From positions 930,001-994,000 of the forward strand of contig NZ_FQWT01000001.1 in the NCBI RefSeq assembly GCF_900129755.1: a stretch of DNA of 64,000 bases, written 5' to 3'. The stretch comes from Chryseobacterium oranimense (GTDB taxonomy: Bacteria; Bacteroidota; Bacteroidia; Flavobacteriales; Weeksellaceae). Shown piece by piece: positions 1 through 64,000 of the stretch. The position numbers were made by a program, and so were the translations under genes. Each line of letters starts with the position of its first letter. Within the stretch, counting starts at the first letter, position 1. The notes below the pieces were generated by a model that did not search any database, was not told where the DNA came from, and was given only the letters and a program-made list of their open reading frames with translations.

Positions 1-708
1 TCGGAATATGTTGTGATTACTACCGATATTAATGCCAAGATCAAGGTTGAGCTTCCTACCATGGCCAATTTATACTGGTCGGAAGAGGAACTGAAGCACA
101 TCAGTCCCGCTGAATTTGTAAGGGCATCCATGTCTGTTCCGTTCTTTTTTGAGCCATTCCAGAAGAGAATTAATAAGGATGATGATTCTGTGAAATATGC
201 CTGGAAATTCTGGATGAATACGAAACCGGAAGGCATCTACCCTGCCGGACTTTTTATTGATGGCGGAAGTATTTCCAATTTTCCGATCGATATCTTTCAC
301 GCAAGCGATGTATTTTATCCAAGGATGCCACTTTTCGGGGTACAGCTAACGAGTGATTCGGATCTTCTTTCAGAAAAGGGAAAAACCAGTGAGGAAATTC
401 TCAAAACTCCTTTTTCTTATGCCGGAAACATCATCAGTACTTTAAAAGGTTTTAATGACAAAACATTCTTAACCAAGCATAGTTTCTATCGTCTTTACAG
501 TATCCAAAGCGTAAACTGCGGAACAAGCAGCTGGCTGAATTTCTTCATGAAAAGACAAGAAAAAGAAGATCTGTTCAACAGAGGCTTTCAGGCTGCCCTT
601 GACTTCCTGAATCAGTTTGACTGGGAAAAATATAAGTATGAAAGAATGATGCTTTCGATGAAGGAGAAAAAGATTCTGAAAGAGGAGGATACGAAAACGG
701 TGGGGTAA
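1..708 (+). CDS. Patatin-like phospholipase family protein, C-terminal part
   Basis: The frame is open to the left edge, so the N-terminus (with the oxyanion glycines and the GxSxG serine) lies outside the window; 235 codons remain. The visible part resembles the second half of a bacterial patatin domain: a strand ending in ITTDINAK, the segment PAEFVRASMSVPFFFEPF, and the catalytic aspartate in FIDGGSISNFP at about residue 87 of this fragment, which is the DG[A/G] motif of the Ser-Asp dyad. Family members are acyl hydrolases acting on phospholipids or other lipids. The C-terminal tail is rich in Lys and Glu. A GTG at 13 could be read as a start, but the protein would then lack its serine, so a 5' truncation by the window edge is the better reading. 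Substrate and location cannot be told. Confidence 0.82.
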   Translation, partial: SEYVVITTDINAKIKVELPTMANLYWSEEELKHISPAEFVRASMSVPFFFEPFQKRINKDDDSVKYAWKFWMNTKPEGIYPAGLFIDGGSISNFPIDIFHASDVFYPRMPLFGVQLTSDSDLLSEKGKTSEEILKTPFSYAGNIISTLKGFNDKTFLTKHSFYRLYSIQSVNCGTSSWLNFFMKRQEKEDLFNRGFQAALDFLNQFDWEKYKYERMMLSMKEKKILKEEDTKTVG

Positions 709-828
709 GGAATTTTGGATATGTCAGAACTTTCAATAAAAGAATAATCATTTAATAGTAACCTACAATTTGCCCTTTCTAATAATTTTTACAAAAACTT
801 GAAATATTATCCAAAAACTAAAATCAAT

Positions 829-1211
829 ATGTCCTTTTGGAAATACCTGTTATTTGCCAATATTTGCTTTTTTTCCTCATAAGCTGTAATTCCGAGCAAT
901 TTGACAAAGAGAAATGGCTTTCAGGAGATTCAGCATTATACAGCGGACATCGCAAGAAAATGCTAAATCACCTGATGAAAAATATTCTCAGCTTTGAACA
1001 TGGAAATAAAAAAGGGACCAGCAAAAAAGAGGTAATCAAACTCATCGGAAAACCAGATCAAATTAATAAAGAAACCGGAGCTGAAATTTATTTTATTGAA
1101 GAAAAAACAGGCTTGATTGATCCAAACGGCTATATTAACCTGCATTTGATTTATAAAAGTGATTCAAAATTAATCAGTTGGAGGATTGAAAATGTAGATT
1201 ATAAAAAATAA
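829..1211 (+). CDS. Small putative lipoprotein with an apparent frameshift in its signal peptide
   Basis: Read from the TTG at 837 the product is 124 residues with a LISC lipobox, but its N-terminus has no basic residue and starts on a rare codon. An ATG at 829, in another frame, gives a proper lipoprotein start (MSFWKYLLFANICFF) and then hits a stop. A run of seven T at 868-874 sits where the two frames would join. One more T would fuse them into a normal signal peptide followed by Cys-Asn-Ser-Glu. I infer a one-base loss in the homopolymer, from slippage or sequencing error. The mature part (about 105 residues) resembles small secreted proteins with a KxEVIKLIGKPDQ turn like SmpA/OmlA-type folds, but I do not recognise the family with certainty. 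The next gene starts 10 bp downstream, so the two are likely cotranscribed. Confidence 0.55.
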
Positions 1212-1221
1212 AAAAATTAAT

Positions 1222-1989
1222 ATGGGCGGATTCATAGAACTTTACAAAATTGATAAAACCAAAATCAAAGAAAGACTGTATCCCAAACTTTCTGATACAG
1301 CCCTTCCTGAAATATACAACAGCAATCTAAATACAAGTTTCGGAACCTTTCAAAATTATCTGATTAACAACAAAAATAGCCTCGATTACCTCAATACTTC
1401 CTATGAAACGATTCTCAAAAAGCTTCAGACAGAGAAATTCACTTTGGAACATAATGAGTTTTCTGCCATTTTTGATTGGTTTACCTGGTATTATCAGGAT
1501 AAACATCAGGGTGATGAAATTATTTTTGCAGAATATGGTCTGATTGCAATCGGAAACCTCAATGTACGATATGAAGTTCCTGTATTTTTTGCACTTACTG
1601 ATGACGGAATCAGAGATTTTTATTTGCCGCTTCTAAATCCCACAGATTTCGAATGGTATAATGATTCATCCTATCTGAATACCCAGAAAATACGGCTGAT
1701 GATTGATTACCTTGTTGTATTATGCTTTAATATTGCCGGATACAAAAAAGATCCATGCCAACAGGATATCAAAGAAAACTTTATAATTTCTGATAGTAGA
1801 AATGATCCGAATATGCAGATAAGTACATGGAAACATCTGGAATCTTACCTTAACGGCAATAAAAATAACCGCAGCACAATGGAATATCTTTTTGAAGACG
1901 GCTACACCTATATTCCGGGAATAGTATTAGATATTAAAAGAAATCTTGGAAGTTATCAGGGCCTAATTTATAAAGATAACTCCTATTAA
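1222..1989 (+). CDS. Uncharacterised protein, 255 aa
   Basis: Starts at ATG 1222, just after the lipoprotein stop, suggesting one transcript. No signal peptide or membrane segment is visible, so it is probably cytoplasmic. It is rich in aromatic and acidic residues (for example FDWFTWYYQDKHQGDE near residue 85) and has a mixed alpha/beta look. I do not recognise a family. Its arrangement behind a small lipoprotein, in a region of unrelated small genes, is the kind seen for lineage-specific pairs, but nothing in the sequence points to a reaction or partner. Confidence 0.6.
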   Translation: MGGFIELYKIDKTKIKERLYPKLSDTALPEIYNSNLNTSFGTFQNYLINNKNSLDYLNTSYETILKKLQTEKFTLEHNEFSAIFDWFTWYYQDKHQGDEIIFAEYGLIAIGNLNVRYEVPVFFALTDDGIRDFYLPLLNPTDFEWYNDSSYLNTQKIRLMIDYLVVLCFNIAGYKKDPCQQDIKENFIISDSRNDPNMQISTWKHLESYLNGNKNNRSTMEYLFEDGYTYIPGIVLDIKRNLGSYQGLIYKDNSY

Positions 1990-1990
1990 C

Positions 1991-2521
1991 TTATAATGCC
2001 TCCAAAAACTCCAGATATATCGGCACACTCCTTTCCACCCATTCTTCTGAAGGATCATTTTCGATTCCGTAATACACAAAAGGTTCCTTATACTCTGCCC
2101 TGATATAATCGAAAGTCAGCTCGTAAGGCCGGAAAAGCTCATTCATGGTATATTTATATTTTCCGGAAGCGCTGTACCCTTCTTCATCAATTCCTGCTGT
2201 AACGGCTAATGTTATTTTCTTTCCTCCTGCTTTGAAGCCGCTTTTACTTCCGTAAGCCCAGCCGTAAAGAAGCACTTCATCAAACCATTTTTTCAGAAGT
2301 GGCGGACTGCTGAACCAGTAAAACGGAAACTGGAAAACAATTTTGTCATAAGATTCTATCAGCTGCTGTTCTTTTGCCACATCGATTTTTTCGTCCGGAT
2401 AAGCATCGTATAATGAATGAACGGTATATTTTTCAGGATACTTTTTCAGTTCTTCCATCCATCTTTTATTGATCACCGATTTTCCCATTTCCGGGTGAAT
2501 AATGATAATTAATGTTTTCAT
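1991..2521 (-). CDS. NAD(P)H-dependent oxidoreductase, flavodoxin_2 (quinone reductase-like) family
   Basis: 176 residues with the flavodoxin-like fold of the NQO1/KefF/MdaB group: an N-terminal strand MKTLIIIIHPEMGKS (the hydrophobic strand and P-x-x-[GS]-x-S flavin-phosphate loop), then YDKIVFQFPFYWFSSPPLLKKWFDEVLLYGWAYG, the hallmark region of the family (FPxYW...P..LK.W.D.V...G.A). Members use FAD or FMN to reduce quinones or similar electrophiles with two electrons. The start at 2521 is preferred over a TTG seven codons upstream because the first strand begins right at this ATG. It is divergent from an HxlR regulator, with a perfect inverted repeat in the 90 bp between them, a layout typical of regulator-controlled electrophile or quinone response genes. 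The 3' end is 2 bp from the convergent upstream gene. Confidence 0.85.
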   Translation of the reverse strand: MKTLIIIIHPEMGKSVINKRWMEELKKYPEKYTVHSLYDAYPDEKIDVAKEQQLIESYDKIVFQFPFYWFSSPPLLKKWFDEVLLYGWAYGSKSGFKAGGKKITLAVTAGIDEEGYSASGKYKYTMNELFRPYELTFDYIRAEYKEPFVYYGIENDPSEEWVERSVPIYLEFLEAL

Positions 2522-2556
2522 TTGTTTAAATTTCTTCAGCAAAAATAATATACGTA

Positions 2557-2610
2557 ACTTACATTTCTATCATTAGTGTCCAATTGTATGGTACTATAAA
2601 AAATGTAAGT
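2557..2610. promoter_or_regulatory. Perfect 10-bp inverted repeat in the divergent HxlR/oxidoreductase promoter
   Basis: ACTTACATTT at 2557-2566 and its exact reverse complement AAATGTAAGT at 2601-2610, 34 bp apart, fill the space between the two divergent genes; the right arm ends 1 bp before the regulator ATG. The likely role is binding by the HxlR-type protein encoded next to it; this is inferred from position and symmetry only. Confidence 0.5.
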
Positions 2611-2611
2611 A

Positions 2612-2995
2612 ATGACTAAAATAAAGGAAACATCAACCAATTTTGCCAATAAAAAAGCCCTGGCCGACGAGTGTCCGGAGATCTACGCTTCCAATACGAT
2701 TGGCGGACAGTGGGCCCTTGCGATCTGCTGTTATCTGATCAACGGAAAATTAAGATTTGGAGAACTTAGAAAAAAATTAAACAATATCACGGAACGGATG
2801 CTGACACTCCAGCTCCGCAGACTGGAGGAAGACAGGATCATTACCAGAACTGTTTACGCAGAAGTTCCTCCGCGTGTGGAATATGAACTTACTGAAATCG
2901 GGTATAAGTTAAAACCCATTATCCTGGAATTTGAAAAATGGGGCAAAGAACATAAGGAAATCATGAAAAATGCAGATTCTGTTTCAAAGCTATAG
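2612..2995 (+). CDS. HxlR family winged-helix transcriptional regulator
   Basis: 127 residues with the HxlR pattern: a short Cys-containing lead (DECPEIYAS), IGGQWALAICCYLINGKLRFGELRKKL, then ITERMLTLQLRRLEEDRIITRTVYAEVPPRVEYELTEIGYKLKPIILEFEKWG, which is the recognition helix, the wing and the dimerising C-terminal helix. HxlR/MarR-related regulators often sense electrophiles, quinones or disulfide stress through a cysteine near the N-terminus; Cys21 and the CC pair near residue 38 are present. It is transcribed away from a quinone-reductase-like flavoprotein and probably controls both genes through the inverted repeat between them. The effector is unknown. Confidence 0.9.
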   Translation: MTKIKETSTNFANKKALADECPEIYASNTIGGQWALAICCYLINGKLRFGELRKKLNNITERMLTLQLRRLEEDRIITRTVYAEVPPRVEYELTEIGYKLKPIILEFEKWGKEHKEIMKNADSVSKL

Positions 2996-3006
2996 AAACT
3001 GTAGAT

Positions 3007-3073
3007 CCGGGTTTAGGCTAAAGCCGGATTGCATATGTTTATTATTGAACGGACTAAAGTCCGTTGCTATTGA
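3007..3073. repeat. Dispersed palindromic repeat (copy 1)
   Basis: Two small hairpins in tandem. GGCT-AA-AGCC at 3016-3025 lies inside CCGG boundaries, and ACGGACT-AA-AGTCCGT at 3049-3064 is followed by TGCTATTGA. A second copy with the same layout is at 8859-8883. Two stem pairs differ between copies in a compensatory way (A-T against G-C), so the stem rather than the primary sequence is kept. Confidence 0.7.
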
Positions 3074-3140
3074 TGTAGATGCATACCCATTGATTCAATA
3101 GAAATTAATTTCATTATAAAACAGATTTTACAACAACTTT

Positions 3141-3587
3141 ATGACTGCATTAGACTCTTTAAGAGAAACTTTATCTTTCCAGGCATCCAGAAATAATCCC
3201 GGGGCCAATTATTACTATGAATTTGAGATTGTTCCGTTTGATCAATCTATCCATGCGACGGATTTTATGAGAACCCATTTTCATTTAAAATACAACGATA
3301 CATTGACTGTACATGAAATAAGCGAATCTGAATTCAAAAAAGCCATATATCATTGGTTCTTTGAATGTGAAGGTTCAAAAAATGCCAATACAAACCCTTC
3401 AGAAAATACGGAATATGTAGAAAGCTTTTATCAGTCTTTAGCATCTGAGACCAAAAGAAAAAGGATTTATCACTTTCAGAATGTGAATGAAGGGCATTAT
3501 GAATATCAGCTGGGTATCTATTTTGACTATTTTTATATTGAAGGGGAGGAAAATAATTTTCTGGTTTATTTTAATATGCAGGATTAA
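3141..3587 (+). CDS. Uncharacterised protein, 148 aa
   Basis: Starts at ATG 3141 after an intergenic repeat and ends 9 bp from the convergent tag gene. No signal peptide or membrane helix. The protein is acidic and rich in aromatic residues (NYYYEFEIVPFD near residue 23; YFDYFYIEGEENNF near the end), with a predicted mixed alpha/beta content. No known motif was recognised, and the neighbours give no functional hint. Confidence 0.55.
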   Translation: MTALDSLRETLSFQASRNNPGANYYYEFEIVPFDQSIHATDFMRTHFHLKYNDTLTVHEISESEFKKAIYHWFFECEGSKNANTNPSENTEYVESFYQSLASETKRKRIYHFQNVNEGHYEYQLGIYFDYFYIEGEENNFLVYFNMQD

Positions 3588-3596
3588 TCTGTAACT

Positions 3597-4145
3597 CTAC
3601 TTCATCCAAAGCGGTTCCTGCTTCATAACATCCTTATAAACAGGACAATGTTCTGCATGCGCCCCTTTCAGATATCCTGTACTCATTAAAAATTCATTCA
3701 CGATCTCCCCGCCGGTAAATTTGAATGTTTTTTTAAAGAGTTTCATCCATTCAGGAAGGGTTTTAGGATGATGATGCTCCAGCCATTTTTCAAATGAGCC
3801 GAATTCCTCCTGTAAGTTTAGAATGGTTTTAGCGTTTTCAATAGCAGCATTAACTTTCAGGCGGTTGCGGATAATTCCGGGATCATTCAGCAGTCTTTCC
3901 CGGTCTGCTTCCGTATAAGCAGCAATAGCCCGGATATCAAAATTGCTGTATGCCTTCCTGAAGCTTTCCTCTTTCTTGAGTACTGTTTCCCAGCTCAGCC
4001 CTGCCTGGTTGATCTCCAGGATCAGTCTTCCGAAAAGCTCATTGTCATCGTGGATCGGAAATCCGTAATGGTTGTCGTGGTAATTTTTATGAAGTTCCTT
4101 CCTGCTTTCAGGCTTCATTCCTTCTATTGCTGAACAATAACTCAT
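3597..4145 (-). CDS. tag: DNA-3-methyladenine glycosylase I
   Basis: 182 residues matching the Tag family end to end. The zinc-snap ligands are present: Cys4, His23 (in YHD), and the HxxxC pair His163/Cys167. The adenine-pocket Glu is at about residue 44, followed by QAGLSWETVLKKE, the FDIRAIAAY helix and GIIRNRLKVNAAI. The enzyme excises 3-methyladenine from alkylated DNA as the first step of base excision repair. Its start overlaps the stop of the upstream MazG-like gene by 4 bp (ATGA), so the two are translationally coupled, which makes a combined nucleotide-pool and DNA-damage function attractive. Length is close to E. coli Tag (187 residues). Confidence 0.93.
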   Translation of the reverse strand: MSYCSAIEGMKPESRKELHKNYHDNHYGFPIHDDNELFGRLILEINQAGLSWETVLKKEESFRKAYSNFDIRAIAAYTEADRERLLNDPGIIRNRLKVNAAIENAKTILNLQEEFGSFEKWLEHHHPKTLPEWMKLFKKTFKFTGGEIVNEFLMSTGYLKGAHAEHCPVYKDVMKQEPLWMK

Positions 4146-4462
4146 TTAAATAAATTTTCTGTTTTGGTTAAAAATTTTTCCAAAGCTTCTTTAATATCTA
4201 TCCCAGTACGATCTGCTAAAACAATAATCCACCAGATATTTTCACCCAATTTATGTTCTAGCTCTGCAGCAGAATCTTTTTTCAGCCATCTTTTCTGATG
4301 CGACATGATATTTCTTCCCACAAGTCCGGCATCCGTAAGATAGGCCAGAGCATCTTCTTCCAAGGTCCATTCTGTGCCGTGATGCTGTTTTTCCAGCTGA
4401 TGGTACTGTTCTCTGATCTTTAAAGAACGATTTATGATTTCGTCAAAATTATTTTGATCCAT
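4142..4462 (-). CDS. MazG-like nucleotide pyrophosphohydrolase-fold protein
   Basis: 106 residues, entirely helical by eye. The segment AAELEHKLGENIWWIIVLADRTGIDIKEALEKFLTKTENLF resembles the second half of the all-alpha NTP pyrophosphohydrolase fold (MazG, RS21-C6 and relatives), where acidic residues of ELxxELGDxLWxxxxLAxxxGIDLxxA bind Mg2+. In this copy the E..E...D spacing is partly altered (ELEHKLGEN in place of EELGD), so activity is uncertain. Enzymes of the fold hydrolyse non-canonical or excess dNTPs. It overlaps tag by 4 bp as the first gene of a two-gene operon. The family call is moderate. Confidence 0.62.
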   Translation of the reverse strand: MDQNNFDEIINRSLKIREQYHQLEKQHHGTEWTLEEDALAYLTDAGLVGRNIMSHQKRWLKKDSAAELEHKLGENIWWIIVLADRTGIDIKEALEKFLTKTENLFK

Positions 4463-4596
4463 TCTTTTTATAATTAATTCAGAAGGTAAAGATAAATCAA
4501 GATTGTGACAACTGTTTGTCAGTAGTCTTTTTAATTTAAATTTTTTATCCTGAGAGTTTTTATAAAATCATAAATTAGAGCTTTAAAAAATATGAC

Positions 4597-5514
4597 ATGA
4601 AATTTTTTTCTTTTCTTTTAGCTCTGATTTTTGTCTCCTTTAATGCGCAGACAATATATTCCAAGGCTTACGGTAATCCAAAAGATATCCCCATCATTTT
4701 TATTCATGGCGGACCGAGCGGAAATGCCACTCTATTTGAAGGAACCACAGCCCGGAAGCTAGCAGATAAAGGATTTTATGTGATTGTATACGACAGACGC
4801 GGAGAAGGCAGATCCAAGGATAAAAATGCTTCCATGACTTTTACAGAAAGCTTTGAAGACCTCAACGGAATTTATAAAATGTATGGGATTGACAAAGCAA
4901 ACATTGTTGCCCACAGCTTTGGAGGAATTATAGGAACATTATTTACAAAAAAATTTCCTGATAAAGTAAGCTCATTAACTCTGGTGGGAGCTTTATTTTC
5001 CCAGCAGGAAACCTACGATCATATTTTAAAACAAGCCAAAGAAAAGTTTAAAAATGATTCTTCGAAAATGGCTGAAATTTCTGAGATTGAACATTTAAGT
5101 AAAAACTCAGCAGATTACAGGAAAAGATGCTACAATTTAGCAAGCGATATGAAATTATTCAGCATGCCTTCACCAACCCCGGAAAGCCAGAAATTAAGAA
5201 CTGAATATGAGTCCGGTGAGTTTTACGCTGCTAATTTCAGAAATCCGGAATCCCCTCTGAAATTCTATAAAAATGAAAGTCAGAATAATCTTGACAATAC
5301 TGCCGTTTTGAAAGAAATCAAAAAAACAGGCATCCCGATTTTTGCGGTCTACGGAAAAAATGATGGAATATTTTCTGAGAAACAACTCAATGATATAAAA
5401 AATATAGCCGGAAAAGATCATTTTAAGCTGATAGACAATTGTTCACATTATTTATTCGTAGATCAACAGGAAGAATTTCTGCAATTCATAAGTTTACTAT
5501 CAAATAAAGTGTAG
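4597..5514 (+). CDS. Secreted alpha/beta hydrolase
   Basis: 305 residues with a cleavable signal peptide (MKFFSFLLALIFVSFNAQ), so likely periplasmic or exported. Alpha/beta-hydrolase landmarks: HGGPSG (residues 37-42, oxyanion region), YDRRGEGRS, nucleophile elbow AHSFG with Ser107 (Ala replaces the first Gly), acid Asp256 in YGKNDGIF, and base His284 in NCSHYLF. The HGGP opening and the DRRGxGRS strand resemble proline-iminopeptidase-like hydrolases, but the substrate cannot be assigned. The next gene starts 10 bp downstream, so they may share a transcript. Confidence 0.85.
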   Translation: MKFFSFLLALIFVSFNAQTIYSKAYGNPKDIPIIFIHGGPSGNATLFEGTTARKLADKGFYVIVYDRRGEGRSKDKNASMTFTESFEDLNGIYKMYGIDKANIVAHSFGGIIGTLFTKKFPDKVSSLTLVGALFSQQETYDHILKQAKEKFKNDSSKMAEISEIEHLSKNSADYRKRCYNLASDMKLFSMPSPTPESQKLRTEYESGEFYAANFRNPESPLKFYKNESQNNLDNTAVLKEIKKTGIPIFAVYGKNDGIFSEKQLNDIKNIAGKDHFKLIDNCSHYLFVDQQEEFLQFISLLSNKV

Positions 5515-5524
5515 TTTTGTAAAA

Positions 5525-5902
5525 ATGACCATATCAGGAACTCATATAAAAAACTACAAAGCACTTATCCTGGTGTTTGTATTGGTATTTTCATTATCTC
5601 CGTGTTCCTTAAAAAGAGATTTTCTCAGTATTTTTGATATCCAGCACATCAGTGGCTTAAATAAAGTTAAAATCACCGGCAGTGCTGCATCCTGTGTTTT
5701 CTCCGGTGAAACCTCATCTTCGAGGATAATTCTTTCAAAAGCTGATGTAAAGCTTAAAAACAGTGGTTTTATTTTCTATTCAGATACAGAACTCAGCTTC
5801 AGAGAAGAAAAAATTACATTTCCAAAATATTCCGGGCATACTTCCGGAAACAGCCCTCCAAAGTATATTTTATTTAAAAGACTGAAATTGAATCCGGCTT
5901 AA
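5525..5902 (+). CDS. Uncharacterised exported or membrane-anchored small protein, 125 aa
   Basis: An N-terminal stretch YKALILVFVLVFSLSPC (about residues 11-27) looks like a signal peptide or lipoprotein-like anchor, followed by a basic, Ser-rich region with little predicted structure. The C-terminal third contains SFREEKITFPKYSGHTSGNSPPKYILFKRLKL. No family was recognised. It lies between the hydrolase and the DoxD-DoxA fusion on the same strand with short gaps (10 and 55 bp), so a shared transcript is plausible. Any link to the redox protein downstream is only positional. Confidence 0.5.
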   Translation: MTISGTHIKNYKALILVFVLVFSLSPCSLKRDFLSIFDIQHISGLNKVKITGSAASCVFSGETSSSRIILSKADVKLKNSGFIFYSDTELSFREEKITFPKYSGHTSGNSPPKYILFKRLKLNPA

Positions 5903-5957
5903 AGTTTTTAACCGGAACCATTTTTAAAACAAAGTCTTTTAATACAATATAATTTCA

Positions 5958-6977
5958 ATGAAACATATATCAGACAGCCCGTCTTCTCATCTGGCGGGGC
6001 TCTATCTATTGCCTTTCCGGCTTGTGATCGGATGGACCTATTTTTCAGCTTTCTGGCGAAGGCTCATTCTCGAAAACAAACTTATTCCTGAAGAAGCAGG
6101 ATATATCGGGGAAAAGTTCAATCATTTCCTGCCCAATGCTTTAGGCATAAAACCTCTTATAGAATACCTGGTCACGCATCCGGATACCCTTCAAACTTCA
6201 ATGATGGTTTTTACAATCCTGGAAGCTGTTGTAGGATTATTCATCATTTTAGGGTTATTGACAAGGCTAATGAGTATAGGAATTTTTGGTCTTGCCCTGG
6301 GAATTCTCCTGGGCTCAGGCTGGATCGGCACGACCTGCTTGGATGAATGGCAGATAGGCGTTTTGGGAATCGCGGGAGGATTTGTTTTATTCCTTACCGG
6401 AAGCGGTCCTTTTTCTTTAGATTATTATTTCATTAAGAATCATAAAAATTTCATCCACAAAAAGTGGTTTCCATGGTTAGCATCGGGTATTCTTCCTTTA
6501 TCAAAGCCTAAAACCCTTGTCTTCGTAGGCTCAGTGTTCGTTTTCGGACTTACGCTGTATACCAATCAATATTTTCATGGTGGAATCTGGGGAAAACTGC
6601 ACAATAAATCCGTAAAACCCAAAATTGAAATTTCCAATATTTCTCTCATGAACTCGGATTTAAAATTTGAGGTGTACAGAACTGAAGGTGCAGATGTATA
6701 CGGTTCTTTTCTGATTGGCATCCATATTCTGGATCAGAACGGAAACATTTTAAAAGAGCTTAACCACAAAGAACTTTCGGAGTTTCCGAAAGAAAATATC
6801 AGTAATCATTATGTAGCGAAAGTGAAGCCGGGAAAACACAGTCTGGTAATTCCACTCGGCTCAAAGGCTAATCTTACGGTGAGTCTTAATGATATTTTAA
6901 CGGAAAAAGAAAAAATCCATTCCGTAAAGCTGATTGATATCAGCGGGGTTGAATGGACTGTAGCATTAAATCAGTAA
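5958..6977 (+). CDS. Fused DoxD-DoxA (thiosulfate:quinone oxidoreductase-like) membrane protein
   Basis: 339 residues. The N-terminal part (about 15-160) has four hydrophobic segments typical of the DoxD/DoxX fold (LPFRLVIGWTYFSAFWRR, LEAVVGLFIILGLLTRL, GIFGLALGILLGSGW, GVLGIAGGFVLFLTGSGPFSLDYY), including a conserved Cys in TTCLDEW. A fifth segment near 185-203 leads into a beta-rich domain (about 205-339) that ends like DoxA. In Acidianus the two subunits are separate polypeptides of a thiosulfate:quinone oxidoreductase; Bacteroidota proteins often carry them fused. Whether this one oxidises thiosulfate is not shown: no sulfur-oxidation genes lie nearby. Topology suggests the DoxA part is outside the inner membrane. 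Confidence 0.82.
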   Translation: MKHISDSPSSHLAGLYLLPFRLVIGWTYFSAFWRRLILENKLIPEEAGYIGEKFNHFLPNALGIKPLIEYLVTHPDTLQTSMMVFTILEAVVGLFIILGLLTRLMSIGIFGLALGILLGSGWIGTTCLDEWQIGVLGIAGGFVLFLTGSGPFSLDYYFIKNHKNFIHKKWFPWLASGILPLSKPKTLVFVGSVFVFGLTLYTNQYFHGGIWGKLHNKSVKPKIEISNISLMNSDLKFEVYRTEGADVYGSFLIGIHILDQNGNILKELNHKELSEFPKENISNHYVAKVKPGKHSLVIPLGSKANLTVSLNDILTEKEKIHSVKLIDISGVEWTVALNQ

Positions 6978-7000
6978 GTGTTTTTAAGATTATTAAGTTG

Positions 7001-7097
7001 AGATGCTTCGACTCCGCTCAGCATGATAGCACGAAAAAAGCGCCGGTAAAAAACAGTCAGTATTAGAAATGTCATGCTGAGCGGAGTCGAAGCATCT
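7001..7097. repeat. Perfect 26-bp inverted repeat (dispersed flavobacterial type)
   Basis: Arm 7001-7026 (starting AGATGCTTCGACTCCG) is the exact reverse complement of 7072-7097, with a 45-bp loop. The arms encode no protein and lie between convergent genes just before a terminator. The wording (GCTTCGACTCCGCTCAGCATGA) is of a kind I recall as recurring in Flavobacteriia genomes; that recurrence is recollection and could not be searched here. Confidence 0.8.
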
Positions 7098-7146
7098 TCA
7101 TATAAACTAATGATTGGTATAATTTCATAATCATTTTCCACAAAAA

Positions 7147-7171
7147 AAGCCTCCGGACATTCCGGAGGCTT
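7147..7171 (-). terminator. Rho-independent terminator of the efflux operon
   Basis: Stem 7147-7157 / 7161-7171 (AAGCCTCCGGA with a 3-nt loop), followed on the minus strand by a run of T. It sits 20 bp after the stop of the MFS gene, and its A/T flanks could also stop transcription from the plus side. Confidence 0.85.
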
Positions 7172-7190
7172 TGTATTTATTCAGATCAAT

Positions 7191-8765
7191 TTAGTGTACA
7201 CCACTCAAATCTATTTTTTCTTTGCTTTTTCTTTCCTTAATGAAAAGAATGAACGGGATACACACAAGGAAAATAACCCCTAAATAAAGGAAGACATCCA
7301 TGTATGAAAGTACCGTAGCCTGTTTGGTTACCGACATATCCAGCATTTTATACGCTGCATTCATTGCTGCATCGGGAGTCATTCCTTTTGCGATAAAGCT
7401 GGCTTTTAATCCGTTCAGACGCTGCTGAACATCAAAACTGTTTTCATCGAGGTGCGAAATCAGGTTGAGTCTGTATTTCTGGCCTGCGTTGGCAATAAAT
7501 GTAGTAATTGCTGCAATCCCGAATGAACCCCCAAGCTGTCTCATCATTCCGGTGAATGCAGCCCCCTGGCCGATTTCCTGTCCTTTCAGCGTACTTAATG
7601 ACAGTGAAGTGATCGGGATAAACAGAAGTCCTAAACCGGCTCCTCTTACGATCAGCATCCAGAAAAAGGCATCTTTACTGGTATCCGGGGTGAGGATTTT
7701 ATACCCCCAGAAGCTATAGATAAAGAAAATGAACAGTCCCAGAGACACCAGAATCTGCTGTTTTGCTCCTTTCGAAAGCAGTCTTCCGATTATAGGCATC
7801 ATAAAGGCTGTCGTCAGTGCCGCAGGAATCATCAAAGCTCCCGATTGCAAAGCCGTCCATCCTAAAATACTTTGGGTATACAGCGGTACGATAAATGTAG
7901 AACCGTATAACCCAAACCCTAAAACGAACGACATGACGGTTCCGATTCTTAAGTTTCCGTTTTTCAGTACCCTGAGCTCCACGATGGGATATTTGAAGGT
8001 AAGCTCTCTCCAAAGGAATAATATAAACCCTAAAATAGCCGATACGGTAAATGTTACGATCATTCCGCTCTCGAACCAGTCTTCCTCATGACCTCTTTCC
8101 AGGATAAACTGTAAAGATCCTACAGTAACTGCGAGTAAAGCAATTCCTATCCAGTCTACATCCGAAACCTTTCGTTTTTCCGCATATTTAGGACTTTTCA
8201 CAAACTGTAAAGTCATCAGCGTTGCTGCTATACCAATTGGAATATTGATATAGAAAATATACGGCCAGCTGAAATTATCTACAATATATCCTCCCAATGG
8301 CGGGCCTAAGGTTGGGCCGATAATTACCCCCAAACCGTAGATGGCCTGCGCCATACTTCTTTTCTCAATAGGATACGATTCTGTAATGATCGTTTGCGAG
8401 GTCACCAGAAGCGCTCCCCCACCTATTCCCTGCATCAGCCTGAAAAATACGAGCTCCCAGATATTGGTGGCATTTCCGCATAGAAAGGAAAAAACAGTAA
8501 ATATGATGATGGAAGCAGCAAAATAATTCCTACGTCCGAACTGCTGTGACAGCCAGCTCGTCATCGGCACGATAATAACGTTACCGATTGCATAAGCTGT
8601 GATCACCCAGCCTACTTCAGAAAGTGTGGCTCCAAGGTTCCCCTTCATCTCATTAAGGGCAACGTTCACAATCGTGGAGTCCACAATTTCAAGCAGAGCA
8701 CAAAGGATTGCCGTGATCGTAATGATCACTCTCCGGGCTCCATATTCTACTAATGAATCTTGCAT
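7191..8765 (-). CDS. DHA2-family MFS multidrug exporter (EmrB/QacA type)
   Basis: 524 residues with about 14 hydrophobic segments, the DHA2 drug:H+ antiporter topology. Family marks include DSTIVNVALNEMKGNLGATLSEVGWVITAYAIGNVIIVP in TM1-2 (the D1-type motif of EmrB), a LSQQFGRRNYF loop, and GPPLGGYIVDNFSWPYIFYINIPIG, the antiporter motif C and adjacent loop. It is the last gene of the TetR-TolC-EmrA-EmrB operon and should form a tripartite pump that pushes hydrophobic toxins across both membranes. A 191-bp gap with repeats separates it from the adaptor gene, so it may have extra control. Substrates are unknown. Confidence 0.92.
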   Translation of the reverse strand: MQDSLVEYGARRVIITITAILCALLEIVDSTIVNVALNEMKGNLGATLSEVGWVITAYAIGNVIIVPMTSWLSQQFGRRNYFAASIIIFTVFSFLCGNATNIWELVFFRLMQGIGGGALLVTSQTIITESYPIEKRSMAQAIYGLGVIIGPTLGPPLGGYIVDNFSWPYIFYINIPIGIAATLMTLQFVKSPKYAEKRKVSDVDWIGIALLAVTVGSLQFILERGHEEDWFESGMIVTFTVSAILGFILFLWRELTFKYPIVELRVLKNGNLRIGTVMSFVLGFGLYGSTFIVPLYTQSILGWTALQSGALMIPAALTTAFMMPIIGRLLSKGAKQQILVSLGLFIFFIYSFWGYKILTPDTSKDAFFWMLIVRGAGLGLLFIPITSLSLSTLKGQEIGQGAAFTGMMRQLGGSFGIAAITTFIANAGQKYRLNLISHLDENSFDVQQRLNGLKASFIAKGMTPDAAMNAAYKMLDMSVTKQATVLSYMDVFLYLGVIFLVCIPFILFIKERKSKEKIDLSGVH

Positions 8766-8774
8766 AATATTTTG

Positions 8775-8815
8775 TACAAATGTTTGTATTAATGTAAATG
8801 TAGAATGTATTAATG
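8775..8815. promoter_or_regulatory. Palindrome and 21-bp-spaced direct repeats upstream of the MFS gene
   Basis: TACAAA-TG-TTTGTA at 8775-8788 lies 9 bp before the MFS start codon. GTATTAATG occurs at 8786-8794 and again at 8807-8815, exactly 21 bp (two helical turns) apart. This arrangement resembles protein-binding sites; no regulator can be named. Confidence 0.35.
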
Positions 8816-8858
8816 ATGTAAAATTTGGCTAAAACCAATGTGTAATTGTTTTATGCAA

Positions 8859-8883
8859 GCGGGCTAAAGCCCGCTCCTATTGA
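8859..8883. repeat. Dispersed palindromic repeat (copy 2) inside the efflux operon
   Basis: GCGGGCT-AA-AGCCCGC followed by TCCTATTGA. It is the same layout as the copy at 3049-3073, with compensatory stem changes, and lies in the 191-bp gap between adaptor and pump genes, where a transcript would fold into a short hairpin. Confidence 0.7.
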
Positions 8884-8956
8884 AGATTTAAATTTTTAAA
8901 TTCTCCGATTTTTCAATCAGCCATTCATCAATACATTGTACGTGAATACATTCATA

Positions 8957-10057
8957 CTATTTCAATGCTACCTCTGCTTTCACGTTCATTCCTGTTCTCA
9001 GTCTTTTTGCAATGTTCTTGTCAAGATTTACAAAATCGATCTTTACAGGAAGTCTCTGAACCACTTTTACGAAGTTACCGCTGGCATTATCCGGAGGCAA
9101 TATGGAAAAAGTAGCTCCTGTTGCAGGTGAGAATGAGCTTACTACCCCATCAAATTCCTGATCAGGGAAAGCATCGATCTCAATTTTCACTTTCTGCCCT
9201 TCCACCATTTTATCTACCTGTGTTTCTTTGAAGTTGGCCACCACCCATTTCTGATCGTTTTTAACCAAAGCAAAAAGTTGTGATCCGGCCTGAAGATATT
9301 GTCCCGGCTGAGTGGAAACTTTTCCTACATATCCGTCTTCCGGAGCAAGAATTACGGTGTATGATAGATTTAATTTAGCATTTTCCACATCTACTTCTCT
9401 CTGTTTTGCCACTGAACCGGCAACGCTGATCTGCTGAGAGCTGGCTGCAGTCTGGGAAGATGCAATGGTAGTCTGCTGAGCGATTTGGTTTCTCTGGTCT
9501 ACTAAAACCTGAAGCTGTCTGTCTGCAGACTGTTTAGCGGCCAAAGCCTGCTCATATTGTTGTTCCGTAATAGAATGATCTTTTACAAGATTAGCATATC
9601 TCTTCAGATCCTGAGAAGTTTTCCATACGTTTACTTTAGCTGCTTCTATCTGTGCATTGGCTGTTGTTACTGCTGCCTGGGAAGAGCTGATATTCTTTGA
9701 AGTTGCGGTTGTAGTTGCTTCTGCATTTGAGATATTGCTTTTAGCTGTTGATAAAGCAGCCTGCGCCTGTTCAAGAGCCATTTTCTGATCTCTGTTATCC
9801 AGGATCACTAAAGTATCTCCTTTTTTTACGAACTGGTTATCCTTTACTTTTACCTCTGCTACATATCCTGAAATTTTGGAAATTACCGGTGCCATGTTGG
9901 AAGTAATCTGTGCATCATCAGTTTCTTCATGGTACTGTCCGTAAGTAAAAGCTCTGTATCCGTAGATCCCTCCGCCAATTACTACAGCGGCTAAGATGAT
10001 AGGGAAAACTAAACTTTTTTTCTTTTTAGGTTCTGTTTGGGTATTATTATTTTCCAT
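8957..10057 (-). CDS. HlyD/EmrA-type membrane fusion protein
   Basis: 366 residues: a basic cytoplasmic start (KKKKS), one membrane helix (about 15-32), then the adaptor order of EmrA-like proteins. A half-lipoyl motif (VAEVKVKDNQFVKKGDTLVILD) is followed by a long Ala/Gln-rich alpha-hairpin (about 85-215), the second half-lipoyl (ILAPEDGYVGKVSTQPGQYLQAGSQLFALV), then a beta-barrel domain (VVANFKETQVDKMVEGQKVKIEIDAFPD). It bridges the inner-membrane MFS pump and the outer-membrane channel. It lies between the TolC-like gene (16 bp upstream) and the pump gene in the same operon. Confidence 0.93.
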   Translation of the reverse strand: MENNNTQTEPKKKKSLVFPIILAAVVIGGGIYGYRAFTYGQYHEETDDAQITSNMAPVISKISGYVAEVKVKDNQFVKKGDTLVILDNRDQKMALEQAQAALSTAKSNISNAEATTTATSKNISSSQAAVTTANAQIEAAKVNVWKTSQDLKRYANLVKDHSITEQQYEQALAAKQSADRQLQVLVDQRNQIAQQTTIASSQTAASSQQISVAGSVAKQREVDVENAKLNLSYTVILAPEDGYVGKVSTQPGQYLQAGSQLFALVKNDQKWVVANFKETQVDKMVEGQKVKIEIDAFPDQEFDGVVSSFSPATGATFSILPPDNASGNFVKVVQRLPVKIDFVNLDKNIAKRLRTGMNVKAEVALK

Positions 10058-10073
10058 TTTGGTTTGAGTCTGA

Positions 10074-11387
10074 TTATTTAATTGTTAAAGTTCCTGTTGT
10101 CTGTAATAGTTTTCTGTAGGCTAAAGCTGCATCTGCCTTTGCATTGATCACTCCTACGTTAGCTGCTATCTGGGCAGCATCTGCATCCAGAAGTTCTGTC
10201 ATGGTTGCAAGTCCGTTGTCGTATTTATTTTTGGTAATTCTGTAATTTTCATTAGCCTGTTCAGCTGCTTTTTCATACACAGCGATTCTCTTTTTAGAGT
10301 AATCTGTATTCTGGTATTCTCTGTTCACATCAAGCTTAATGTTGTCATTCAGCAATTCATCATTGGCAGCCAGCTGTTTTTCTCTTGCCTGGGATTGTTT
10401 CAATGAAGAGTTTTCTTTCCAGATATTGGATAAGTTATAAGAAATTCCAACTCCTACATTGACGGCATTGTATATGGTAAGAAATTTTGGAATATCTGCC
10501 GCTACATATCCTCCTGTAAATGCAATTGAAGGAAGGTTTTCAGCCTTTGCCGATTTGGTACCCAATTCTGCAGCTTTTCTCTGCTGGGCAAGGGCCTGCA
10601 AGTCCTTACGGTTTTCTTTAGCTTCATTTACATAGTAATCCACCGTTCTTACATCGGATCCTTCATCAATATAATTCTGGTCAACTTCAATTTCTGTAGT
10701 TTCAGGCAGTCCCAGTAACAGGTCCATATTGATGTTGGCGATATTGTAGTTGTTTTTAGCTTCCAATAATTGCAGTTCTATATTTGAAGTCTGAAGATTC
10801 GCTTTTAAACGGTCGTTTCTTGCGATAACCCCATTGTTTTCAAGCTTAAGAAAAGTTTCGTCCCTCTTTTGCGAAGCGGTAAGGTTTTCTTCTAAAACTT
10901 TGATGGACTGGTTGGCTTTAAACAGGTTATTATAAGCCTGAGCCACATTATAAGCAATCGCTATTTTATCATTTTCAGTGCTCAGCTTTGATGCTTCCAC
11001 CAGATATTTTGCAGACTGGATCCCGTATTTGATTCTTCCACCACTGTAGATAGGAACACTAAGATTAGCTGATCCATAGGCAACCTGATGTACTTCCGGC
11101 CCTCCTGCGGCTGAGACACCCGGAAGTTTCAGATCCACATTGGGTTTAAGAGGAAGGTACATATAACTTCCCGAAACTTTCAGCTCCGGAAGCTGTCTGT
11201 TTTTGGCTTCCAAAAGATCTGCCGTTGCTTCTTCAATTTTAGCGGCATCTATCTTAAGGCTTTTACTGTTCTGGATTCCCAGCTGCACGGCTTCATCGAG
11301 GGTGAGCTGTTTTTTCTCCTGAGCATTTATGGCTGCAATTCCCATAAAAAGGGATAATGCCAACACCGAATTATTTATTCTCTTCAT
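10074..11387 (-). CDS. TolC family outer-membrane efflux protein
   Basis: 437 residues with a signal peptide ending INAQ (about residue 22). Two internal repeats of the outer membrane efflux protein domain are visible: LTLDEAVQLGIQNSKSLKIDAAKIEEATADLLEAKNRQLPELKVSGSY, and in the second half KAAELGTKSAKAENLPSIAFTGGY followed by a long coiled-coil ending ANVGVINAKADAALAYRKLLQTTG. Trimers form the outer-membrane channel and periplasmic tunnel. The start overlaps the end of the tetR gene by 17 bp, giving translational coupling. It supplies the exit duct for the adaptor and MFS pump encoded next. Confidence 0.93.
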   Translation of the reverse strand: MKRINNSVLALSLFMGIAAINAQEKKQLTLDEAVQLGIQNSKSLKIDAAKIEEATADLLEAKNRQLPELKVSGSYMYLPLKPNVDLKLPGVSAAGGPEVHQVAYGSANLSVPIYSGGRIKYGIQSAKYLVEASKLSTENDKIAIAYNVAQAYNNLFKANQSIKVLEENLTASQKRDETFLKLENNGVIARNDRLKANLQTSNIELQLLEAKNNYNIANINMDLLLGLPETTEIEVDQNYIDEGSDVRTVDYYVNEAKENRKDLQALAQQRKAAELGTKSAKAENLPSIAFTGGYVAADIPKFLTIYNAVNVGVGISYNLSNIWKENSSLKQSQAREKQLAANDELLNDNIKLDVNREYQNTDYSKKRIAVYEKAAEQANENYRITKNKYDNGLATMTELLDADAAQIAANVGVINAKADAALAYRKLLQTTGTLTIK

Positions 11388-11997
11388 AACCTAAAAGGTC
11401 TTTTAGTAAATATTTTATATGTTTATTAAGTTCTGTGTAGTATTTTTCATCAAAAACTTCATCATCCGTAGTATCGTTAAGGAATTCTTTATACATTTCT
11501 TTGGCGTTGGATGCATAAAATAAGGTCCCGCTTATAGTGGCATGAAGTAGATAGATAGGAGGTTTTTTGGTGAAAATCCCTTTTTTCAATCCGCTTTCAA
11601 GCACCTGCGAATACATGGAGATAAAGCCCATTTTAGTCTGCTTCAGAAATTCCACGATCTGAGGATTTTCCGTATGAAGCTGCTCACGCTGCATGATCCT
11701 GTAGAAACATTTGTGATGTCTTACTCTTCCGGAAAACTGGTCTACGATCTTTTCTATCTTCTGCCATTCGTCGATATCCGTTCTTTCCAGAATGTCTTTT
11801 GAAAAGAACTGTCCTTCATTCATTCTGTATTCCACCAACTTCTCATACAGCTTTTCCTTTGAACCGAAATAGTAAGAAATCATAGAGATATTTACATTTG
11901 CCGCCTTGGAGATCTCCCTGGTGGAAGTTCCGTCGAAACCTTTTTCAGCAAAAAGTTTTTCTGCAGCAAATAATATATTTTCTTCTTTTGAAACCAT
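11371..11997 (-). CDS. TetR/AcrR family repressor of the efflux operon
   Basis: 208 residues. The N-terminal DNA-binding domain reads ILFAAEKLFAEKGFDGTSTREISKAANVNISMISYYFGSKEKLYEKLVEY (about residues 7-56), the standard TetR helix-turn-helix, followed by a helical ligand-binding and dimerisation region. It is the first gene of the operon and overlaps the tolC-like gene. A palindrome AATCAA-ACGA-TTGATT overlaps the -33 box of its own promoter, so self-repression of the whole pump operon with release by a pump substrate is likely. The ligand is unknown. Confidence 0.92.
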   Translation of the reverse strand: MVSKEENILFAAEKLFAEKGFDGTSTREISKAANVNISMISYYFGSKEKLYEKLVEYRMNEGQFFSKDILERTDIDEWQKIEKIVDQFSGRVRHHKCFYRIMQREQLHTENPQIVEFLKQTKMGFISMYSQVLESGLKKGIFTKKPPIYLLHATISGTLFYASNAKEMYKEFLNDTTDDEVFDEKYYTELNKHIKYLLKDLLGYEENK

Positions 11998-12019
11998 AGT
12001 TCTTCTATTTTTCAGGGCG

Positions 12020-12059
12020 CAAATTTACACAAGATTTTCAACAAATCAAACGATTGATT
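12020..12059 (-). promoter_or_regulatory. Promoter and operator-like palindrome of the tetR-efflux operon
   Basis: On the minus strand, TTTG (12050-12047), 19 bp, TAAATTTG (12027-12020) is a full match to the Bacteroidetes -33/-7 consensus, 22 bp before the tetR ATG. AATCAA-ACGA-TTGATT at 12044-12059 covers the -33 box, as expected for a TetR operator. Confidence 0.68.
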
Positions 12060-12190
12060 GATTTTTTAATCTTCTTTTAATATTTATTAATATAAATCAC
12101 TGATTATTAATAATATTAGAATTTAAAAATTTAATGAAAAATTAATAAATAAGAACCTATTCTTAATGTAGAACTTTACATAAAATAAAA

Positions 12191-12207
12191 TCCGGAACAT
12201 GTCCGGA
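12191..12207 (-). terminator. Possible terminator after holB
   Basis: TCCGGA and TCCGGA flank a 5-nt loop. On the minus strand the hairpin is followed by TTTTATTTTAT, about 42 bp after the holB stop codon. The stem is only 6 bp. Confidence 0.45.
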
Positions 12208-12248
12208 CTAAAAGTATTATTACGATTCACCAGCGAAATGCTGCCGAA

Positions 12249-13367
12249 TTATGAATTTTTATGAATGTAACGTGATAGCTTGATACCCAGATCTGTCCAG
12301 ACAATTTTGGGGTTCCCGTTCCTCGTCAGGTGAAGATCTGCCATATTGATTTCTTCCAGGATACTTTCTATATTGGCTCCGCTTATGAATTTAGAAAATC
12401 CATCCCAGTTGAAACCTTCTGCGTTGATCTTTTTATAGACCAGATTTTCGGATTGGTAGTTCTGTAGCAGTGCCAGCCTGAAAATCTCTGAGCAATAATT
12501 AAGGAAATTCTTCTGCTTTTCTCTGTTCCAGCCGGCAATTTCTCTGGCCCAGAAGATGATGCTTTTTAAAAACTGTGGCTTCTTTTTCACCATGAATGCA
12601 TCTCTTACCCATTGGATAAAAAGTTTTTCAAATTCGTCGCTTTTATGTCCGGAATTTAAAATTTTAAGGGCTTCATTGAGGTCTCCCTGCGCTTCATGAA
12701 CAATTTCTCTTATTTTTCCCTCAGAAATCTGAAAGTTCTTTTTAAAATAGTTTTCCAGATCTTCATCACTGATTCTCGGGACTTCTACGATCTGCGTTCT
12801 GGAAAGAATGGTAGGAAGAATGTCGTTTGCCGTTTCGGCTGTAAGAAGGATGAGGGTTTTTGCCGGTGGTTCTTCCAGAAATTTCAGAAATTTATTGGCT
12901 GCCGCAATATTCATTTTGTCTGCTCTCCAAACGATCAGGATTTTGGTTCCGCCTTCAAAACTTTTCAGGGCAAATTTTTGGTTCTGATCATCAATTTCAT
13001 CTGCAGAAATGAATAACTGTTTATTTTCAGATTCAAGAAAAGCAGTCCAGTCGTCATAACTAGCATAGGGAGAATCCAAGATCATTTCCCTGAAATCTTC
13101 AAATTTATTCTTGCTTAAAGAATTCTTATTATCAGTAAAAACAGGGAAACTGAAGTGCAGATCCAGGTGATTCAAATGTTCCACTTTGGAAGCGGCATGT
13201 TCATTTTCACGGCTGAAGATCTCTTTGGCATAAGCCAATACCAAAGGAAGTGTTCCATAGCCTTCTTTTCCTAAAAAAAGCTGGGCGTGGCTTACTCTGT
13301 TTTCAGCAATGCTTTCACGAAGAAGTTTTTTCAGATTTTCCTGTCCGGCGATGTTCTCCCAATTCAT
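12249..13367 (-). CDS. holB: DNA polymerase III delta-prime subunit
   Basis: 372 residues of the AAA+ clamp-loader type: NIAGQENLKKLLRESIAENRVSHAQLFLGKEGYGTLPLVLAYAKEIF has the order of box motifs but a degenerate P-loop (GKEGYGT), as usual for delta-prime, which does not hydrolyse ATP. The middle contains ILIVWRADKMNIAAANKFLKFLEEPPAKTLILLTAETANDILPTILSRTQIV, the Walker-B-like strand, the EEPP helix and the SRC-type sensor (here SRT). The zinc-binding cysteines of E. coli delta-prime are absent, which is common in Bacteroidota. The subunit helps open and load the beta clamp. A TATCTTTG box just upstream (13379-13372) supports the start. Confidence 0.88.
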   Translation of the reverse strand: MNWENIAGQENLKKLLRESIAENRVSHAQLFLGKEGYGTLPLVLAYAKEIFSRENEHAASKVEHLNHLDLHFSFPVFTDNKNSLSKNKFEDFREMILDSPYASYDDWTAFLESENKQLFISADEIDDQNQKFALKSFEGGTKILIVWRADKMNIAAANKFLKFLEEPPAKTLILLTAETANDILPTILSRTQIVEVPRISDEDLENYFKKNFQISEGKIREIVHEAQGDLNEALKILNSGHKSDEFEKLFIQWVRDAFMVKKKPQFLKSIIFWAREIAGWNREKQKNFLNYCSEIFRLALLQNYQSENLVYKKINAEGFNWDGFSKFISGANIESILEEINMADLHLTRNGNPKIVWTDLGIKLSRYIHKNS

Positions 13368-13371
13368 GCTC

Positions 13372-13379
13372 CAAAGATA
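13372..13379 (-). promoter_or_regulatory. Putative -7 box of holB
   Basis: TATCTTTG on the minus strand matches TAnnTTTG and ends 5 bp before the start codon region. No clear -33 box was found at 19-20 bp, so this is a single-element match. Confidence 0.4.
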
Positions 13380-13609
13380 AAGAATTTTTAGAACGGATGA
13401 TTTCTGAAATGTGAATTTTGCTCCGCAAGTAAAGAGTGAATTTTAGTAATATAATTTATATAGGTCATAAAAATGTGGGCAAATCATATTCACAATTGCC
13501 AATTCATCATAATTATGGCTATTCATCCCCCTTAACAAACTTTAACCACATATAATTTTTACAATTCATTAATATTTAAGATATTTGCGCATTGTTTTAA
13601 AAATAAAGA

Positions 13610-14938
13610 ATGAAAAAAATCTTTGCGGTATCATTCATATCAGTTGGATACTTCCTAAATGCACAGAGTATAAGTAACTCTCCGTATGCAACCTATGGAA
13701 TTGGAGATGTAAAATATGATAATACGATTGAAACTGCCTCTATGGGTGGTATATCTACTGCTTATATCAGTGATTTCACAAGCAGCTTCAATTTCGCAAA
13801 CCCTGCGAATAACTCTAATTTCGAGCTTACAAGCATTAAGCTGGAAGCTACCAACGAAAACAATTACTTCAAAACAGATTACAACAATACGAAGTCTACC
13901 AAGCATTCTACGTATCTATCTAATATATCATTAGCTTTTCCTTTGTCTCCAAAGGTAAAGATGGGTCTTTCCTATCAGCCTTACAGCTCCAAGAGCTATG
14001 ACATTGAAAATAAAAGCCCCAGATACACCACCGTATATGATAACGTTGTTACAGAAGACGGATATTATACGAACCGTTTTAAAGGAAGCGGAACTCTTAA
14101 TACTGCACAGGCAGCCATTTCTTATAAAATAGATCAGAATTTTGCAGTAGGTTTAAGAGCTAACCTTTATTTCGGTAATCTTTACGATCTGAACGAGCTT
14201 AAATCTTTCGATAAAGACGGTGTAGCCAATGCTGAATATATCAACGGTTATGAAACCAAAAACAGCATTAAAAACTTTAATTTCACACTTGGGGGTAGCT
14301 ACCAGAGCCTGAATACCCGTACAGACAGAAAACTGACTATTGGTGCTACGGCTACATTTGGGAATACAAGCAACATGACTACAGATTACGTCAACAGTAC
14401 TTATGTATATTCTGATGTTGCACAGACAGTTAAAGCTCTGGAAACCATTATAGAACAAAAAAGCACAAGCTCTAAAAACCTTCTTCCGTTACAGGCATCA
14501 TTTGGAGTTGGGTACGGAAGCGAGAACCACTGGTTCTTTTCAGGACAGCTTGATTATAAAAAAGGAGAAGATATTTCTTATTTCGGGAAAACATTTGACT
14601 TCCAGGATACGTACAGAATTTCTGCCGGAGGATGGTATCTGCCGAATTACAATAACTTCAGAAGTTATTTCTCAAGGGTAATTTACAGATATGGGGCTTT
14701 CTACGAAAGAGGAAGTCTTAAAATAAACGGAACCAGCATTAATAAATTCGGGATTTCCGGAGGAGTATTGCTTCCGTTTAAAACAAGCAGCATTACAAGG
14801 ATGAGCGGTCTGGAATTAGGCATTGAAGTCGGAAAGAGAGGTACGCTTAAAAACAACCTGATCAATCAGAATTACATCAATCTGAAAGTAGGATTCAATT
14901 TTGCTGACAGATGGTTCAGAAAGACCCTGTACAACTAA
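13610..14938 (+). CDS. Outer-membrane beta-barrel protein linked to lptC
   Basis: 442 residues with a signal peptide (MKKIFAVSFISVGYFLNAQ). The opening SISNSPYATYGIGDVKYDNTIETASMGGISTAY and FNFANPANNSN resemble the plug-like start of FadL/PorV-like barrels in Bacteroidota, followed by alternating hydrophobic strands and a last strand INLKVGFNFADRWFRKTLYN ending close to the C-terminus. This is an outer-membrane barrel of unproven cargo. The lptC start codon follows its stop by 1 bp and anmK follows lptC by 1 bp, so all three form one tight operon. Such coupling suggests a role in LPS export or envelope assembly, but that is inference. Confidence 0.72.
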   Translation: MKKIFAVSFISVGYFLNAQSISNSPYATYGIGDVKYDNTIETASMGGISTAYISDFTSSFNFANPANNSNFELTSIKLEATNENNYFKTDYNNTKSTKHSTYLSNISLAFPLSPKVKMGLSYQPYSSKSYDIENKSPRYTTVYDNVVTEDGYYTNRFKGSGTLNTAQAAISYKIDQNFAVGLRANLYFGNLYDLNELKSFDKDGVANAEYINGYETKNSIKNFNFTLGGSYQSLNTRTDRKLTIGATATFGNTSNMTTDYVNSTYVYSDVAQTVKALETIIEQKSTSSKNLLPLQASFGVGYGSENHWFFSGQLDYKKGEDISYFGKTFDFQDTYRISAGGWYLPNYNNFRSYFSRVIYRYGAFYERGSLKINGTSINKFGISGGVLLPFKTSSITRMSGLELGIEVGKRGTLKNNLINQNYINLKVGFNFADRWFRKTLYN

Positions 14939-14939
14939 A

Positions 14940-15536
14940 ATGAATTTTTTAAATAAAATATCATATAAAAATATAGCATGCCTTTTTAGTTGTGCTATAT
15001 TTTTTATATTGACATCCTGTGAAGAGGATCTTACCAAAGCCAATGGCAACAAAAGCAAGAACTTCCCATCACAGATCATCAACAATGCCAATATTATACA
15101 GCGGGATTCCGGTTTTATATCATTAAAGGCCAAAGCTAAGATCATTGAAAAATATGAGCTGATAGACAGCCCTTATATCGTAGCCCGAAAAGGTATCATG
15201 ATTGAATTTTACGATAAAAAGAAGCCAAAGGTACCCGGGAAAATCACCGCTAAATATGCCCGCATTTTTGAATATAAAAAATTCTACGAGGCCAAAGGTG
15301 ATGTAAGAATTACCACCAATGAAGGCCAGCGATTCGCAATGCAGAGTATTTACTGGGATCAGAAAAAGAACAGGATTTTTACCAAAGATACGGTATACGT
15401 TACTATGGAAGATGGTTCTACCCTGGTTGGCGCCAATGGTATGACGGCAAAGGATGATTTCTCAGAATATACTTTCTTTAATAACTCAGGAGATTTCAGT
15501 ACAAAAAGACTCGAAGAAAAAAAAACACCGCAGTAA
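14940..15536 (+). CDS. lptC: LPS export periplasmic lipoprotein LptC
   Basis: 198 residues. The N-terminus has a lipoprotein signal with lipobox LTSC (about residue 26), unlike the membrane-anchored E. coli LptC but common in Bacteroidota. The rest shows the LptC/OstA beta-jellyroll pattern: VARKGIMIEFYDKKKPKVPGKITAKYARIFEYKKFYEAKGDVRITTNEGQRFAMQSIYWDQKKNRIFTKDTVYVTMEDGSTLVGANGMTAKDDF. LptC takes LPS from LptBFG and hands it to LptA. The start at 14940 is chosen because the signal peptide begins there, 1 bp after the barrel-protein stop; an upstream in-frame start would add 13 non-signal residues. Confidence 0.85.
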   Translation: MNFLNKISYKNIACLFSCAIFFILTSCEEDLTKANGNKSKNFPSQIINNANIIQRDSGFISLKAKAKIIEKYELIDSPYIVARKGIMIEFYDKKKPKVPGKITAKYARIFEYKKFYEAKGDVRITTNEGQRFAMQSIYWDQKKNRIFTKDTVYVTMEDGSTLVGANGMTAKDDFSEYTFFNNSGDFSTKRLEEKKTPQ

Positions 15537-15537
15537 T

Positions 15538-16581
15538 ATGAGAGTTCAGGCTATCGGACTCATGTCCGGAACCAGTCTGGACGGTCTGGATATATGTTTT
15601 GCCGCTTTCGAAAAAAATAACGGCTGGGATTTTCAGATCTTGCATGCTGAAACCATTTCCTATCCCGAAGAATGGGAAAAAAAGCTCAGAAATTCCATTC
15701 ATTTATCCTCAGAAGAATTACTGGAGCTTCATTCGGAGTATGGTTTTTATCTTGGACGTAAGGTCAGGGAATTTATCGAACGGAATCATCTTCAGAATAT
15801 TGACCTCATTGCCTCTCATGGCCATACTGTTTTTCATCAGCCAAAAAAGAAATTCACACTACAGATCGGTGATGGCAGAGCCATAAAAATAGAAACCGGA
15901 CTTCCTGTTGTCTACGATTTCAGAAGCCAGGATGTGCTGATGGGTGGAAACGGAGCTCCTTTGGTTCCTATCGGGGACGAACTGCTTTTCTCAGAATATG
16001 ATGCATGTCTGAATCTGGGTGGGTTTTCCAATATCTCTTTAAAACAAAATAACAGAAGAATAGCTTTTGACATTGCACCTGTGAACATTGTCTTAAATAA
16101 GCTTGCCCGGAAATTCAATAAAAATTTCGACGAAAACGGTGATCTCGCAAGGAAAGGTACACTAGACGAGATACTTTTAGAAAAGCTGAACACCCTGGAT
16201 TTTTACAGCCTGCCTCATCCTAAATCTTTAGGTATTGAATGGTGCAATGAGTTTATTTTTCCCCTTTTGGAAAATATTCAGGCTGAGGCTGCGCTTACTA
16301 CTTTTACGGAACATGTGGCGCAACAGATTTCAAATATTATTAATCAAAACAGTTTAAAGAATGTTCTCTGCACTGGCGGAGGAAGCTACAATACCTGTCT
16401 TATTGAAAAGATCAGAGAAAAAACGGAGTCCAGGATTATCATACCGGAAAAGCAGATCGTTGATCATAAAGAAGCGCTGATCTTTGCTTTTATGGGAGTT
16501 TTAAGGATGAATAACGAGATCAATGTCCTTTCTTCTGCAACAGGCAGTAATGAAGATCATTGTTCAGGAGTATTGGCATAA
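15538..16581 (+). CDS. anmK: Anhydro-N-acetylmuramic acid kinase
   Basis: 347 residues. The N-terminus IGLMSGTSLDGLDICFAAFE is the phosphate-1 loop of AnmK (ASKHA fold); the sequence continues with IASHGHTVFHQP and QIGDGRAIKIETGLPVVYDFRSQDVLMGGNGAPLVPIGD, the catalytic core with the active-site Asp, and LCTGGGSYNTCLIEKI near the C-terminus. The enzyme phosphorylates and opens 1,6-anhydro-MurNAc to MurNAc-6-phosphate in peptidoglycan recycling. The start at 15538 begins the conserved strand; earlier in-frame codons overlap lptC and add an unrelated lead. It is the last gene of the barrel-lptC-anmK operon, ended by a hairpin. Confidence 0.93.
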   Translation: MRVQAIGLMSGTSLDGLDICFAAFEKNNGWDFQILHAETISYPEEWEKKLRNSIHLSSEELLELHSEYGFYLGRKVREFIERNHLQNIDLIASHGHTVFHQPKKKFTLQIGDGRAIKIETGLPVVYDFRSQDVLMGGNGAPLVPIGDELLFSEYDACLNLGGFSNISLKQNNRRIAFDIAPVNIVLNKLARKFNKNFDENGDLARKGTLDEILLEKLNTLDFYSLPHPKSLGIEWCNEFIFPLLENIQAEAALTTFTEHVAQQISNIINQNSLKNVLCTGGGSYNTCLIEKIREKTESRIIIPEKQIVDHKEALIFAFMGVLRMNNEINVLSSATGSNEDHCSGVLA

Positions 16582-16582
16582 A

Positions 16583-16606
16583 AAAACCTTCATTTCTGAA
16601 GGTTTT
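16583..16606. terminator. Bidirectional terminator between anmK and the SRPBCC gene
   Basis: AAAACCTTCA (16583-16592), a 4-nt loop and TGAAGGTTTT (16597-16606), flanked by A and T runs, lies between two convergent genes and can serve both. Confidence 0.85.
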
Positions 16607-16610
16607 TGAT

Positions 16611-17000
16611 TTATTTGTAGGCTTCGATCTTGTCTGTTAATGTATTGATGAAGTTCTGAAGCGGTTTTTCTACCATCATTTTGATAAAAGGATTAAATTT
16701 TCCCTCAAAAAGCATCTGAACCTCAGTTTGATTTTCGCTGACCGGGTTTAAAGTAGCGGTTAATGAAAAATCAAGGCTTGAACTTGCTGACTTCAAAACA
16801 GCTTTCTGCTCATCTACTTCATCTATTTTCAAAGCTATTTCCGGCATTCCCTGAAGTCCGAATTTAAAACCGTTATCTCTTGTTTCAAATTTCTGAAGAC
16901 CGTCCGGCATAAAATCTTTGTAGTTTTCAGGATATTTCAATATTTCAGCCAGCTCTTTAGATGATTTATTGACAATAATTTTTCGTCCTTCTAAATTCAT
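16611..17000 (-). CDS. SRPBCC-fold (START-like) protein
   Basis: 129 residues without signal peptide. The pattern fits the helix-grip fold: an N-terminal strand NLEGRKIIVNKSSKELAEILKYPENYKDFMPDG, antiparallel strands (FKFGLQGMPEIALKIDEVDEQKAVLKSASSSLDFSLTATLNPVSENQTEVQMLFEGKFN), and the long C-terminal helix MMVEKPLQNFINTLTDKIEAY. Proteins of this fold bind hydrophobic ligands or lipids; no catalytic residues can be named. It is divergent from a NUDIX gene with only 40 bp between them, so they may share a control region. Confidence 0.78.
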   Translation of the reverse strand: MNLEGRKIIVNKSSKELAEILKYPENYKDFMPDGLQKFETRDNGFKFGLQGMPEIALKIDEVDEQKAVLKSASSSLDFSLTATLNPVSENQTEVQMLFEGKFNPFIKMMVEKPLQNFINTLTDKIEAYK

Positions 17001-17040
17001 TTTTTATTTTTGTATTTAAATTCTTAATTCTTACAAATAT

Positions 17041-17646
17041 ATGTATAAAGTTTTTGTGAACGAAAAAAAATTATTGCTGTCTAAGCATCCTGGGAATCTT
17101 GAGAAAGAGCTTAGGTACGAAAGTTTCACAACTTTAGAGATTGCATTGGATCTTTTGGAAAACACCTCGGTAAAAGAGCTGAATGTTTTCGGTGAGAATA
17201 TTGAAGAAATCTGGGACGAGTTCCAAAAGCTTTTCAGGATCATAGAAGCCGCCGGAGGACTTGTCAATAATCCCGAAGGAGATTTGCTTTTCATTAAACG
17301 GTTAGGCAAATGGGATCTTCCCAAAGGTAAAATGGAAAAGGGCGAATCCCGTGAAGAATCGGCAGTGAGGGAGATTGAGGAAGAAACCGGATTAAAAGAT
17401 GTGGAGCTGGTGAAATTCATCAATACCACCTATCATATTTATATTGAAAGAAACGGTGAAAAAATTCTTAAATGCACCCATTGGTTCGAGATGAACTTTA
17501 ATGGTGAAGACACTTCAAAACCACAGATAGAAGAAGGAATTACTGAGGTAGCCTGGAAAAACACCACACAAATTGAAAATGAAGTTTTCCCAAGCACTTT
17601 CCAGAATATTAAACTGATTGTAAAAGAATTCTGGAGTTCTAAATAA
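17041..17646 (+). CDS. NUDIX hydrolase
   Basis: 201 residues. The Nudix box GKMEKGESREESAVREIEEETGL lies at about residues 95-117 and matches GX5EX7REUXEEXGU fully, so metal binding and catalysis should be intact. The N-terminal 75 residues (MYKVFVNEKKLLLSKHPGNL...) form a small extra domain. Substrates of the family are nucleoside diphosphates linked to another moiety; the specific one cannot be told. It is divergent from the SRPBCC gene. Confidence 0.9.
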   Translation: MYKVFVNEKKLLLSKHPGNLEKELRYESFTTLEIALDLLENTSVKELNVFGENIEEIWDEFQKLFRIIEAAGGLVNNPEGDLLFIKRLGKWDLPKGKMEKGESREESAVREIEEETGLKDVELVKFINTTYHIYIERNGEKILKCTHWFEMNFNGEDTSKPQIEEGITEVAWKNTTQIENEVFPSTFQNIKLIVKEFWSSK

Positions 17647-17651
17647 GGATA

Positions 17652-18923
17652 TTAAATAAATTCGATTGACTTTTCAAGCGCAATTCCGCGTGAGCCTTTT
17701 AGAAGGATATTTTCAGAGTCAATTTTATTTTCCTGAAGGTAGGCTATTAATTCTGCAGTATTTTCAAAAGACAGTGATGAAGAATTAACAGCTTTAAAAT
17801 GCTTACCCACCGTAATGATCTGGTCAAATGCCAGCTCATGGGCAAGATTCAGGATATTCTGGTGTTCTTTTCCACTCTCTTCTCCCAATTCAAGCATATC
17901 GCCGATGATGACAGTTTTACGCCCCTCAAAAGTGGCAAAATTATGCAGCGAGGCATTCATAGAGCTTGGATTGGCATTGTAGGTATCTAAAACCAGTGTG
18001 GTACCTTCTTTTTTTACAACCTGCGAACGCATATTGGTCGGCGTATAGTTTTCTACAGCATGCTTTATTTTATCAAAGCTGATTCCGAAATATAAACCAA
18101 GGCTGGCTGCTGCACATAAATTGGTAAAGTTATATTCTCCTGTCAGTTTTGAAACTGCATGTATCCCCTGATACTCCAGTCCTACAAAGTGTTCTTCTGA
18201 AAGAAGCCCGAAACGATAATCCGAATGCTCCTTTCCAAAGGTAATTTTAGGGCTATAGTTTTCGGTTTTTTCTGCCTGTATAGGATCATTCTCATTGACA
18301 ACAATGGTTTTACCATGGCTTTTCAGATAATCATAGAGTTCGGATTTCCCTTTGATAACCCCTTCAAAACCGCCAAAGCCTTCCAGGTGAGCTTTTCCAA
18401 AGTTGGTAATATATCCGAAATCCGGCTGAGAAATGGTACATAGCAATTCAATTTCCTTCTGATGATTGGCTCCCATTTCTACTACTGCCATTTCATGCTC
18501 CGGTTTTACGGAAAGAATAGTTAGTGGAACACCAATATGGTTATTTAAGTTGCCTGAAGTATACTGCACATTGAATTTCTCGGAAAGAACCGCATGTATA
18601 ATTTCCTTGGTGGTGGTCTTCCCGTTACTTCCCGTAAGGCCTATAACAGGAATCTTAAGCTGGTTCCTGTGATGAATGGCCAGCTGCTGAAGAAATTCCA
18701 GCGTGGAAGAAACATAGAAAATATTTCTACCTTTATTTTCGAACTCTGGTTTTTCTACGATCACGGCAAGAGCGCCATCGTCTGCAGCCTTTTCTGCTAA
18801 GGTAGCAGCATTGAAGTTTTCGCCGGAGAAGGCAAAGAAAATGTCATTCTTACCAACTTTTCTGCTGTCGATAGTCACTTTATCTGACTGTAAAAATAAA
18901 GGATAAAACTGTTCTATATTCAT
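17652..18923 (-). CDS. murF: UDP-N-acetylmuramoyl-tripeptide--D-alanyl-D-alanine ligase
   Basis: 423 residues with the Mur-ligase order: N-terminal UDP-binding domain (SDKVTIDSRKVGKNDIFFAFSGENFNAATLAEKA), the ATP P-loop GLTGSNGKTTTKE near residues 95-106, MAVVEMGANHQKEIELL and ITNFGKAHLEGFGGFEGV in the central domain, and LDTYNANPSSMNASL plus GDMLELG in the C-terminal domain. MurF adds D-Ala-D-Ala to the UDP-MurNAc-tripeptide in the cytoplasm. The start at 18923 is chosen because earlier in-frame codons run through the upstream terminator and the end of gldJ. It is preceded by a terminator, so it likely has its own promoter or relies on read-through. Confidence 0.95.
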   Translation of the reverse strand: MNIEQFYPLFLQSDKVTIDSRKVGKNDIFFAFSGENFNAATLAEKAADDGALAVIVEKPEFENKGRNIFYVSSTLEFLQQLAIHHRNQLKIPVIGLTGSNGKTTTKEIIHAVLSEKFNVQYTSGNLNNHIGVPLTILSVKPEHEMAVVEMGANHQKEIELLCTISQPDFGYITNFGKAHLEGFGGFEGVIKGKSELYDYLKSHGKTIVVNENDPIQAEKTENYSPKITFGKEHSDYRFGLLSEEHFVGLEYQGIHAVSKLTGEYNFTNLCAAASLGLYFGISFDKIKHAVENYTPTNMRSQVVKKEGTTLVLDTYNANPSSMNASLHNFATFEGRKTVIIGDMLELGEESGKEHQNILNLAHELAFDQIITVGKHFKAVNSSSLSFENTAELIAYLQENKIDSENILLKGSRGIALEKSIEFI

Positions 18924-18934
18924 ACTCCAAAAAT

Positions 18935-18969
18935 AAAAAAACCTTCCGGAAATCCGGAAGGTTTTTTTT
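18935..18969. terminator. Terminator between gldJ and murF
   Basis: Stem ACCTTCCGGA (18941-18950) / TCCGGAAGGT (18953-18962) with A/T runs on both sides, 25 bp after the gldJ stop on the minus strand. Confidence 0.88.
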
Positions 18970-18987
18970 AAGTATTTTTTGATAATA

Positions 18988-20589
18988 TTATCTTCTAGTT
19001 CTGCCCTTATCGCTAGCTCTAGCATCCTGTGCAACACGGAAGCCAATCCATCCGTAAGCTCTGTCCTGGTTTTTGTATCTTCTTTGTCCCGGATCCAACC
19101 AATACGCTGTATCCTGCCAAGAACCACCTTTTACAACTCTTACATCATTAGATACTGCAGATGTTCTGTCTCTTGTATCTTTCTGAAGTTTTACTCTTCC
19201 ACTTGCATCTACAACAAATCTTCTCTTAGGAGCATTGTACATATCAAATGAAGAAGCTGAGTCTGAAGCTCTGTAATATTCTAAAGAAGACTGTCTGTCA
19301 CCATCTCTGTAGTTTCTAAGATCCGCAACAGTTTCTCTTTCAAATTGTCCAGGTAAACCTTTGTATACTAATCTTCCGTCTGCTAAAGTATCATACTTGA
19401 TCGAACCTTCATCGATCATTTTGTAAGTTCCGTCACCGTTTCTTACAATAGCCTGAGGCATGTTTCCTCTATAGTAGTTGAAGTCATTAAAATCTTCATC
19501 AATGATAGGTCTGTATACGTCAGCAGTCCATTCAGACACGTTTCCGTACATACCGTAGATTCCAAGATCGTTAGATGGATATTGTCTTACGTCTGCTGTT
19601 TGTGCAGCTCCGTCATTTTTCCATCCTGCAATACCTGAATAGTCACCTCTTCCCATTTTGAAGTTCTCAAGGAACATTCCTTTATCTCTTCCTTTGGTAC
19701 CTCTTAATCTTTCGATTTCAGGTTTTTTACCTAAGTATTGGTTGTATTCTCTGTTTTTAGCCATCCCAAGAGCTGCATATTCCCATTCAACTTCGGTAGG
19801 AAGTCTGAATTTCTGAACCATTGAAGCATTTGGAGCTCTGTTTGCGGCAAGAAGTCTCTGGTTGGTTGTTTTCATACCAGATTTCTGCTGCATTCTTTTT
19901 TCGTTGATATATCCCTGCATTTCCGGATCGTTCGCTTTGAATTTATCCATGTTGAAAGCAGTTCCTCCCTGGTTATTGGATTCGTTGATATACAAATCTT
20001 TGGCAATAACCCCGGCTTGCATTAAAGCTTTTTCATTCGCTCTGTCTGTAAGCCACTCACAATATCTGTTCGCCTGAGTCCAGGAAACGCCTACTACCGG
20101 GTAGTAATCGAATTCCGGAGAACGAAGATAAGTTTCATTATAATCGTTTCGAGCTAATTTGTTGTCCCATAAAAGAGTATCTGGCAAAGCGCCGTTGTAG
20201 ATCTCCTTGAAGCTAGGGTCACTTGGTGGAAATACATACTTCAACCATGTCAGGTATTCGCGGTATTCGTAGTTAGTAATTTCTGTTTCTCCGATGAAGA
20301 ATGAACTTACCTGCATTCTGCGCGGTGTGTTATTCCAATCATGCATAACATCATCTTTCACTAATCCCATTGTAAAAGTTCCACCTTCTACATATACCAT
20401 TCCTGGCCACCCCTTCTGTTTTTGTTGCTTTCCTGCAAAAAACCAACCTTGTTTTTCGTTTGGTTTCCAACCTGTCTTGCTGACAAATTTTTTAGTACCG
20501 CCTCCTTTGCTGGTCCCGGATCCGCCACAGCTGGTTAATGCAAGTGTAGAACTTAATGCTATTAATGAAAACAACTTTAGTTTTTTCAT
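18988..20589 (-). CDS. gldJ: Gliding motility lipoprotein GldJ
   Basis: 533 residues. A lipoprotein signal with lipobox ALTSC (Cys21) is followed by a Gly/Ser/Thr-rich linker and a formylglycine-generating-enzyme-like (SUMF1) domain: MVYVEGGTFTMGLVKDD, SSFFIGETEITNYEYREYL, YYPVVGVSWTQANRYCEWLT, FRLPTEVEWEYAALG, and near the end VVKGGSWQDTAYWLDPGQRRYKNQDRAYGWIGFRVA. GldJ is an essential outer-membrane lipoprotein of flavobacterial gliding and type IX secretion and stabilises GldK. The start at 20589 begins the signal peptide; an earlier in-frame start would add 30 residues without lipoprotein features. It is divergent from porU. Confidence 0.95.
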   Translation of the reverse strand: MKKLKLFSLIALSSTLALTSCGGSGTSKGGGTKKFVSKTGWKPNEKQGWFFAGKQQKQKGWPGMVYVEGGTFTMGLVKDDVMHDWNNTPRRMQVSSFFIGETEITNYEYREYLTWLKYVFPPSDPSFKEIYNGALPDTLLWDNKLARNDYNETYLRSPEFDYYPVVGVSWTQANRYCEWLTDRANEKALMQAGVIAKDLYINESNNQGGTAFNMDKFKANDPEMQGYINEKRMQQKSGMKTTNQRLLAANRAPNASMVQKFRLPTEVEWEYAALGMAKNREYNQYLGKKPEIERLRGTKGRDKGMFLENFKMGRGDYSGIAGWKNDGAAQTADVRQYPSNDLGIYGMYGNVSEWTADVYRPIIDEDFNDFNYYRGNMPQAIVRNGDGTYKMIDEGSIKYDTLADGRLVYKGLPGQFERETVADLRNYRDGDRQSSLEYYRASDSASSFDMYNAPKRRFVVDASGRVKLQKDTRDRTSAVSNDVRVVKGGSWQDTAYWLDPGQRRYKNQDRAYGWIGFRVAQDARASDKGRTRR

Positions 20590-20753
20590 AGTCGATATAA
20601 ATATTTTCAAAGTACAAAGAAAAAATAAATTATTCAATAAATCAAGTAAACATTTGATTTTTTTGAAAAACGTTAACAAATTAATTTTATTGTATCACAA
20701 TTTAATTCTAAAATTTTCATTTTATTTGTAATTCAGAAATTTCAATAATAAAC

Positions 20754-23700
20754 ATGAAACAAAAAATCACCTTTTTATTACTAATCTCTTTTGTATCAAC
20801 ACTTTGGGCTCAGAGAAAAGCCATAGAATGGGAAGGCTCTAAAATCCAAGATTTTGGTGACACAAAATTAAATCTTCCAAATTTCAAAAATGAAGGTTTT
20901 TCGTTCAGCCAAAATAATGTTTTTATCATAACTAAACAAAAAATCGGAGAAAAGCAGCTAAAAGTTTCAGATCTGGCCTGGGAAAGCGTTTCCGGCAAGG
21001 AATTGTATGATCTGGACAAGGGCAGACTGCCGGATTATGAAATTGCAGATATTGCTTATTATACATTGGAAGGAGAAAGATATGCCAGCATCAGCGTTGC
21101 TTTATTTAAGAATGTAAAAGGGCGTGTTCAAAGACTTTCTTCATTTAATATTTCTGAAACATCAGCTCCCAACAACTTCAGATCGGGAAATGCCAACAAG
21201 GTGGGAACTACTGCCAATCCTCTTTCGAGCGGTAACTTTTATAAGATTAAAGTAGACAGATCTGGGATATTCAAAATCACCACCCAGTTTTTAAAAGATA
21301 ACGGTATTAATCCGGCTTCTGTAAATCCGAAAAACTTCAGGATTTATGGAAATGGTGGTATCATGCTTCCGGAATACAATCAGGATACAAAATACAGCGC
21401 CCTTCAGGAAAACGCCATCCAGGTGGTAGGTGAAGAAGACGGCGTATGGAATGACGGCGACTACGCCTTGTTTTACGCTCAGGGACCGAATGGATACAAT
21501 CTTTATGATACGTCCAACGGAAACGGGTTTAAAAGAATAGACACAAGAACAGACAGAAGCAATAATCTTAAAAATATATATGATGATTTCTCTTACTACT
21601 TCATCAATTTTGACAAAGGTGCAGGTAAAAGAGTACAGCCGGTTGATGTCAATCTGCCTGCCGGCAACCTGATCACAAGGTTTGATAATTATCAGGTGAT
21701 CAACAACGACCAGAAGAATCTTTTAAAAGTAGGAAGAATCTGGGTGGAAGAGGCGCCTTTTACAACAGATAAGGCAGTGACCTTCACTACCGCTTCACCA
21801 ATACAGGGTGGAGATGTCATCAAATACAGAACACAGGTAGTAGGTTACCGGGCACAGCAGAATACGGTTGAATTTAAGATCAACAACCAAAATCCGATCA
21901 CGCAGACGGTTCCGGCCAACACTCCCACATACGGGTTTGATTTTTATCAGCTAAAGTATGACGGAACAATATCCAACCTGAGCGGAAATCAGATTACCAT
22001 TAATTATGCACCGAATATTTCTGTAAATCCGAACGGAGTTTTCCATTTTGATTATGCAGAAGTACAATATAAGGAAAACCTGACATTTAATGGGTCACAG
22101 CTAAGTTTCAGAGACTTTTCACTTACCAGCGGGACCAATACCACTTACGGCTTCAGCATTTCCAATGCTGCGAACCTTGAACAGGTATGGGATGTAACAG
22201 ACATCACCAATGCCAACAGAAGAGTAAACAAAGCAGGCTCAGGCAGCTTCAATTTCGGTTATATTACTTCTGATCCGAATTTCAACAATGAATTTGTAGC
22301 ATTCCGTGCTGATGGGGCTTATAATCCGCAGTTTGTAGAAAGAGTGGCCAACCAGAACCTTTCCGGACTTCAGAATGTAGATTACCTGATTATTACGGTT
22401 CCTGAAATGATGGGACAGGCACAGAGACTGGCCAGCTACCATCAGACGAAAAACAATTATACGGTAGAAATCGTAGACGCAGCTAAAATTTATAATGAAT
22501 TCGGAAGCGGAAGCAGGGACCTTACGGCAATAAGAGATTTTGTCACTAAACTTAACAACAGTGGAAGACTTAAATATGTATTCATTTTAGGAGATGCTTC
22601 TTATGACTACAAAAACAGAATATCCGGCAATTCCAATATCGTGTCCAGTTACCAGGGTGAGAACTCGGCAGATTTCGTCGGATCTTTTGTAACGGACGAC
22701 TATATTGTAATGACTCAGCCACAGACGGCCTCTACCATTGAAAACAATTTGCCTGACCTTCCTGTAGGCAGAATTCCTGCAGCCAATGTAACGGAGGCAG
22801 GAAATATGATCAGCAAAACGCTGGCCTACTACAATGCGCTTCCTGGACAGTCCTCCCCTTTCGGAGAATGGAGGATGAAGCTTGACTTTGTCGTAGATGA
22901 TGATAAAGACGGAGGAAGCCCTTTCCATGAAGTTACCAATAATACATTGGTGAGTATCTTCGAGGCTCCGGGACAGCAGGATCTGAAAGAATATAATGTT
23001 AGAAAATTATACATGGATGCCTTCCCTGCCCAAAGTACCGCTGCAGGACAAAGATTCCCTCAGGTAACCCAGGCTATCTCCAATGATATAGGCAACAGCC
23101 TTTATCTGTTCTATTTCGGACATGGAGGTATTAACGGATGGGCGCAGGAAAGGGTATTAACGAGCACTGAGATTCAGAATTCCAATAACTTCTCTAATGT
23201 ATACAGCAGATTCCCGTTTGTATCTACCATTACCTGTGAATTCACATTATGGGATGAGCCGAACACTTCTTCTGCAGGAGAACAGTTCATTAAGCTTAAA
23301 CAGGGAGGAGCTGCCGCTATGATCACATCCAGCCGTGCCATCGGGGTAGATTACGGACGTAACTTTACGGATCTTTATACCAAGAACATTTTCAAACTGA
23401 CTGCTGATGATTTTGAAACTTTAGGCTATGCCCATTTAAATGCCAAAAAGCAAAAAGGAGCTACCATTGACCACCTGAAAGTAAACTTCCTTGGTGATCC
23501 TGCTATGAAACTGAGCAGACCTCAGAGACAGCTTGTGATAGACAATATTGAATCTCCGGTTCCCGGATTGATCAGAGGCCTGGATTTTATTAAAGTAAAA
23601 GGACATATCAATAATCCGAACGGAACGGTGAACACCACTTTCAACGGAAGAGTTTCCATCAATATTTTTGATAAGAGATTAAATAAAAAAACATTGAATA

Positions 23701-24653
23701 ATGACGGGGTATTGGCTCCTGTTATGGATTACACCGAAGAAGGAAGTGCTATTGTTAAGGCTTCCGGAATGGCGGTAAACGGAGTATTCACGGTTGAATT
23801 TTATGTGCCTAAAGATATCAATTATGCAGTGGGACAAGGAAGAATACTGGGATATGCAGACAACAGAGTAATAGATGTATTCAATAACCAGGCAGTACAG
23901 GTGGGTGATATCAATCCGAACGGAATTAACGATAATGAACCTCCTAAAGTAAAGCTGTATATGAATAACACCAACTTTGCTGATGGCGGAATTACCAACC
24001 AGAATCCGATGCTCTTAGCCTGCGTTACTGATGATACGGGAATTAACTCAACCGGATCCGGTGTAGGACACGATATTACGGTTTATCTTGACGGCCAGAT
24101 TATCAACACGGTTGTTTTGAATGATTTCTTTGCTTCAGGTGAAGGAAACGGATGTCTGAACCCAGGCCTTGCAGACTATCAGAAAGGAAATGTAACCTAC
24201 CCTTTCAGAAACCTTGCGATAGGTCAGCATCAATTAACATTTAAAGTTTGGGATATAAACAATAATTCTACAACTGCTACGTTAAACTTTGAAGTTAAGG
24301 ATGAGACCGACCAGCATCTTGTTATCAACAGACCGCTGAACTGGCCGAATCCGTTTACCAATAAAACATACATCCAGTTTGAGCACAACTGCGATGATAT
24401 TCTGGATGTAAATGTTCAGATTTATACAATTACAGGAAAATTGGTAAGAACATTATCTCAGCCGGTAGTTGCAGAACCCTTCCTACAGGGCTTTAGAACG
24501 CCGCGTCAGGCAATAGAATGGGACGGAAGAGATGATTTTGGGTCAACTGTTGCAAAAGGTACGTATATTTTTAAGATATTTGCAAAAAGTCAAAATCAAG
24601 AAAAATGCAAAGGAAGTGCTACAGCTGTAGAAAAAATGGTACTTTTGAAATAA
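20754..24653 (+). CDS. porU: Type IX secretion system C-terminal signal peptidase PorU
   Basis: 1299 residues with a signal peptide ending LWAQ (about residue 19). It has a long beta-rich N-terminal region, a gingipain-type C25 peptidase domain (from about residue 540, VDYLIITVPEMMGQAQRLASYHQ), catalytic His790 in YFGHGGINGW and Cys828 in TITCEFTLWDEP. Then come Ig-like domains and a C-terminal CTD/FlgD-like domain ending with a GKLVRTL...WDGRDDFGSTVAKGTYIFKI segment. PorU sits on the cell surface, cuts the C-terminal sorting signal of T9SS cargo and attaches them to A-LPS. PorV, its anchor, is the next gene. Length is typical (about 1100-1300). Confidence 0.95.
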   Translation: MKQKITFLLLISFVSTLWAQRKAIEWEGSKIQDFGDTKLNLPNFKNEGFSFSQNNVFIITKQKIGEKQLKVSDLAWESVSGKELYDLDKGRLPDYEIADIAYYTLEGERYASISVALFKNVKGRVQRLSSFNISETSAPNNFRSGNANKVGTTANPLSSGNFYKIKVDRSGIFKITTQFLKDNGINPASVNPKNFRIYGNGGIMLPEYNQDTKYSALQENAIQVVGEEDGVWNDGDYALFYAQGPNGYNLYDTSNGNGFKRIDTRTDRSNNLKNIYDDFSYYFINFDKGAGKRVQPVDVNLPAGNLITRFDNYQVINNDQKNLLKVGRIWVEEAPFTTDKAVTFTTASPIQGGDVIKYRTQVVGYRAQQNTVEFKINNQNPITQTVPANTPTYGFDFYQLKYDGTISNLSGNQITINYAPNISVNPNGVFHFDYAEVQYKENLTFNGSQLSFRDFSLTSGTNTTYGFSISNAANLEQVWDVTDITNANRRVNKAGSGSFNFGYITSDPNFNNEFVAFRADGAYNPQFVERVANQNLSGLQNVDYLIITVPEMMGQAQRLASYHQTKNNYTVEIVDAAKIYNEFGSGSRDLTAIRDFVTKLNNSGRLKYVFILGDASYDYKNRISGNSNIVSSYQGENSADFVGSFVTDDYIVMTQPQTASTIENNLPDLPVGRIPAANVTEAGNMISKTLAYYNALPGQSSPFGEWRMKLDFVVDDDKDGGSPFHEVTNNTLVSIFEAPGQQDLKEYNVRKLYMDAFPAQSTAAGQRFPQVTQAISNDIGNSLYLFYFGHGGINGWAQERVLTSTEIQNSNNFSNVYSRFPFVSTITCEFTLWDEPNTSSAGEQFIKLKQGGAAAMITSSRAIGVDYGRNFTDLYTKNIFKLTADDFETLGYAHLNAKKQKGATIDHLKVNFLGDPAMKLSRPQRQLVIDNIESPVPGLIRGLDFIKVKGHINNPNGTVNTTFNGRVSINIFDKRLNKKTLNNDGVLAPVMDYTEEGSAIVKASGMAVNGVFTVEFYVPKDINYAVGQGRILGYADNRVIDVFNNQAVQVGDINPNGINDNEPPKVKLYMNNTNFADGGITNQNPMLLACVTDDTGINSTGSGVGHDITVYLDGQIINTVVLNDFFASGEGNGCLNPGLADYQKGNVTYPFRNLAIGQHQLTFKVWDINNNSTTATLNFEVKDETDQHLVINRPLNWPNPFTNKTYIQFEHNCDDILDVNVQIYTITGKLVRTLSQPVVAEPFLQGFRTPRQAIEWDGRDDFGSTVAKGTYIFKIFAKSQNQEKCKGSATAVEKMVLLK

Positions 24654-24713
24654 ATTAAATAATACATAGACAATAATTGTTATAAAAAACTGATAATATA
24701 TAAAAGACAACAT

Positions 24714-25877
24714 ATGAATTTAACTACTAAACTGCTTTTGGGATTTGGTTTAAGTGCTGGTTTTTTAGGCTATTCGCAAGATTTAAGTAAAATAAATCCA
24801 GTATTAACCGGGGCTCCTTTTCTGAGAATTGCACCAGATGCAAGATCTGGAGGTATGGGAGACCAAGGGGTGGTAACTTCACCGGATGCATTTTCACAAT
24901 TCTGGAATGCGGCAAAATATCCTTTTAGCAGAACAAGTTCTTCCATTGGTCTTAACTACACGCCTTATATGGGGAAACTTACCAATGATGTATTTTTACT
25001 GTATGGTGCATTCCATAAATTTTTAGGACAGGAAGAAAGATCCACTATTTCTGCAAGTATCTATTATTTCAATATGGGGGAAGTAGACTTAACCCAATTG
25101 GTAGGTTCAGAAGTAACTTCTATGGGTACTTCAAAACCTAATGAATTTTCCATCGACGTTGCTTATGGTCTGAAACTTTCCGATTCGTACTCCATGGCCG
25201 TTACCGGTAGATTCATCCGTTCAGATTTAGCCGGAGGCTTCAATACGGATACTACCCTTAAAGCTGCCAACAGTTTTGCAGTAGACGTTTCAGGATACTA
25301 TACCTCTCCAAAATTCTCAAGTTTCGGAGGATATGACGGTAAAGTAAATGCTGGTTTTGCTGTTCAGAACTTAGGTCCTAAACTAGACTATACCGGAAAT
25401 GAAGAATCAAGATCTTATCTTCCTACAATGGCAAGATTAGGTATTGGATACGATATGTATCTGGATGATATGAACAAGATCGGTCTTAGTGTAGAAGGTT
25501 CAAAAATCCTCGTTCCGGGATCCGAATACGTAGGAATTGACCCTAACACAAGACAGCCGAGATATGAAGTTCCTAACGTAGGTGTAATGGCAGGAATCGG
25601 AAAATCTTTCAAAAACAAGAACAGTATCATGTACAGCGGTGCTTTGGAATATTCTTATGATAATGCATTTTCAGTAAGAACAGGTTACTTCCACGAAAGC
25701 GAAGAGCAGGGAGCAAGACAGTTCGCTACAGCAGGTATCGGATTGAAGTACCGTTCTTTCGGACTTGATATTTCTTATCTGATCAATATGTCAAAAATCA
25801 ATACGGCTTTAGATAACACCCTTCGTTTCGGTCTTACCTGGAACATTGGTGATGAAACATCTAACGTAGATTATTAA
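24714..25877 (+). CDS. porV: Type IX secretion outer-membrane protein PorV
   Basis: 387 residues with signal peptide (cleavage near GYSQ). The opening NPVLTGAPFLRIAPDARSGGMGDQGVVTSPDAFSQFWNAAKYPF is the hallmark of PorV/LptO, a FadL-like 14-strand barrel, and strands continue to LRFGLTWNIGD near the end. PorV shuttles substrates from the translocon to the PorU-PorZ attachment complex and also influences LPS O-deacylation in Porphyromonas. It follows porU by 60 bp on the same strand and is ended by a strong terminator, so porUV is a two-gene unit. Confidence 0.95.
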   Translation: MNLTTKLLLGFGLSAGFLGYSQDLSKINPVLTGAPFLRIAPDARSGGMGDQGVVTSPDAFSQFWNAAKYPFSRTSSSIGLNYTPYMGKLTNDVFLLYGAFHKFLGQEERSTISASIYYFNMGEVDLTQLVGSEVTSMGTSKPNEFSIDVAYGLKLSDSYSMAVTGRFIRSDLAGGFNTDTTLKAANSFAVDVSGYYTSPKFSSFGGYDGKVNAGFAVQNLGPKLDYTGNEESRSYLPTMARLGIGYDMYLDDMNKIGLSVEGSKILVPGSEYVGIDPNTRQPRYEVPNVGVMAGIGKSFKNKNSIMYSGALEYSYDNAFSVRTGYFHESEEQGARQFATAGIGLKYRSFGLDISYLINMSKINTALDNTLRFGLTWNIGDETSNVDY

Positions 25878-25893
25878 GAACATTATACAATAT

Positions 25894-25924
25894 AAAAAAG
25901 CCTCATTGTCATGAGGCTTTTTTT
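25894..25924 (+). terminator. Terminator of porU-porV
   Basis: AAGCCTCAT (stem) with a TGTC loop and ATGAGGCTT, followed by seven T, starting 17 bp after the porV stop codon. Confidence 0.92.
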
Positions 25925-26032
25925 ATGTCAATTATGAAGATCAATGGTCAATAGTCCAATTCCAGCATTAAATTTGTATTACCCCATTCGTTTCAATTAC
26001 CCGTTAACAATTTATTACAGAAATATAATATA

Positions 26033-26090
26033 TAAGTTTGCAAAAGTCCTATTTTTATAAGGCTTTTCTTATTTTCAATAATTAATTTTG
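26033..26090 (+). promoter_or_regulatory. Candidate -7 boxes upstream of the FUSC gene
   Basis: Two matches to TAnnTTTG: TAAGTTTG at 26033-26040 and TAATTTTG at 26083-26090. The second ends 4 bp before the ATG and would give a nearly leaderless message, so the first is the likelier promoter. Neither has a clear -33 box. Confidence 0.35.
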
Positions 26091-26094
26091 TAGG

Positions 26095-28359
26095 ATGAAC
26101 TATTCAGCAGAACTCAAAAAATTCGTTACCAGCCAATATGTATATTCTGCGATCAGAATTACGCTGGCAACCGTTCTGCCATGTTTAGTCCTTGCCCATT
26201 TCGGAATCCTTAAAGAATATTTTCTTTTTCCTCTGGGAACCAGCTTTGTGGCACTTTGTGACCAGCCCGGCCCTTTTATCAGAAGAAGAAATGCACTTAC
26301 ATTTGCTATTTTCTGCTTTGTTTTTGTGGCACTCATTGCCAGTCTCGTCATGAATTTTAAGGTGCTCGTCATTCTGGAAATCATCATCTTCGGAATGTTT
26401 TTCTCCTTAATTGGTGTTTACGGGCAGAGGCTTGCTGCAGTGGGATCATTATCTCTTGTTGTACTGGCCATTTTTATCGACGGGCATCTTACCGGCAGTA
26501 ATATTTTTAAGAGCCTGCTTATATTTGCATCCGGATGTACCTGGTTCCTGCTGATTTTCCTTGTGGTTACTACCATTCAGCCATATAAACTGGCCAGCCA
26601 GATGATTGGTGAAAACTACCTTCAGCTTGCTGAATTTTTAAAAATAAAGGCCAATTATTATCAGAAAAATCCGGATTTCGACAGACTGACTACCCAGGTT
26701 ATTGCCAAACAGGTAGGAATTAAAAACCTTCAGGAAGAAACCAGGGAAACTGTTTTCAAGACCAGAACCATCGTTAACGAATCTACGACAACCAGTCGTC
26801 TTTTAATGCTGATGTTCCTGAATTCCATGGACCTTCATGAAAAGCTGATGACCTCGGAAAGTGATTATCAGAAGCTGCAGCAGAGTTTTGAAGACAGTAT
26901 GATCCTTGTCAATATCCATGATTACCTCAACCTGCTTGCCGATGAAATTACCAATATCGGGATTTCACTTCAGATAGGAACGAGAGCCAAACCTATGGCC
27001 GATCTGGAGCTTGAACTGAAAAACCTCAACTATCATTATTTCGAACTCCGCAATAAACAGCTTACTCCTGATAATCTGGAAAACTTCATGATCCTTCGCC
27101 AGATCCTGATGCGCATTAATGAAATCACCAAGGAGATCAACGAGATTTATAAAGTATTTTCCCAGAATATAAAGCTGGCAAAAAGTCTTTCCACAGGGCT
27201 GGATCTGAAAAAGTTCATGCCTAATGAAGAGAAACTCAATTTTAAGGTTTTAAGGAATAACATTTCGCTTTCCTCGTCTCATTTCCGGCACGCGATAAGA
27301 ATCACTACGGCCCTGCTGGTAGGATATCTTTTCTCGATGTTCGATTTCCTGGGACTTGGCCATACGTACTGGATACTTATTACCATCACCGCTATATTGA
27401 AGCCCGCCTACTCTATTACCAAAAAGCGGAACCTTCTCAGGCTTTACGGAACCATTGCAGGCGCCGTAATAGCCTACGCTATTTTACATTTTATCGATAT
27501 CAAGGGGCTATTATTTTCTATTTTGCTTTTGAGCATGATTATGTGTTTCAGTTTTCTGAAAGGCCGTTACTTTTGGGCAGTCCTGTTCATGACGATTTAT
27601 GTATTCCTGAGTTTTAATTTTTTAAATCCCGGAAATGTAAATGTGATCTTTAAAGACAGAATTCTTGATACCTTCATTGCAGGAGTAATTGCTTTTGCCG
27701 TGTCTTATATTGTTCTTCCGGTCTGGGAGCATACCCAGAATCTGGATCTGATGAAGAAATCTGCAGCGGATAACCTGATCTATTTTGAAAGTGTGATCTC
27801 CAAATTCTTAGATGGAAATTTTGATATTGAAGATTATAAAGTAAAACGGAAAAATGCCATCATTTCCCTGGCCAACCTTTCCGACAATTTTCAGAGAATG
27901 ATCTCTGAGCCGAAAAACCAGCAGAAAAAACTGGAAGTCGTACACCAGTTTGTTGCCACCTCACACCTGATTACAGCCTACACCGCATCTTTGTCCCAGT
28001 ATTCCAAAAACAATGAAAAATATCCCGAGATAGATGCTGAAAGCTGGAGCAGAAAGATAGAAGCAGAAATGCAGCAGACTTCTGTTCTGCTGAACGGAAA
28101 TGAGATCAATGAAGCTCTAAAAATGGAAAGCCGGTTAGAACCAGAAGATTCTTCCATTGAGGACATGCTTTCGAAAAGAAAAACAGAAATAGAGGAAAAC
28201 GATGTTATTGACCGCAGAGATCCTGATAAAATTTCACATTTAACGGAGCTTAAAAATATCCATGATATATTGGAACTGATTTATGATGTGGCTAAAGAAC
28301 AGAGAAAAGTCATCGAAAAATACAAAAACGAAGCAGACCCTATTCCTCCACAATCGTGA
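26095..28359 (+). CDS. FUSC family inner-membrane protein (YccS/YhfK-like)
   Basis: 754 residues with two sets of hydrophobic segments (about residues 15-165 and 400-530) separated by a long helical cytoplasmic region, plus a C-terminal helical tail; this is the YccS-N/FUSC_2 layout. The second set begins SSSHFRHAIRITTALLVGYLFSMFDFLGLGHTYWILITITAILKPAYSITKKRNLLRLYGTIAGAV, a recurrent motif of the FUSC superfamily. The family includes aromatic-acid exporters (AaeB) and proteins of unknown transport function, so export is suspected, not shown. The last 20 bp overlap the end of a convergent phosphopantetheinyl transferase gene. Confidence 0.85.
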   Translation: MNYSAELKKFVTSQYVYSAIRITLATVLPCLVLAHFGILKEYFLFPLGTSFVALCDQPGPFIRRRNALTFAIFCFVFVALIASLVMNFKVLVILEIIIFGMFFSLIGVYGQRLAAVGSLSLVVLAIFIDGHLTGSNIFKSLLIFASGCTWFLLIFLVVTTIQPYKLASQMIGENYLQLAEFLKIKANYYQKNPDFDRLTTQVIAKQVGIKNLQEETRETVFKTRTIVNESTTTSRLLMLMFLNSMDLHEKLMTSESDYQKLQQSFEDSMILVNIHDYLNLLADEITNIGISLQIGTRAKPMADLELELKNLNYHYFELRNKQLTPDNLENFMILRQILMRINEITKEINEIYKVFSQNIKLAKSLSTGLDLKKFMPNEEKLNFKVLRNNISLSSSHFRHAIRITTALLVGYLFSMFDFLGLGHTYWILITITAILKPAYSITKKRNLLRLYGTIAGAVIAYAILHFIDIKGLLFSILLLSMIMCFSFLKGRYFWAVLFMTIYVFLSFNFLNPGNVNVIFKDRILDTFIAGVIAFAVSYIVLPVWEHTQNLDLMKKSAADNLIYFESVISKFLDGNFDIEDYKVKRKNAIISLANLSDNFQRMISEPKNQQKKLEVVHQFVATSHLITAYTASLSQYSKNNEKYPEIDAESWSRKIEAEMQQTSVLLNGNEINEALKMESRLEPEDSSIEDMLSKRKTEIEENDVIDRRDPDKISHLTELKNIHDILELIYDVAKEQRKVIEKYKNEADPIPPQS

Positions 28360-28954
28360 AACAGTAATCATCAAAGAATTCCACTCTTGCCTTGAACTCA
28401 TCTGAAAACTGCTCATCATAAACCCGGCAGCTTATTTTATGAAGATGTTTAAGCTCAAACGGCTTTACTTCATAGTTTTTTTTCAGAGACCAGTATTTCG
28501 AGTGGTGAATCTTATACATACTTTCCTTTACACTCCAGATAATGGTATAAAACGTCACGGAATTATTTTCAGGAATGAACCCTCTTTCATTTTCGTAGGT
28601 GAACTTATCGATAACCCTTAAGATCTTCGGGTTGAATTTTTCAATATCAATGCCTATTTTATTCTTGGAAATGGCAATAGCAGCAAAAGGAAATGAATGG
28701 GTAATGGAAATTTCAGCATCTTGAGGAGACAGAAACGGTTCCCTCTCTTTGTATAAAATTTTGGAATGAGGCTTTAAACCTTTTAAAAGTTTACGCACCA
28801 TCAATACTTCCAGAAGTTTTTTAGGATGGTAATCCTTTACCTTATCAGCATTTTCAGGTTCCAGAAGCTCGTGGATATCAAGTTCTTCACTGTCATCATA
28901 TTTCCATACAAGGATCGTGGCATTGTCATCTGAAAAATCTCGGTAAAGGGGCAT
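28340..28954 (-). CDS. 4'-phosphopantetheinyl transferase superfamily protein
   Basis: 204 residues. The two PPTase motifs are visible: GIDIEKF (Asp103 and Glu105, Mg2+ ligands) and WSVKESMYK (residues 140-148, with Glu144 and Lys148), the Sfp/AcpS-type W-[SC]-x-K-E-[AS]-x-x-K motif. A motif-1-like THSFPFAAIAIS precedes them. The enzyme transfers phosphopantetheine from CoA to a carrier protein. No polyketide, NRPS or flexirubin gene lies in the window, so the acceptor is unknown. Its 3' end overlaps the convergent FUSC gene by 20 bp. Confidence 0.9.
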   Translation of the reverse strand: MPLYRDFSDDNATILVWKYDDSEELDIHELLEPENADKVKDYHPKKLLEVLMVRKLLKGLKPHSKILYKEREPFLSPQDAEISITHSFPFAAIAISKNKIGIDIEKFNPKILRVIDKFTYENERGFIPENNSVTFYTIIWSVKESMYKIHHSKYWSLKKNYEVKPFELKHLHKISCRVYDEQFSDEFKARVEFFDDYCFTIVEE

Positions 28955-29010
28955 TGTTTTTTTATTCGATAAAAGTAGTAAAAAGATGTGGAAGTTGAAA
29001 GGGATGAGAA

Positions 29011-29100
29011 ACGGATACGGGAAGATGGAAGTTCCCTACAGTCTGCAAAATAACCTTAGGCATTAATTAATATATAGATTTTCCATCTTCCCGCATCCGT
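29011..29100. repeat. Long imperfect hairpin between the PPTase and PNPOx-like genes
   Basis: The arms 29011-29030 and 29081-29100 are reverse complements with one mismatch in 20, joined by a 50-bp loop. The arms are purine-rich on one side (GGGAAGATGGAA). Confidence 0.72.
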
Positions 29101-29119
29101 CTCCCTTCTTCCCTTCTTT

Positions 29120-29650
29120 TTATTTCGACTGATGATTCACATCATTTCTATGTTCAAGAATCTCAAGATGTTCATCTACAAAATAAGCACTTCCGAACCC
29201 ATTTACGTAAGAACCTTTTACCGGCTGCAAAGCAATCAGAATAAAATCCCCCATTTCAGCAATAACGTCAACGACTTTTCCGTGAGTTTTCTTTAGTTTG
29301 TCAACAACTGTATTCCAGGTTTCCGAATCTCTTTCTATTTGTGAAGGTATTGCTTCAAGAGTTAATCTTTCACGGGCATAAATCTGTTTGGTAGCCGATT
29401 CATCCTCAATGAACATCACTGAAACTTTTCTTCCGTCAGCAAGGTTTTTAGTGTGTTTTGCCATAAAAGAAACAAGGATATAAAGTGTATTTTCTATCTG
29501 TGTAAAAGGAGCATAGCTGGAATTAGGAGTTCCCTCTGCATCTACAGTAGCCAAAATCACACTTCTGGTACGTTCTATTAATTCTTTCACTTTTGGAGCT
29601 ACCGGCTTTGCTTTTCTGTGAGCCTCTTCCTGAGTAGGGTTATGATTCAT
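29120..29650 (-). CDS. Pyridoxamine-phosphate-oxidase-fold protein, HugZ-like
   Basis: 176 residues. The split-barrel flavin fold is suggested by RSVILATVDAEGTPNSSYAPFTQIENTLYILVSFMAKHTKNLADGRKVSVMFIEDESATKQIYARERLTLEAIPSQIERDSETWNTVVDKLKKTHG. The HxxN-type region, the spacing and the C-terminal FGSAYFVD segment resemble HugZ-type heme utilisation proteins. Members bind heme or FMN; activity is not proven here. The start at 29650 is chosen because it is preceded by a TATGTTTG box (29679-29672), and an earlier in-frame codon would lie inside that box. Confidence 0.75.
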   Translation of the reverse strand: MNHNPTQEEAHRKAKPVAPKVKELIERTRSVILATVDAEGTPNSSYAPFTQIENTLYILVSFMAKHTKNLADGRKVSVMFIEDESATKQIYARERLTLEAIPSQIERDSETWNTVVDKLKKTHGKVVDVIAEMGDFILIALQPVKGSYVNGFGSAYFVDEHLEILEHRNDVNHQSK

Positions 29651-29671
29651 AGTATAAAATTTTATCTGTAA

Positions 29672-29679
29672 CAAACATA
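29672..29679 (-). promoter_or_regulatory. Putative -7 box of the HugZ-like gene
   Basis: TATGTTTG on the minus strand, 21 bp before the ATG at 29650. It matches TAnnTTTG; no -33 box was found at the usual distance. Confidence 0.42.
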
Positions 29680-29770
29680 GTTATTTAAATTAAGACTAAA
29701 TAACATTAACAACTGTTTAATCTCATCATTTGAACTCGATCTGCCGTTTTTTTATCTTAATTATTAATTG

Positions 29771-29778
29771 TAATTTTG
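29771..29778 (+). promoter_or_regulatory. Putative -7 box of ahcY
   Basis: TAATTTTG, 40 bp before the ATG. The expected -33 position holds TTTT instead of TTTG, 20 bp upstream. Confidence 0.45.
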
Positions 29779-29818
29779 CATTTCGTTATCAACTGAATTT
29801 AAATTTTATTCATTACAT

Positions 29819-31132
29819 ATGAGTACTACAACACAATACGTTCCTTACAAAGTGAAGGACATATCCCTAGCAGAATGGGGAAGAAAAGAAATTACCCTTG
29901 CCGAAGCAGAAATGCCAGGTTTGATGTCCATCCGTGAAGAATACGGACCATCTCAACCTTTGAAAGGAGCAAGAATCGCAGGATGTCTTCACATGACGAT
30001 CCAAACTGCTGTGCTTATCGAGACATTGGTGGCTTTAGGAGCTGAAGTTACCTGGTCTTCTTGTAATATTTTCTCTACTCAGGATCATGCTGCTGCTGCT
30101 ATTGCTGCTGCCGGAATCCCTGTTTATGCCTGGAAAGGTCTGAACGAAGAAGAGTTTGACTGGTGTATTGAGCAGACTTTATTCTTCGGTGAAGACAGAA
30201 AACCATTAAACATGATTTTGGATGACGGTGGAGATTTAACAAACATGGTGTTTGATAAATATCCTGAACTGACAAAAGACATCAAAGGACTTTCTGAAGA
30301 AACCACTACAGGAGTACACAGACTGTACGAAAGAATGAAGAACGGAACTTTGGTAATGCCTGCCATCAACGTAAATGACTCAGTTACCAAGTCTAAATTC
30401 GACAACAAATACGGATGTAAAGAATCTGCAGTAGATGCTGTAAGAAGAGCTACAGACGTTATGCTTGCCGGAAAAAGAGTGGTAGTTTGCGGATACGGAG
30501 ACGTTGGTAAAGGTACTGCTGCTTCTTTCAGAGGAGCAGGTTCTATTGTTACTGTTACTGAAATCGATCCGATCTGTGCGCTTCAGGCTGCAATGGACGG
30601 TTACGAAGTGAAGAGACTGGATACCGTTGTAGACAACGCTGATATTATCATCACTACTACAGGAAACTTCAACATTGTAAGAGGAGAGCATTTCCTTAAA
30701 ATGAAAGATAAAGCAATCGTTTGTAACATCGGTCACTTCGATAATGAAATCGATATGGCATGGTTGAACAAAAACTACGGTTCTACAAAATCTGAAGTGA
30801 AGCCTCAGGTGGATATCTATACGATCGAAGGTAAAGAAGTAATCATTCTTGCAGAAGGTAGACTTGTTAACTTAGGATGTGCAACAGGACACCCGAGCTT
30901 TGTAATGTCGAACTCTTTCTCTAACCAGACTTTGGCTCAGATCGAACTTTGGAACAACTCTGCTGCTTACAAAAACGAAGTATATACACTTCCTAAACAT
31001 TTAGATGAGAAAGTAGCTGCTTTACACCTTAAAAAATTAAGCGTTGAGCTGGAAACTCTTTCTCCGGAGCAGGCTGAATATATCGGTGTAGATGTAAAAG
31101 GGCCATTCAAGCCTGAGTACTACAGATACTAA
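29819..31132 (+). CDS. ahcY: Adenosylhomocysteinase
   Basis: 437 residues, full-length. The sequence shows the substrate domain ([68 protein letters not shown]), the NAD-binding [28 protein letters not shown] near residues 223-250, and the C-terminal tail ending [11 protein letters not shown] that completes the neighbouring subunit's NAD site. It splits S-adenosylhomocysteine into homocysteine and adenosine, clearing the product inhibitor of methyltransferases. It stands alone with its own promoter and terminator. Confidence 0.97.
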
Positions 31133-31150
31133 TATTTTTAATCTTATATA

Positions 31151-31190
31151 ATAAAAGACTTTTCAGGTTTCTGGAAAGTCTTTTATTTTT
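31151..31190 (+). terminator. Terminator of ahcY
   Basis: A 16-bp stem 31151-31166 / 31171-31186 (ATAAAAGACTTT... with one G-U pair), followed by a T run, starting 19 bp after the ahcY stop codon. Confidence 0.9.
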
Positions 31191-31221
31191 TCTGCTGTTT
31201 TTATTAATAAATTCTTTTTCA

Positions 31222-31306
31222 GGGAGCTATTTCCCGCTATCCGCTCATACTCCTCGCGTCCAACCTCAGCCCTTCTGCTGCGGGGTAACCACTGCTATCG
31301 GGGCTA
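31222..31306 (+). repeat. Putative structured dispersed repeat of Flavobacteriia
   Basis: GGGAGCTATTTCCCGCTATC at 31222-31241 and CACTGCTATCGGGGCTA at 31290-31306 frame a variable middle. GGGAGC...TTCCC and ...CTATCGGGGCT can pair locally. The two conserved blocks with a variable centre look like an element I recall from many flavobacterial intergenic regions; this needs a database search. Confidence 0.5.
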
Positions 31307-31422
31307 TGACAGTAGTCACACAGCGGCAGTTCTCCGTATTTTACCCATATTTTTTGCTGTATTGCGGCTAATTATTTAAAAAATGAATATATTTAGCCCC
31401 TTAAACAAAAACATCATAATCA

Positions 31423-31815
31423 ATGAAAAAACAAAAAGTCTCGAATGCATTCGTAGCCGCGTCCTGGATAGCATTAGGAGCAGGAATGATAGGTTTTATC
31501 GTAGGTCTTGCAAGGGCAGAAATGCAATTGAATGAAAAAGGATATTATTTTACCATCCTGTTGTATGGCCTGTTTGCCGTAGTTTCTTTGCAGAAAGCAG
31601 TTCGTGACCGGTTAGAAAACATTCCGGTAACAGATATTTATTACGGAATATGCTGGTTTGCTACCTTGTCTTCCATTGTTCTGCTGGCTGTAGGGCTTTG
31701 GAATGCGACTATCCTTCCGAGTGAAAAAGGATTTTATGCATTTGCATTCCTTCTCGCTCTTTTCGGTGCTATATCCGTTCAGAAAAATACCAGAGACAAT
31801 ATGCTCCAGGAATAA
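31423..31815 (+). CDS. yiaA: YiaA/YiaB two-helix inner-membrane protein
   Basis: 130 residues with four membrane helices arranged as two YiaAB units. Each is a helix pair: SNAFVAASWIALGAGMIGFIVGLARAEMQLNEKGYYFTILLYGLFAVVSLQKAVRD, then VTDIYYGICWFATLSSIVLLAVGLWNATILPSEKGFYAFAFLLALFGAISVQKNTRD. The repeated LNEKGYYF/PSEKGFYA and QKxxRD parts mark the duplication. The function is unknown in the family. A strong terminator follows. Confidence 0.87.
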   Translation: MKKQKVSNAFVAASWIALGAGMIGFIVGLARAEMQLNEKGYYFTILLYGLFAVVSLQKAVRDRLENIPVTDIYYGICWFATLSSIVLLAVGLWNATILPSEKGFYAFAFLLALFGAISVQKNTRDNMLQE

Positions 31816-31818
31816 TAT

Positions 31819-31845
31819 AAAACGCTCCAAATCTGGAGCGTTTTT
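31819..31845 (+). terminator. Terminator of yiaA
   Basis: AACGCTCCA, a 4-nt loop and TGGAGCGTT followed by Ts; the stem spans 31819-31829 / 31834-31844, just after the stop codon at 31815. Confidence 0.9.
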
Positions 31846-31937
31846 GTTGTTTATTTTTTTTACCAATCATAACAATTCACTTGACTTTTATAAATAAGAA
31901 ATTCAGCAAATTCACAATTGACTATTCACAATTAATT

Positions 31938-32441
31938 CTACTTATCATACTGGTTAGGATGCTTTGCTTTAATATCATCCACCGTACCCAATACTTTATC
32001 TTTTAAAGAATCCTGGTATTTCTGAAGATTTTCAGCAATTGCTTCATCTGCACTTCCTAAGATTTTCACGGCTAATATTCCCGCATTCAAAGCCCCGTTT
32101 AAAGCTACCGTGGCTACAGGTATTCCCCCCGGCATCTGAAGGATAGACAATACGGAATCCCAGCCGTCAATAGAATTGCTCGACAGAATCGGAACCCCGA
32201 TCACGGGTAAAGTTGTGCAGCTGGCGACCATTCCCGGAAGGTGTGCAGCACCGCCTGCTCCCGCGATAATTACTTTCAGGCCTCTTTCCCTTGCCGTTTT
32301 TGCATAATCAAACATTCTTTCAGGAGTTCTGTGCGCTGAAACTACCGTCAGTTCGTATGGAATATCAAGGCTTTTCAGAAAATTCGCAGCCTGTTCCATG
32401 ATTGGCAGATCGCTTTGGCTGCCCATAATAATTCCTACCAT
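31938..32441 (-). CDS. purE: 5-(carboxyamino)imidazole ribonucleotide mutase
   Basis: 167 residues. GIIMGSQSDLPIMEQA at the start, VVSAHRTPERMFDYA with the catalytic histidine, AGAGGAAHLPGMVASCTTLPVIGVP, and GIPVATVALNGALNAG are the class I PurE landmarks. The enzyme converts N5-CAIR to CAIR in purine synthesis. The ATG at 32441 is preferred to a TTG two codons earlier. Its partner purK is present in the window but 5 kb away and separately transcribed, unlike the purEK operon of many bacteria. Confidence 0.96.
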   Translation of the reverse strand: MVGIIMGSQSDLPIMEQAANFLKSLDIPYELTVVSAHRTPERMFDYAKTARERGLKVIIAGAGGAAHLPGMVASCTTLPVIGVPILSSNSIDGWDSVLSILQMPGGIPVATVALNGALNAGILAVKILGSADEAIAENLQKYQDSLKDKVLGTVDDIKAKHPNQYDK

Positions 32442-32641
32442 CTTCAATTTTTATTAGATGGTCAAAGATAAAAAAATATAACCTTTTTTAACATACATTT
32501 CTTTCTGCCCTTTCAGACAAGAATGATGAAAAATATTTCACTTTATAGAATCGCATAAAGAAGTTAAACTGTGTTAATTTTGACTTACCGTTATCATTTT
32601 TTTCCAATATTTGTTTTACCAACAACATAAAATTACTTGTA

Positions 32642-32782
32642 ATGAAAAATTTAAAAAAGCTTAAAAAAGAAGAATTAAAAAAGGTTTTAGGAGGTATGGA
32701 GCCCTGTAAATTCCAGCTTTGTTTTAGAAACGGCAAGTGGACATGTGTTCCTTTTGATACATGCGGAGGATTCGAACCTTAA
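32642..32782 (+). CDS. Double-glycine leader, cysteine-rich (bacteriocin-like) peptide, 46 aa
   Basis: An ORF of 46 residues. The leader MKNLKKLKKEELKKVLGG (residues 1-18) has the [KE]-rich amphipathic helix and LxxVLGG end of double-glycine peptides cut by C39 peptidase-ABC exporters (bacteriocins, ComC-type peptides). The predicted core has 28 residues with four cysteines (22, 27, 35, 41), a tryptophan and a second GG at 42-43, so one or two disulfides are likely. No C39 transporter, immunity gene or modifying enzyme is in the window. Short proteins of this type are common orphans in Chryseobacterium. It has its own terminator and lies in a gap between purE and the EamA gene. A possible -7 box (AATATTTG, 32606-32613) is only a partial match. 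Function is unknown. Confidence 0.75.
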   Translation: MKNLKKLKKEELKKVLGGMEPCKFQLCFRNGKWTCVPFDTCGGFEP

Positions 32783-32787
32783 AAAAC

Positions 32788-32819
32788 AAAGAGAGTACAT
32801 TTTGAATGTACTCTTTTTT
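32788..32819 (+). terminator. Terminator of the double-glycine peptide gene
   Basis: AGAGTACATT (32792-32801), a TTG loop and AATGTACTCT (32805-32814) followed by T6, 9 bp after the stop codon. It shows the short gene is a complete transcription unit. Confidence 0.88.
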
Positions 32820-32895
32820 ATTATATACTTCATCAGTTCTTCTGTACCTCCAAAAAATACAACAACTGTACCCATTCGCTTTATTCCATAACAGG

Positions 32896-32903
32896 TATAT
32901 TTG
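32896..32903 (+). promoter_or_regulatory. Putative -7 box of the EamA transporter gene
   Basis: TATATTTG, inside an inverted repeat GGTATA (32894-32899) / TATACC (32909-32914). It argues that the TTG at 32901, which would lie inside the box, is not the start codon. Confidence 0.42.
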
Positions 32904-32924
32904 TTCGTTATACCTGATTTCACA

Positions 32925-33830
32925 TTGAAAGATTATAAACTTATTTTTGCCGTTCTCACGGTCGCTCTTGTTTGGGGAACTACATTTCTGGCGATCCGTG
33001 TTGCCGTGGAAACTATTCCCGCATGGTTCGTGGCCGGGATACGTCAGTTTCTGGCAGCCATGATTATGCTTACCATCCTTCTTTCAAAAAAAGAATTTAA
33101 ATGGATAGGCTGGAAAGCCTTTGGTTATCAGGTTATTTTTGCGTCCCTTATGCTCGTAGTGGCCAATGGAATGACAACCGTAGCGGAAGAAACCGTATCC
33201 AGCAGTGTTGCTTCACTGATCAGTGCGTGCTCTCCTATTCTTGTATTCCTGGGAAGTGTGGCTGTTGGTCTTCAGAAATTCAGTTTCCGGGCTCTTGCAG
33301 GTGTCCTTTTATGTTTCAGCGGAATTCTGTTTATCTTCTGGGACGGAATACAGGACCTGGCGAATCCACAATACAGAACTGGAATGATCTTCCTTTTCTG
33401 CGCGATTGCCGGTTGGGCCTCAGGAACTATTTTTACCAAAAAGCTCAATATCCAGAGTGGCAATATTACCCTGAACCTGTTTTATCAGTTCCTGTTTGCA
33501 GGAATAGTACAGATTATGTTTGCCTTCTTTTTTTCAGAGAACTATAATTTCGGAAACTGGAGCTTTAAAAGTATTTCAGCATTGCTTTACCTGGCCGTAT
33601 TTGGTTCTGTTGCTGCTTTTTTCGCCTTCCATTATGCATTAACCAAAATTTCCCCGGTGCAGGTGTCCATACTCGCTTATGTGAATACTATCATTGCTAT
33701 ATTTCTGGGGTGGCTCATTATGGATGAAAAAATTTCCCTTAAATTTATTCTTGCAGCAGTAATGATTATATGCGGTGTCTTCATTATCAATTACAAGCCG
33801 GAAATGTTTAGAAAGCAGAAAATTACATGA
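32925..33830 (+). CDS. EamA/DMT family transporter
   Basis: 301 residues, ten hydrophobic helices in two EamA repeats (first LIFAVLTVALVWGTTFLAIRVAVETIPAWFVAGIRQFLAAMIML; second starting YRTGMIFLFCAIAGWASGTIFTKKL). These are typical RhaT/YdcZ-like drug/metabolite exporters or importers; the substrate is not deducible. No ATG begins the conserved part, so a TTG start is needed. The one at 32925 is chosen because the candidate promoter box overlaps the earlier TTG (32901). Confidence 0.85.
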   Translation: MKDYKLIFAVLTVALVWGTTFLAIRVAVETIPAWFVAGIRQFLAAMIMLTILLSKKEFKWIGWKAFGYQVIFASLMLVVANGMTTVAEETVSSSVASLISACSPILVFLGSVAVGLQKFSFRALAGVLLCFSGILFIFWDGIQDLANPQYRTGMIFLFCAIAGWASGTIFTKKLNIQSGNITLNLFYQFLFAGIVQIMFAFFFSENYNFGNWSFKSISALLYLAVFGSVAAFFAFHYALTKISPVQVSILAYVNTIIAIFLGWLIMDEKISLKFILAAVMIICGVFIINYKPEMFRKQKIT

Positions 33831-34034
33831 GAAGATAAAAGCAAAAACACGAAGCCTAAAAGCGATGGTTCCCACTTCCAAATTCCCCTATTGATCAAAA
33901 GTTTTCCGAATTTTTAACGGGTTGATTTACAACACAAGTCGGTCAATAAAAATTTCCCCATTTACTCATACCACACAGGTAAATTTCATATTTTCCTTAT
34001 TTTTTCCTATATTGTTTACACCAACATTGACAAT

Positions 34035-34601
34035 ATGCTTAAAAACACATTTTTTATACTTTTTGCTGGTTCTTTCCTATTAATTAGCTGTGATTATAAA
34101 GAAAAAGAAAAAAATCTCACAGAAAGAGAAAAGCAATTACTGGAAAAAGAAAAACTATTTGCAAAAAAAGAATCCGAATATCAGTCTCTTTTAAAAATGA
34201 GAGACAGCATTTTTTCCAAAAAAGATTCTGTCAAGATAGTCCTGTGGCCGGAAGAAATCTCCGGTCCATGGACAGGAAAAGTGATCTGTACAGAATCCAA
34301 CTGCAGTGATTATGCAGTGGGTGATCAGCGTACGGATATCTGGGAATTCGACAGTGATTCTATTCACCTTTCAACAAAAATCATTAATAACAATAATCTG
34401 GTGAGGGTTTATTCCGGTAAATTTGAAAATAATGAAATCAAACTTAATTTCAAAACAGATTCCACTTCCCAGAAAAAAGTAGAAATGAATGTTCTGCTGA
34501 ATGATATTTCCGACACCAAATTGAAAGGAACAAGAACCATAACCACCGACAATGGCTGTACCGCCAAGTTTTCCGTCGAATTAGTACGTTCCACAAAATA
34601 A
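34035..34601 (+). CDS. Uncharacterised lipoprotein with N-terminal coiled coil, 188 aa
   Basis: Signal peptide with lipobox LLISC (Cys19), then a highly charged helix (about residues 22-65; KEKEKNLTEREKQLLEKEKLFAKKESEYQSLLKMRDS) that looks like a coiled coil. The C-terminal part is a beta-rich domain with GPWTGKVICTESNCSDYAVGDQRTDIWEF, a lipocalin-like opening with two cysteines, and a final strand with GCTAKFSVELVR. No family is recognised. It is likely an outer-membrane lipoprotein facing the periplasm. It ends 9 bp before the antiporter gene, so the two may be cotranscribed. Confidence 0.7.
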   Translation: MLKNTFFILFAGSFLLISCDYKEKEKNLTEREKQLLEKEKLFAKKESEYQSLLKMRDSIFSKKDSVKIVLWPEEISGPWTGKVICTESNCSDYAVGDQRTDIWEFDSDSIHLSTKIINNNNLVRVYSGKFENNEIKLNFKTDSTSQKKVEMNVLLNDISDTKLKGTRTITTDNGCTAKFSVELVRSTK

Positions 34602-34610
34602 AAAACACCT

Positions 34611-36734
34611 ATGATTTTACTGAGTATACACAATCTGAATTTTCCTATAGAAGATCCGGTTTTAAAATTCCTGTTGGTATTGGTCATCATCCTTGCCGCT
34701 CCCCTGCTTTTGAATAAAATTAAAGTTCCGCATCTGCTGGGACTTATCATTGCCGGAGCAGTAATCGGGCCTAACGGGTTCAATGTGCTGGCAAGAGACA
34801 GCAGTATTGTGGTAACAGGAACTACCGGCCTTCTTTACATCATGTTTCTTGCAGGGCTAGAAATTGATATGGGCGATTTTAAGAAGAACAAATGGAAAAG
34901 TCTCACCTTCGGAATTTATACTTTTGCCGTACCTTTTGTGCTAGGCTATCTGGGTGGTTATTATCTCCTGGGATTCTCAATGCTTACTTTCATCCTTTTT
35001 GCCAGTCTTTTTTCATCGCATACCCTTATTGCCTATCCGCTGGTCAGCAAGTTGGGAATCGCCAAGAACAAAGCAGTCAATATCACCGTGGGCGGAACGA
35101 TGATTACGGATATCATGGCCCTTTTGGTACTTGCCGTAATCGTTGGAATGTCGCAGGGTGATGTAGGCACAGGTTTTTGGGTTAAACTTTCTGTTTCCTT
35201 CATTGTTTTCGCTTTAATTGTTCTGATTGTATTCCCGATTATAGGACGTTGGTTCTTCAAAAAGGTGGATGATAAGATTTCACAATATATTTTTGTACTT
35301 GTTATGATCTATCTGGCCGCGCTGTTGGCTGAGTTGGCGGGTGTGGAAGCTATTATCGGGGCATTCTTTGCCGGGTTAGCATTAAACAGGCTTATTCCTC
35401 ACACCTCATCACTTATGAACAGGGTAGAATTTGTAGGAAATGCCATATTTATCCCTTTTTTCCTGATCAGTGTGGGAATGCTTATTGACTTTAAAGTTTT
35501 CTTTAGAAGCTGGGAAACCCTTGAAGTTGCCGGGATTATGCTTGTTGCCTCCATCGGAGGGAAATATATTTCAGCAGTGATGACGCAAAAGACTTTCAGG
35601 CTATCCAAAGAGGAAGGAAAACTTATTTTTGGACTGAGTTCCGCATCTGCAGCAGCCACATTAGCCTCAGTAATGGTTGGATATAATATTATTCTTTCAG
35701 AAACTGAGACCGGTGAACCGGTAAGACTATTGAATGAACATGTACTGAATGGAAGTATCCTTCTGATTCTTATTTCCTGTACGATTTCTTCTTTTGTTTC
35801 AATGGCCAGCGCCCAAAAGATTGCAGAAAGTGATAATGAAGATACGGTTTCCGGGAATAGTCATGAAGAGGAAAATATTCTTCTGGCGATCAATCATGAG
35901 GAAACTGTTGAAAGAATGGTGAATCTTGGCATACTGATTAAAGCTCATGAAAATACAGAAAACCTCTTTGCCTTAAATGTCATTAATGAAGATAAAAATG
36001 AATCTTCTGTAAAAAATGCCGAAAAACTGCTTCATCAGGCAACAGATGCCGCCGCAGCGGCTGATGTCAAAATGCAGGCTCTTAAAAGATATGATAATGA
36101 CGTGATCAATGGAGTGAAAAATGTGATCAAAGAACAGAATATTACCGATCTTATCATCGGTCTGGAAGATGAAAAAGGCTTCTCTCCTTCTTTTGTTTAC
36201 AACCTTTACAATGGATATCTCCAAAATGATGATGTGAATGTATTGGTTTACCATGCAGCACAGCCGCTTTCTACCATTAGGAAATATGCTGTAATGATTC
36301 CTGAAAATGCCCATAAGGAAGCAGGATTTTTTCACGCCCTGCTAAGAGTGTGGAATATTGCCAGAAATTCCGGCGCCAGTGTGGTTTTTTATGCACCGGA
36401 AAACATTCTGGATATCCTTCAGAAGATTGTGAAAAAAGCGAACATAGAAGCAGAGTTTATCATTATGAGTACCTGGCAGGACGGTGAAAAAACTGCTGCA
36501 AAACTAAAAGAAGATGAAGCTTTAATTGTCCTGATGGCCAAACGTGGAATGAAATCCTATATTCCGAGAATGAGGCTTATTCCTGAATTACTGAATAAGT
36601 ATTTAAGTGACAATAATTACCTGTTGATCTTCCCATTTTCAGAATTTAATGAGAACAGTCCGGAAATACGCTCTGTAGGCAATCATGATGATTTTGTTGA
36701 AATTGGAAATGTGATTCAGAAGATTTTTAAGTAA
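34611..36734 (+). CDS. Kef-type cation:proton antiporter with C-terminal stress-like domains
   Basis: 707 residues. The N-terminal CPA2 transporter (about residues 15-395) begins DPVLKFLLVLVIILAAPLLLNKIKVPHLLGLIIAGAVIGPNGFNVLARDS and continues through FLAGLEIDMGDF with about 12 helices, as in KefB/C or NapA-type exchangers. The cytoplasmic C-terminal part (about 420-707) lacks a TrkA-N motif and instead shows two universal-stress-like alpha/beta units (NILLAINHEETVERMVNLGILIKAHENTENLFALNVI, and DLIIGLEDEKGFSPSFVYNLYNG). This layout is common in Bacteroidota. K+/H+ or Na+/H+ exchange is likely, ion choice unproven. Confidence 0.87.
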   Translation: MILLSIHNLNFPIEDPVLKFLLVLVIILAAPLLLNKIKVPHLLGLIIAGAVIGPNGFNVLARDSSIVVTGTTGLLYIMFLAGLEIDMGDFKKNKWKSLTFGIYTFAVPFVLGYLGGYYLLGFSMLTFILFASLFSSHTLIAYPLVSKLGIAKNKAVNITVGGTMITDIMALLVLAVIVGMSQGDVGTGFWVKLSVSFIVFALIVLIVFPIIGRWFFKKVDDKISQYIFVLVMIYLAALLAELAGVEAIIGAFFAGLALNRLIPHTSSLMNRVEFVGNAIFIPFFLISVGMLIDFKVFFRSWETLEVAGIMLVASIGGKYISAVMTQKTFRLSKEEGKLIFGLSSASAAATLASVMVGYNIILSETETGEPVRLLNEHVLNGSILLILISCTISSFVSMASAQKIAESDNEDTVSGNSHEEENILLAINHEETVERMVNLGILIKAHENTENLFALNVINEDKNESSVKNAEKLLHQATDAAAAADVKMQALKRYDNDVINGVKNVIKEQNITDLIIGLEDEKGFSPSFVYNLYNGYLQNDDVNVLVYHAAQPLSTIRKYAVMIPENAHKEAGFFHALLRVWNIARNSGASVVFYAPENILDILQKIVKKANIEAEFIIMSTWQDGEKTAAKLKEDEALIVLMAKRGMKSYIPRMRLIPELLNKYLSDNNYLLIFPFSEFNENSPEIRSVGNHDDFVEIGNVIQKIFK

Positions 36735-36854
36735 AAAAAGAAGAAAGTTTTTGAGAAATAAGGAAGATATTAAATAAATTTAGTCCTGCTCATTATACCA
36801 CATATCAGTTATCATTTTTATATTTTAGTATCTATAAACTGTGTTTTATTTTTT

Positions 36855-37391
36855 ATGATTGAAAATCTTGAAACTCTCAGCTCTTTTTTAACTTCCTTAT
36901 TACCATTTTCCTGTGCCATTGCATTGATAGGATTATTCATTGCCATGCTGACACGCCTGTTTAAAAATGTTAGAGTAACAGTAATTGGTATCGTTTTGTT
37001 TGCTCAAATTTTTATTCTAGCACTATTATTAATCATAGTGCAAAATATGATGGCAAAAAATATCAGAAATGAAATATTGGGCATCCTTGCTGATCCTAAA
37101 ACAAAAATAATTGTTAATTATAATGATTTCGGATCGCTGCAACCGGAAGAATTAAAAAAAGAACTTTCCAAACTTAAAGATATTCCTACCAACCATAGTC
37201 ATCCTACAGAAAAAAAAACAATTCCGGTGATTTCTGCAGCAGGGAATTTTAATCTCCTCATAGCACAAGATTCAAATGATTCAAAAGAATTCTGGATTTT
37301 TACAGATAAGTATCAACATAGTGAAGAAACAGAAGTAGGAAAGATTATAACATCAAATATTAAATTGGAAAATGTAAATACATCAGATTAA
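36855..37391 (+). CDS. Uncharacterised two-helix membrane protein, 178 aa
   Basis: Two membrane helices near the N-terminus (LTSLLPFSCAIALIGLFIAMLTRLF and VTVIGIVLFAQIFILALLLIIVQNMM) are followed by a soluble region of about 110 residues with alternating strands (TKIIVNYNDFG, PVISAAGNFNLLIAQDSNDSKEFWIFTDKY). No motif known to me. It is separated from the antiporter gene by 120 bp and from purK by a terminator, so it may have its own promoter. Confidence 0.6.
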   Translation: MIENLETLSSFLTSLLPFSCAIALIGLFIAMLTRLFKNVRVTVIGIVLFAQIFILALLLIIVQNMMAKNIRNEILGILADPKTKIIVNYNDFGSLQPEELKKELSKLKDIPTNHSHPTEKKTIPVISAAGNFNLLIAQDSNDSKEFWIFTDKYQHSEETEVGKIITSNIKLENVNTSD

Positions 37392-37500
37392 TATTTACAC
37401 ATTAAAAAATAATTAATCTAAGAAAATAGAAAGTCAAATCAACAAAAATAAGAATGAGATTAGCAAATTGACTTGATGAAGTATATGAATAACACATAAA

Positions 37501-37529
37501 AAAGAGCTGTAAAACAATTACAGCTCTTT
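37501..37529 (-). terminator. Terminator of purK
   Basis: Stem AAAGAGCTGTAA / TTACAGCTCTTT with a 5-nt loop, 18 bp past the purK stop, with T residues following on the minus strand. It is bidirectional in sequence. Confidence 0.9.
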
Positions 37530-37547
37530 CTATATTTTATTCTTAGC

Positions 37548-38660
37548 TTATTCAGCTATGACTCTCACCATTTCTTTCACTTTGACAAGCTTTTCCATCA
37601 ACTCTTCTCTGGAATCTGCCAAAACGTTGATATGCCCCATTTTTCTTCCCGGTTTGGTTTCGGTTTTTCCGTAAAGGTGAACGTATGTTTTTGGTAATTT
37701 AAGGACCTCATCCATTCCTTCATAGATTACTTTCCCTGCATGTCCTTCCGCCCCTACAAGGTTCAGCATTCCGCTGTATCCCAAAGTGTCAGTATCAGCT
37801 AAAGGTAAATTTTTCACTACGCGGTACATCTGCTCAAACTGGGAGTTGGCATTTCCTTCTTGGCTCTGGTGGCCGGAATTATGAAGTCTTGGAGCCGTTT
37901 CATTGACCCATACTTTTCCGTTTTTATCAAGGAATAATTCGATGGCAAAAAGCCCCGGAGAATTAATTGCATTTAAAAATTTTTCCGTGATGGAATCAAT
38001 CTGTTTCTGGATATCTTCGTTTAAAAATACCGGGCAGATATTGAAATCAAGCAAATTCAGCTTTGGATCGGCAACCATTTCCGTTACGGGGAAAGTTTTT
38101 GTTTCGCCATTTTCATTTCTTGCCACAATTACAGAAAGTTCTTTGTCGATATCTACCAGTTTTTCAATCACAGAATCCTGTACCCAAAGATTTTTCATAT
38201 CGTCTGCCGTACGGATTACCTGAACTCCTTTTCCATCGTATCCTCCTGTATTCATTTTCTGTACGAAGGGTAATGGCATTTTAATTTCGTCAGAGCTTCC
38301 ATCCATCACTTCAAATTCCGGACTTGGAATATCGTGGGCTTCGTAAAACTGTTTCTGAAGAATTTTTTGCTGAATTGTTTTAATAATTTTAGAATTCGGA
38401 ACCACTTTTATCCCTTGATTTTCAAGTTCGGCCAGAGCATCTGCATTTACATGTTCTATTTCAATGGTTACCACCTCTTTATCTTTCCCAAAATTCAACA
38501 CCGTTTCATAATCGTTGAAATTTCCCTGTGTGAAATGTGAGATATTATTGCATGGTGCATCAGAAGCCGGGTCCAGTGTATAAAACTGATCGTCATATTT
38601 CAGTGCGCTTTGTATCAGCATTCGTCCGAGCTGTCCGCCTCCTAAAATTCCTATTTTCAT
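37548..38660 (-). CDS. purK: 5-(carboxyamino)imidazole ribonucleotide synthase
   Basis: 370 residues of the ATP-grasp family. KIGILGGGQLGRMLIQSALKYDDQFYTLDP starts the N-terminal domain; LPFVQKMNTGGYDGKGVQVI is the flexible ATP-binding loop, KELSVIVARNENGETKTFPVTEMV and FAIELFLDKNGKVWVNETAPRLHNSGHQSQEGNANSQFEQ give the Mg2+ and substrate residues typical of PurK. It carboxylates AIR to N5-CAIR with bicarbonate and ATP, the substrate of PurE. It lies 41 bp downstream of a DUF1543 gene on the same strand and is likely in one operon with it. Confidence 0.96.
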   Translation of the reverse strand: MKIGILGGGQLGRMLIQSALKYDDQFYTLDPASDAPCNNISHFTQGNFNDYETVLNFGKDKEVVTIEIEHVNADALAELENQGIKVVPNSKIIKTIQQKILQKQFYEAHDIPSPEFEVMDGSSDEIKMPLPFVQKMNTGGYDGKGVQVIRTADDMKNLWVQDSVIEKLVDIDKELSVIVARNENGETKTFPVTEMVADPKLNLLDFNICPVFLNEDIQKQIDSITEKFLNAINSPGLFAIELFLDKNGKVWVNETAPRLHNSGHQSQEGNANSQFEQMYRVVKNLPLADTDTLGYSGMLNLVGAEGHAGKVIYEGMDEVLKLPKTYVHLYGKTETKPGRKMGHINVLADSREELMEKLVKVKEMVRVIAE

Positions 38661-38701
38661 TCTTACTTTTATTTTTTCTATTAGATTTATTTGCGTGAAG
38701 T

Positions 38702-39253
38702 TTACTGAATTTTATCAATCTTTAAATAGCCAAGCCCCATCAGGTTTTCCTGATTCTCAGCGTCGGATTTCCTCAGGACAATGGAATATTTTTCTTTCAT
38801 TTTTTCAGGAAGGATATCATTAACGTTGAAAATATCATCAATATCAACACCGTGTTTGTCATCAATATGGCTTACCGCACCTTCAAAACCCATCGTTGCA
38901 TAAAATTCTGTTGCCTTTGCTCTTTTCACAATTTCTCCCATCGATTTCCCTACCATCAGGTGCTGCTCATGAAACTCTTCAAAAAAGCCTTTCTTGTATC
39001 CTCCTAAATTAAGGAAATACAGCTGGTCTTCGGACGGCTGATCTGTTTTCTCAACAATAGTCACTTCATATCCATCTGCAAATTTCACTTCCTGATAACA
39101 GTCTATATGGATTTTTCCTTCTGCTTCCTTCCAGAAATCCTTCATATCGGGAACGAGATCTTTAAGATTTTCTGCGATCCCGAAAAAAACGTCATGCTGC
39201 TCAATATTCCTGCCCTTGGGCGTTGCACCGAGAATGATATAAAATAATTTCAT
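38702..39253 (-). CDS. DUF1543 domain protein
   Basis: 183 residues. KLFYIILGATPKGRNIEQHDVFFGIAENLKDLVPDMKDFWKEAEGKIHIDCYQEVKFADGYEV matches the N-terminal part of DUF1543 (LGxxPxGRxxEQHDxFFGIxxxLKDLVP). Function unknown; no catalytic residues are defined. The start at 39253 is chosen because the ATG at 39265 lies 5 bp from a TATTTTTG box (39278-39271), which would put it at or before the transcription start. Downstream purK probably shares the transcript, which hints at a purine-synthesis link but proves nothing. Confidence 0.8.
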   Translation of the reverse strand: MKLFYIILGATPKGRNIEQHDVFFGIAENLKDLVPDMKDFWKEAEGKIHIDCYQEVKFADGYEVTIVEKTDQPSEDQLYFLNLGGYKKGFFEEFHEQHLMVGKSMGEIVKRAKATEFYATMGFEGAVSHIDDKHGVDIDDIFNVNDILPEKMKEKYSIVLRKSDAENQENLMGLGYLKIDKIQ

Positions 39254-39270
39254 TTCACTTTTCATATCTG

Positions 39271-39278
39271 CAAAAATA
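39271..39278 (-). promoter_or_regulatory. Putative -7 box of the DUF1543-purK unit
   Basis: TATTTTTG on the minus strand, divergent from the TauE promoter. It matches TAnnTTTG and lies 17 bp before the chosen ATG; no -33 box was found. Confidence 0.42.
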
Positions 39279-39302
39279 CGTCAAATTTATCTTTTTTAAA
39301 CG

Positions 39303-39334
39303 TTTGGCAGACTACCACAATAGTTTTATATTTG
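39303..39334 (+). promoter_or_regulatory. Promoter of the TauE-DUF1634 unit
   Basis: TTTG (39303-39306), 20 bp, TATATTTG (39327-39334): a complete match to the Bacteroidetes consensus. The ATG at 39339 begins 4 bp after the -7 box, so the message should be leaderless or nearly so. Confidence 0.65.
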
Positions 39335-39338
39335 TAGC

Positions 39339-40169
39339 ATGTCAGAAATCATCATTCTGTTTCTCGGCGCAGTTTCCGCCGGTCTTTTAGGTTCACTTAC
39401 GGGTTTGGGAGGAGGAGTTATAATTATTCCTTTATTAACGCTGGGTTTCGGCGTTCCGATGCATTATGCCATTGGTGCTTCTTTAATTTCTGTGATCGGC
39501 ACTTCTTCCGGCGCCGCAGTAGCTTTTGTGAAAGAAGGTTTCACCAATATGCGTATAGGGATGTTTCTGGAAATCGGAACTACTGCAGGAGCAATCATCG
39601 GAGCATTGGTTTCCGGAATGCTTAATCCTAACACGATCGGAATTATTTTCGCCAGCATCCTTTTATTAACAGTTGTTTTAAATCTTAAGGGAAAACCTGA
39701 CCACCAGGAACCCCTGATTAAAGGAAGCCTTGAAGAAAAACTGAAACTGTACGGAACTTTTCCTGATAAAGGGGTAGTAAAAAGCTATTCTGCAAGAAAT
39801 ACAGTTCCGGGATTTCTTATGATGCTATTTGCCGGGGCTATGTCCGGACTTCTGGGAATAGGTTCCGGGGCTCTTAAAGTTCTGGCAATGGACAATATGA
39901 TGAAACTGCCGTTTAAGGTTTCTACGACTACCAGTAACTTTATGATTGGAGTAACCGCTGTAGCCAGTGCCTTGATCTACTTCCAGAGAGGCGAGATCAT
40001 CCCGGTGATCGTAGCTCCGGTACTGATTGGTGTAGTAGTGGGAAGTTTCATCGGTTCAAAAACCCTGATGGTATCCAAAACGAAGAAATTGAAGGTGTTC
40101 TTTGCTATTGTGATCACTATTTTAGCAGTATATATGATGTATAACGGTATCAATAAAAGCTTCAGATAA
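39339..40169 (+). CDS. TauE/SafE family anion exporter
   Basis: 276 residues with eight hydrophobic helices in two halves, starting IIILFLGAVSAGLLGSLTGLGGGVIIIPLLTLGFGVPMHYAIGASLISVIGTSSGAAVAFVKEG (the GGGxxxxP and A.GTS motifs), then FLMMLFAGAMSGLLGIGSGALKVLAMDNMMKLPFKVSTTTSNFMIGVTAVASALIYF. The family exports sulfite, sulfoacetate or related anions. Its stop overlaps the start of the DUF1634 gene by 1 bp. The initiator follows a complete promoter almost directly. Confidence 0.88.
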   Translation: MSEIIILFLGAVSAGLLGSLTGLGGGVIIIPLLTLGFGVPMHYAIGASLISVIGTSSGAAVAFVKEGFTNMRIGMFLEIGTTAGAIIGALVSGMLNPNTIGIIFASILLLTVVLNLKGKPDHQEPLIKGSLEEKLKLYGTFPDKGVVKSYSARNTVPGFLMMLFAGAMSGLLGIGSGALKVLAMDNMMKLPFKVSTTTSNFMIGVTAVASALIYFQRGEIIPVIVAPVLIGVVVGSFIGSKTLMVSKTKKLKVFFAIVITILAVYMMYNGINKSFR

Positions 40170-40552
40170 TGAGAAAGAATTTTACAGATGTGGATCTGAA
40201 CCGTTCCGTAGGAAATCTTCTGAGACTGGGGGTAATTTTATCTGTGGCCACATCATTGATTGGTTTTATCAAACTGTTTACAGAAGGCTTTAAAATGCCT
40301 AAAAAATATACTTCCCTGGACATGGGCTCTTCTTCCGAAAAGGTATGGGGAATGTTCTGGAATTCTTTATGCAAAGGAGAAGGCATGGCCATTATCCAAC
40401 TCGGAATCCTGCTGCTGATCTTCACTCCTCTTGTAAGGATTATTTTTGCACTGATCGGGTATTTAAAAGAAAAAGACTACGTTTATGTAGTCATTTCCTC
40501 AATTGTTCTGGCCATTATGGCAGTCAGTTTCTTTACGGGTTATGCCCACTAA
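40169..40552 (+). CDS. DUF1634 membrane protein, partner of TauE
   Basis: 127 residues with three membrane helices (RLGVILSVATSLIGFIKLFTEGF, GMAIIQLGILLLIFTPLVRIIFALIGYLKE, YVYVVISSIVLAIMAVSFFTGY). Conserved start DLNRSVGNLLRLGVILSV is the DUF1634 mark. The A of its ATG is the last base of the tauE stop. The same pair recurs in other bacteria, suggesting it is an accessory subunit of the anion exporter, although its role is unknown. Confidence 0.85.
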   Translation: MRKNFTDVDLNRSVGNLLRLGVILSVATSLIGFIKLFTEGFKMPKKYTSLDMGSSSEKVWGMFWNSLCKGEGMAIIQLGILLLIFTPLVRIIFALIGYLKEKDYVYVVISSIVLAIMAVSFFTGYAH

Positions 40553-40555
40553 TTT

Positions 40556-40933
40556 TTACATTTCATAAAATTCCAACGGAAGCTGATCCGGATCCTGGGT
40601 AAAGAAAAACTCTTTTCCCGTATATTCATCTATACGGATTTCTTCACAGACCAAGCCTTTTTTTACCAATTCTTCCCTCTTATCCTGTACATTCTCTACG
40701 GAAAAAGCCAAATGCCTTAAACCGCATGACTCGGGACGGGATGGCCTTGGCGGAGGATCAGGAAATGAAAACAGCTCAATTACATAATGATCTCCGATAG
40801 CAAGATCAAGTTTGTACGACTGTCTTTCTTTACGGTAAACTTCACGGATGATATTTAAACCCAGAATTTCAGTATAAAATTTCTTTGAAACATCATAATC
40901 CGAGCATATGATGGCAATGTGGTGAATCTTCAT
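40556..40933 (-). CDS. VOC family protein (glyoxalase-like, SMU1112c/YaeR type)
   Basis: 125 residues made of two beta-alpha-beta-beta-beta units. Metal ligands as in glyoxalase-I-like enzymes: His5, Glu53, His74 and Glu121. The first is in MKIHHIAIICSDYDVSKKFYTEILGL, the middle ones in YVIELFSFPDPPPRPSRPESCGLRHLAFSVEN, and the last in LPLEFYEM. The FPxPPxRPSxPE insert marks the YaeR subgroup of unknown substrate. The stop is 3 bp from the convergent DUF1634 stop. Confidence 0.86.
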   Translation of the reverse strand: MKIHHIAIICSDYDVSKKFYTEILGLNIIREVYRKERQSYKLDLAIGDHYVIELFSFPDPPPRPSRPESCGLRHLAFSVENVQDKREELVKKGLVCEEIRIDEYTGKEFFFTQDPDQLPLEFYEM

Positions 40934-40984
40934 TTTAGAATATATTTTTTTCTTTCGACTGCATGTAAAGATCTATCAGACCTG

Positions 40985-41425
40985 TTATTTTATTTCTTTA
41001 CAGTTTTCTTTTCTTCTGGTATCGATAATGTACTGAATTTTCCAGTCATTCTGCTGCTTGACCAATTGAAAACTGTTTGCCCCGCAATGGGAAAATTTAC
41101 CTTTAAAAAAGAATGAATACGGTGTAAAAACGCTTGCCAGTCCACCATCGGTGTGAACGGCTTCAACAATAATTCTTTCATCCAGATCATCTTTTGAAAA
41201 TTTGGAAACGGAATCCATAAATTCCTGTACATTTTCATTTTTCACGGTTCCGTCTTTGGTAATGGTCTGAAGAATTGCTCCTTCTGCAAAAGCAGATTTC
41301 ATCAGCGCGGGATCAGCATTTTTCATCCCCGAAAATAGATTGCGGATAGGTTTTTCTATATCCTGATTCTGCTGTCCGAAGCAGAAAGTACCAAAAGCTA
41401 AAGTGAGTGCAACAAGTTTATTCAT
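40985..41425 (-). CDS. Secreted NTF2-like (SnoaL-type) protein
   Basis: 146 residues with a signal peptide (MNKLVALTLAFGTFCFGQ). Mature part: IEKPIRNLFSGMKNADPALMKSAFAEGAILQTITKDGTVKNENVQEFMDSV and the closing strands FSHCGANSFQLVKQQNDWKIQYIIDTRR fit the NTF2-like cone fold used by scaffold or ligand-binding proteins of unknown catalysis (putative lumazine-binding/DUF4440 relatives). The start at 41425 places the basic residue of the signal peptide at the N-terminus; an earlier ATG would add four residues. Unknown function. Confidence 0.75.
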   Translation of the reverse strand: MNKLVALTLAFGTFCFGQQNQDIEKPIRNLFSGMKNADPALMKSAFAEGAILQTITKDGTVKNENVQEFMDSVSKFSKDDLDERIIVEAVHTDGGLASVFTPYSFFFKGKFSHCGANSFQLVKQQNDWKIQYIIDTRRKENCKEIK

Positions 41426-41556
41426 GTAAGTTGTCATTAATCGGGTACCATAAAAGTAGGAAAAATATTGCGAATGGTTAAAATTAACAAAGTTTAAAAA
41501 GTGAATTGTTTTGAATTATTTAAAAATAGATTATTTTTATCCGTTTATTGAATACT

Positions 41557-42639
41557 ATGTGGGGAATCTATTTATTTTTAATTGCGCTGCTGGCGGTGTT
41601 TACGATACTGCCCAAAATTCAGAGTTCCCATTGGATATTCAGGGTTCCGGAGTTTGGTAAGATCCAGATCTTTTATATTACCTTTTTTACTTTTATTTTC
41701 GGTTTCCTGATTGAGAATCCCTCAAACTTTCTGTATTCGCAAGGTCTTCTGGTCCTGTTATTTGTACATCACGGGGTAACACTTGTAAAATATACTCCTC
41801 TCTATCCGGTTAAAAAATACAGACAGCAGCATAAGTCTTCTCAAAAACTGCATTTTATCTCAGCTAATGTCTACCAGTTTAATAAGGAATATGACAGATT
41901 TATCAAACTGATCGAAAAATACAGTCCTGAAATGTTTCTGACCATGGAAAGCAATGGTGAATGGGAACAGGCAATGAGGGTTCTTGAAAAAGAATATCCT
42001 TTCCAGCATAAGGTAACCCTTGAGAATACCTATGGAATGCATTTCTATTCTAAAATTGAGATTAAAAGCGCAAAGACCCATTATTTTGTAGCAGATGATA
42101 TCCCGAGCATTGAGGCTCATTTGAAGACTGAAGATGGATTTTCATTTGTATTTTTCGGGGTGCATCCGCCTCCGCCGAGTCCTACTGAAGAAGAAACTTC
42201 CAAGGAGAGGGACGGCGATCTTCTAAGTGCGGCAAAAAGGGTTAAAGATATCCATCAGCCCGTTATTGTTGTAGGGGATTTTAATAATGTGGCCTGGTCA
42301 AAATCATCTATCCTGTTTAGAAAAACGAGTCATTTGATTGATCCGAGAATCGGGCGTTCTTTTGTGTCTACCTTTCATGCGAAATACCGTCTGCTGAGAT
42401 TTCCGATTGATCTGATGTTCCACAGTGAAGATATTTTCATCAAAGAACTTAAAACTCTGGAAAATTTCGGATCGGATCATCTTCCGGTTTATTGTGAGTT
42501 TTTTATTGATCATCATAATGATGAGCAGGAAGAACAGGTTGAGGGAGCAACGGCAGAGGAAAAAGCAGAGGCAGAGGAAATGATACAGGAAGGAAAGGAA
42601 GAGGATGGAGAACGTGATGCGGTAGTAACTGAAGATTAA
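41557..42639 (+). CDS. Endonuclease/exonuclease/phosphatase-fold membrane protein
   Basis: 360 residues. Two or three N-terminal membrane helices (about 1-85; GIYLFLIALLAVFTILP, FYITFFTFIFGFLIENPSNFLYSQGLLVLLFVHHGV) are followed by an EEP domain: HFISANVYQFNKEYDRF, MFLTMESNGEW (Glu for metal), HPPPPSP, VVGDFNNVAWSKSS, and C-terminal GSDHLPVY with the catalytic Asp-His. A Glu-rich tail (about 325-360) follows. The family contains phosphodiesterases, DNases and sphingomyelinases; the membrane-anchored form is common in Bacteroidota and its substrate is unknown. The ATG at 41557 is preferred to an upstream TTG. Confidence 0.85.
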   Translation: MWGIYLFLIALLAVFTILPKIQSSHWIFRVPEFGKIQIFYITFFTFIFGFLIENPSNFLYSQGLLVLLFVHHGVTLVKYTPLYPVKKYRQQHKSSQKLHFISANVYQFNKEYDRFIKLIEKYSPEMFLTMESNGEWEQAMRVLEKEYPFQHKVTLENTYGMHFYSKIEIKSAKTHYFVADDIPSIEAHLKTEDGFSFVFFGVHPPPPSPTEEETSKERDGDLLSAAKRVKDIHQPVIVVGDFNNVAWSKSSILFRKTSHLIDPRIGRSFVSTFHAKYRLLRFPIDLMFHSEDIFIKELKTLENFGSDHLPVYCEFFIDHHNDEQEEQVEGATAEEKAEAEEMIQEGKEEDGERDAVVTED

Positions 42640-42699
42640 AAATGTAAAGATTAATCTTCCAGTTTTTTGGATCAGACACATTCTTTCTTGATTAAAATA

Positions 42700-42728
42700 A
42701 AAGAGACCATCCTGCGGATGGTCTCTTT
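42700..42728. terminator. Bidirectional terminator before purA's 3' end
   Basis: AAAGAGACCATCC (42700-42712) / GGATGGTCTCTTT (42716-42728) with a 3-nt loop and A/T flanks. It lies between the convergent EEP-domain and purA genes. Confidence 0.92.
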
Positions 42729-42751
42729 GTATTATTATTGACATTCTACAA

Positions 42752-44038
42752 TTAGAATAATTCTTTTCTGATGATGTTCTGGCTTCTTTCAGGTCCTACA
42801 GAAACAAGGTATACGTTGATTCCTAAATATTTCTCAATAAACTCGATGTATTTTTGAGCGGTATCAGGAAGTTCGTCATAGCTTCTTGCTTTTGTAATAT
42901 CTTCGTTCCAACCTGGTAAATCCTGGTAAATTGGCTCATAGTTATACAATTTCTCAGTTGAAGAAGTGAAATAATCGATGATTTTTCCGTCTTCTGTTTT
43001 GTAATGCGTAACTACTTTCAGGTTTTCAATGCCTGTAAGAACGTCTAATTTTGTAATAACCAGGTTATTGATCCCGTTGATCATACAAGCATGCTTTAAA
43101 GAAACAAGGTCTAACCAACCTGTTCTTCTTGGTCTTCCTGTAGTCGCTCCGAATTCTCCACCGATCTGTCTGATCTTTTCTCCTAATTCATTATCTAATT
43201 CTGAAGGGAAAGGACCGTTTCCAACTCTTGTACAATATGCTTTTGCAACTCCAATCAGGTTTTGAAGTGAAGTTGGAGGAACTCCAGCTCCTGTACAAAC
43301 ACCCCCTGTAGAAGGAGAAGATGAAGTCACGTATGGATATGTTCCGAAGTCGATGTCAAGCATCAAAGCCTGTGCTCCTTCGAATAAAACGTTTTTACCA
43401 TCTCTGATTGCTTCGTTTAATTCCAGTTCCGTATCAACGATTCTGTCCTGAAGCTGTTTTCCTATTTCTAAATATTCGTTGTAAATTTCTTCAACATCCA
43501 ACGTCGGTTTTCCGTAATATTTTTCAAAAAGAGAATTCTTGATTTTTAAGTTTTTCTCGATTTTGTCTCTCAGGATTTCAGGATTCAGAAGATCGATCAT
43601 TCTGATCCCCACTCTTGCAATTTTATCTTCATAGCAAGGTCCGATCCCTTTTTTCGTTGTTCCGATCTGCGTTCCGCCGTGTTCTTCTTCACGGTAAGTG
43701 TCCAGAAGAATGTGGTAAGGCATGATGACATGCGCTCTTCTGCTGATGAAAATGTGATCCGTTTTCAAGCCTTTGCTTTCGATCTGATTCACCTCCTTAA
43801 TGAAAGATTTAGGATTTACCACTACTCCGTTCGCAATGATACACTTCCCTTTGCACTGCAGTACACCGGAAGGAAGAAGGTGCAAAACGAATTTCTCTTC
43901 GCCTACATAAACCGTGTGACCTGCGTTGTCCCCTCCCTGGAAACGAACAACATAGTCCGATTTAGCCGATAAAACATCCGTGATTTTCCCTTTACCCTCA
44001 TCTCCGTACTGAAGACCTACAACTACGTAAGTTGACAT
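42752..44038 (-). CDS. purA: Adenylosuccinate synthetase
   Basis: 428 residues, full length. YVVVGLQYGDEGKGKITDVL contains the phosphate loop GDEGKGK (residues 12-18); next are GGDNAGHTVYVGEEKFVLHLLPSG, GTTKKGIGPCYEDKIARVGIRM, LFEGAQALMLDIDFGTYPYVTSSSP, GRPRRTGWLDLV and the C-terminal SVGPERSQNI. It converts IMP and aspartate to adenylosuccinate with GTP in the AMP branch of purine synthesis. It stands alone with a consensus promoter. Confidence 0.97.
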   Translation of the reverse strand: MSTYVVVGLQYGDEGKGKITDVLSAKSDYVVRFQGGDNAGHTVYVGEEKFVLHLLPSGVLQCKGKCIIANGVVVNPKSFIKEVNQIESKGLKTDHIFISRRAHVIMPYHILLDTYREEEHGGTQIGTTKKGIGPCYEDKIARVGIRMIDLLNPEILRDKIEKNLKIKNSLFEKYYGKPTLDVEEIYNEYLEIGKQLQDRIVDTELELNEAIRDGKNVLFEGAQALMLDIDFGTYPYVTSSSPSTGGVCTGAGVPPTSLQNLIGVAKAYCTRVGNGPFPSELDNELGEKIRQIGGEFGATTGRPRRTGWLDLVSLKHACMINGINNLVITKLDVLTGIENLKVVTHYKTEDGKIIDYFTSSTEKLYNYEPIYQDLPGWNEDITKARSYDELPDTAQKYIEFIEKYLGINVYLVSVGPERSQNIIRKELF

Positions 44039-44063
44039 ATTTTACTTTTATTTTAGATTCATG

Positions 44064-44095
44064 CAAAATTACTTTTTAAAAATAGGGTGAGCAAA
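44064..44095 (-). promoter_or_regulatory. Promoter of purA
   Basis: On the minus strand TTTG (44095-44092), 20 bp, TAATTTTG (44071-44064), 25 bp before the ATG. It is a full match to the Bacteroidetes -33/-7 consensus. Confidence 0.66.
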
Positions 44096-44287
44096 TTATG
44101 AGGAGATTTTATTTTTGGGATGGGTGGAAATCATGTGGTTGAGGAAATATATTGCATTTCTTTTCCTATGAAAGTTCCATTTATATCTTTCAACTATTAC
44201 TTTTCAATTTATTTATTATCATTTTAACAGGGTTAATTAATTCCGTATATTTAGGGTTGTCTTCTGAAATCATAAAGACAAAACACC

Positions 44288-45217
44288 ATGACATCACAAA
44301 AATCATCATACCTCTCTCCCGGATTCAGTGAAAAAAAACTTTTCCACACCCTGTTCACTCCTGTTGAAATTCCCGTAAAAGCCACTTTACTCATTATCCA
44401 CGGCATGCAGGAACACAGCGGAAGATATAGTGAAATTGCAGAATATTTTGCAGCCCGGAGACTTGCCGTACTCACCTACGATCACTTAGGACATGGCAAA
44501 TCCGTAAAAGATAAAAAAGACATCGGATTTTTCCAGCTAGATCAACCCGATGAAAAACTTATTTCGGATGCTGAAGCGATGGGTGAACATCTTCATCAAC
44601 ACTATCCGGATGTACCTCATTTTATTCTTGGACATTCTATGGGGTCGTTTGTTACCCGCTGTCTTCTTCAGAAAGCCAGTGGAAAATTTTCCGGAGCTGT
44701 CATTGTTGGAACCGGTGGTCCTCTAGCAGGCATTAGTTTGATAAAAGGCTATCTTTCGTTAGCCAATAAAATAGCCCCTCATCATCCGACTTATCTCAAT
44801 AAACTTTTTAATATTGTTAATAACAAGCGTTTCAAAAAAGACAAAGATTTTAGTGATACAAGCTGGCTCAGTGTAAATCCGGCAAACAGGAAAGCTTTTA
44901 CCGAAGATGAACTTTGCGGTGTTCCGTTTACCAATAATGCTTTTTATGCACTGTTCAGCATTTATAAAAAAGCAACGGCAAGAAACTGGGCTGCCTCTAT
45001 TCCAAAATCTTTCCCTTTCCTTTTCATCAGTGGTCAGAATGATCCTATCGGGGATTTCAGCAAAGGTGTTAAACAAACTGTTAACCTTTTGAAACAGGAC
45101 GGATTCAAAGATATAAATACCAACATCTATCCCGAAATGCGCCATGAAATTCTCAACGAGGCCATTAGGGAAGAAGTTTTGAATGATATACTCCAATGGA
45201 TCTCAAAGCATTTATAA
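44288..45217 (+). CDS. Alpha/beta hydrolase, serine aminopeptidase (monoacylglycerol lipase) type
   Basis: 309 residues without a signal peptide. The Hydrolase_4 signature is LLIIHGMQEHSGRYSEIAEYFAARRLAVLTYDHLGHGKS, the nucleophile elbow GHSMGS with Ser117, the acid in SGQNDPIGD, and the base in MRHEIL. These proteins act on acylglycerols or lysophospholipids in the cytoplasm. The length (about 300) is typical. It is followed by an intergenic region with repeat fragments and then a convergent ABC-F gene. Confidence 0.88.
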   Translation: MTSQKSSYLSPGFSEKKLFHTLFTPVEIPVKATLLIIHGMQEHSGRYSEIAEYFAARRLAVLTYDHLGHGKSVKDKKDIGFFQLDQPDEKLISDAEAMGEHLHQHYPDVPHFILGHSMGSFVTRCLLQKASGKFSGAVIVGTGGPLAGISLIKGYLSLANKIAPHHPTYLNKLFNIVNNKRFKKDKDFSDTSWLSVNPANRKAFTEDELCGVPFTNNAFYALFSIYKKATARNWAASIPKSFPFLFISGQNDPIGDFSKGVKQTVNLLKQDGFKDINTNIYPEMRHEILNEAIREEVLNDILQWISKHL

Positions 45218-45220
45218 CAT

Positions 45221-45291
45221 AAACACCTGTAAAAAGATTGCTTCGTCGTTACACTCCTCGCAATACAAAAAAATGGCATACAAACACCTGT
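45221..45291. repeat. Short direct repeat between lipase and ABC-F gene
   Basis: AAACACCTGT at 45221-45230 and again at 45282-45291. Between them lie degenerate pieces (GATTGCTTCGTCGTTAC...CTCGCAAT, 45237-45263) that look like a decayed hairpin repeat. No open frame. Confidence 0.4.
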
Positions 45292-45341
45292 GTCATCTGC
45301 AAAATATGCGAGAGAAAAAATCATAAAAACATAAAATGCCT

Positions 45342-46928
45342 TTATAAATCAATCTCCCTTTCCACCCCAATCTCCTCCACAAAGGTTTTATCATGTGAAA
45401 TCACCAGCAGTGTTCCTTTATACTCTTTAATTGAATTCGTCAGAATCTCCACATTCTGCAGGTCCAAATTATTTGTCGGTTCATCCAGGATAATCATGTC
45501 AGGAGCTTTACTGCTGATGGAAAGTCCGCACAGCAAAAGCCTCAGACGTTCTCCTCCGCTCAGTATTCCGCAGTTTTTATCCCAGGTATCCTTGCCGAAC
45601 AAAAATCTGGACAACAGGGTTTTCACTTCAGATTCCGGCATTGCACCGTCATTAAACTGCTGGGCAAAATCATAAACCTTGATTTCCCGGCCAATCAGGG
45701 AATATTCCTGATCAATATAAATACTGTTGAATTCTGCTCTGTTTATTTTCCCTTCCGAAGGCACTATGTTTCCCAGCAGCAGTCTTATAAGTGTAGTTTT
45801 TCCGGAACCATTGGAGCCTTTGACACAAATGCGCTCTCCGCTCCTGATTTCAATACTTATATTCTCACTCCAAAGATTTTCATCTCTATATTTAAAATTA
45901 ATATTTTCCGCATTGATCAGGATTTTCCCATAATGTAAATTGGAATCATTAAAACGGACTTTCATCTGATCAACATTTTTTAACGAAGAACGTAGTTCCC
46001 GCAAATCTCCTGAAATATCGCTTATTTTTTCAGCATGAATACCTTTCAACCGGGAGGTATTTTTCTCGGCATTATTCTTTAGCGTATTCATCATAATCCT
46101 AGCTACTCCGGATTTTTCCTGCTTCTGCTTTCCCCTTGCATCCAGCTTTTGCTTTCGCTCTATCGTTTCCCTTTCTTTTTCTTTTGCTTTTTTCAGGGCT
46201 CTTTCCTTTGCATGAATATCATTGTACAATGCTTCCTGCTCTACTTCTTTCTGTTCAGCATAAAAATCATAATTCCCGCCATAGGCAGAGATTCCCTGAT
46301 TGCTTAATTCAAATAGAGTGTCAACAAGATTCAGTAAACTTCTGTCGTGGCTCACCATGACAACTGTTGAATTTGTTTTCTCAATAAAATCATACAGCAG
46401 CTTCCTGCCTTCCAGATCAAGATGATTCGTAGGCTCGTCCAGTATGATTATATCCGGCTGGTTGATCTGAATACCTGCCAGAAAAACTTTCGTTTTTTGC
46501 CCTCCACTTAGGTTTTCCAGCTTCTGATCCAGTTCCAGATCTTCAAGCTTCCAGTCATTCAGTGCATGCCGGCAGCGTTCCTCTATGTCCCAGTCATCAT
46601 TTAAAATATCAAAATACGCTTCATTCACTTCGCCGCTTGTGATTTTTTGGAGGGCATGAAGCTTTTTGTCGATGGCAAGGCATTCTGCTACGGTATAATC
46701 GTTAAAGTTCCCGAACATCTGCGGAACAAAGTAAAGATCACCTTTAACGGTGACCGTTCCTTCTGAAGGCTGAATTTCCTGAGCTATGATCTTCAGGAGT
46801 GTAGATTTACCAATGCCGTTGCTTCCAACTAATGCGGATTTTGTATGTGATGGTATAGTTAAATTGACGGAATGAAAAAGGAGATTTCCTCCCGGAAACC
46901 CAAAGGATATATTTTGCAGTAAAATCAT
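45342..46928 (-). CDS. ABC-F family ATP-binding protein
   Basis: 528 residues with two ABC domains and no membrane segment. First domain: Walker A GSNGIGKST (about 35-43), signature LSGGQ, Walker B IIILDEPTNHLD. Then comes a Lys/Glu-rich linker (about 225-290) of the ABC-F type, and the second domain with GSNGSGKTT, LSGGE and MIILDEPTNNLD. ABC-F proteins work on the ribosome and include factors such as EttA and antibiotic-protection proteins. The short interdomain linker is not diagnostic of the resistance group, so a drug target is not claimed. The long 5' region with a hairpin suggests leader-based control. Confidence 0.88.
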   Translation of the reverse strand: MILLQNISFGFPGGNLLFHSVNLTIPSHTKSALVGSNGIGKSTLLKIIAQEIQPSEGTVTVKGDLYFVPQMFGNFNDYTVAECLAIDKKLHALQKITSGEVNEAYFDILNDDWDIEERCRHALNDWKLEDLELDQKLENLSGGQKTKVFLAGIQINQPDIIILDEPTNHLDLEGRKLLYDFIEKTNSTVVMVSHDRSLLNLVDTLFELSNQGISAYGGNYDFYAEQKEVEQEALYNDIHAKERALKKAKEKERETIERKQKLDARGKQKQEKSGVARIMMNTLKNNAEKNTSRLKGIHAEKISDISGDLRELRSSLKNVDQMKVRFNDSNLHYGKILINAENINFKYRDENLWSENISIEIRSGERICVKGSNGSGKTTLIRLLLGNIVPSEGKINRAEFNSIYIDQEYSLIGREIKVYDFAQQFNDGAMPESEVKTLLSRFLFGKDTWDKNCGILSGGERLRLLLCGLSISSKAPDMIILDEPTNNLDLQNVEILTNSIKEYKGTLLVISHDKTFVEEIGVEREIDL

Positions 46929-46957
46929 TATTTCTTTCTTATGTAATGGTGAAACAT

Positions 46958-46977
46958 CAGTAACACACCGGTTACTG
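46958..46977 (-). promoter_or_regulatory. Leader hairpin of the ABC-F gene
   Basis: CAGTAAC and GTTACTG with a 6-nt loop, about 30 bp before the ATG. There is no T run after it, so it is not a simple terminator; it may instead be an operator or leader RNA element. Confidence 0.45.
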
Positions 46978-47036
46978 TTTGATAAAATCGGAAAGAAACT
47001 GAATCCTACATGCTCGTATTATGGGTTTTGGAAATA

Positions 47037-47044
47037 CAAAGATA
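47037..47044 (-). promoter_or_regulatory. Putative -7 box of the ABC-F gene
   Basis: TATCTTTG on the minus strand, matching TAnnTTTG. It would give a 5' leader of about 100 nt containing the hairpin at 46958-46977. A clear -33 box is lacking. Confidence 0.42.
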
Positions 47045-47308
47045 GCAAATTATTAATTATTCATTTTTTTCAAATAAAAAAAATAAAATCTTCATATAAA
47101 AAATAAAAGGAAATGCCGGAAAAACTGATATTTTTATAACAATAAAAATTCCCGGAATCAGTATTTTCTGTTCTCAAACTACCTGCAGGATTAAGTTTTC
47201 CCGGAATTACTTATCAGAAGCACTGTGAATTATCTCAGGATGTATTTTTTAAACCATATATTTATTAAATCCGGAATAAAAGTAGAAAAGATTTTAATCA
47301 AAAATCCG

Positions 47309-47316
47309 TAACTTTG
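47309..47316 (+). promoter_or_regulatory. Putative -7 box of hpt
   Basis: TAACTTTG, 19 bp before the ATG. It matches TAnnTTTG; no -33 box at the expected distance. Confidence 0.42.
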
Positions 47317-47335
47317 TCGACTACTAAAATTTTTT

Positions 47336-47890
47336 ATGGAAAGTATTAAAGTTCACGACAAAACTTTCGTTCCTTATCTGAAGGACGCCGAAATTCAGGA
47401 AATTGTAAAAGAAACAGCTTTAAGAATTTATGAAGATTACAAGGATGAAGTTCCTGTTTTCATAGGTGTTCTGAACGGAGTAATCATGTTCTTCTCAGAC
47501 CTTCTGAAATATTATCCGGGCGAATGCGAGATTGCTTTCATCCAAATGAGCTCCTATGTAGGAACAGAATCTACAGGGATTGTTTACCAGAAAATGGAAC
47601 TGACTAAAGACGTGAAAGATCGTCACATCATTCTTGTGGAAGATATTGTAGATACAGGGAACACGGTGGAAAGCCTGTTCAAATATTTCACGGAAACACA
47701 GCGTCCGAAATCTGTAAAACTGGCTTCATTCCTATTAAAGCCTGACGTTTACAAAAAAGACTTCAAGCTGGATTATATCGGAAAAGAAATTCCGAACAAA
47801 TTTGTTCTTGGGTACGGTCTTGATTATGATGAATTGGGAAGAAATCTTTCAAACCTGTATCAACTGGAAGAAGGACAGATCAACCATTAA
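47336..47890 (+). CDS. hpt: Hypoxanthine phosphoribosyltransferase
   Basis: 184 residues. FIGVLNGVIMFFSDLLKYYPGECEIAFIQMSSYVG gives the substrate loop region, and the PRPP-binding motif HIILVEDIVDTGNTVESL lies near residues 98-115. The enzyme salvages hypoxanthine (and guanine) using PRPP, forming IMP or GMP. It begins the hpt-adk-obg stretch, but a 127-bp repeat-bearing gap separates it from adk. Confidence 0.93.
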   Translation: MESIKVHDKTFVPYLKDAEIQEIVKETALRIYEDYKDEVPVFIGVLNGVIMFFSDLLKYYPGECEIAFIQMSSYVGTESTGIVYQKMELTKDVKDRHIILVEDIVDTGNTVESLFKYFTETQRPKSVKLASFLLKPDVYKKDFKLDYIGKEIPNKFVLGYGLDYDELGRNLSNLYQLEEGQINH

Positions 47891-47897
47891 TTACTGC

Positions 47898-48006
47898 TAT
47901 TAGCTTTTGGCTACTAGCCATTAGCTTTAAAAATTAAAATCGAAATAAAGTAAATATTAACTAAAAAAGCTAAAGGCTGAAAGCTTTATTGCTAAAGGCT
48001 GAAAGC
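47898..48006. repeat. AGCTAAAGGCT-type intergenic repeat before adk
   Basis: GCTAAAGGCTGAAAGC occurs at 47969-47984 and 47991-48006 (22-bp period), and the segment TAGCTTTTGGCT at about 47900 is roughly complementary, so a large imperfect hairpin can form. The last copy ends 11 bp before the adk start codon. Confidence 0.6.
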
Positions 48007-48017
48007 GAATCAACATT

Positions 48018-48596
48018 ATGATAAACATTGTTCTGTTCGGCCCTCCAGGAAGTGGAAAAGGAACACAAGCTCAAAACCTGATCGAAAAATTCAATTTAAA
48101 ACAGATTTCAACAGGTGATCTTTTCAGATACAACATGAAAAATGATACGGAGCTTGGAAAACTGGCTAAGTCTTACATCGATAAGGGAGAACTGGTTCCT
48201 GATCAGGTAACAACGGATATGCTGATCGATGAGCTCAGAAAACCAACGGATACCAACGGATTTATCTTTGACGGCTACCCAAGAACAACTGCACAGACGC
48301 AGGCACTGGAAAAAATTGTTAAAGAAGAACTGAATGACAAAATCGATATCTGCCTTTCATTAGTGGTAGAAGACAAGATTTTAGTGGAAAGACTTCTGAA
48401 AAGAGGGGAAACCAGCGGAAGATCCGATGACAGCAATGTAGAAATCATTGAAAACAGAATTAAAGAATATTATACGAAAACAGCAGAAGTAGCGGAACTT
48501 TACAAGCAACAGGGAAAATATGTTGAAGTAAACGGCGTAGGAGAAATTGATGAAATTTCCCAAAAACTTTTTGCTGAAGTAGAAAAAATAAAATAA
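48018..48596 (+). CDS. adk: Adenylate kinase
   Basis: 192 residues. [20 protein letters not shown] is the P-loop, [35 protein letters not shown] the AMP-binding region, and [18 protein letters not shown] the second AMP strand. The LID ([14 protein letters not shown]) is short and without the four-Cys zinc motif. It interconverts ATP + AMP and 2 ADP. The obg gene starts 52 bp downstream, and the pair is commonly adjacent in Bacteroidota. Confidence 0.96.
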
Positions 48597-48648
48597 TCGA
48601 GATACGGGATGCCAGTTTTTTGGACCCGCAGCTCGCAACACAAACTAT

Positions 48649-49632
48649 ATGTCTAACTTTGTAGATTACGTAAAGATCCATTGTAAAAGCGGACACGGAG
48701 GTGCCGGATCTGCCCACCTTCGCCGTGAAAAATATATTCCTAAAGGAGGTCCTGACGGTGGTGACGGCGGTCGTGGCGGACACGTCATCATGAGAGGAAA
48801 CGCTCAGGAATGGACTTTACTTCCACTCCGATACACCCGCCACATCAAAGCGGAACGTGGTGAAAACGGAGCTAAAAACCAGCTGACCGGTGCCGACGGT
48901 TCTGATATTTATATCGATGTTCCAATCGGGACCATTGCTAAAAATGAAGATGGAGAAATTATTGGTGAAATCCTTGAAGACAAGCAGGAGATCATCTTAA
49001 TGCAGGGAGGAAAAGGAGGAAAAGGGAACGAGCATTTCAAATCATCTACCAATCAGACTCCAAGATACGCACAACCGGGAATGGATGGCGAGGAAGGCTA
49101 CGTTGTGTTCGAGCTTAAAATTTTAGCCGATGTAGGATTGGTTGGCTTTCCAAATGCCGGTAAATCTACTCTTCTTGCCTCAGTTTCTGCTGCAAAGCCT
49201 AAGATTGCCAATTATGCATTTACCACTCTGACTCCCAATCTTGGGATTGTGGATTACAGAAATTACAAATCATTTGTAATGGCTGATATTCCGGGAATCA
49301 TTGAAGGGGCAGCTGAAGGAAAAGGTTTAGGACACAGGTTCTTAAGACATATTGAAAGAAATTCCATCTTATTATTCTTAATTCCGGCTGATTCTGAAAG
49401 CCACTTCCAGGAATTTAAAATTCTGGAAAATGAATTGAAAGAATACAATCCTGAACTTTTGGATAAAGATTTTATTGTTTCCATTTCAAAATCCGACCTC
49501 CTGGACGAAGAGCTGAAAAAAGAAATTGCCAAAGAGTTTCCGGAAAACAGACAGCCGCTGTTCTTCTCCGGCGTCACCGGAGAAGGCCTTGTAGAACTGA
49601 AAGATGCAATCTGGAAAAAACTTCACGGATAA
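48649..49632 (+). CDS. obgE: Obg-family GTPase
   Basis: 327 residues. Residues 1-158 form the glycine-rich Obg fold ([44 protein letters not shown]). The G domain follows with G1 GFPNAGKST near 167, G3 DIPGIIEGA, and G4 SKSD (a variant of NKxD). No C-terminal TGS-like extension remains. Obg binds the 50S subunit and takes part in ribosome assembly and the stringent response. The next gene follows its stop by 1 bp. Confidence 0.95.
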
Positions 49633-49633
49633 G

Positions 49634-50425
49634 ATGATACACTCATTAAAAAAAATAACAGCACCCGCTGTTATTTTTGTTTCATTTCTTCTGCCTGCCC
49701 TGGCGTATGCCCAGGACAGCGATTCATCTTTGGAGCTATCCAGAACAAATGAACCGGCACCTTTAAATGACAAGGCGTTTTTTAAATATGAATTTAATAA
49801 AAGGGTAAAATACAAATTTACTTACGATAAAGTTACAGATCAGGGCACAACTCATGAAGTAAGCGAAGACATCCAGTATTTCATAAGTGATTACGATCTA
49901 TCTGTTCTGTATTTTAACAACAGCAGAAATGGTATCATTTACAATTTAAACAAGGATACCAACCCGGTTCTCCCTGTTTTGATCAAAGATGAGAAAAAAG
50001 ATACCAAGCCGGGAAATTTTGATTATTTCAAAGGTGATATTCCTCTCGAATCTGAAATTGCCGATATCAGAAAAAGAAAAAAACCCAAAACAGACCAGAT
50101 TCTGGAATTGGTTGAAAAGAAAGCAGACAATGATCTGGTTCATTATACCTACCATCTTATCCGTAATAATAAAGGAAGGACGAATTTAGGAATCATTGAG
50201 TTGGACATTACCAACAGTGATCAAGGTTTCAACAACAATATCCTGTATGATATGGAACCGTTGTTCTTCAAAAACAAAATAGCCTTTGACAAAGGGGAAA
50301 TAAAAAGCTATTCCTATTACAATGCAGACAGAAAAAGAACAAAGTATTATGAGTCATTAGCTACCGACTCTGTTCTTTTAAGATTATCATTCACCAAAGG
50401 CTGCTGTGTTTCATCACTGGAATAG
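49634..50425 (+). CDS. Uncharacterised secreted protein downstream of obg, 263 aa
   Basis: A signal peptide (about residues 1-26; KKITAPAVIFVSFLLPALAYAQ) is followed by a mixed-charge region with aromatic-rich strands (KAFFKYEFNKRVKYKFTYDKV, IQYFISDYDLSVLYFNN) and a Lys-rich centre. The last residues contain CC. No known family. Start chosen at 49634, right after the obg stop, because the signal peptide begins there; an upstream in-frame codon would overlap obg. It is tightly coupled to obg by position. Confidence 0.68.
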   Translation: MIHSLKKITAPAVIFVSFLLPALAYAQDSDSSLELSRTNEPAPLNDKAFFKYEFNKRVKYKFTYDKVTDQGTTHEVSEDIQYFISDYDLSVLYFNNSRNGIIYNLNKDTNPVLPVLIKDEKKDTKPGNFDYFKGDIPLESEIADIRKRKKPKTDQILELVEKKADNDLVHYTYHLIRNNKGRTNLGIIELDITNSDQGFNNNILYDMEPLFFKNKIAFDKGEIKSYSYYNADRKRTKYYESLATDSVLLRLSFTKGCCVSSLE

Positions 50426-50489
50426 TCACAATGCCTCAACAATTTCCGTTTGGAATAATTATTGAAAGAAATCAGGAAAATCATCCGTT

Positions 50490-50978
50490 ATGAAATACAT
50501 ACTCAGCCTTTGTGCATTTATATTCTTATTTTCCTGTACAACACAGAAAACGAATTCAAAATATTCTAAAATTGAATATGAAGCAGGTGTATGTTTTGGA
50601 TCGTGCCCTATTTTCACCATGACGATCAATCCGGACAGGACAGCTGTGCTTGAGGCTGAACATTTCAACTTCTCCAAAGATTTTTCGAAAGGTGAATTTT
50701 CCAAGCCCCGTGAAGGGACTTTTAAAGCTACAATCAAAGAAGCAGATTACAATAAACTGGTTACTTTGCTGAACAGCCTTGACGTTAAAAGCCTGAAAGA
50801 CAAATACGGATCAAGAAACGTAACAGACCTTCCCACTTCATACCTGAGAATTAATTTTACAGACGGAACCTCCAAAAATGTAGAAGATTACGGCAAAAAC
50901 GGAAGCGAAAAACTGAGAGAAGTCTATACCTTCATTGAAGAACTGAGACACAACCAGCAGTGGACAAAAGTAAAATAA
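50490..50978 (+). CDS. DUF6438-type lipoprotein
   Basis: 162 residues. Lipoprotein signal with lipobox LFSC (Cys16). The mature part begins YSKIEYEAGVCFGSCPIFTMTINPDRTAVLEAEHF, where CFGxCPxF(T) is the conserved opening of DUF6438, and ends with a helix. Function unknown; the two cysteines may form a disulfide. It lies 64 bp after the preceding secreted-protein gene and may share its transcript; a hairpin follows. Confidence 0.82.
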   Translation: MKYILSLCAFIFLFSCTTQKTNSKYSKIEYEAGVCFGSCPIFTMTINPDRTAVLEAEHFNFSKDFSKGEFSKPREGTFKATIKEADYNKLVTLLNSLDVKSLKDKYGSRNVTDLPTSYLRINFTDGTSKNVEDYGKNGSEKLREVYTFIEELRHNQQWTKVK

Positions 50979-50999
50979 TCCGTTTAAAAATATTTAGAC

Positions 51000-51007
51000 T
51001 ACCTTTG
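51000..51007 (+). promoter_or_regulatory. Putative -7 box of the RNA helicase gene
   Basis: TACCTTTG matches TAnnTTTG and would place the transcription start a few bases before the hairpin at 51016-51038. The -33 box is not clear. Confidence 0.4.
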
Positions 51008-51015
51008 TATCCTAT

Positions 51016-51038
51016 AATTCCTTCACATTGAGGGAATT
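51016..51038 (+). terminator. Hairpin between DUF6438 and helicase genes (terminator or leader stem-loop)
   Basis: AATTCCTTCA (51016-51025), a CAT loop and TGAGGGAATT (51029-51038) with one G-U pair, then TTATTTT. It can end transcription of the lipoprotein gene. If the -7 box at 51000 is real, the same hairpin would also cap the 5' end of the helicase message. Confidence 0.6.
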
Positions 51039-51064
51039 TTATTTTAAATTAAAAAACAATTCAT

Positions 51065-52363
51065 TTGAATTTTACAGACCTAAACTTAATAGAACCTATT
51101 GCCAAAGCAATTCAGGAACAGGGATATACCAATCCAACACCCATTCAGGAGAGATCTATTCCTGAAATCCTAAAAGGAAGTGACTTTTTAGGATGCGCAC
51201 AGACAGGAACAGGAAAAACAGCGGCGTTTGCAATTCCTATTCTTCAGAACTTATCAAAAAGCAAAACCAAAAATAATCATATAAAAGCCCTGATCTTAAC
51301 GCCGACAAGAGAACTTGCCATCCAGATCGAGGAAAACATCAATGCCTACGGAAAATACCTTCCGCTTAAACAGCTTGTCATTTTCGGAGGTGTAAAGCAG
51401 GGAAATCAGGAAGCAGCCTTAAGAAAAGGCATTGATATCCTGGTAGCTACCCCGGGCAGGCTTCTGGATTTTATTGCCCAGGGGATTATCAGTTTGAAAA
51501 ACATCGAGATCTTTGTTCTTGATGAAGCAGACAGAATGCTTGATATGGGCTTCGTACATGATGTAAAAAGAGTGATCAAGCTTCTTCCACAGAGAAGACA
51601 GACTTTATTCTTTTCAGCAACAATGCCTTCCGAGATCCAGAAACTGGCAGATTCTATCCTGAACAATCCTGTGAAAGTAGAAGTTACCCCGGTTTCTTCC
51701 ACTGCAGAAACTATCAAGCAGTCGGTTTATTTTGTGGATAAGGAAAATAAGCTGAACCTTCTTTCCCATATTCTGGAAAATGATATTGCAGATTCAGTAC
51801 TGGTATTCTCCAGAACGAAACACGGTGCTGACAAAATCGCCCGAAAACTTCAGAAAGATAATATCTCAGCGGAAGCCATTCACGGGAACAAATCTCAAAA
51901 TGCAAGGCAGAATGCCCTAAATAATTTTAAGTCCGGAAAAACAAGGATTCTGGTAGCCACAGACATCGCTGCAAGGGGGATCGATATTGATGAGCTTAAA
52001 TATGTCATTAATTTTGAACTTTCCGACGTTTCTGAAACCTATGTTCACAGAATCGGAAGAACGGGAAGAGCCGGAGCAGAAGGATCTTCAATCTCTTTTG
52101 TAGACAGCCTTGACCTCCTGAACCTGAGAAATACGGAAAAACTGATCGGAAAGAAAATTCCTGTGGTAAAGGACCATCCTTTCCATACCGATAATCTGGT
52201 CGCTCAGAAAAGGGACTCCAATAACAAACCTATGGCTGCAGGCGGTGGAGAAAGAAGATCTTCGAGATCTCCAAAACCTCAGAATAACAATAAACCAGCA
52301 GGCAGTACACCTACTACAGGATTTAAAAAACCTAAGAATAAAAATTTCACCAGAAAAAAATAA
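51065..52363 (+). CDS. DEAD-box RNA helicase (RhlE-like)
   Basis: 432 residues. Q-motif [34 protein letters not shown], motif I AQTGTGKT, Ia [23 protein letters not shown], and [10 protein letters not shown] (VI) are all present, so the helicase core is intact; the C-terminal 60 residues are basic and Gly/Ser/Asn-rich, like RhlE tails that bind RNA. It unwinds short RNA duplexes, likely in ribosome assembly or RNA turnover. The TTG at 51065 is the only start that keeps the Q-motif; no ATG lies in frame upstream of it. Confidence 0.92.
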
Positions 52364-52365
52364 GA

Positions 52366-52390
52366 AAAAGCTTCTCAATGAGAAGCTTTT
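52366..52390 (+). terminator. Terminator of the first helicase gene
   Basis: AAAAGCTTCTC (52366-52376), a 3-nt loop and GAGAAGCTTTT (52380-52390), then T. Two bases after the stop codon. Confidence 0.92.
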
Positions 52391-52410
52391 TTGATCTATA
52401 TATCCAAAAC

Positions 52411-53538
52411 TCAAAAGGGTATTTTATTTTCAATATACTTCAGCAGATATTCCTTTGAATTTCCTGAACTGTCATATTGTATATGAAGGAAAAAAACAAT
52501 GAAGAAAAGAATGTTTATAATGAATAACGAGCTATTGAATTTCCCTTCTACATATGGCATTTTCGAAGTATTATCTGGTAAAGCGATAATTATCAATACA
52601 ATAAGCAGTAATGCATAAATATGATTCCACCGAAACCAATCTGCTCCCAATATATAAATCGGACTTACCCAAATCAGGGATATCAGAATAAAAATTTTAA
52701 AATTCTTAACCTGCTGCGGCAAATATTTTTTTACAAAGACAAAAGATAAGAATATCATAAACAGCAGTTCCAAACCGAACAGAATATAGGACGGATAAGC
52801 ATTCATCATTCCTCTTCTTTCTTTAATCACATCATAGGTAAAAATATTCAGCCTGGTAAACTGTATTCCTCGCTGCTTTAAAAGCTCTATGGAATTTCCC
52901 TGATTAATTTCTCCTCCCCAGAAGTATAATATTAAAATAACTGATGTAGAGACCAGAAACAAAGTGCCCAGATATTTAAAATCAACTTTATTGGTCTTTA
53001 AAATATAAGCAGCCATTACAAAAGGCAAATAAAAATAAAACAGCTCGTGCAGGAACAATCCTACTATAAAGCCAACGAAAAGTATATATTTTTTTAATTC
53101 ACTCTGCTTGCCATAAACAAAAAACAAAACGAGTACTATTAAAACTATTTCTTTCCTCCCGGAATTAAAAATATTAACAGGGATAAATAAAAGGCAAAGC
53201 GGTGAGCACAATAAAATCAAAAGGTCCCAGTTCAATTTTTTAGAAATGATTAAGCGGACCAATAAATAAAAAATAAGGATAAAGAAACATGACTGGATAA
53301 CAAAGATCTGCGTATTAAGCGGAATCTTCAAATTATCCTGAATAAAAAACAAAAAACTTCCTGATAGCCCCCTTCTTTTGAATCCTCCATCCTCATAATT
53401 GATCAACCAGTCTGATATTGTCCAGCCCAGTTCTGGAAGATGTGATTTAATGTAAAACTGGGCAATTATATACACTAAAATTACTCCAAGAAATCCTATG
53501 TAAGCATAAAACTTTATTTCTTTACCTGTTCTGATCAT
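52411..53538 (-). CDS. Polytopic membrane protein of unknown function, 375 aa
   Basis: About ten hydrophobic segments. Near residue 40 it has WTISDWLINYEDGGFKRRGLSG, a charged loop with a [FY]xxGGFxRRGLxG motif that recurs in uncharacterised polytopic bacterial membrane proteins. This could suggest a glycan-related (EpsG/Wzy-like) role, but I do not claim it. It is AT-rich and lies 12 bp downstream of another membrane gene on the same strand, with which it probably forms a pair, and beyond tatD. Confidence 0.6.
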   Translation of the reverse strand: MIRTGKEIKFYAYIGFLGVILVYIIAQFYIKSHLPELGWTISDWLINYEDGGFKRRGLSGSFLFFIQDNLKIPLNTQIFVIQSCFFILIFYLLVRLIISKKLNWDLLILLCSPLCLLFIPVNIFNSGRKEIVLIVLVLFFVYGKQSELKKYILFVGFIVGLFLHELFYFYLPFVMAAYILKTNKVDFKYLGTLFLVSTSVILILYFWGGEINQGNSIELLKQRGIQFTRLNIFTYDVIKERRGMMNAYPSYILFGLELLFMIFLSFVFVKKYLPQQVKNFKIFILISLIWVSPIYILGADWFRWNHIYALLLIVLIIIALPDNTSKMPYVEGKFNSSLFIINILFFIVFFLHIQYDSSGNSKEYLLKYIENKIPF

Positions 53539-53550
53539 ATTTTAAAGTAA

Positions 53551-54714
53551 TTAATTCAAAACTTCCCTGTCCGCTTCTCTTTTAACCGAGAAACAGTACC
53601 CAATTATACAGAAAGGAAGACAAGCTGCCAGATAAGTTGTCGGAAAAAAATTGTCCTGAAAGCCAATCCCAAAATACAGATACTTTTCCAGCACGAAACT
53701 AAGCATAATAAAAAATACAATATATGACGAAAAATAAAATACTTCATTTATCTTTTTAGCATAAAAAGACAAGAAAATGGCAGCTGCCAGAAAAAACAAC
53801 ATGACCAATTTATTACTTTGCCCCTGAAGTTTCAGCGGATTATGTTGGAAAATATAATCAAAGTTATTGGCAGGAAAGAAAATAGTCACAAGAAGTATCG
53901 CTACAGTGATCAGAAAAGTTAGTACTGTTCTTATCTGAAGTGTTTTATTAGCGGCCAGAAAAGGTTTCAGCAAAAATATGATCAAGGGAATAACAGCTAC
54001 ACTCCTGGTTAAGAATAAAACACCAAGGCAAACTCCTAATAGTACAGGCTTTTGAAAATAATTATCTTTAAATTTACTGTGCCAGAAAAGAATAAATGCA
54101 GCCGAAAATATAAAAGAAGAAATAAAATCACTCTTGCAGACTGCTTCATAAATATAAGACAAAGATATTCCCAACATGAGTATTGCTGTAAACCTGATCA
54201 GATTACTTTTAAATTCCTTCAAAACTGCCCCGGCAAACAACAAAAAAGCCATCACCTGTACATATCCAAGATTTCCTAACAGGTAAGAAGGAAGAGATAA
54301 CAAAAGCTGGCCCGGAAGATAAGAGGACAGATTCCCCATGAAATTACGCTTGGTATAAATATATTGGCCATGAATCCAGTAATCCATTGAAAAATCGAGA
54401 GTCTGCCAGCGGTCTATATTCATTTTATAAGGATCTTTCATAATATGACATAATGCAATATAGAAAACAGTAAAAGCACATGCCAGCAGATAAACAGATT
54501 TTTGATTCAGATTTTTTGACAAAAACCGGTTTTTTCTAAAAAAAAATATTAAAAAGTGTACAATAATAAATCCAACAATCAAAATACTGATGGGAACAAC
54601 CGACTGTCGGATACCGTATTTTGTAAGAAATAAAAAATTAATTACGAAATAAATAATAAATAGCATCAAGCTGGTCGCTGTGCTATATTTTGTAAGGTTT
54701 AAATTTTTATTCAT
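53551..54714 (-). CDS. Polytopic membrane protein, GT-C-like glycosyltransferase candidate, 387 aa
   Basis: About ten to twelve hydrophobic segments. The first long loop contains NIDRWQTLDFSMDYWIHGQYIYTKRNFMGNLSSYLPGQLLLSLPSYLLGN, with an acidic residue soon after TM2 in an otherwise hydrophobic protein. That is the position of the catalytic Asp in GT-C glycosyltransferases (ArnT, PMT types). The assignment is tentative. Base use is AT-rich compared with its neighbours, and it stands in the middle of an otherwise conserved minus-strand row of housekeeping genes, as if inserted. The downstream partner begins 12 bp later. Confidence 0.55.
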   Translation of the reverse strand: MNKNLNLTKYSTATSLMLFIIYFVINFLFLTKYGIRQSVVPISILIVGFIIVHFLIFFFRKNRFLSKNLNQKSVYLLACAFTVFYIALCHIMKDPYKMNIDRWQTLDFSMDYWIHGQYIYTKRNFMGNLSSYLPGQLLLSLPSYLLGNLGYVQVMAFLLFAGAVLKEFKSNLIRFTAILMLGISLSYIYEAVCKSDFISSFIFSAAFILFWHSKFKDNYFQKPVLLGVCLGVLFLTRSVAVIPLIIFLLKPFLAANKTLQIRTVLTFLITVAILLVTIFFPANNFDYIFQHNPLKLQGQSNKLVMLFFLAAAIFLSFYAKKINEVFYFSSYIVFFIMLSFVLEKYLYFGIGFQDNFFPTTYLAACLPFCIIGYCFSVKREADREVLN

Positions 54715-54724
54715 CTAAAAAGAA

Positions 54725-55489
54725 TTAACTGCTAAAAATCTTCTTTGCGTTTTGTGTAGTAATTTTATCTATTTCGGAAAAGTCTTTACCATAAATATCC
54801 ACCAGTTTTCCTGCAACCAGATCAAGATAGGAGCTTTCATTTCTCTTTCCTCTGTGTGGAACCGGGGCAAGATATGGAGAATCTGTTTCCAGAACGATCT
54901 TATCCAAAGGGATTTCTTTTAAAAATTGATCTATTTTTCCGTTCTTAAAGGTCACAACCCCTCCTATTCCCAATATAAAATTGAGATCAATGGCATGTTT
55001 GGCCTGCTCCAGATTTCCTGAAAAGCAGTGAAAAATCCCACGGAGTTTCGGATGTTTTTTTCTTTCCAGTACTTCAAATGTTTCATCAAAGCTTTCTCTT
55101 GTATGGATAACAATAGGAAGGTCCATTGCTATGGCCCAGTCGATTTGCTGCTCAAAAGCTTTTACCTGAATATCAAGCGTTGTCTTATCCCAGTAAAGAT
55201 CGATACCGATCTCTCCTATTGCAGGAAAATTTCTCTGATCGAGATAATTTTTAACAATTTCCAGCTCTTTTTCCCATGATTCCGGCTTTACATAGCATGG
55301 ATGAAGTCCCATCATAGAAAGGATCTGTCCCGGATATTCATTTTCCAGCTGAAGCATTTTTTCATGAGACTCCGAATCGATGGCAGGAAGATAAAACTTT
55401 GTAACTCCTTTATCCAGGGCTCGCTGAATAGCTTCTCTTCTGTCTTCATCAAATTCTTCTGCGTATAAGTGGGTATGTGTATCAATCAT
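54725..55489 (-). CDS. tatD: TatD family metal-dependent hydrolase
   Basis: 254 residues. MIDTHTHL gives the first two metal ligands (His5, His7); then comes MMGLHPCYV, GEIGIDLYWDKT (Glu), PIVIHTRESFDETF (His), GIFHCFSGN, VLETDSPYLAP (Asp) and RNESSYL. These are the TatD/YcfH landmarks. The family contains 3'-5' exonucleases and DNases used in repair and quality control. It lies 4 bp from the DUF4269 gene upstream, so a common transcript is likely. Confidence 0.94.
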   Translation of the reverse strand: MIDTHTHLYAEEFDEDRREAIQRALDKGVTKFYLPAIDSESHEKMLQLENEYPGQILSMMGLHPCYVKPESWEKELEIVKNYLDQRNFPAIGEIGIDLYWDKTTLDIQVKAFEQQIDWAIAMDLPIVIHTRESFDETFEVLERKKHPKLRGIFHCFSGNLEQAKHAIDLNFILGIGGVVTFKNGKIDQFLKEIPLDKIVLETDSPYLAPVPHRGKRNESSYLDLVAGKLVDIYGKDFSEIDKITTQNAKKIFSS

Positions 55490-55493
55490 TTTC

Positions 55494-56021
55494 TTAAAAT
55501 TTTAACAGATCTTTATACGGGTTTTTCAAGTCCATCAATAAACCGAATGCCGGCTCAGTCTTGATTCCCTTTTTCTTAAGTTCTATTATTTTATATTTGA
55601 AATCTTCTCCTTTTTCTTTTAATATTCTGTATTCAGCCATCATATGCTGATAAGCATTCTGGGCGAGCACCGGTTTATTCTGTCCGAAAATTTCTATTGG
55701 AAATTCTTCCAGCATAAAATTAATAACAATACTTTTTTCGCCATCTATGGTAACGTTTTCAACCTTTACCTCTGCATCTGCAGGAATTAGACGGCTAAAC
55801 ATAATATCATCCAGAAAATCTTCTTCAAAACTAAGATCTACTTCGCAAATAATGTCCAGGTCACTGCTTTCAATATCGATCCCGATAGGAATAGTTCCTG
55901 CCAGCACCGGGGAATAAGGCTTCAGCTTTTCAAAGACCTTATACTTCGTAAGAACTTCATACACTCTTTTCTGCTTTTCATTTCCAGACCTTAGATAGTC
56001 AAGGGTAGTGAAATCAATCAT
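55494..56021 (-). CDS. DUF4269 nucleotidyltransferase-like protein
   Basis: 175 residues. VLAGTIPIGIDIESSDLDIICEVDLSF (residues 40-65) has the G[ST]...G(I)D...SDxD pattern of nucleotidyltransferase folds with Asp54 and Asp56 as possible metal ligands; a third acidic residue may be in the strand IVINFMLEEFPIEIFG. The best family match is DUF4269. No substrate is known. It begins inside the end of the GSCFA gene (8-bp overlap) and is followed by tatD after 4 bp, so the three are translationally linked. Confidence 0.78.
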   Translation of the reverse strand: MIDFTTLDYLRSGNEKQKRVYEVLTKYKVFEKLKPYSPVLAGTIPIGIDIESSDLDIICEVDLSFEEDFLDDIMFSRLIPADAEVKVENVTIDGEKSIVINFMLEEFPIEIFGQNKPVLAQNAYQHMMAEYRILKEKGEDFKYKIIELKKKGIKTEPAFGLLMDLKNPYKDLLKF

Positions 56022-56973
56022 CTGAAAATATTTTATGCCTTACTTTTCCTCTCTGAATTTCAATTCTCTGGCTTAATTTTTCTCTGAATTCAATATATTT
56101 AGGATCCTTTTCATCATCCGTCCTGTGCTCCAGTGCTCTATTGATTTTAAAATTTTCTTTGATAAAGCTTTTCGTATCTTCTGAAAAATAGGCTTCACCG
56201 AATTTATCAAAGATATAGCTGACCGCCTGAGAAGTAGGATGAAGCATATCTTCCTTGTAAAAACGGTAATCACGCAGATCATCCATCATTATTTCATAAA
56301 CAGGAAGATAATGGCAGTTTTCTAGTTGTGAAACAGCCTCATGAACTGCTGTGATCAGCTTGGATTTACTTAATTGATTCTCAACCATTCCATCTTTTGT
56401 GTGGCGGACCGGTGAGACGGTAAACAGGATCTGGACATCATCACGGCAGATATCTTTCAGGTTTAAAACCGTATTGTAAATGGAATCTGTAAGCTCCTGA
56501 TGAGAAAGCAGTCTTTTTTCAAAAAACTTCTGAGGAATTTTATGACAGTTCGCTGCCAGCTTTTTTTTCGGAATAAATTCATAAATAAATGAAGTCCCGT
56601 AAGTAATAATGACCCAGCCTGCATCCTGAAGAAATCTGTTTCCCACCTCTATCCCGGCATTGATTACATCCAGGGTCTGATGAATATATCTTCTGTCGAA
56701 GCTGCTGTGATGATCCAGGGAGATAAATTCGTCATTAAAAGTGATCAGCTCGTCTTCTGTATAGAACTCTGAATCATGGAGCCTTTTAACGGCATTACTG
56801 ATCGAAAAAGGATTAAAAATAGTTCCAAAGGGATTATTAACGGTCTGAAGCTGGCCCTGTCCCAGCAAATCTGTCATTTCCGAAGCAAAACAGGATCCTA
56901 TTGAAAATATTTTATCTTCAACTTCAATCTTTTTCTCCGACTTCGGAATGTCAACTTCAGTTCTGAATTTCAT
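56014..56973 (-). CDS. GSCFA domain protein
   Basis: 319 residues, soluble. The namesake motif GSCFA is at residues 26-30 (FSIGSCFASEM), followed by VNNPFGTIFNPFSISNAVKRL, WVIITYGTSFIYEF, ILFTVSPVRHTKDGMVENQLSKSKLITAVH and the C-terminal MLHPTSQAVSYIFDKFG, an arrangement of Ser/His/Asp typical of SGNH-like hydrolases and probable hydrolysis. The substrate is unknown. It overlaps the DUF4269 gene by 8 bp, a coupling not explained by known biology. Confidence 0.85.
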   Translation of the reverse strand: MKFRTEVDIPKSEKKIEVEDKIFSIGSCFASEMTDLLGQGQLQTVNNPFGTIFNPFSISNAVKRLHDSEFYTEDELITFNDEFISLDHHSSFDRRYIHQTLDVINAGIEVGNRFLQDAGWVIITYGTSFIYEFIPKKKLAANCHKIPQKFFEKRLLSHQELTDSIYNTVLNLKDICRDDVQILFTVSPVRHTKDGMVENQLSKSKLITAVHEAVSQLENCHYLPVYEIMMDDLRDYRFYKEDMLHPTSQAVSYIFDKFGEAYFSEDTKSFIKENFKINRALEHRTDDEKDPKYIEFREKLSQRIEIQRGKVRHKIFSDD

Positions 56974-56986
56974 TGGTAAGGGATTA

Positions 56987-57047
56987 GGATTTAGGAATTA
57001 GGGCTAAGATAACTGCTACAAACAACTAATCCCTAAGCCCTAAGTCC
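56987..57047. repeat. TTAGGG-rich imperfect hairpin upstream of the GSCFA gene
   Basis: GGATTTAGGAATTAGGG (56987-57003) and CCCTAAGCCCTAAGTCC (57031-57047) pair with few mismatches around a 27-bp loop. It fills the gap between the GSCFA and polyprenyl synthase genes, where it may act as a processing or termination signal. Confidence 0.55.
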
Positions 57048-57059
57048 TTTTACCTTTAA

Positions 57060-58031
57060 TTAGCTCTCTCTTCTCAACAGATAATTAGCCAGTTCTATAA
57101 AAGGCTTTTTCTTTTCTTCAGGAATATTGATCTTTTCCAGGTAGCTCTGCCCTATTTCGTTATGCTTTTCGATCAGGCGTAATGCTTTTTCATCTACTTT
57201 GGTTCTTCTGAAAATCTTTTCAACACCGTATACTTTGTCGATGTTATCTGTTTTTTTACTATACCAGTGGTCCAGTTCTTTTCTTTCTTCCTCTGTAGCG
57301 TGTTCCCTCGCTAAAAGATAAAGTACGGTCTTTTTGTTCTCATAAATGTCTCCGGCATGCTTTTTACCAAACTGGGCCTGATCTCCAAATACATCCAGGT
57401 AATCATCCATAATCTGGAAAGCAATACCAATATGTTTTCCGAAATTGAAGATCGCTTTGGCATCTTTAAAATTGGCTTTGGCAATAAGAGCTCCTATTTC
57501 AAAGGAAGAGGCACTTAAAACACCTGTTTTATAGGTAATCATTCGAATGTAGTCATCATAGGTAACATCCTCCTGAGTTTCAAAATTAATATCGTACTGC
57601 TGTCCTTCGCACAAAAGAAGTCCTGTATGGGTAAAGATCCTGATACATGCCTTGAAAATTTCAGGTTCAAGATCTTCAAAGAATTTATAAGCCTTAAGCA
57701 TTAATCCGTCCCCTGAAAGGATTCCAACATTAATCCCGTGAAGGGTATGAATGGTAGGCTTGTTTCTTCTTAACGGAGCTTCATCCATAATATCGTCATG
57801 GATCAGGGTAAAATTATGGAAAAATTCAATAGCCAGCGCCGGTTTTATAGCCTGTTTAAGATCTCCTCCGAACAGGTCGCAGGCCATCAGTACCATAATA
57901 GGACGAAGGCGCTTTCCACCGTGTGAAATGATGTAGTTCATAGGGTCATAAAGTTCCGCAGGCTTGTCTTTAAAAGTATACTTCGTGATGGCATCAGCAA
58001 CGATCTGCTGGTATCTGTCTAAAAATTCCAT
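57060..58031 (-). CDS. Polyprenyl diphosphate synthase
   Basis: 323 residues of the trans-isoprenyl type. The first Asp-rich motif is in LIHDDIMDEAPLRRNKPTIHTLHG and the second in QIMDDYLDVFGDQAQFGKKHAGD, with HGGKRLRPIMVLMACDLFGGD before them. It extends allylic diphosphates (length decided by the residue before the first motif; here long-chain, probably octaprenyl or similar for menaquinone). The ATG at 58031 is supported by a TATTTTTG box at 58057-58050, which would overlap the earlier in-frame TTG. This fits with the mevalonate-pathway decarboxylase at the right edge. Confidence 0.9.
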   Translation of the reverse strand: MEFLDRYQQIVADAITKYTFKDKPAELYDPMNYIISHGGKRLRPIMVLMACDLFGGDLKQAIKPALAIEFFHNFTLIHDDIMDEAPLRRNKPTIHTLHGINVGILSGDGLMLKAYKFFEDLEPEIFKACIRIFTHTGLLLCEGQQYDINFETQEDVTYDDYIRMITYKTGVLSASSFEIGALIAKANFKDAKAIFNFGKHIGIAFQIMDDYLDVFGDQAQFGKKHAGDIYENKKTVLYLLAREHATEEERKELDHWYSKKTDNIDKVYGVEKIFRRTKVDEKALRLIEKHNEIGQSYLEKINIPEEKKKPFIELANYLLRRES

Positions 58032-58049
58032 AAAATCTTTTAATTTGAA

Positions 58050-58057
58050 CAAAAATA
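58050..58057 (-). promoter_or_regulatory. Putative -7 box of the polyprenyl synthase gene
   Basis: TATTTTTG on the minus strand, 18 bp before the ATG. A TTTG lies 23 bp upstream (58084-58081), a little further than the usual spacing. Confidence 0.48.
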
Positions 58058-58133
58058 CAATTTTTCGAGGCTTTATAAAACAAAAAACTTTGCCCGGAAG
58101 GACAAAGTTTATATATGTATTCTAATCTTTTAA

Positions 58134-59276
58134 TTAAGTTAGAAAAGTTACAATAAGATAAGTAGCTCCTGCCACAACAGCCGAAATCGGAATGGTAAGT
58201 ACCCACGCCCAAAGAAGGCTTACTGTAATTCCCCATCTTACGGCAGAAACTCTTTTCGTTAACCCTACTCCAATAATAGACCCTGTGATCGTATGGGTAG
58301 TAGATACAGGAATACCGAAGTGGTCCGTGATGAATAATGTAATAGCTCCTGCTGTTTCAGCACTTACTCCCTCAAGAGAAGTTACTTTCGTAATTTTGGT
58401 TCCCATCGTTTTGATGATCTTCCATCCTCCACTCATGGTACCTAAACCGATGGCTAAGAAAGAAACTAACGGAACCCAAAGGTAATGTTCTGCAAAATAA
58501 TCAAAACGTCCTGCAGAAGGAATATTCAGGTAAATAGGGTCCTGCAGCATTTCTACGTGATAGTAGATCAAAGCTGCTCCAATGATTCCCATTACTTTCT
58601 GGGCATCATTCAGACCGTGTCCCAAGCTGAATAAAGCTGATGAAGCCAGCTGTAATCTTTTGAAAGACTGATCTGCCTTATGCGGATTGGATCTTTTGTA
58701 TAAATGAACGATGATCAGTGTAATAATGATCGAAATGATCATCCCTATTATCGGAGCCATAAAAATGAACAGGAAAATAGGAATTACTTTATCAAATTTT
58801 ACAACACTTTGTGTCGTTACCTGATGAAAAGCATGTTTACAGGTTTCAATAAAACCTAAATTGGGTTGTGTTGCTACTATATCATGGTAATCCATCATGA
58901 AGGCATGCATAAGAGCTGCACCTAAAAACCCTCCGATCAGGGTATGTGATGATGAAGAAGGAATCCCAAACCACCATGTTAAAAGATTCCATGCAATAGC
59001 GGCTACAAGACCTGAAAATATAACTTCAAGATTGATAAAGTTTTCATTAACAGTCTTTGCAATGGTATTACCAATTTTAAATTCACCAATAATGTATGCG
59101 GCGATAAAAAAAGCGGCAAAGTTCCATAATGCTGCCCAAAGTACCGCCTGAAAAGGGGTTAAAACCTTGGTAGAAACAATGGTTGCAATTGAATTGGCTG
59201 CGTCATGAAAACCATTGATATAGTCGAAAATTAAAGCTAACGCAATAATAACCGTAAGTAAAATCGGAAATTCCAT
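58134..59276 (-). CDS. pit: Inorganic phosphate transporter, PiT family
   Basis: 380 residues with about ten membrane helices. The two duplicated PiT motifs are visible: FDYINGFHDAANSIATIVSTKVLTPFQAV in the first half, and near the C-terminus DHFGIPVSTTHTITGSIIGVGLTKRVSAVRWG, with GLNDAQKVMGIIGA between. These bind phosphate and the coupling ion (H+ or Na+). The DUF47 gene, 20 bp upstream, belongs to the same unit, as in many bacteria. Confidence 0.93.
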   Translation of the reverse strand: MEFPILLTVIIALALIFDYINGFHDAANSIATIVSTKVLTPFQAVLWAALWNFAAFFIAAYIIGEFKIGNTIAKTVNENFINLEVIFSGLVAAIAWNLLTWWFGIPSSSSHTLIGGFLGAALMHAFMMDYHDIVATQPNLGFIETCKHAFHQVTTQSVVKFDKVIPIFLFIFMAPIIGMIISIIITLIIVHLYKRSNPHKADQSFKRLQLASSALFSLGHGLNDAQKVMGIIGAALIYYHVEMLQDPIYLNIPSAGRFDYFAEHYLWVPLVSFLAIGLGTMSGGWKIIKTMGTKITKVTSLEGVSAETAGAITLFITDHFGIPVSTTHTITGSIIGVGLTKRVSAVRWGITVSLLWAWVLTIPISAVVAGATYLIVTFLT

Positions 59277-59296
59277 TTCTGTGAGTTATAATTGTA

Positions 59297-59935
59297 TTAA
59301 GCGTATTTAATCATGATGTTCTCAATCGTGTTGGCAACATCTTCTGCTTTATCAGTTACTATTTCAAGATAATTAAGTACGGATGAAACTTTGATGATGT
59401 TAATTGCATCATTGGTTTCAAACAGATCCACCATTGAGTTGGATAGCAGGTCATCTGCAATGTTTTCAATAGAGTTTACTTTGATACATGCTTCCTTTAC
59501 CTGATCCATATTTTTGAATCCTTTAAGGTTTTTCATCGCATTCTGGATCTCAAGACAAGCTTTGTGGATCAGCAATGAAAAATCTGAATAGGCTTTCATT
59601 TCAGGCGATTTGTACAGGAAGATGTATTTTGTGGAAGCGTAGATATAATCTGCAATATCATCAAGGCCGGTAGCCAGTGTGTGGATATCCTCACGGTCGA
59701 ACGGTGTAATGAAGTTTTTTCCTAATTCAACGAAGATCTCATGGGTAAGTTCATCATTTTTATGCTCATAGTCGCTCATTCTTTTCAGCATTGTATCATC
59801 GTTAAGATCGAAATCTTTGATACCGTTGTTAAAGTCTTCAGACATTGCAACTAGGTTTTCAGTTACTTTTTCAAAAAGTACAAAGAAAATTTTATCTTTT
59901 GGTTGAAAAGCGTGGAAAATATTACCAATTCCCAT
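59297..59935 (-). CDS. DUF47 (PhoU-like) partner of the phosphate transporter
   Basis: 212 residues, mostly helical. IFHAFQPKDKIFFVLFEKVTENLVAMSEDFNNGI and DLNDDTMLKRMSDYEHKNDELTHEIFVELGKNFITPFDREDIHTLATGLDDIADYIYASTKYIFLY show the E-[x]3-D / DREDI metal-binding pattern of DUF47/PhoU-like proteins, which pair with PiT transporters and may regulate them. The ATG at 59935 gives the start seen in the family; earlier in-frame codons would add 27 residues of low-complexity sequence. Confidence 0.87.
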   Translation of the reverse strand: MGIGNIFHAFQPKDKIFFVLFEKVTENLVAMSEDFNNGIKDFDLNDDTMLKRMSDYEHKNDELTHEIFVELGKNFITPFDREDIHTLATGLDDIADYIYASTKYIFLYKSPEMKAYSDFSLLIHKACLEIQNAMKNLKGFKNMDQVKEACIKVNSIENIADDLLSNSMVDLFETNDAINIIKVSSVLNYLEIVTDKAEDVANTIENIMIKYA

Positions 59936-60043
59936 TTTTATGTATTTATAATTTTGTGCAAATTTCCTAAAAAAGGATTTGCCCTGAAACAATCTAACGT
60001 TAAGTTTTGTTAACATTCGGTTAACACTTGATTATCAAATAAA

Positions 60044-60066
60044 AAAACCGGCCAAAAGCCGGTTTT
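60044..60066 (-). terminator. Terminator of the second helicase gene
   Basis: AAAACCGGC (60044-60052), a 5-nt loop and GCCGGTTTT (60058-60066), with seven T on the minus strand, 18 bp past the stop codon. It isolates the helicase from the phosphate genes. Confidence 0.9.
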
Positions 60067-60083
60067 ATATATTCTGAGAGATC

Positions 60084-61787
60084 TTAGTTTGCCACTTCAG
60101 CTCTCATTTCTTTCCCTCTGAATTTCATTGAAGGAATATTGCTCATTACATTTTCCTGGAAAGATTTTTCCACTTCAAAGAAAGAGAATTTTTCTAAAAT
60201 TTCAATATCACCGATTTCTGCTCTTTTTTTGCTTTTTCCGGCTGTCGCTTTATTGATGATATCTAAAACATCAAGCTTTTTCAACTGATCTTTTTTCCCC
60301 AGATTGAAGAAGAATCTTACCATATTCTCATCTTTTCTTCTAGGTTTTCCGCCACGGTCTCTTCCATCTCTGCTTCTGCTGTCACGGTCGCGGTCTCTTC
60401 CTCTGTCCCTGTCTCTGTCACGACCTCTGTCTCTTCTTGAATAGTCGTCATCTCTGCTGCTTAGTTTCTGCTCAACAAGATCATGCTTGTCTTTGTAATA
60501 AAGGGCAAGATCTTTCAGCTGGAACTGCAATAGCTTATGAACCAATTCTTCTTTGGTGAACGCACTCAGATCCGGGATCAGGCTGTCATCAAATTCAAAG
60601 ATATCTTCTTCGTGTTCTGTAAATAATTTTTCGAAAACACCTCCCACCTGGGCTTTGATGATATCATTACCGGTTGGTATTGTTTTCTCTACGATCTCAA
60701 TCTTCGTTGCAGATTTAATCTGTTTCAGCTTTCTGCTTTCTTCAGGCTTAATCAATGCCATTGAAACTCCATCTTTTCCAGCTCTACCGGTTCTTCCGCT
60801 TCTGTGAACGAATACTTCCGGATCATCAGGTAAAGAATAGTGGATCACGTGTGTCAGGGAATTTACATCCAATCCTCTTGCTGCAACGTCTGTTGCTACA
60901 AGGATGTCGATGTTTTTCAGTCTGAATTTCTTCATTACCGTATCTCTCTGCGCCTGGGAAAGGTCACCGTGGAGCGCATCTGCGGCATAACCATTCTGCA
61001 TTAAGAAATCTGCCACTTCCTGGGTTTCCATTCTTGTTCTGCAGAAAAGAATAGAATACTGGTTTGGATTGGCGTCAATTAATCTCTTAAGAGCTTCTTT
61101 TTTCTGACGGTATCCTACCACATAGTATTCATGTTTAATGTTCTTCTTAACCTCGTTAATAGAACCTACAGAAATACGGTGCGGGTTGGTAAGATAATTT
61201 TTGGAAATTCTTTCCACTTCTTTATTCATCGTAGCCGAGAATAAGAAAGTCTGCTTTGTGTCCGGTGTTTCGCTCAGAATTGTTTCCAACTCATCTTTGA
61301 AACCCATAGAAAGCATTTCATCAGCTTCGTCCAAAACTAACCAATGAATCGCAGAAAAATCAAGCGCTTTTCTGTTGATAAGGTCGATTACTCTTCCAGG
61401 AGTACCTACAATGATTTGCGGTTTATCCTTTAAAGAACGAATCTGATCCATAATACTGCTTCCACCGTAAACCGCTGTGGTTTTGATGTCTTTCATGTAC
61501 TTGGAGTAATTTTTTATGTCTTTAGAAATCTGAAGACATAATTCCCGTGTCGGACAAAGCACCAATAATTGGATTTTGCGACTCGTATCGTCAATCATAT
61601 CCAAAATCGGAAGCGAAAACGCTGCTGTTTTGCCTGTCCCTGTCTGCGCAAGTGCGATCAAATCGCGAATATCTGAAAGAATGAAAGGGATAGTCTGTTT
61701 TTGGATTTCTGTCGGGCTTTCGTAACCCAGTTCGCCAATTGCCTTAAGAATGTCAGGACTTAAATTGGACTCCGTAAATAAATTCAT
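60084..61787 (-). CDS. DEAD-box RNA helicase with RD-rich linker and DbpA-type RNA-binding domain
   Basis: 567 residues. Core motifs: ELGYESPTEIQKQTIPFIL (Q), AQTGTGKT (I), PTRELC, VLDEADEML (II), SATMN (III), HRSGRTGRAG (VI). After the core comes an Arg-Asp repeat region (about residues 447-475: RDRGRDRDRDRGRDRDRDSRSRD), then a C-terminal DbpA-type domain (MVRFFFNLGKKDQLKKLDVLDIINKATAGKSKKRAEIGDIEILEKFSFFEVEKSFQENVMSNIPSM). This domain order is that of CsdA/DeaD-like helicases that work on rRNA in ribosome assembly and at low temperature. A TATCTTTG box upstream (61815-61808) supports the start. Confidence 0.93.
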   Translation of the reverse strand: MNLFTESNLSPDILKAIGELGYESPTEIQKQTIPFILSDIRDLIALAQTGTGKTAAFSLPILDMIDDTSRKIQLLVLCPTRELCLQISKDIKNYSKYMKDIKTTAVYGGSSIMDQIRSLKDKPQIIVGTPGRVIDLINRKALDFSAIHWLVLDEADEMLSMGFKDELETILSETPDTKQTFLFSATMNKEVERISKNYLTNPHRISVGSINEVKKNIKHEYYVVGYRQKKEALKRLIDANPNQYSILFCRTRMETQEVADFLMQNGYAADALHGDLSQAQRDTVMKKFRLKNIDILVATDVAARGLDVNSLTHVIHYSLPDDPEVFVHRSGRTGRAGKDGVSMALIKPEESRKLKQIKSATKIEIVEKTIPTGNDIIKAQVGGVFEKLFTEHEEDIFEFDDSLIPDLSAFTKEELVHKLLQFQLKDLALYYKDKHDLVEQKLSSRDDDYSRRDRGRDRDRDRGRDRDRDSRSRDGRDRGGKPRRKDENMVRFFFNLGKKDQLKKLDVLDIINKATAGKSKKRAEIGDIEILEKFSFFEVEKSFQENVMSNIPSMKFRGKEMRAEVAN

Positions 61788-61807
61788 TAAATATTTTAAA
61801 ATTTTTG

Positions 61808-61815
61808 CAAAGATA
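61808..61815 (-). promoter_or_regulatory. Putative -7 box of the second helicase gene
   Basis: TATCTTTG on the minus strand, 20 bp before the ATG. It is the same variant as before holB and the ABC-F gene. Confidence 0.45.
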
Positions 61816-62193
61816 CAATAAATATTTGATTTGTTTTTGAATAAAGTTTTAAATATGTAAACTTTAATTCAGAATCCTTTAATATTTTTTTATTTTTTTA
61901 AAAATTAAATCCAAAAAAACGTGCCTCGCGTTAAAAAGATGTTAAACATTATTTTTTTTTATTAAATTGGATTGATTTTTTCGGTATTATTTATGAATTT
62001 TCAAAAATAACATGATTCAACATAAAATTTTTATTTTAAAACGTCACATGTTTTAACCGGGTTCATCCCTTACTATCACTAGATTTAACAGCCATTCATT
62101 AATCCGGAAGCTGTGTATCATAAACGGTGTGTCTTTAAGGTATTTAACTCTCAAAAATTCTTTCTAAATTTTTAATACATTCGTTATATTGTA

Positions 62194-62201
62194 TAATTTT
62201 G
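62194..62201 (+). promoter_or_regulatory. Putative -7 box of the DUF2461 gene
   Basis: TAATTTTG, 68 bp before the ATG. A stem-forming CCTAAGTT / AACTTGG follows in the predicted leader. No -33 box. Confidence 0.4.
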
Positions 62202-62269
62202 GTCAGCCTAAGTTTATTTTTTAACTTGGTTAAATAAATAAACAACACACCTTATTAAATTTTAAAAAC

Positions 62270-62932
62270 ATGAATAGCATCAAGCCGGAAACCCTGAAAT
62301 TTCTACAAAATCTTACTGTCAACAACAACCGTGACTGGTTTAATGAAAACAAATCCGCTTATACGGAAGCCCAGGAAAATGTTATTACTTTCCTTGACGG
62401 CCTGATCAAAGAAATGTCCGGTTTTGATGAGGAACTGGGGAAAATCGACGGCAAAAAATCATTGTTCAGAATTTACAGAGACACACGGTTTTCAAAAGAC
62501 AAATCACCCTATAAAACTAATTTTGGCGCCTCCCTGGGAATGGGTAAAGGCAGTCAGAAAGGTGGCTATTATCTTCATCTGGAACCTGGGAAATCTTTCC
62601 TGGCGGGTGGTATTTATATGCCGGAATCTTCGGTCCTGAAAGAAGTAAGAAAGGAAATTTCTTTATACAGCGAGGATTTTCTTAAAATTATTAATCAGAA
62701 AGACTTTAAAAAACATTTTCCAGAGCTTGACCAGGATGATAAACTGAAAAAAATTCCCCAGGGATTTGAAAAGGAAGATCCAATGGGAGAATATCTGAAA
62801 CTCAAGAATTTCATTGTAGTATATCCCCTGAAAGATGAAGAAATCCTGGACAAAAATGCTATAAAAAACTTAACGAAAATCTTTAAACTGATGAAACCGT
62901 TTAATGATTTCCTGAATGCTCCTTTTCAGTAA
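62270..62932 (+). CDS. DUF2461 domain protein
   Basis: 220 residues. KFLQNLTVNNNRDWFNENKSAYTEAQENVITFLDGLIKEM, the central LFRIYRDTRFSKDKSPYKTNFGASLGMG and YYLHLEPGKSFLAGGIYMPESSVLKEVRKEI match DUF2461 (TIGR02453-like) proteins found widely in bacteria. Function unknown; the conserved RIYRDxRFSxDKxPYK suggests a binding site for phosphate or nucleic acid, but nothing is proven. No operon partner. Confidence 0.87.
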   Translation: MNSIKPETLKFLQNLTVNNNRDWFNENKSAYTEAQENVITFLDGLIKEMSGFDEELGKIDGKKSLFRIYRDTRFSKDKSPYKTNFGASLGMGKGSQKGGYYLHLEPGKSFLAGGIYMPESSVLKEVRKEISLYSEDFLKIINQKDFKKHFPELDQDDKLKKIPQGFEKEDPMGEYLKLKNFIVVYPLKDEEILDKNAIKNLTKIFKLMKPFNDFLNAPFQ

Positions 62933-63010
62933 AACATTCAATATTTTGAACTAAAAGATCATTGCAGAAGTTTTTCTTAAACTGACTTTTTAACTTGAAG
63001 TTCAAAAAGA

Positions 63011-63065
63011 ATCTGCGTGATCTGCGAGCGAAAAAACTCTCGCAGATTTAGCAGATCACGCAGAT
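63011..63065. repeat. Nested inverted repeat after the DUF2461 gene
   Basis: ATCTGCGTGATCTGC (63011-63025) is exactly reverse complementary to GCAGATCACGCAGAT (63051-63065). ATCTGCGAG (63020-63028) also pairs exactly with CTCGCAGAT (63039-63047), so two mutually exclusive hairpins are possible. It lies between convergent genes. Confidence 0.78.
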
Positions 63066-63082
63066 GTTTGTGTCATATTTTT

Positions 63083-64000
63083 TTAAAACCTCATTACATC
63101 CTTCACTACTCCATTTTTCTGAGTGTGTTGCAGCAATTCGGTTTCGATGAATGCTTTGATCTTATCTTCGGTTCCGTTGTTGGGGAACAGAAGATGAACG
63201 TTGGCACCGGCGTCCAGCGTGAAGAACAACGGCAGGCCAGTTTCTTTTCTAAAATCCCAGATTTTATTGATTACCTCCAGTGTTCCGGTTTTCATCAGAA
63301 TAAAGGCAGGATCACTCATCATCATCATGGCATGAAGGGTAAGTGCCTCATGTTCTACCAATTTGATAAATTCTTCCAGGTTGCCGTTTTTAAGAATTCC
63401 CTTCATGGGAACAAAGTTTTCTCTTGCTTCCTGAAATCTTCTTTCCGCATACGGATTGGTATTCATCAGGCCATGCCCTACGGTTGAGGATACACTTTTC
63501 TGGCCTTCATGAATTAATAAAACCCAGTCATTAAAGTTTTTAAATATTTCATGAATTTCATTATCGGGGTATTTCACAGCAAACAGATCTGAGCTTCCTT
63601 GTACCTCATCCGACTCTCCCCACACTACAAGCCCGTTATACAAACTTCTGCAGGCACTTCCACTGCCCAATCTGGCCAGAAATGAGGCTTTTCTTAATGA
63701 TTCTTCCTCAGATGATTTTCCTGAAAAAGTTTCATCCAGCTTCATCAGGCACTTTGCAATGGCTCCAAATCCGGAAGCAGAACTTGCAATCCCGGAACTG
63801 TGCGGAAAGGTATTTTCTGTTCTGATGATATATTTTCCTTTCAATATCCACGGAAGGTATTGTTCAATATTTTTAAAGTATTTTTCTATTTTTTCAGCAA
63901 ATTTCGTTTCTTCATTGCCCGCCAGGAAAGTTTGCACAGAAAAGGCTTCATTGGCAAAAAACTCTATGGACGTATTGGTTTTGCAATGATTTAAAGTAAA
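63083..64000 (-). CDS. Diphosphomevalonate decarboxylase-like protein, N-terminus outside window
   Basis: 305 codons are visible and the frame is open to the right edge. TLNHCKTNTSIEFFANEAFSVQTFLAGNEE at the visible start, the P-loop-like TENTFPHSSGIASSASGFGAIAKCL (GHMP kinase ATP loop), ARLGSGSACRSLYNG, and the catalytic Asp in FTLDAGANVHLLF mark the mevalonate diphosphate decarboxylase family. The enzyme makes isopentenyl diphosphate from mevalonate diphosphate with ATP, and Flavobacteriia use the mevalonate pathway. This supplies the polyprenyl synthase encoded 5 kb to the left. The true start lies beyond 64000. Confidence 0.9.
   Translation of the reverse strand, partial: FTLNHCKTNTSIEFFANEAFSVQTFLAGNEETKFAEKIEKYFKNIEQYLPWILKGKYIIRTENTFPHSSGIASSASGFGAIAKCLMKLDETFSGKSSEEESLRKASFLARLGSGSACRSLYNGLVVWGESDEVQGSSDLFAVKYPDNEIHEIFKNFNDWVLLIHEGQKSVSSTVGHGLMNTNPYAERRFQEARENFVPMKGILKNGNLEEFIKLVEHEALTLHAMMMMSDPAFILMKTGTLEVINKIWDFRKETGLPLFFTLDAGANVHLLFPNNGTEDKIKAFIETELLQHTQKNGVVKDVMRF

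Follow-up and report, generated by a model that had tools for sequence, protein, structure and literature searches.

How would a small cysteine-bearing peptide with no dedicated exporter beside its gene leave the cell, and what would it do outside? This question is raised by the ORF at 32642-32782 (plus strand) of the 64-kb stretch of DNA analyzed here (the window; C7:930001-994000 of genome G000, 4.6 Mb on 16 contigs). Its 46 codons plus stop translate to MKNLKKLKKEELKKVLGGMEPCKFQLCFRNGKWTCVPFDTCGGFEP, 46 residues with cysteines at 22, 27, 35, and 41. The precursor splits into leader and core as MKNLKKLKKEELKKVLGG/MEPCKFQLCFRNGKWTCVPFDTCGGFEP: a double-glycine leader of residues 1-18 (32642-32695, plus strand), with Leu-12, Leu-7, Val-4, Gly-2, and Gly-1, and a 28-residue core (32696-32779, plus strand; defined by translation and family alignment) with the four cysteines. 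The leader fills the whole 18-position NCBIfam model NF047798 leader_Chryseo ("bacteriocin-like protein"; positions 1-18) at 28.1 bits, above the cut-off of 23.5, although this model describes the leader only and is silent on core, exporter, and disulfide enzyme. Among 14 control genomes, none passed the cut-off, and 8 gave weaker matches (E up to 10). Translation and the model match thus confirm the double-glycine, four-cysteine ORF reported in an earlier note on this DNA, and also its C39 type of leader.

Searches with the precursor placed it in no Pfam family above threshold; PF10439 Bacteriocin_IIc scored 14.0 bits, below its gathering score of 27.1. The match to the putative bacteriocin model NF047792 CCPGW was partial, with 26.7 bits over residues 1-42, far under the cut-off of 80. 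Plasmid and phage sequences contained no match to the peptide at E 0.01. AlphaFold predicted a helix at residues 9-15 and hairpin strands at 25-29 and 32-36 with low confidence (mean pLDDT 61.8, pTM 0.31), and for this reason we claim no disulfide pairing. Profile matches in the PDB were all weak (best E 0.024) and were rejected.

The gene lies between what are, judging by their sequences, presumably a purE-like gene (31938-32447, minus strand) and an EamA-type transporter gene (32919-33830, plus strand). The gaps to the neighbors, 194 bp and, depending on the chosen start, 118-136 bp, are too short to accommodate an adjacent immunity gene, though one could lie elsewhere. Directly after the stop, an intrinsic terminator is predicted at 32788-32818 (plus strand), a 14-pair stem with a T-run and an RNA fold of -14.3 kcal/mol (z -5.2 vs 200 shuffles). 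Orthologues also have a stem at this position, a different one in G061 (by eye). Upstream, a scan for TTG and TAnnTTTG yielded the promoter-like site TTG-N23-AATATTTG with one mismatch (32580-32613, plus strand), judged against what we take to be the Bacteroidetes-type consensus; the sigma-70 consensus used in another scan is ill-suited to Bacteroidota. The call is tentative because only 8 of 30 peptide genes in the genome show such a site, a perfect one in a single case. Within the site, AAYATTTG is conserved in 9/9 aligned orthologues. The orthologue alignment also revealed a largely conserved block, AGTTAAACTGTGTTAAT (32562-32578, plus strand), which varies in its middle in a few orthologues and is possibly part of the promoter or an operator. 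The strong terminator seen in the earlier note is thus borne out, and these sequence features are consistent with the separate transcription unit that it proposed.

At genome scale, the label "orphan" given to the peptide is wrong, because 23 leaders in its genome, its own included, exceed the NF047798 cut-off, and a close paralogue exists. The latter, the closest among the candidates translated, is MKNLKKINRQELKAIKGGINCTGGQLCLINGKWECRPYDGCGGGNQP at C11:465333. When the best 30 leader candidates were translated (7 of them below the cut-off), 28 had 4 or 6 cysteines, one had 5, and one had 8. Judged by their sequences, some two dozen Cys-rich peptides encoded at dispersed sites in this genome carry a common, putatively removable export tag. 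We also noted an element, GAAAAGCWT..AAAGAGTARG, upstream of two leader-like peptide genes and a fossil one (C8:20127, C11:505563, and C13:417). A whole-genome scan with this pattern, which was derived from those same three sites, gave 3 exact matches, and the reversed control gave none; further peptide genes may have a looser version upstream.

Which exporter could handle these peptides? A genome-wide domain search found no C39 exporter in the 64-kb window and two true, intact C39-ABC exporters (PCATs) outside it: PCAT1 at 20 kb of C8 and PCAT2 at 228 kb of C7. Two more C39 matches were far below the cut-off, one of them the VKOR protein. The exporter that the earlier note had placed elsewhere thus has two candidates. 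Its statement that the 64 kb hold no transporter stands for C39 exporters but fails for an EmrAB/TolC-like pump: a row at 7191-11997 (minus strand) encodes an MFS transporter, an HlyD-like adaptor, a TolC-family protein, and a TetR-like regulator, all names except the TolC domain being read from the sequence.

PCAT1 (L065:10306-12498, on C8; 730 amino acids) has C39, ABC membrane, and ABC ATPase domains. In a hand-counted alignment, a Cys, a His, and an Asp of PCAT1 correspond to residues 27, 101, and 117 of 6mpz, which from matching titles we take to be LahT. These three residues form the catalytic triad of LahT according to the accessible text of PMC6363468. By domain content and triad, the predicted protein is a PCAT; the NCBIfam exporter models TIGR01193 and TIGR03796 match it below their cut-offs. 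The gene order is VKOR-thioredoxin, PCAT1, HlyD. The VKOR-thioredoxin protein (502 amino acids; PF07884 at 40.3 bits, PF13462 at 31.6 bits) is encoded next to PCAT1, which makes the previously suggested disulfides plausible. The TolC-type domain has 25 matches in the genome, seemingly in 13 open frames, and therefore an outer-membrane channel is available. Between the VKOR and PCAT1 genes, a fossil leader peptide gene was observed (L065:10060-10320; C8, ~20.1-20.3 kb), consisting of MKNLKKCSKEYNNK and then a stop. This form, a leader start plus a few codons, is shared with G073, and G101 has a full 58-amino-acid gene there. No intact leader peptide was found by pattern in the 19 kb around PCAT1. 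The VKOR-PCAT1-HlyD cluster has thus persisted although no intact substrate gene adjoins it, as expected if PCAT1 serves scattered peptides.

As the best explanation of these data, we propose that the window gene encodes a precursor from which a small peptide with disulfide bonds is released and secreted. PCAT1, whose gene is on another contig, would recognize the leader through its C39 domain and cleave after Gly18, and it would export the 28-residue core in trans together with the HlyD adaptor and one TolC-type channel. The VKOR-thioredoxin protein would oxidize the four core cysteines to disulfides, and one exporter would serve about two dozen peptides dispersed over the genome. Outside the cell, the released core would most likely act as a bacteroidetocin-like antimicrobial. 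Taken as a whole, this scenario is probable, though by no means secure; the proposed export route, considered separately, appears likely. We infer the pairing with PCAT1, the cleavage, the disulfides, and the secretion, while killing is a guess. The function of the released peptide is most likely antibacterial or signaling, and the antibacterial role, suggested by analogy, is our leading guess, held with slightly less than even confidence. From the original proposal of an exported, disulfide-bearing bacteriocin or signal, the C39-type leader, the exporters elsewhere, and the plausibility of disulfides survive; the orphan status does not.

Conservation of the core bears on its function. With the window peptide alone as the query, at least 155 of 173 genus genomes matched at E 0.01, many through the leader only, and a 16-row alignment matched at least 148 of 320 Weeksellaceae genomes at E 1e-6 (candidates scored per genome: 41 in the single-peptide search, 49 for the leader, 22 for the alignment). 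By hand count, at least 109 of the 173 genomes in the genus have strong core-family matches (E 1e-18 or better) and none of the 147 family genomes outside it does, with 22 candidates scored per genome; weak ones to the alignment occurred in at least 34 further genus genomes and at least 5 others. Among the matches listed in a locus scan, 34 named loci comprised 33 from Chryseobacterium and one weak one from Elizabethkingia. These searches assign the core to a family that has no name and is genus-specific in its strong matches. For nine orthologues at the purE-EamA site, pN/pS was 0.090 for the leader and 0.315 for the core; for the seven closest, it was 0.025 and 0.236. A genus-wide set of the L004 type gave 0.132 and 0.109. 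A motif filter applied to loci L044-L125 selected this set (68 loci matched, representing 49 different DNA sequences, with some genomes contributing more than one). The set therefore necessarily looks conserved wherever the filter demands it, and its core pS of ~0.7 is close to saturation. The GNQP tail, which the filter did not demand, was invariant in 49/49 distinct sequences. These ratios indicate purifying selection on leader and core, and the core, instead of drifting freely, is conserved across Chryseobacterium, as the proposal in the earlier note implied.

That the core is conserved across many species sits uneasily with a toxin engaged in an arms race. It is possible, although we consider it doubtful, that the core is exported in the same manner and serves as a signal or another extracellular effector for the producers themselves. 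The spread of strong matches through the genus and not beyond it, the low core ratio of the filtered L004-type set with its invariant tail, and the lack of space for an immunity gene all argue for this, and PCATs export pheromones too, as stated in the accessible part of PMC7018657. Against it, no receptor or regulator gene was recognized next to the window gene, a single genome with two dozen distinct cores looks more like one with an arsenal, and bacteroidetocins are likewise described without obvious immunity genes in the available text of PMC6671954. The antimicrobial exported by PCAT1 remains our preferred reading.

Relatives of the window's genome offered a view of the core family near an exporter. 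Hand matching identified at least 15 genus genomes (G001, G010, G031, G038, G042, G056, G093, G111, G118, G130, G133, G141, G142, G143, and G165) in which a core-family peptide gene is located downstream of, and on the same strand as, VKOR, at a distance of ~0.1 kb in 13 and 0.9 kb in 2. Nine of the 15 loci (L069-L077) encode VKOR, the core-family peptide, more leader peptides, and a PCAT1 orthologue (9/9) on one strand. HlyD comes next in 8 of them; the sequence read for the ninth stops with the PCAT gene. The peptide-to-PCAT distance is 0.8-2.1 kb in six loci; in the other three it is 4.7-12.4 kb, and this lack of adjacency counts against the proposed pairing. The VKOR proteins of all 15 genomes are only 60-63% identical to that of the window's genome, and thus the 15 probably represent one clade and one event, a further point against the pairing. 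We also observed that a second conserved peptide, with a CCPPPGIKRCP core, is encoded directly after the core-family gene in 9/9 loci L069-L077. A peptide of this type also follows the paralogue in the window's genome (C11:465505), and by pattern it was found in 7/27 named loci; a two-peptide partnership is possible.

The same loci weigh on the choice of exporter. PCAT2 (L066:9911-12121; C7:227913) is likewise an intact C39-ABC protein that shares 50% identity with PCAT1, and PCATs are often not very selective in the accessible text of PMC7018657. Export by PCAT2 or another exporter instead of PCAT1 is nevertheless unlikely: the PCATs near the core family in the nine loci are 91.9-93.1% identical to PCAT1 and 48.5-49.3% to PCAT2, and a pattern search of the 19 kb surrounding PCAT2 in the window's genome detected no leader peptide. 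A 423-amino-acid protein adjoins PCAT2 upstream (L066:8596-12121) and has no Pfam or NCBIfam match; together the two perhaps form a separate peptide system. Across the genus, leaders were absent in 10/11 genomes without VKOR vs 3/162 with it (Fisher 6e-13, which ignores kinship). Read by hand, the 173 genomes comprised 10 with both absent, 1 with a leader only, 3 with VKOR only, and 159 with both. Several genomes count against the VKOR/PCAT link: G069 has 4 leaders and neither VKOR nor C39; G030 (weak VKOR), G088, and G137 have VKOR without a leader; and G004, which has a PCAT1-type C39 domain, lacks both VKOR and a leader. C39 proteins as such are present in 169/173 genomes, whether or not leaders are.

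The peptide gene has purE and EamA on both sides in 9 of the best 30 loci, including that of the window, and in two of the nine (L042 and L043) the cores are intermediate with the genus-wide L004 type. Viewed from EamA, the best 30 loci (of 172 genomes with one) comprised 6 with the peptide, 16 with purE adjacent and no peptide, and 8 without purE in the flank. Since only some genomes have the site occupied, the peptide gene was gained at or lost from it. By eye, the 719-bp purE-EamA gap of L147 (G126) contains repeated units of ~100 bp, and GGAAGCTGGAAGTT-like repeats occur in several empty sites. The 16 sites lacking the peptide, together with the already decayed sister gene at PCAT1, could suggest that the window gene is a decaying or unexpressed duplicate of the L004-type peptide. 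This is quite improbable, as the frame, four cysteines, leader, and terminator-like stem are kept at the site in 9 genomes, and pN/pS is well below 1 for leader and core alike. The gene is real: a chance ORF, for which only the shortness of the frame speaks, has a negligible probability and is excluded by the leader score over the NF047798 cut-off, the genus matches, the single conserved site, and purifying selection.

A supposed orphan thus becomes a testable pair, the window peptide and PCAT1. In addition, a genus common in the environment is indicated to have a large secreted-peptide repertoire and, plausibly, a partner that forms the disulfides. An antibacterial role would make it a source of compact disulfide peptides; as a signal, the core would to our knowledge be unusual among the peptide pheromones of Bacteroidota. 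A wider and rather speculative picture, which we would not presently back, is a one-exporter, many-peptide system of Chryseobacterium: a PCAT coupled to VKOR would serve dispersed Cys-rich substrates, with a maximum of at least 47 per genome. Among these, the core family, freed from the exporter locus and copied to new sites, would not be a weapon but a messenger or effector acting outside the cell, strongly conserved and specific to the genus.

An open-access literature search found nothing on the core family, the VKOR-coupled PCAT tie, or the exporter-in-trans arrangement in Chryseobacterium. The system is not categorically new, because its leader class has already been named by NCBI. Pneumococcal ComAB/BlpAB and RtgAB differ from it in their Gram-positive host and in having fewer peptides, and we know of no VKOR partner for them. 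They are similar in that several GG peptides leave through a single PCAT, and some GG peptides are known to be encoded away from any PCAT, according to the accessible text of PMC7018657. The available part of PMC8939145 deals with graspetides. LahT, as described in the accessible text of PMC6363468, holds its substrate leader in a hydrophobic groove at Leu-12, Leu-7, and Val-4 and the GG positions, and the window leader has the same three hydrophobic residues.

The closest comparison is with bacteroidetocins, which in the available text of PMC6671954 combine a GG leader, four cysteines in the mature peptide, a thiol oxidoreductase, a PCAT, and no obvious immunity gene, and whose producers inhibit themselves. 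The system described here shares the leader type, the four cysteines, an oxidoreductase with a C39-ABC exporter, and the lack of an obvious immunity gene. It departs in length, with a leader of 18 residues vs 15-16 and a core of 28 vs 42 in the two peptides whose mature form is described there. It further departs in the distance of the peptide gene from its likely exporter and in one exporter for many peptides, and killing is only presumed here. Peptide, oxidoreductase, and PCAT do not share a locus in the window, and in the nine relatives' loci they do so within 0.8-12.4 kb, with the same core family. We do not place the window peptide among the bacteroidetocins; the comparison, made between descriptions and not sequences, supports the view that it may work like them.
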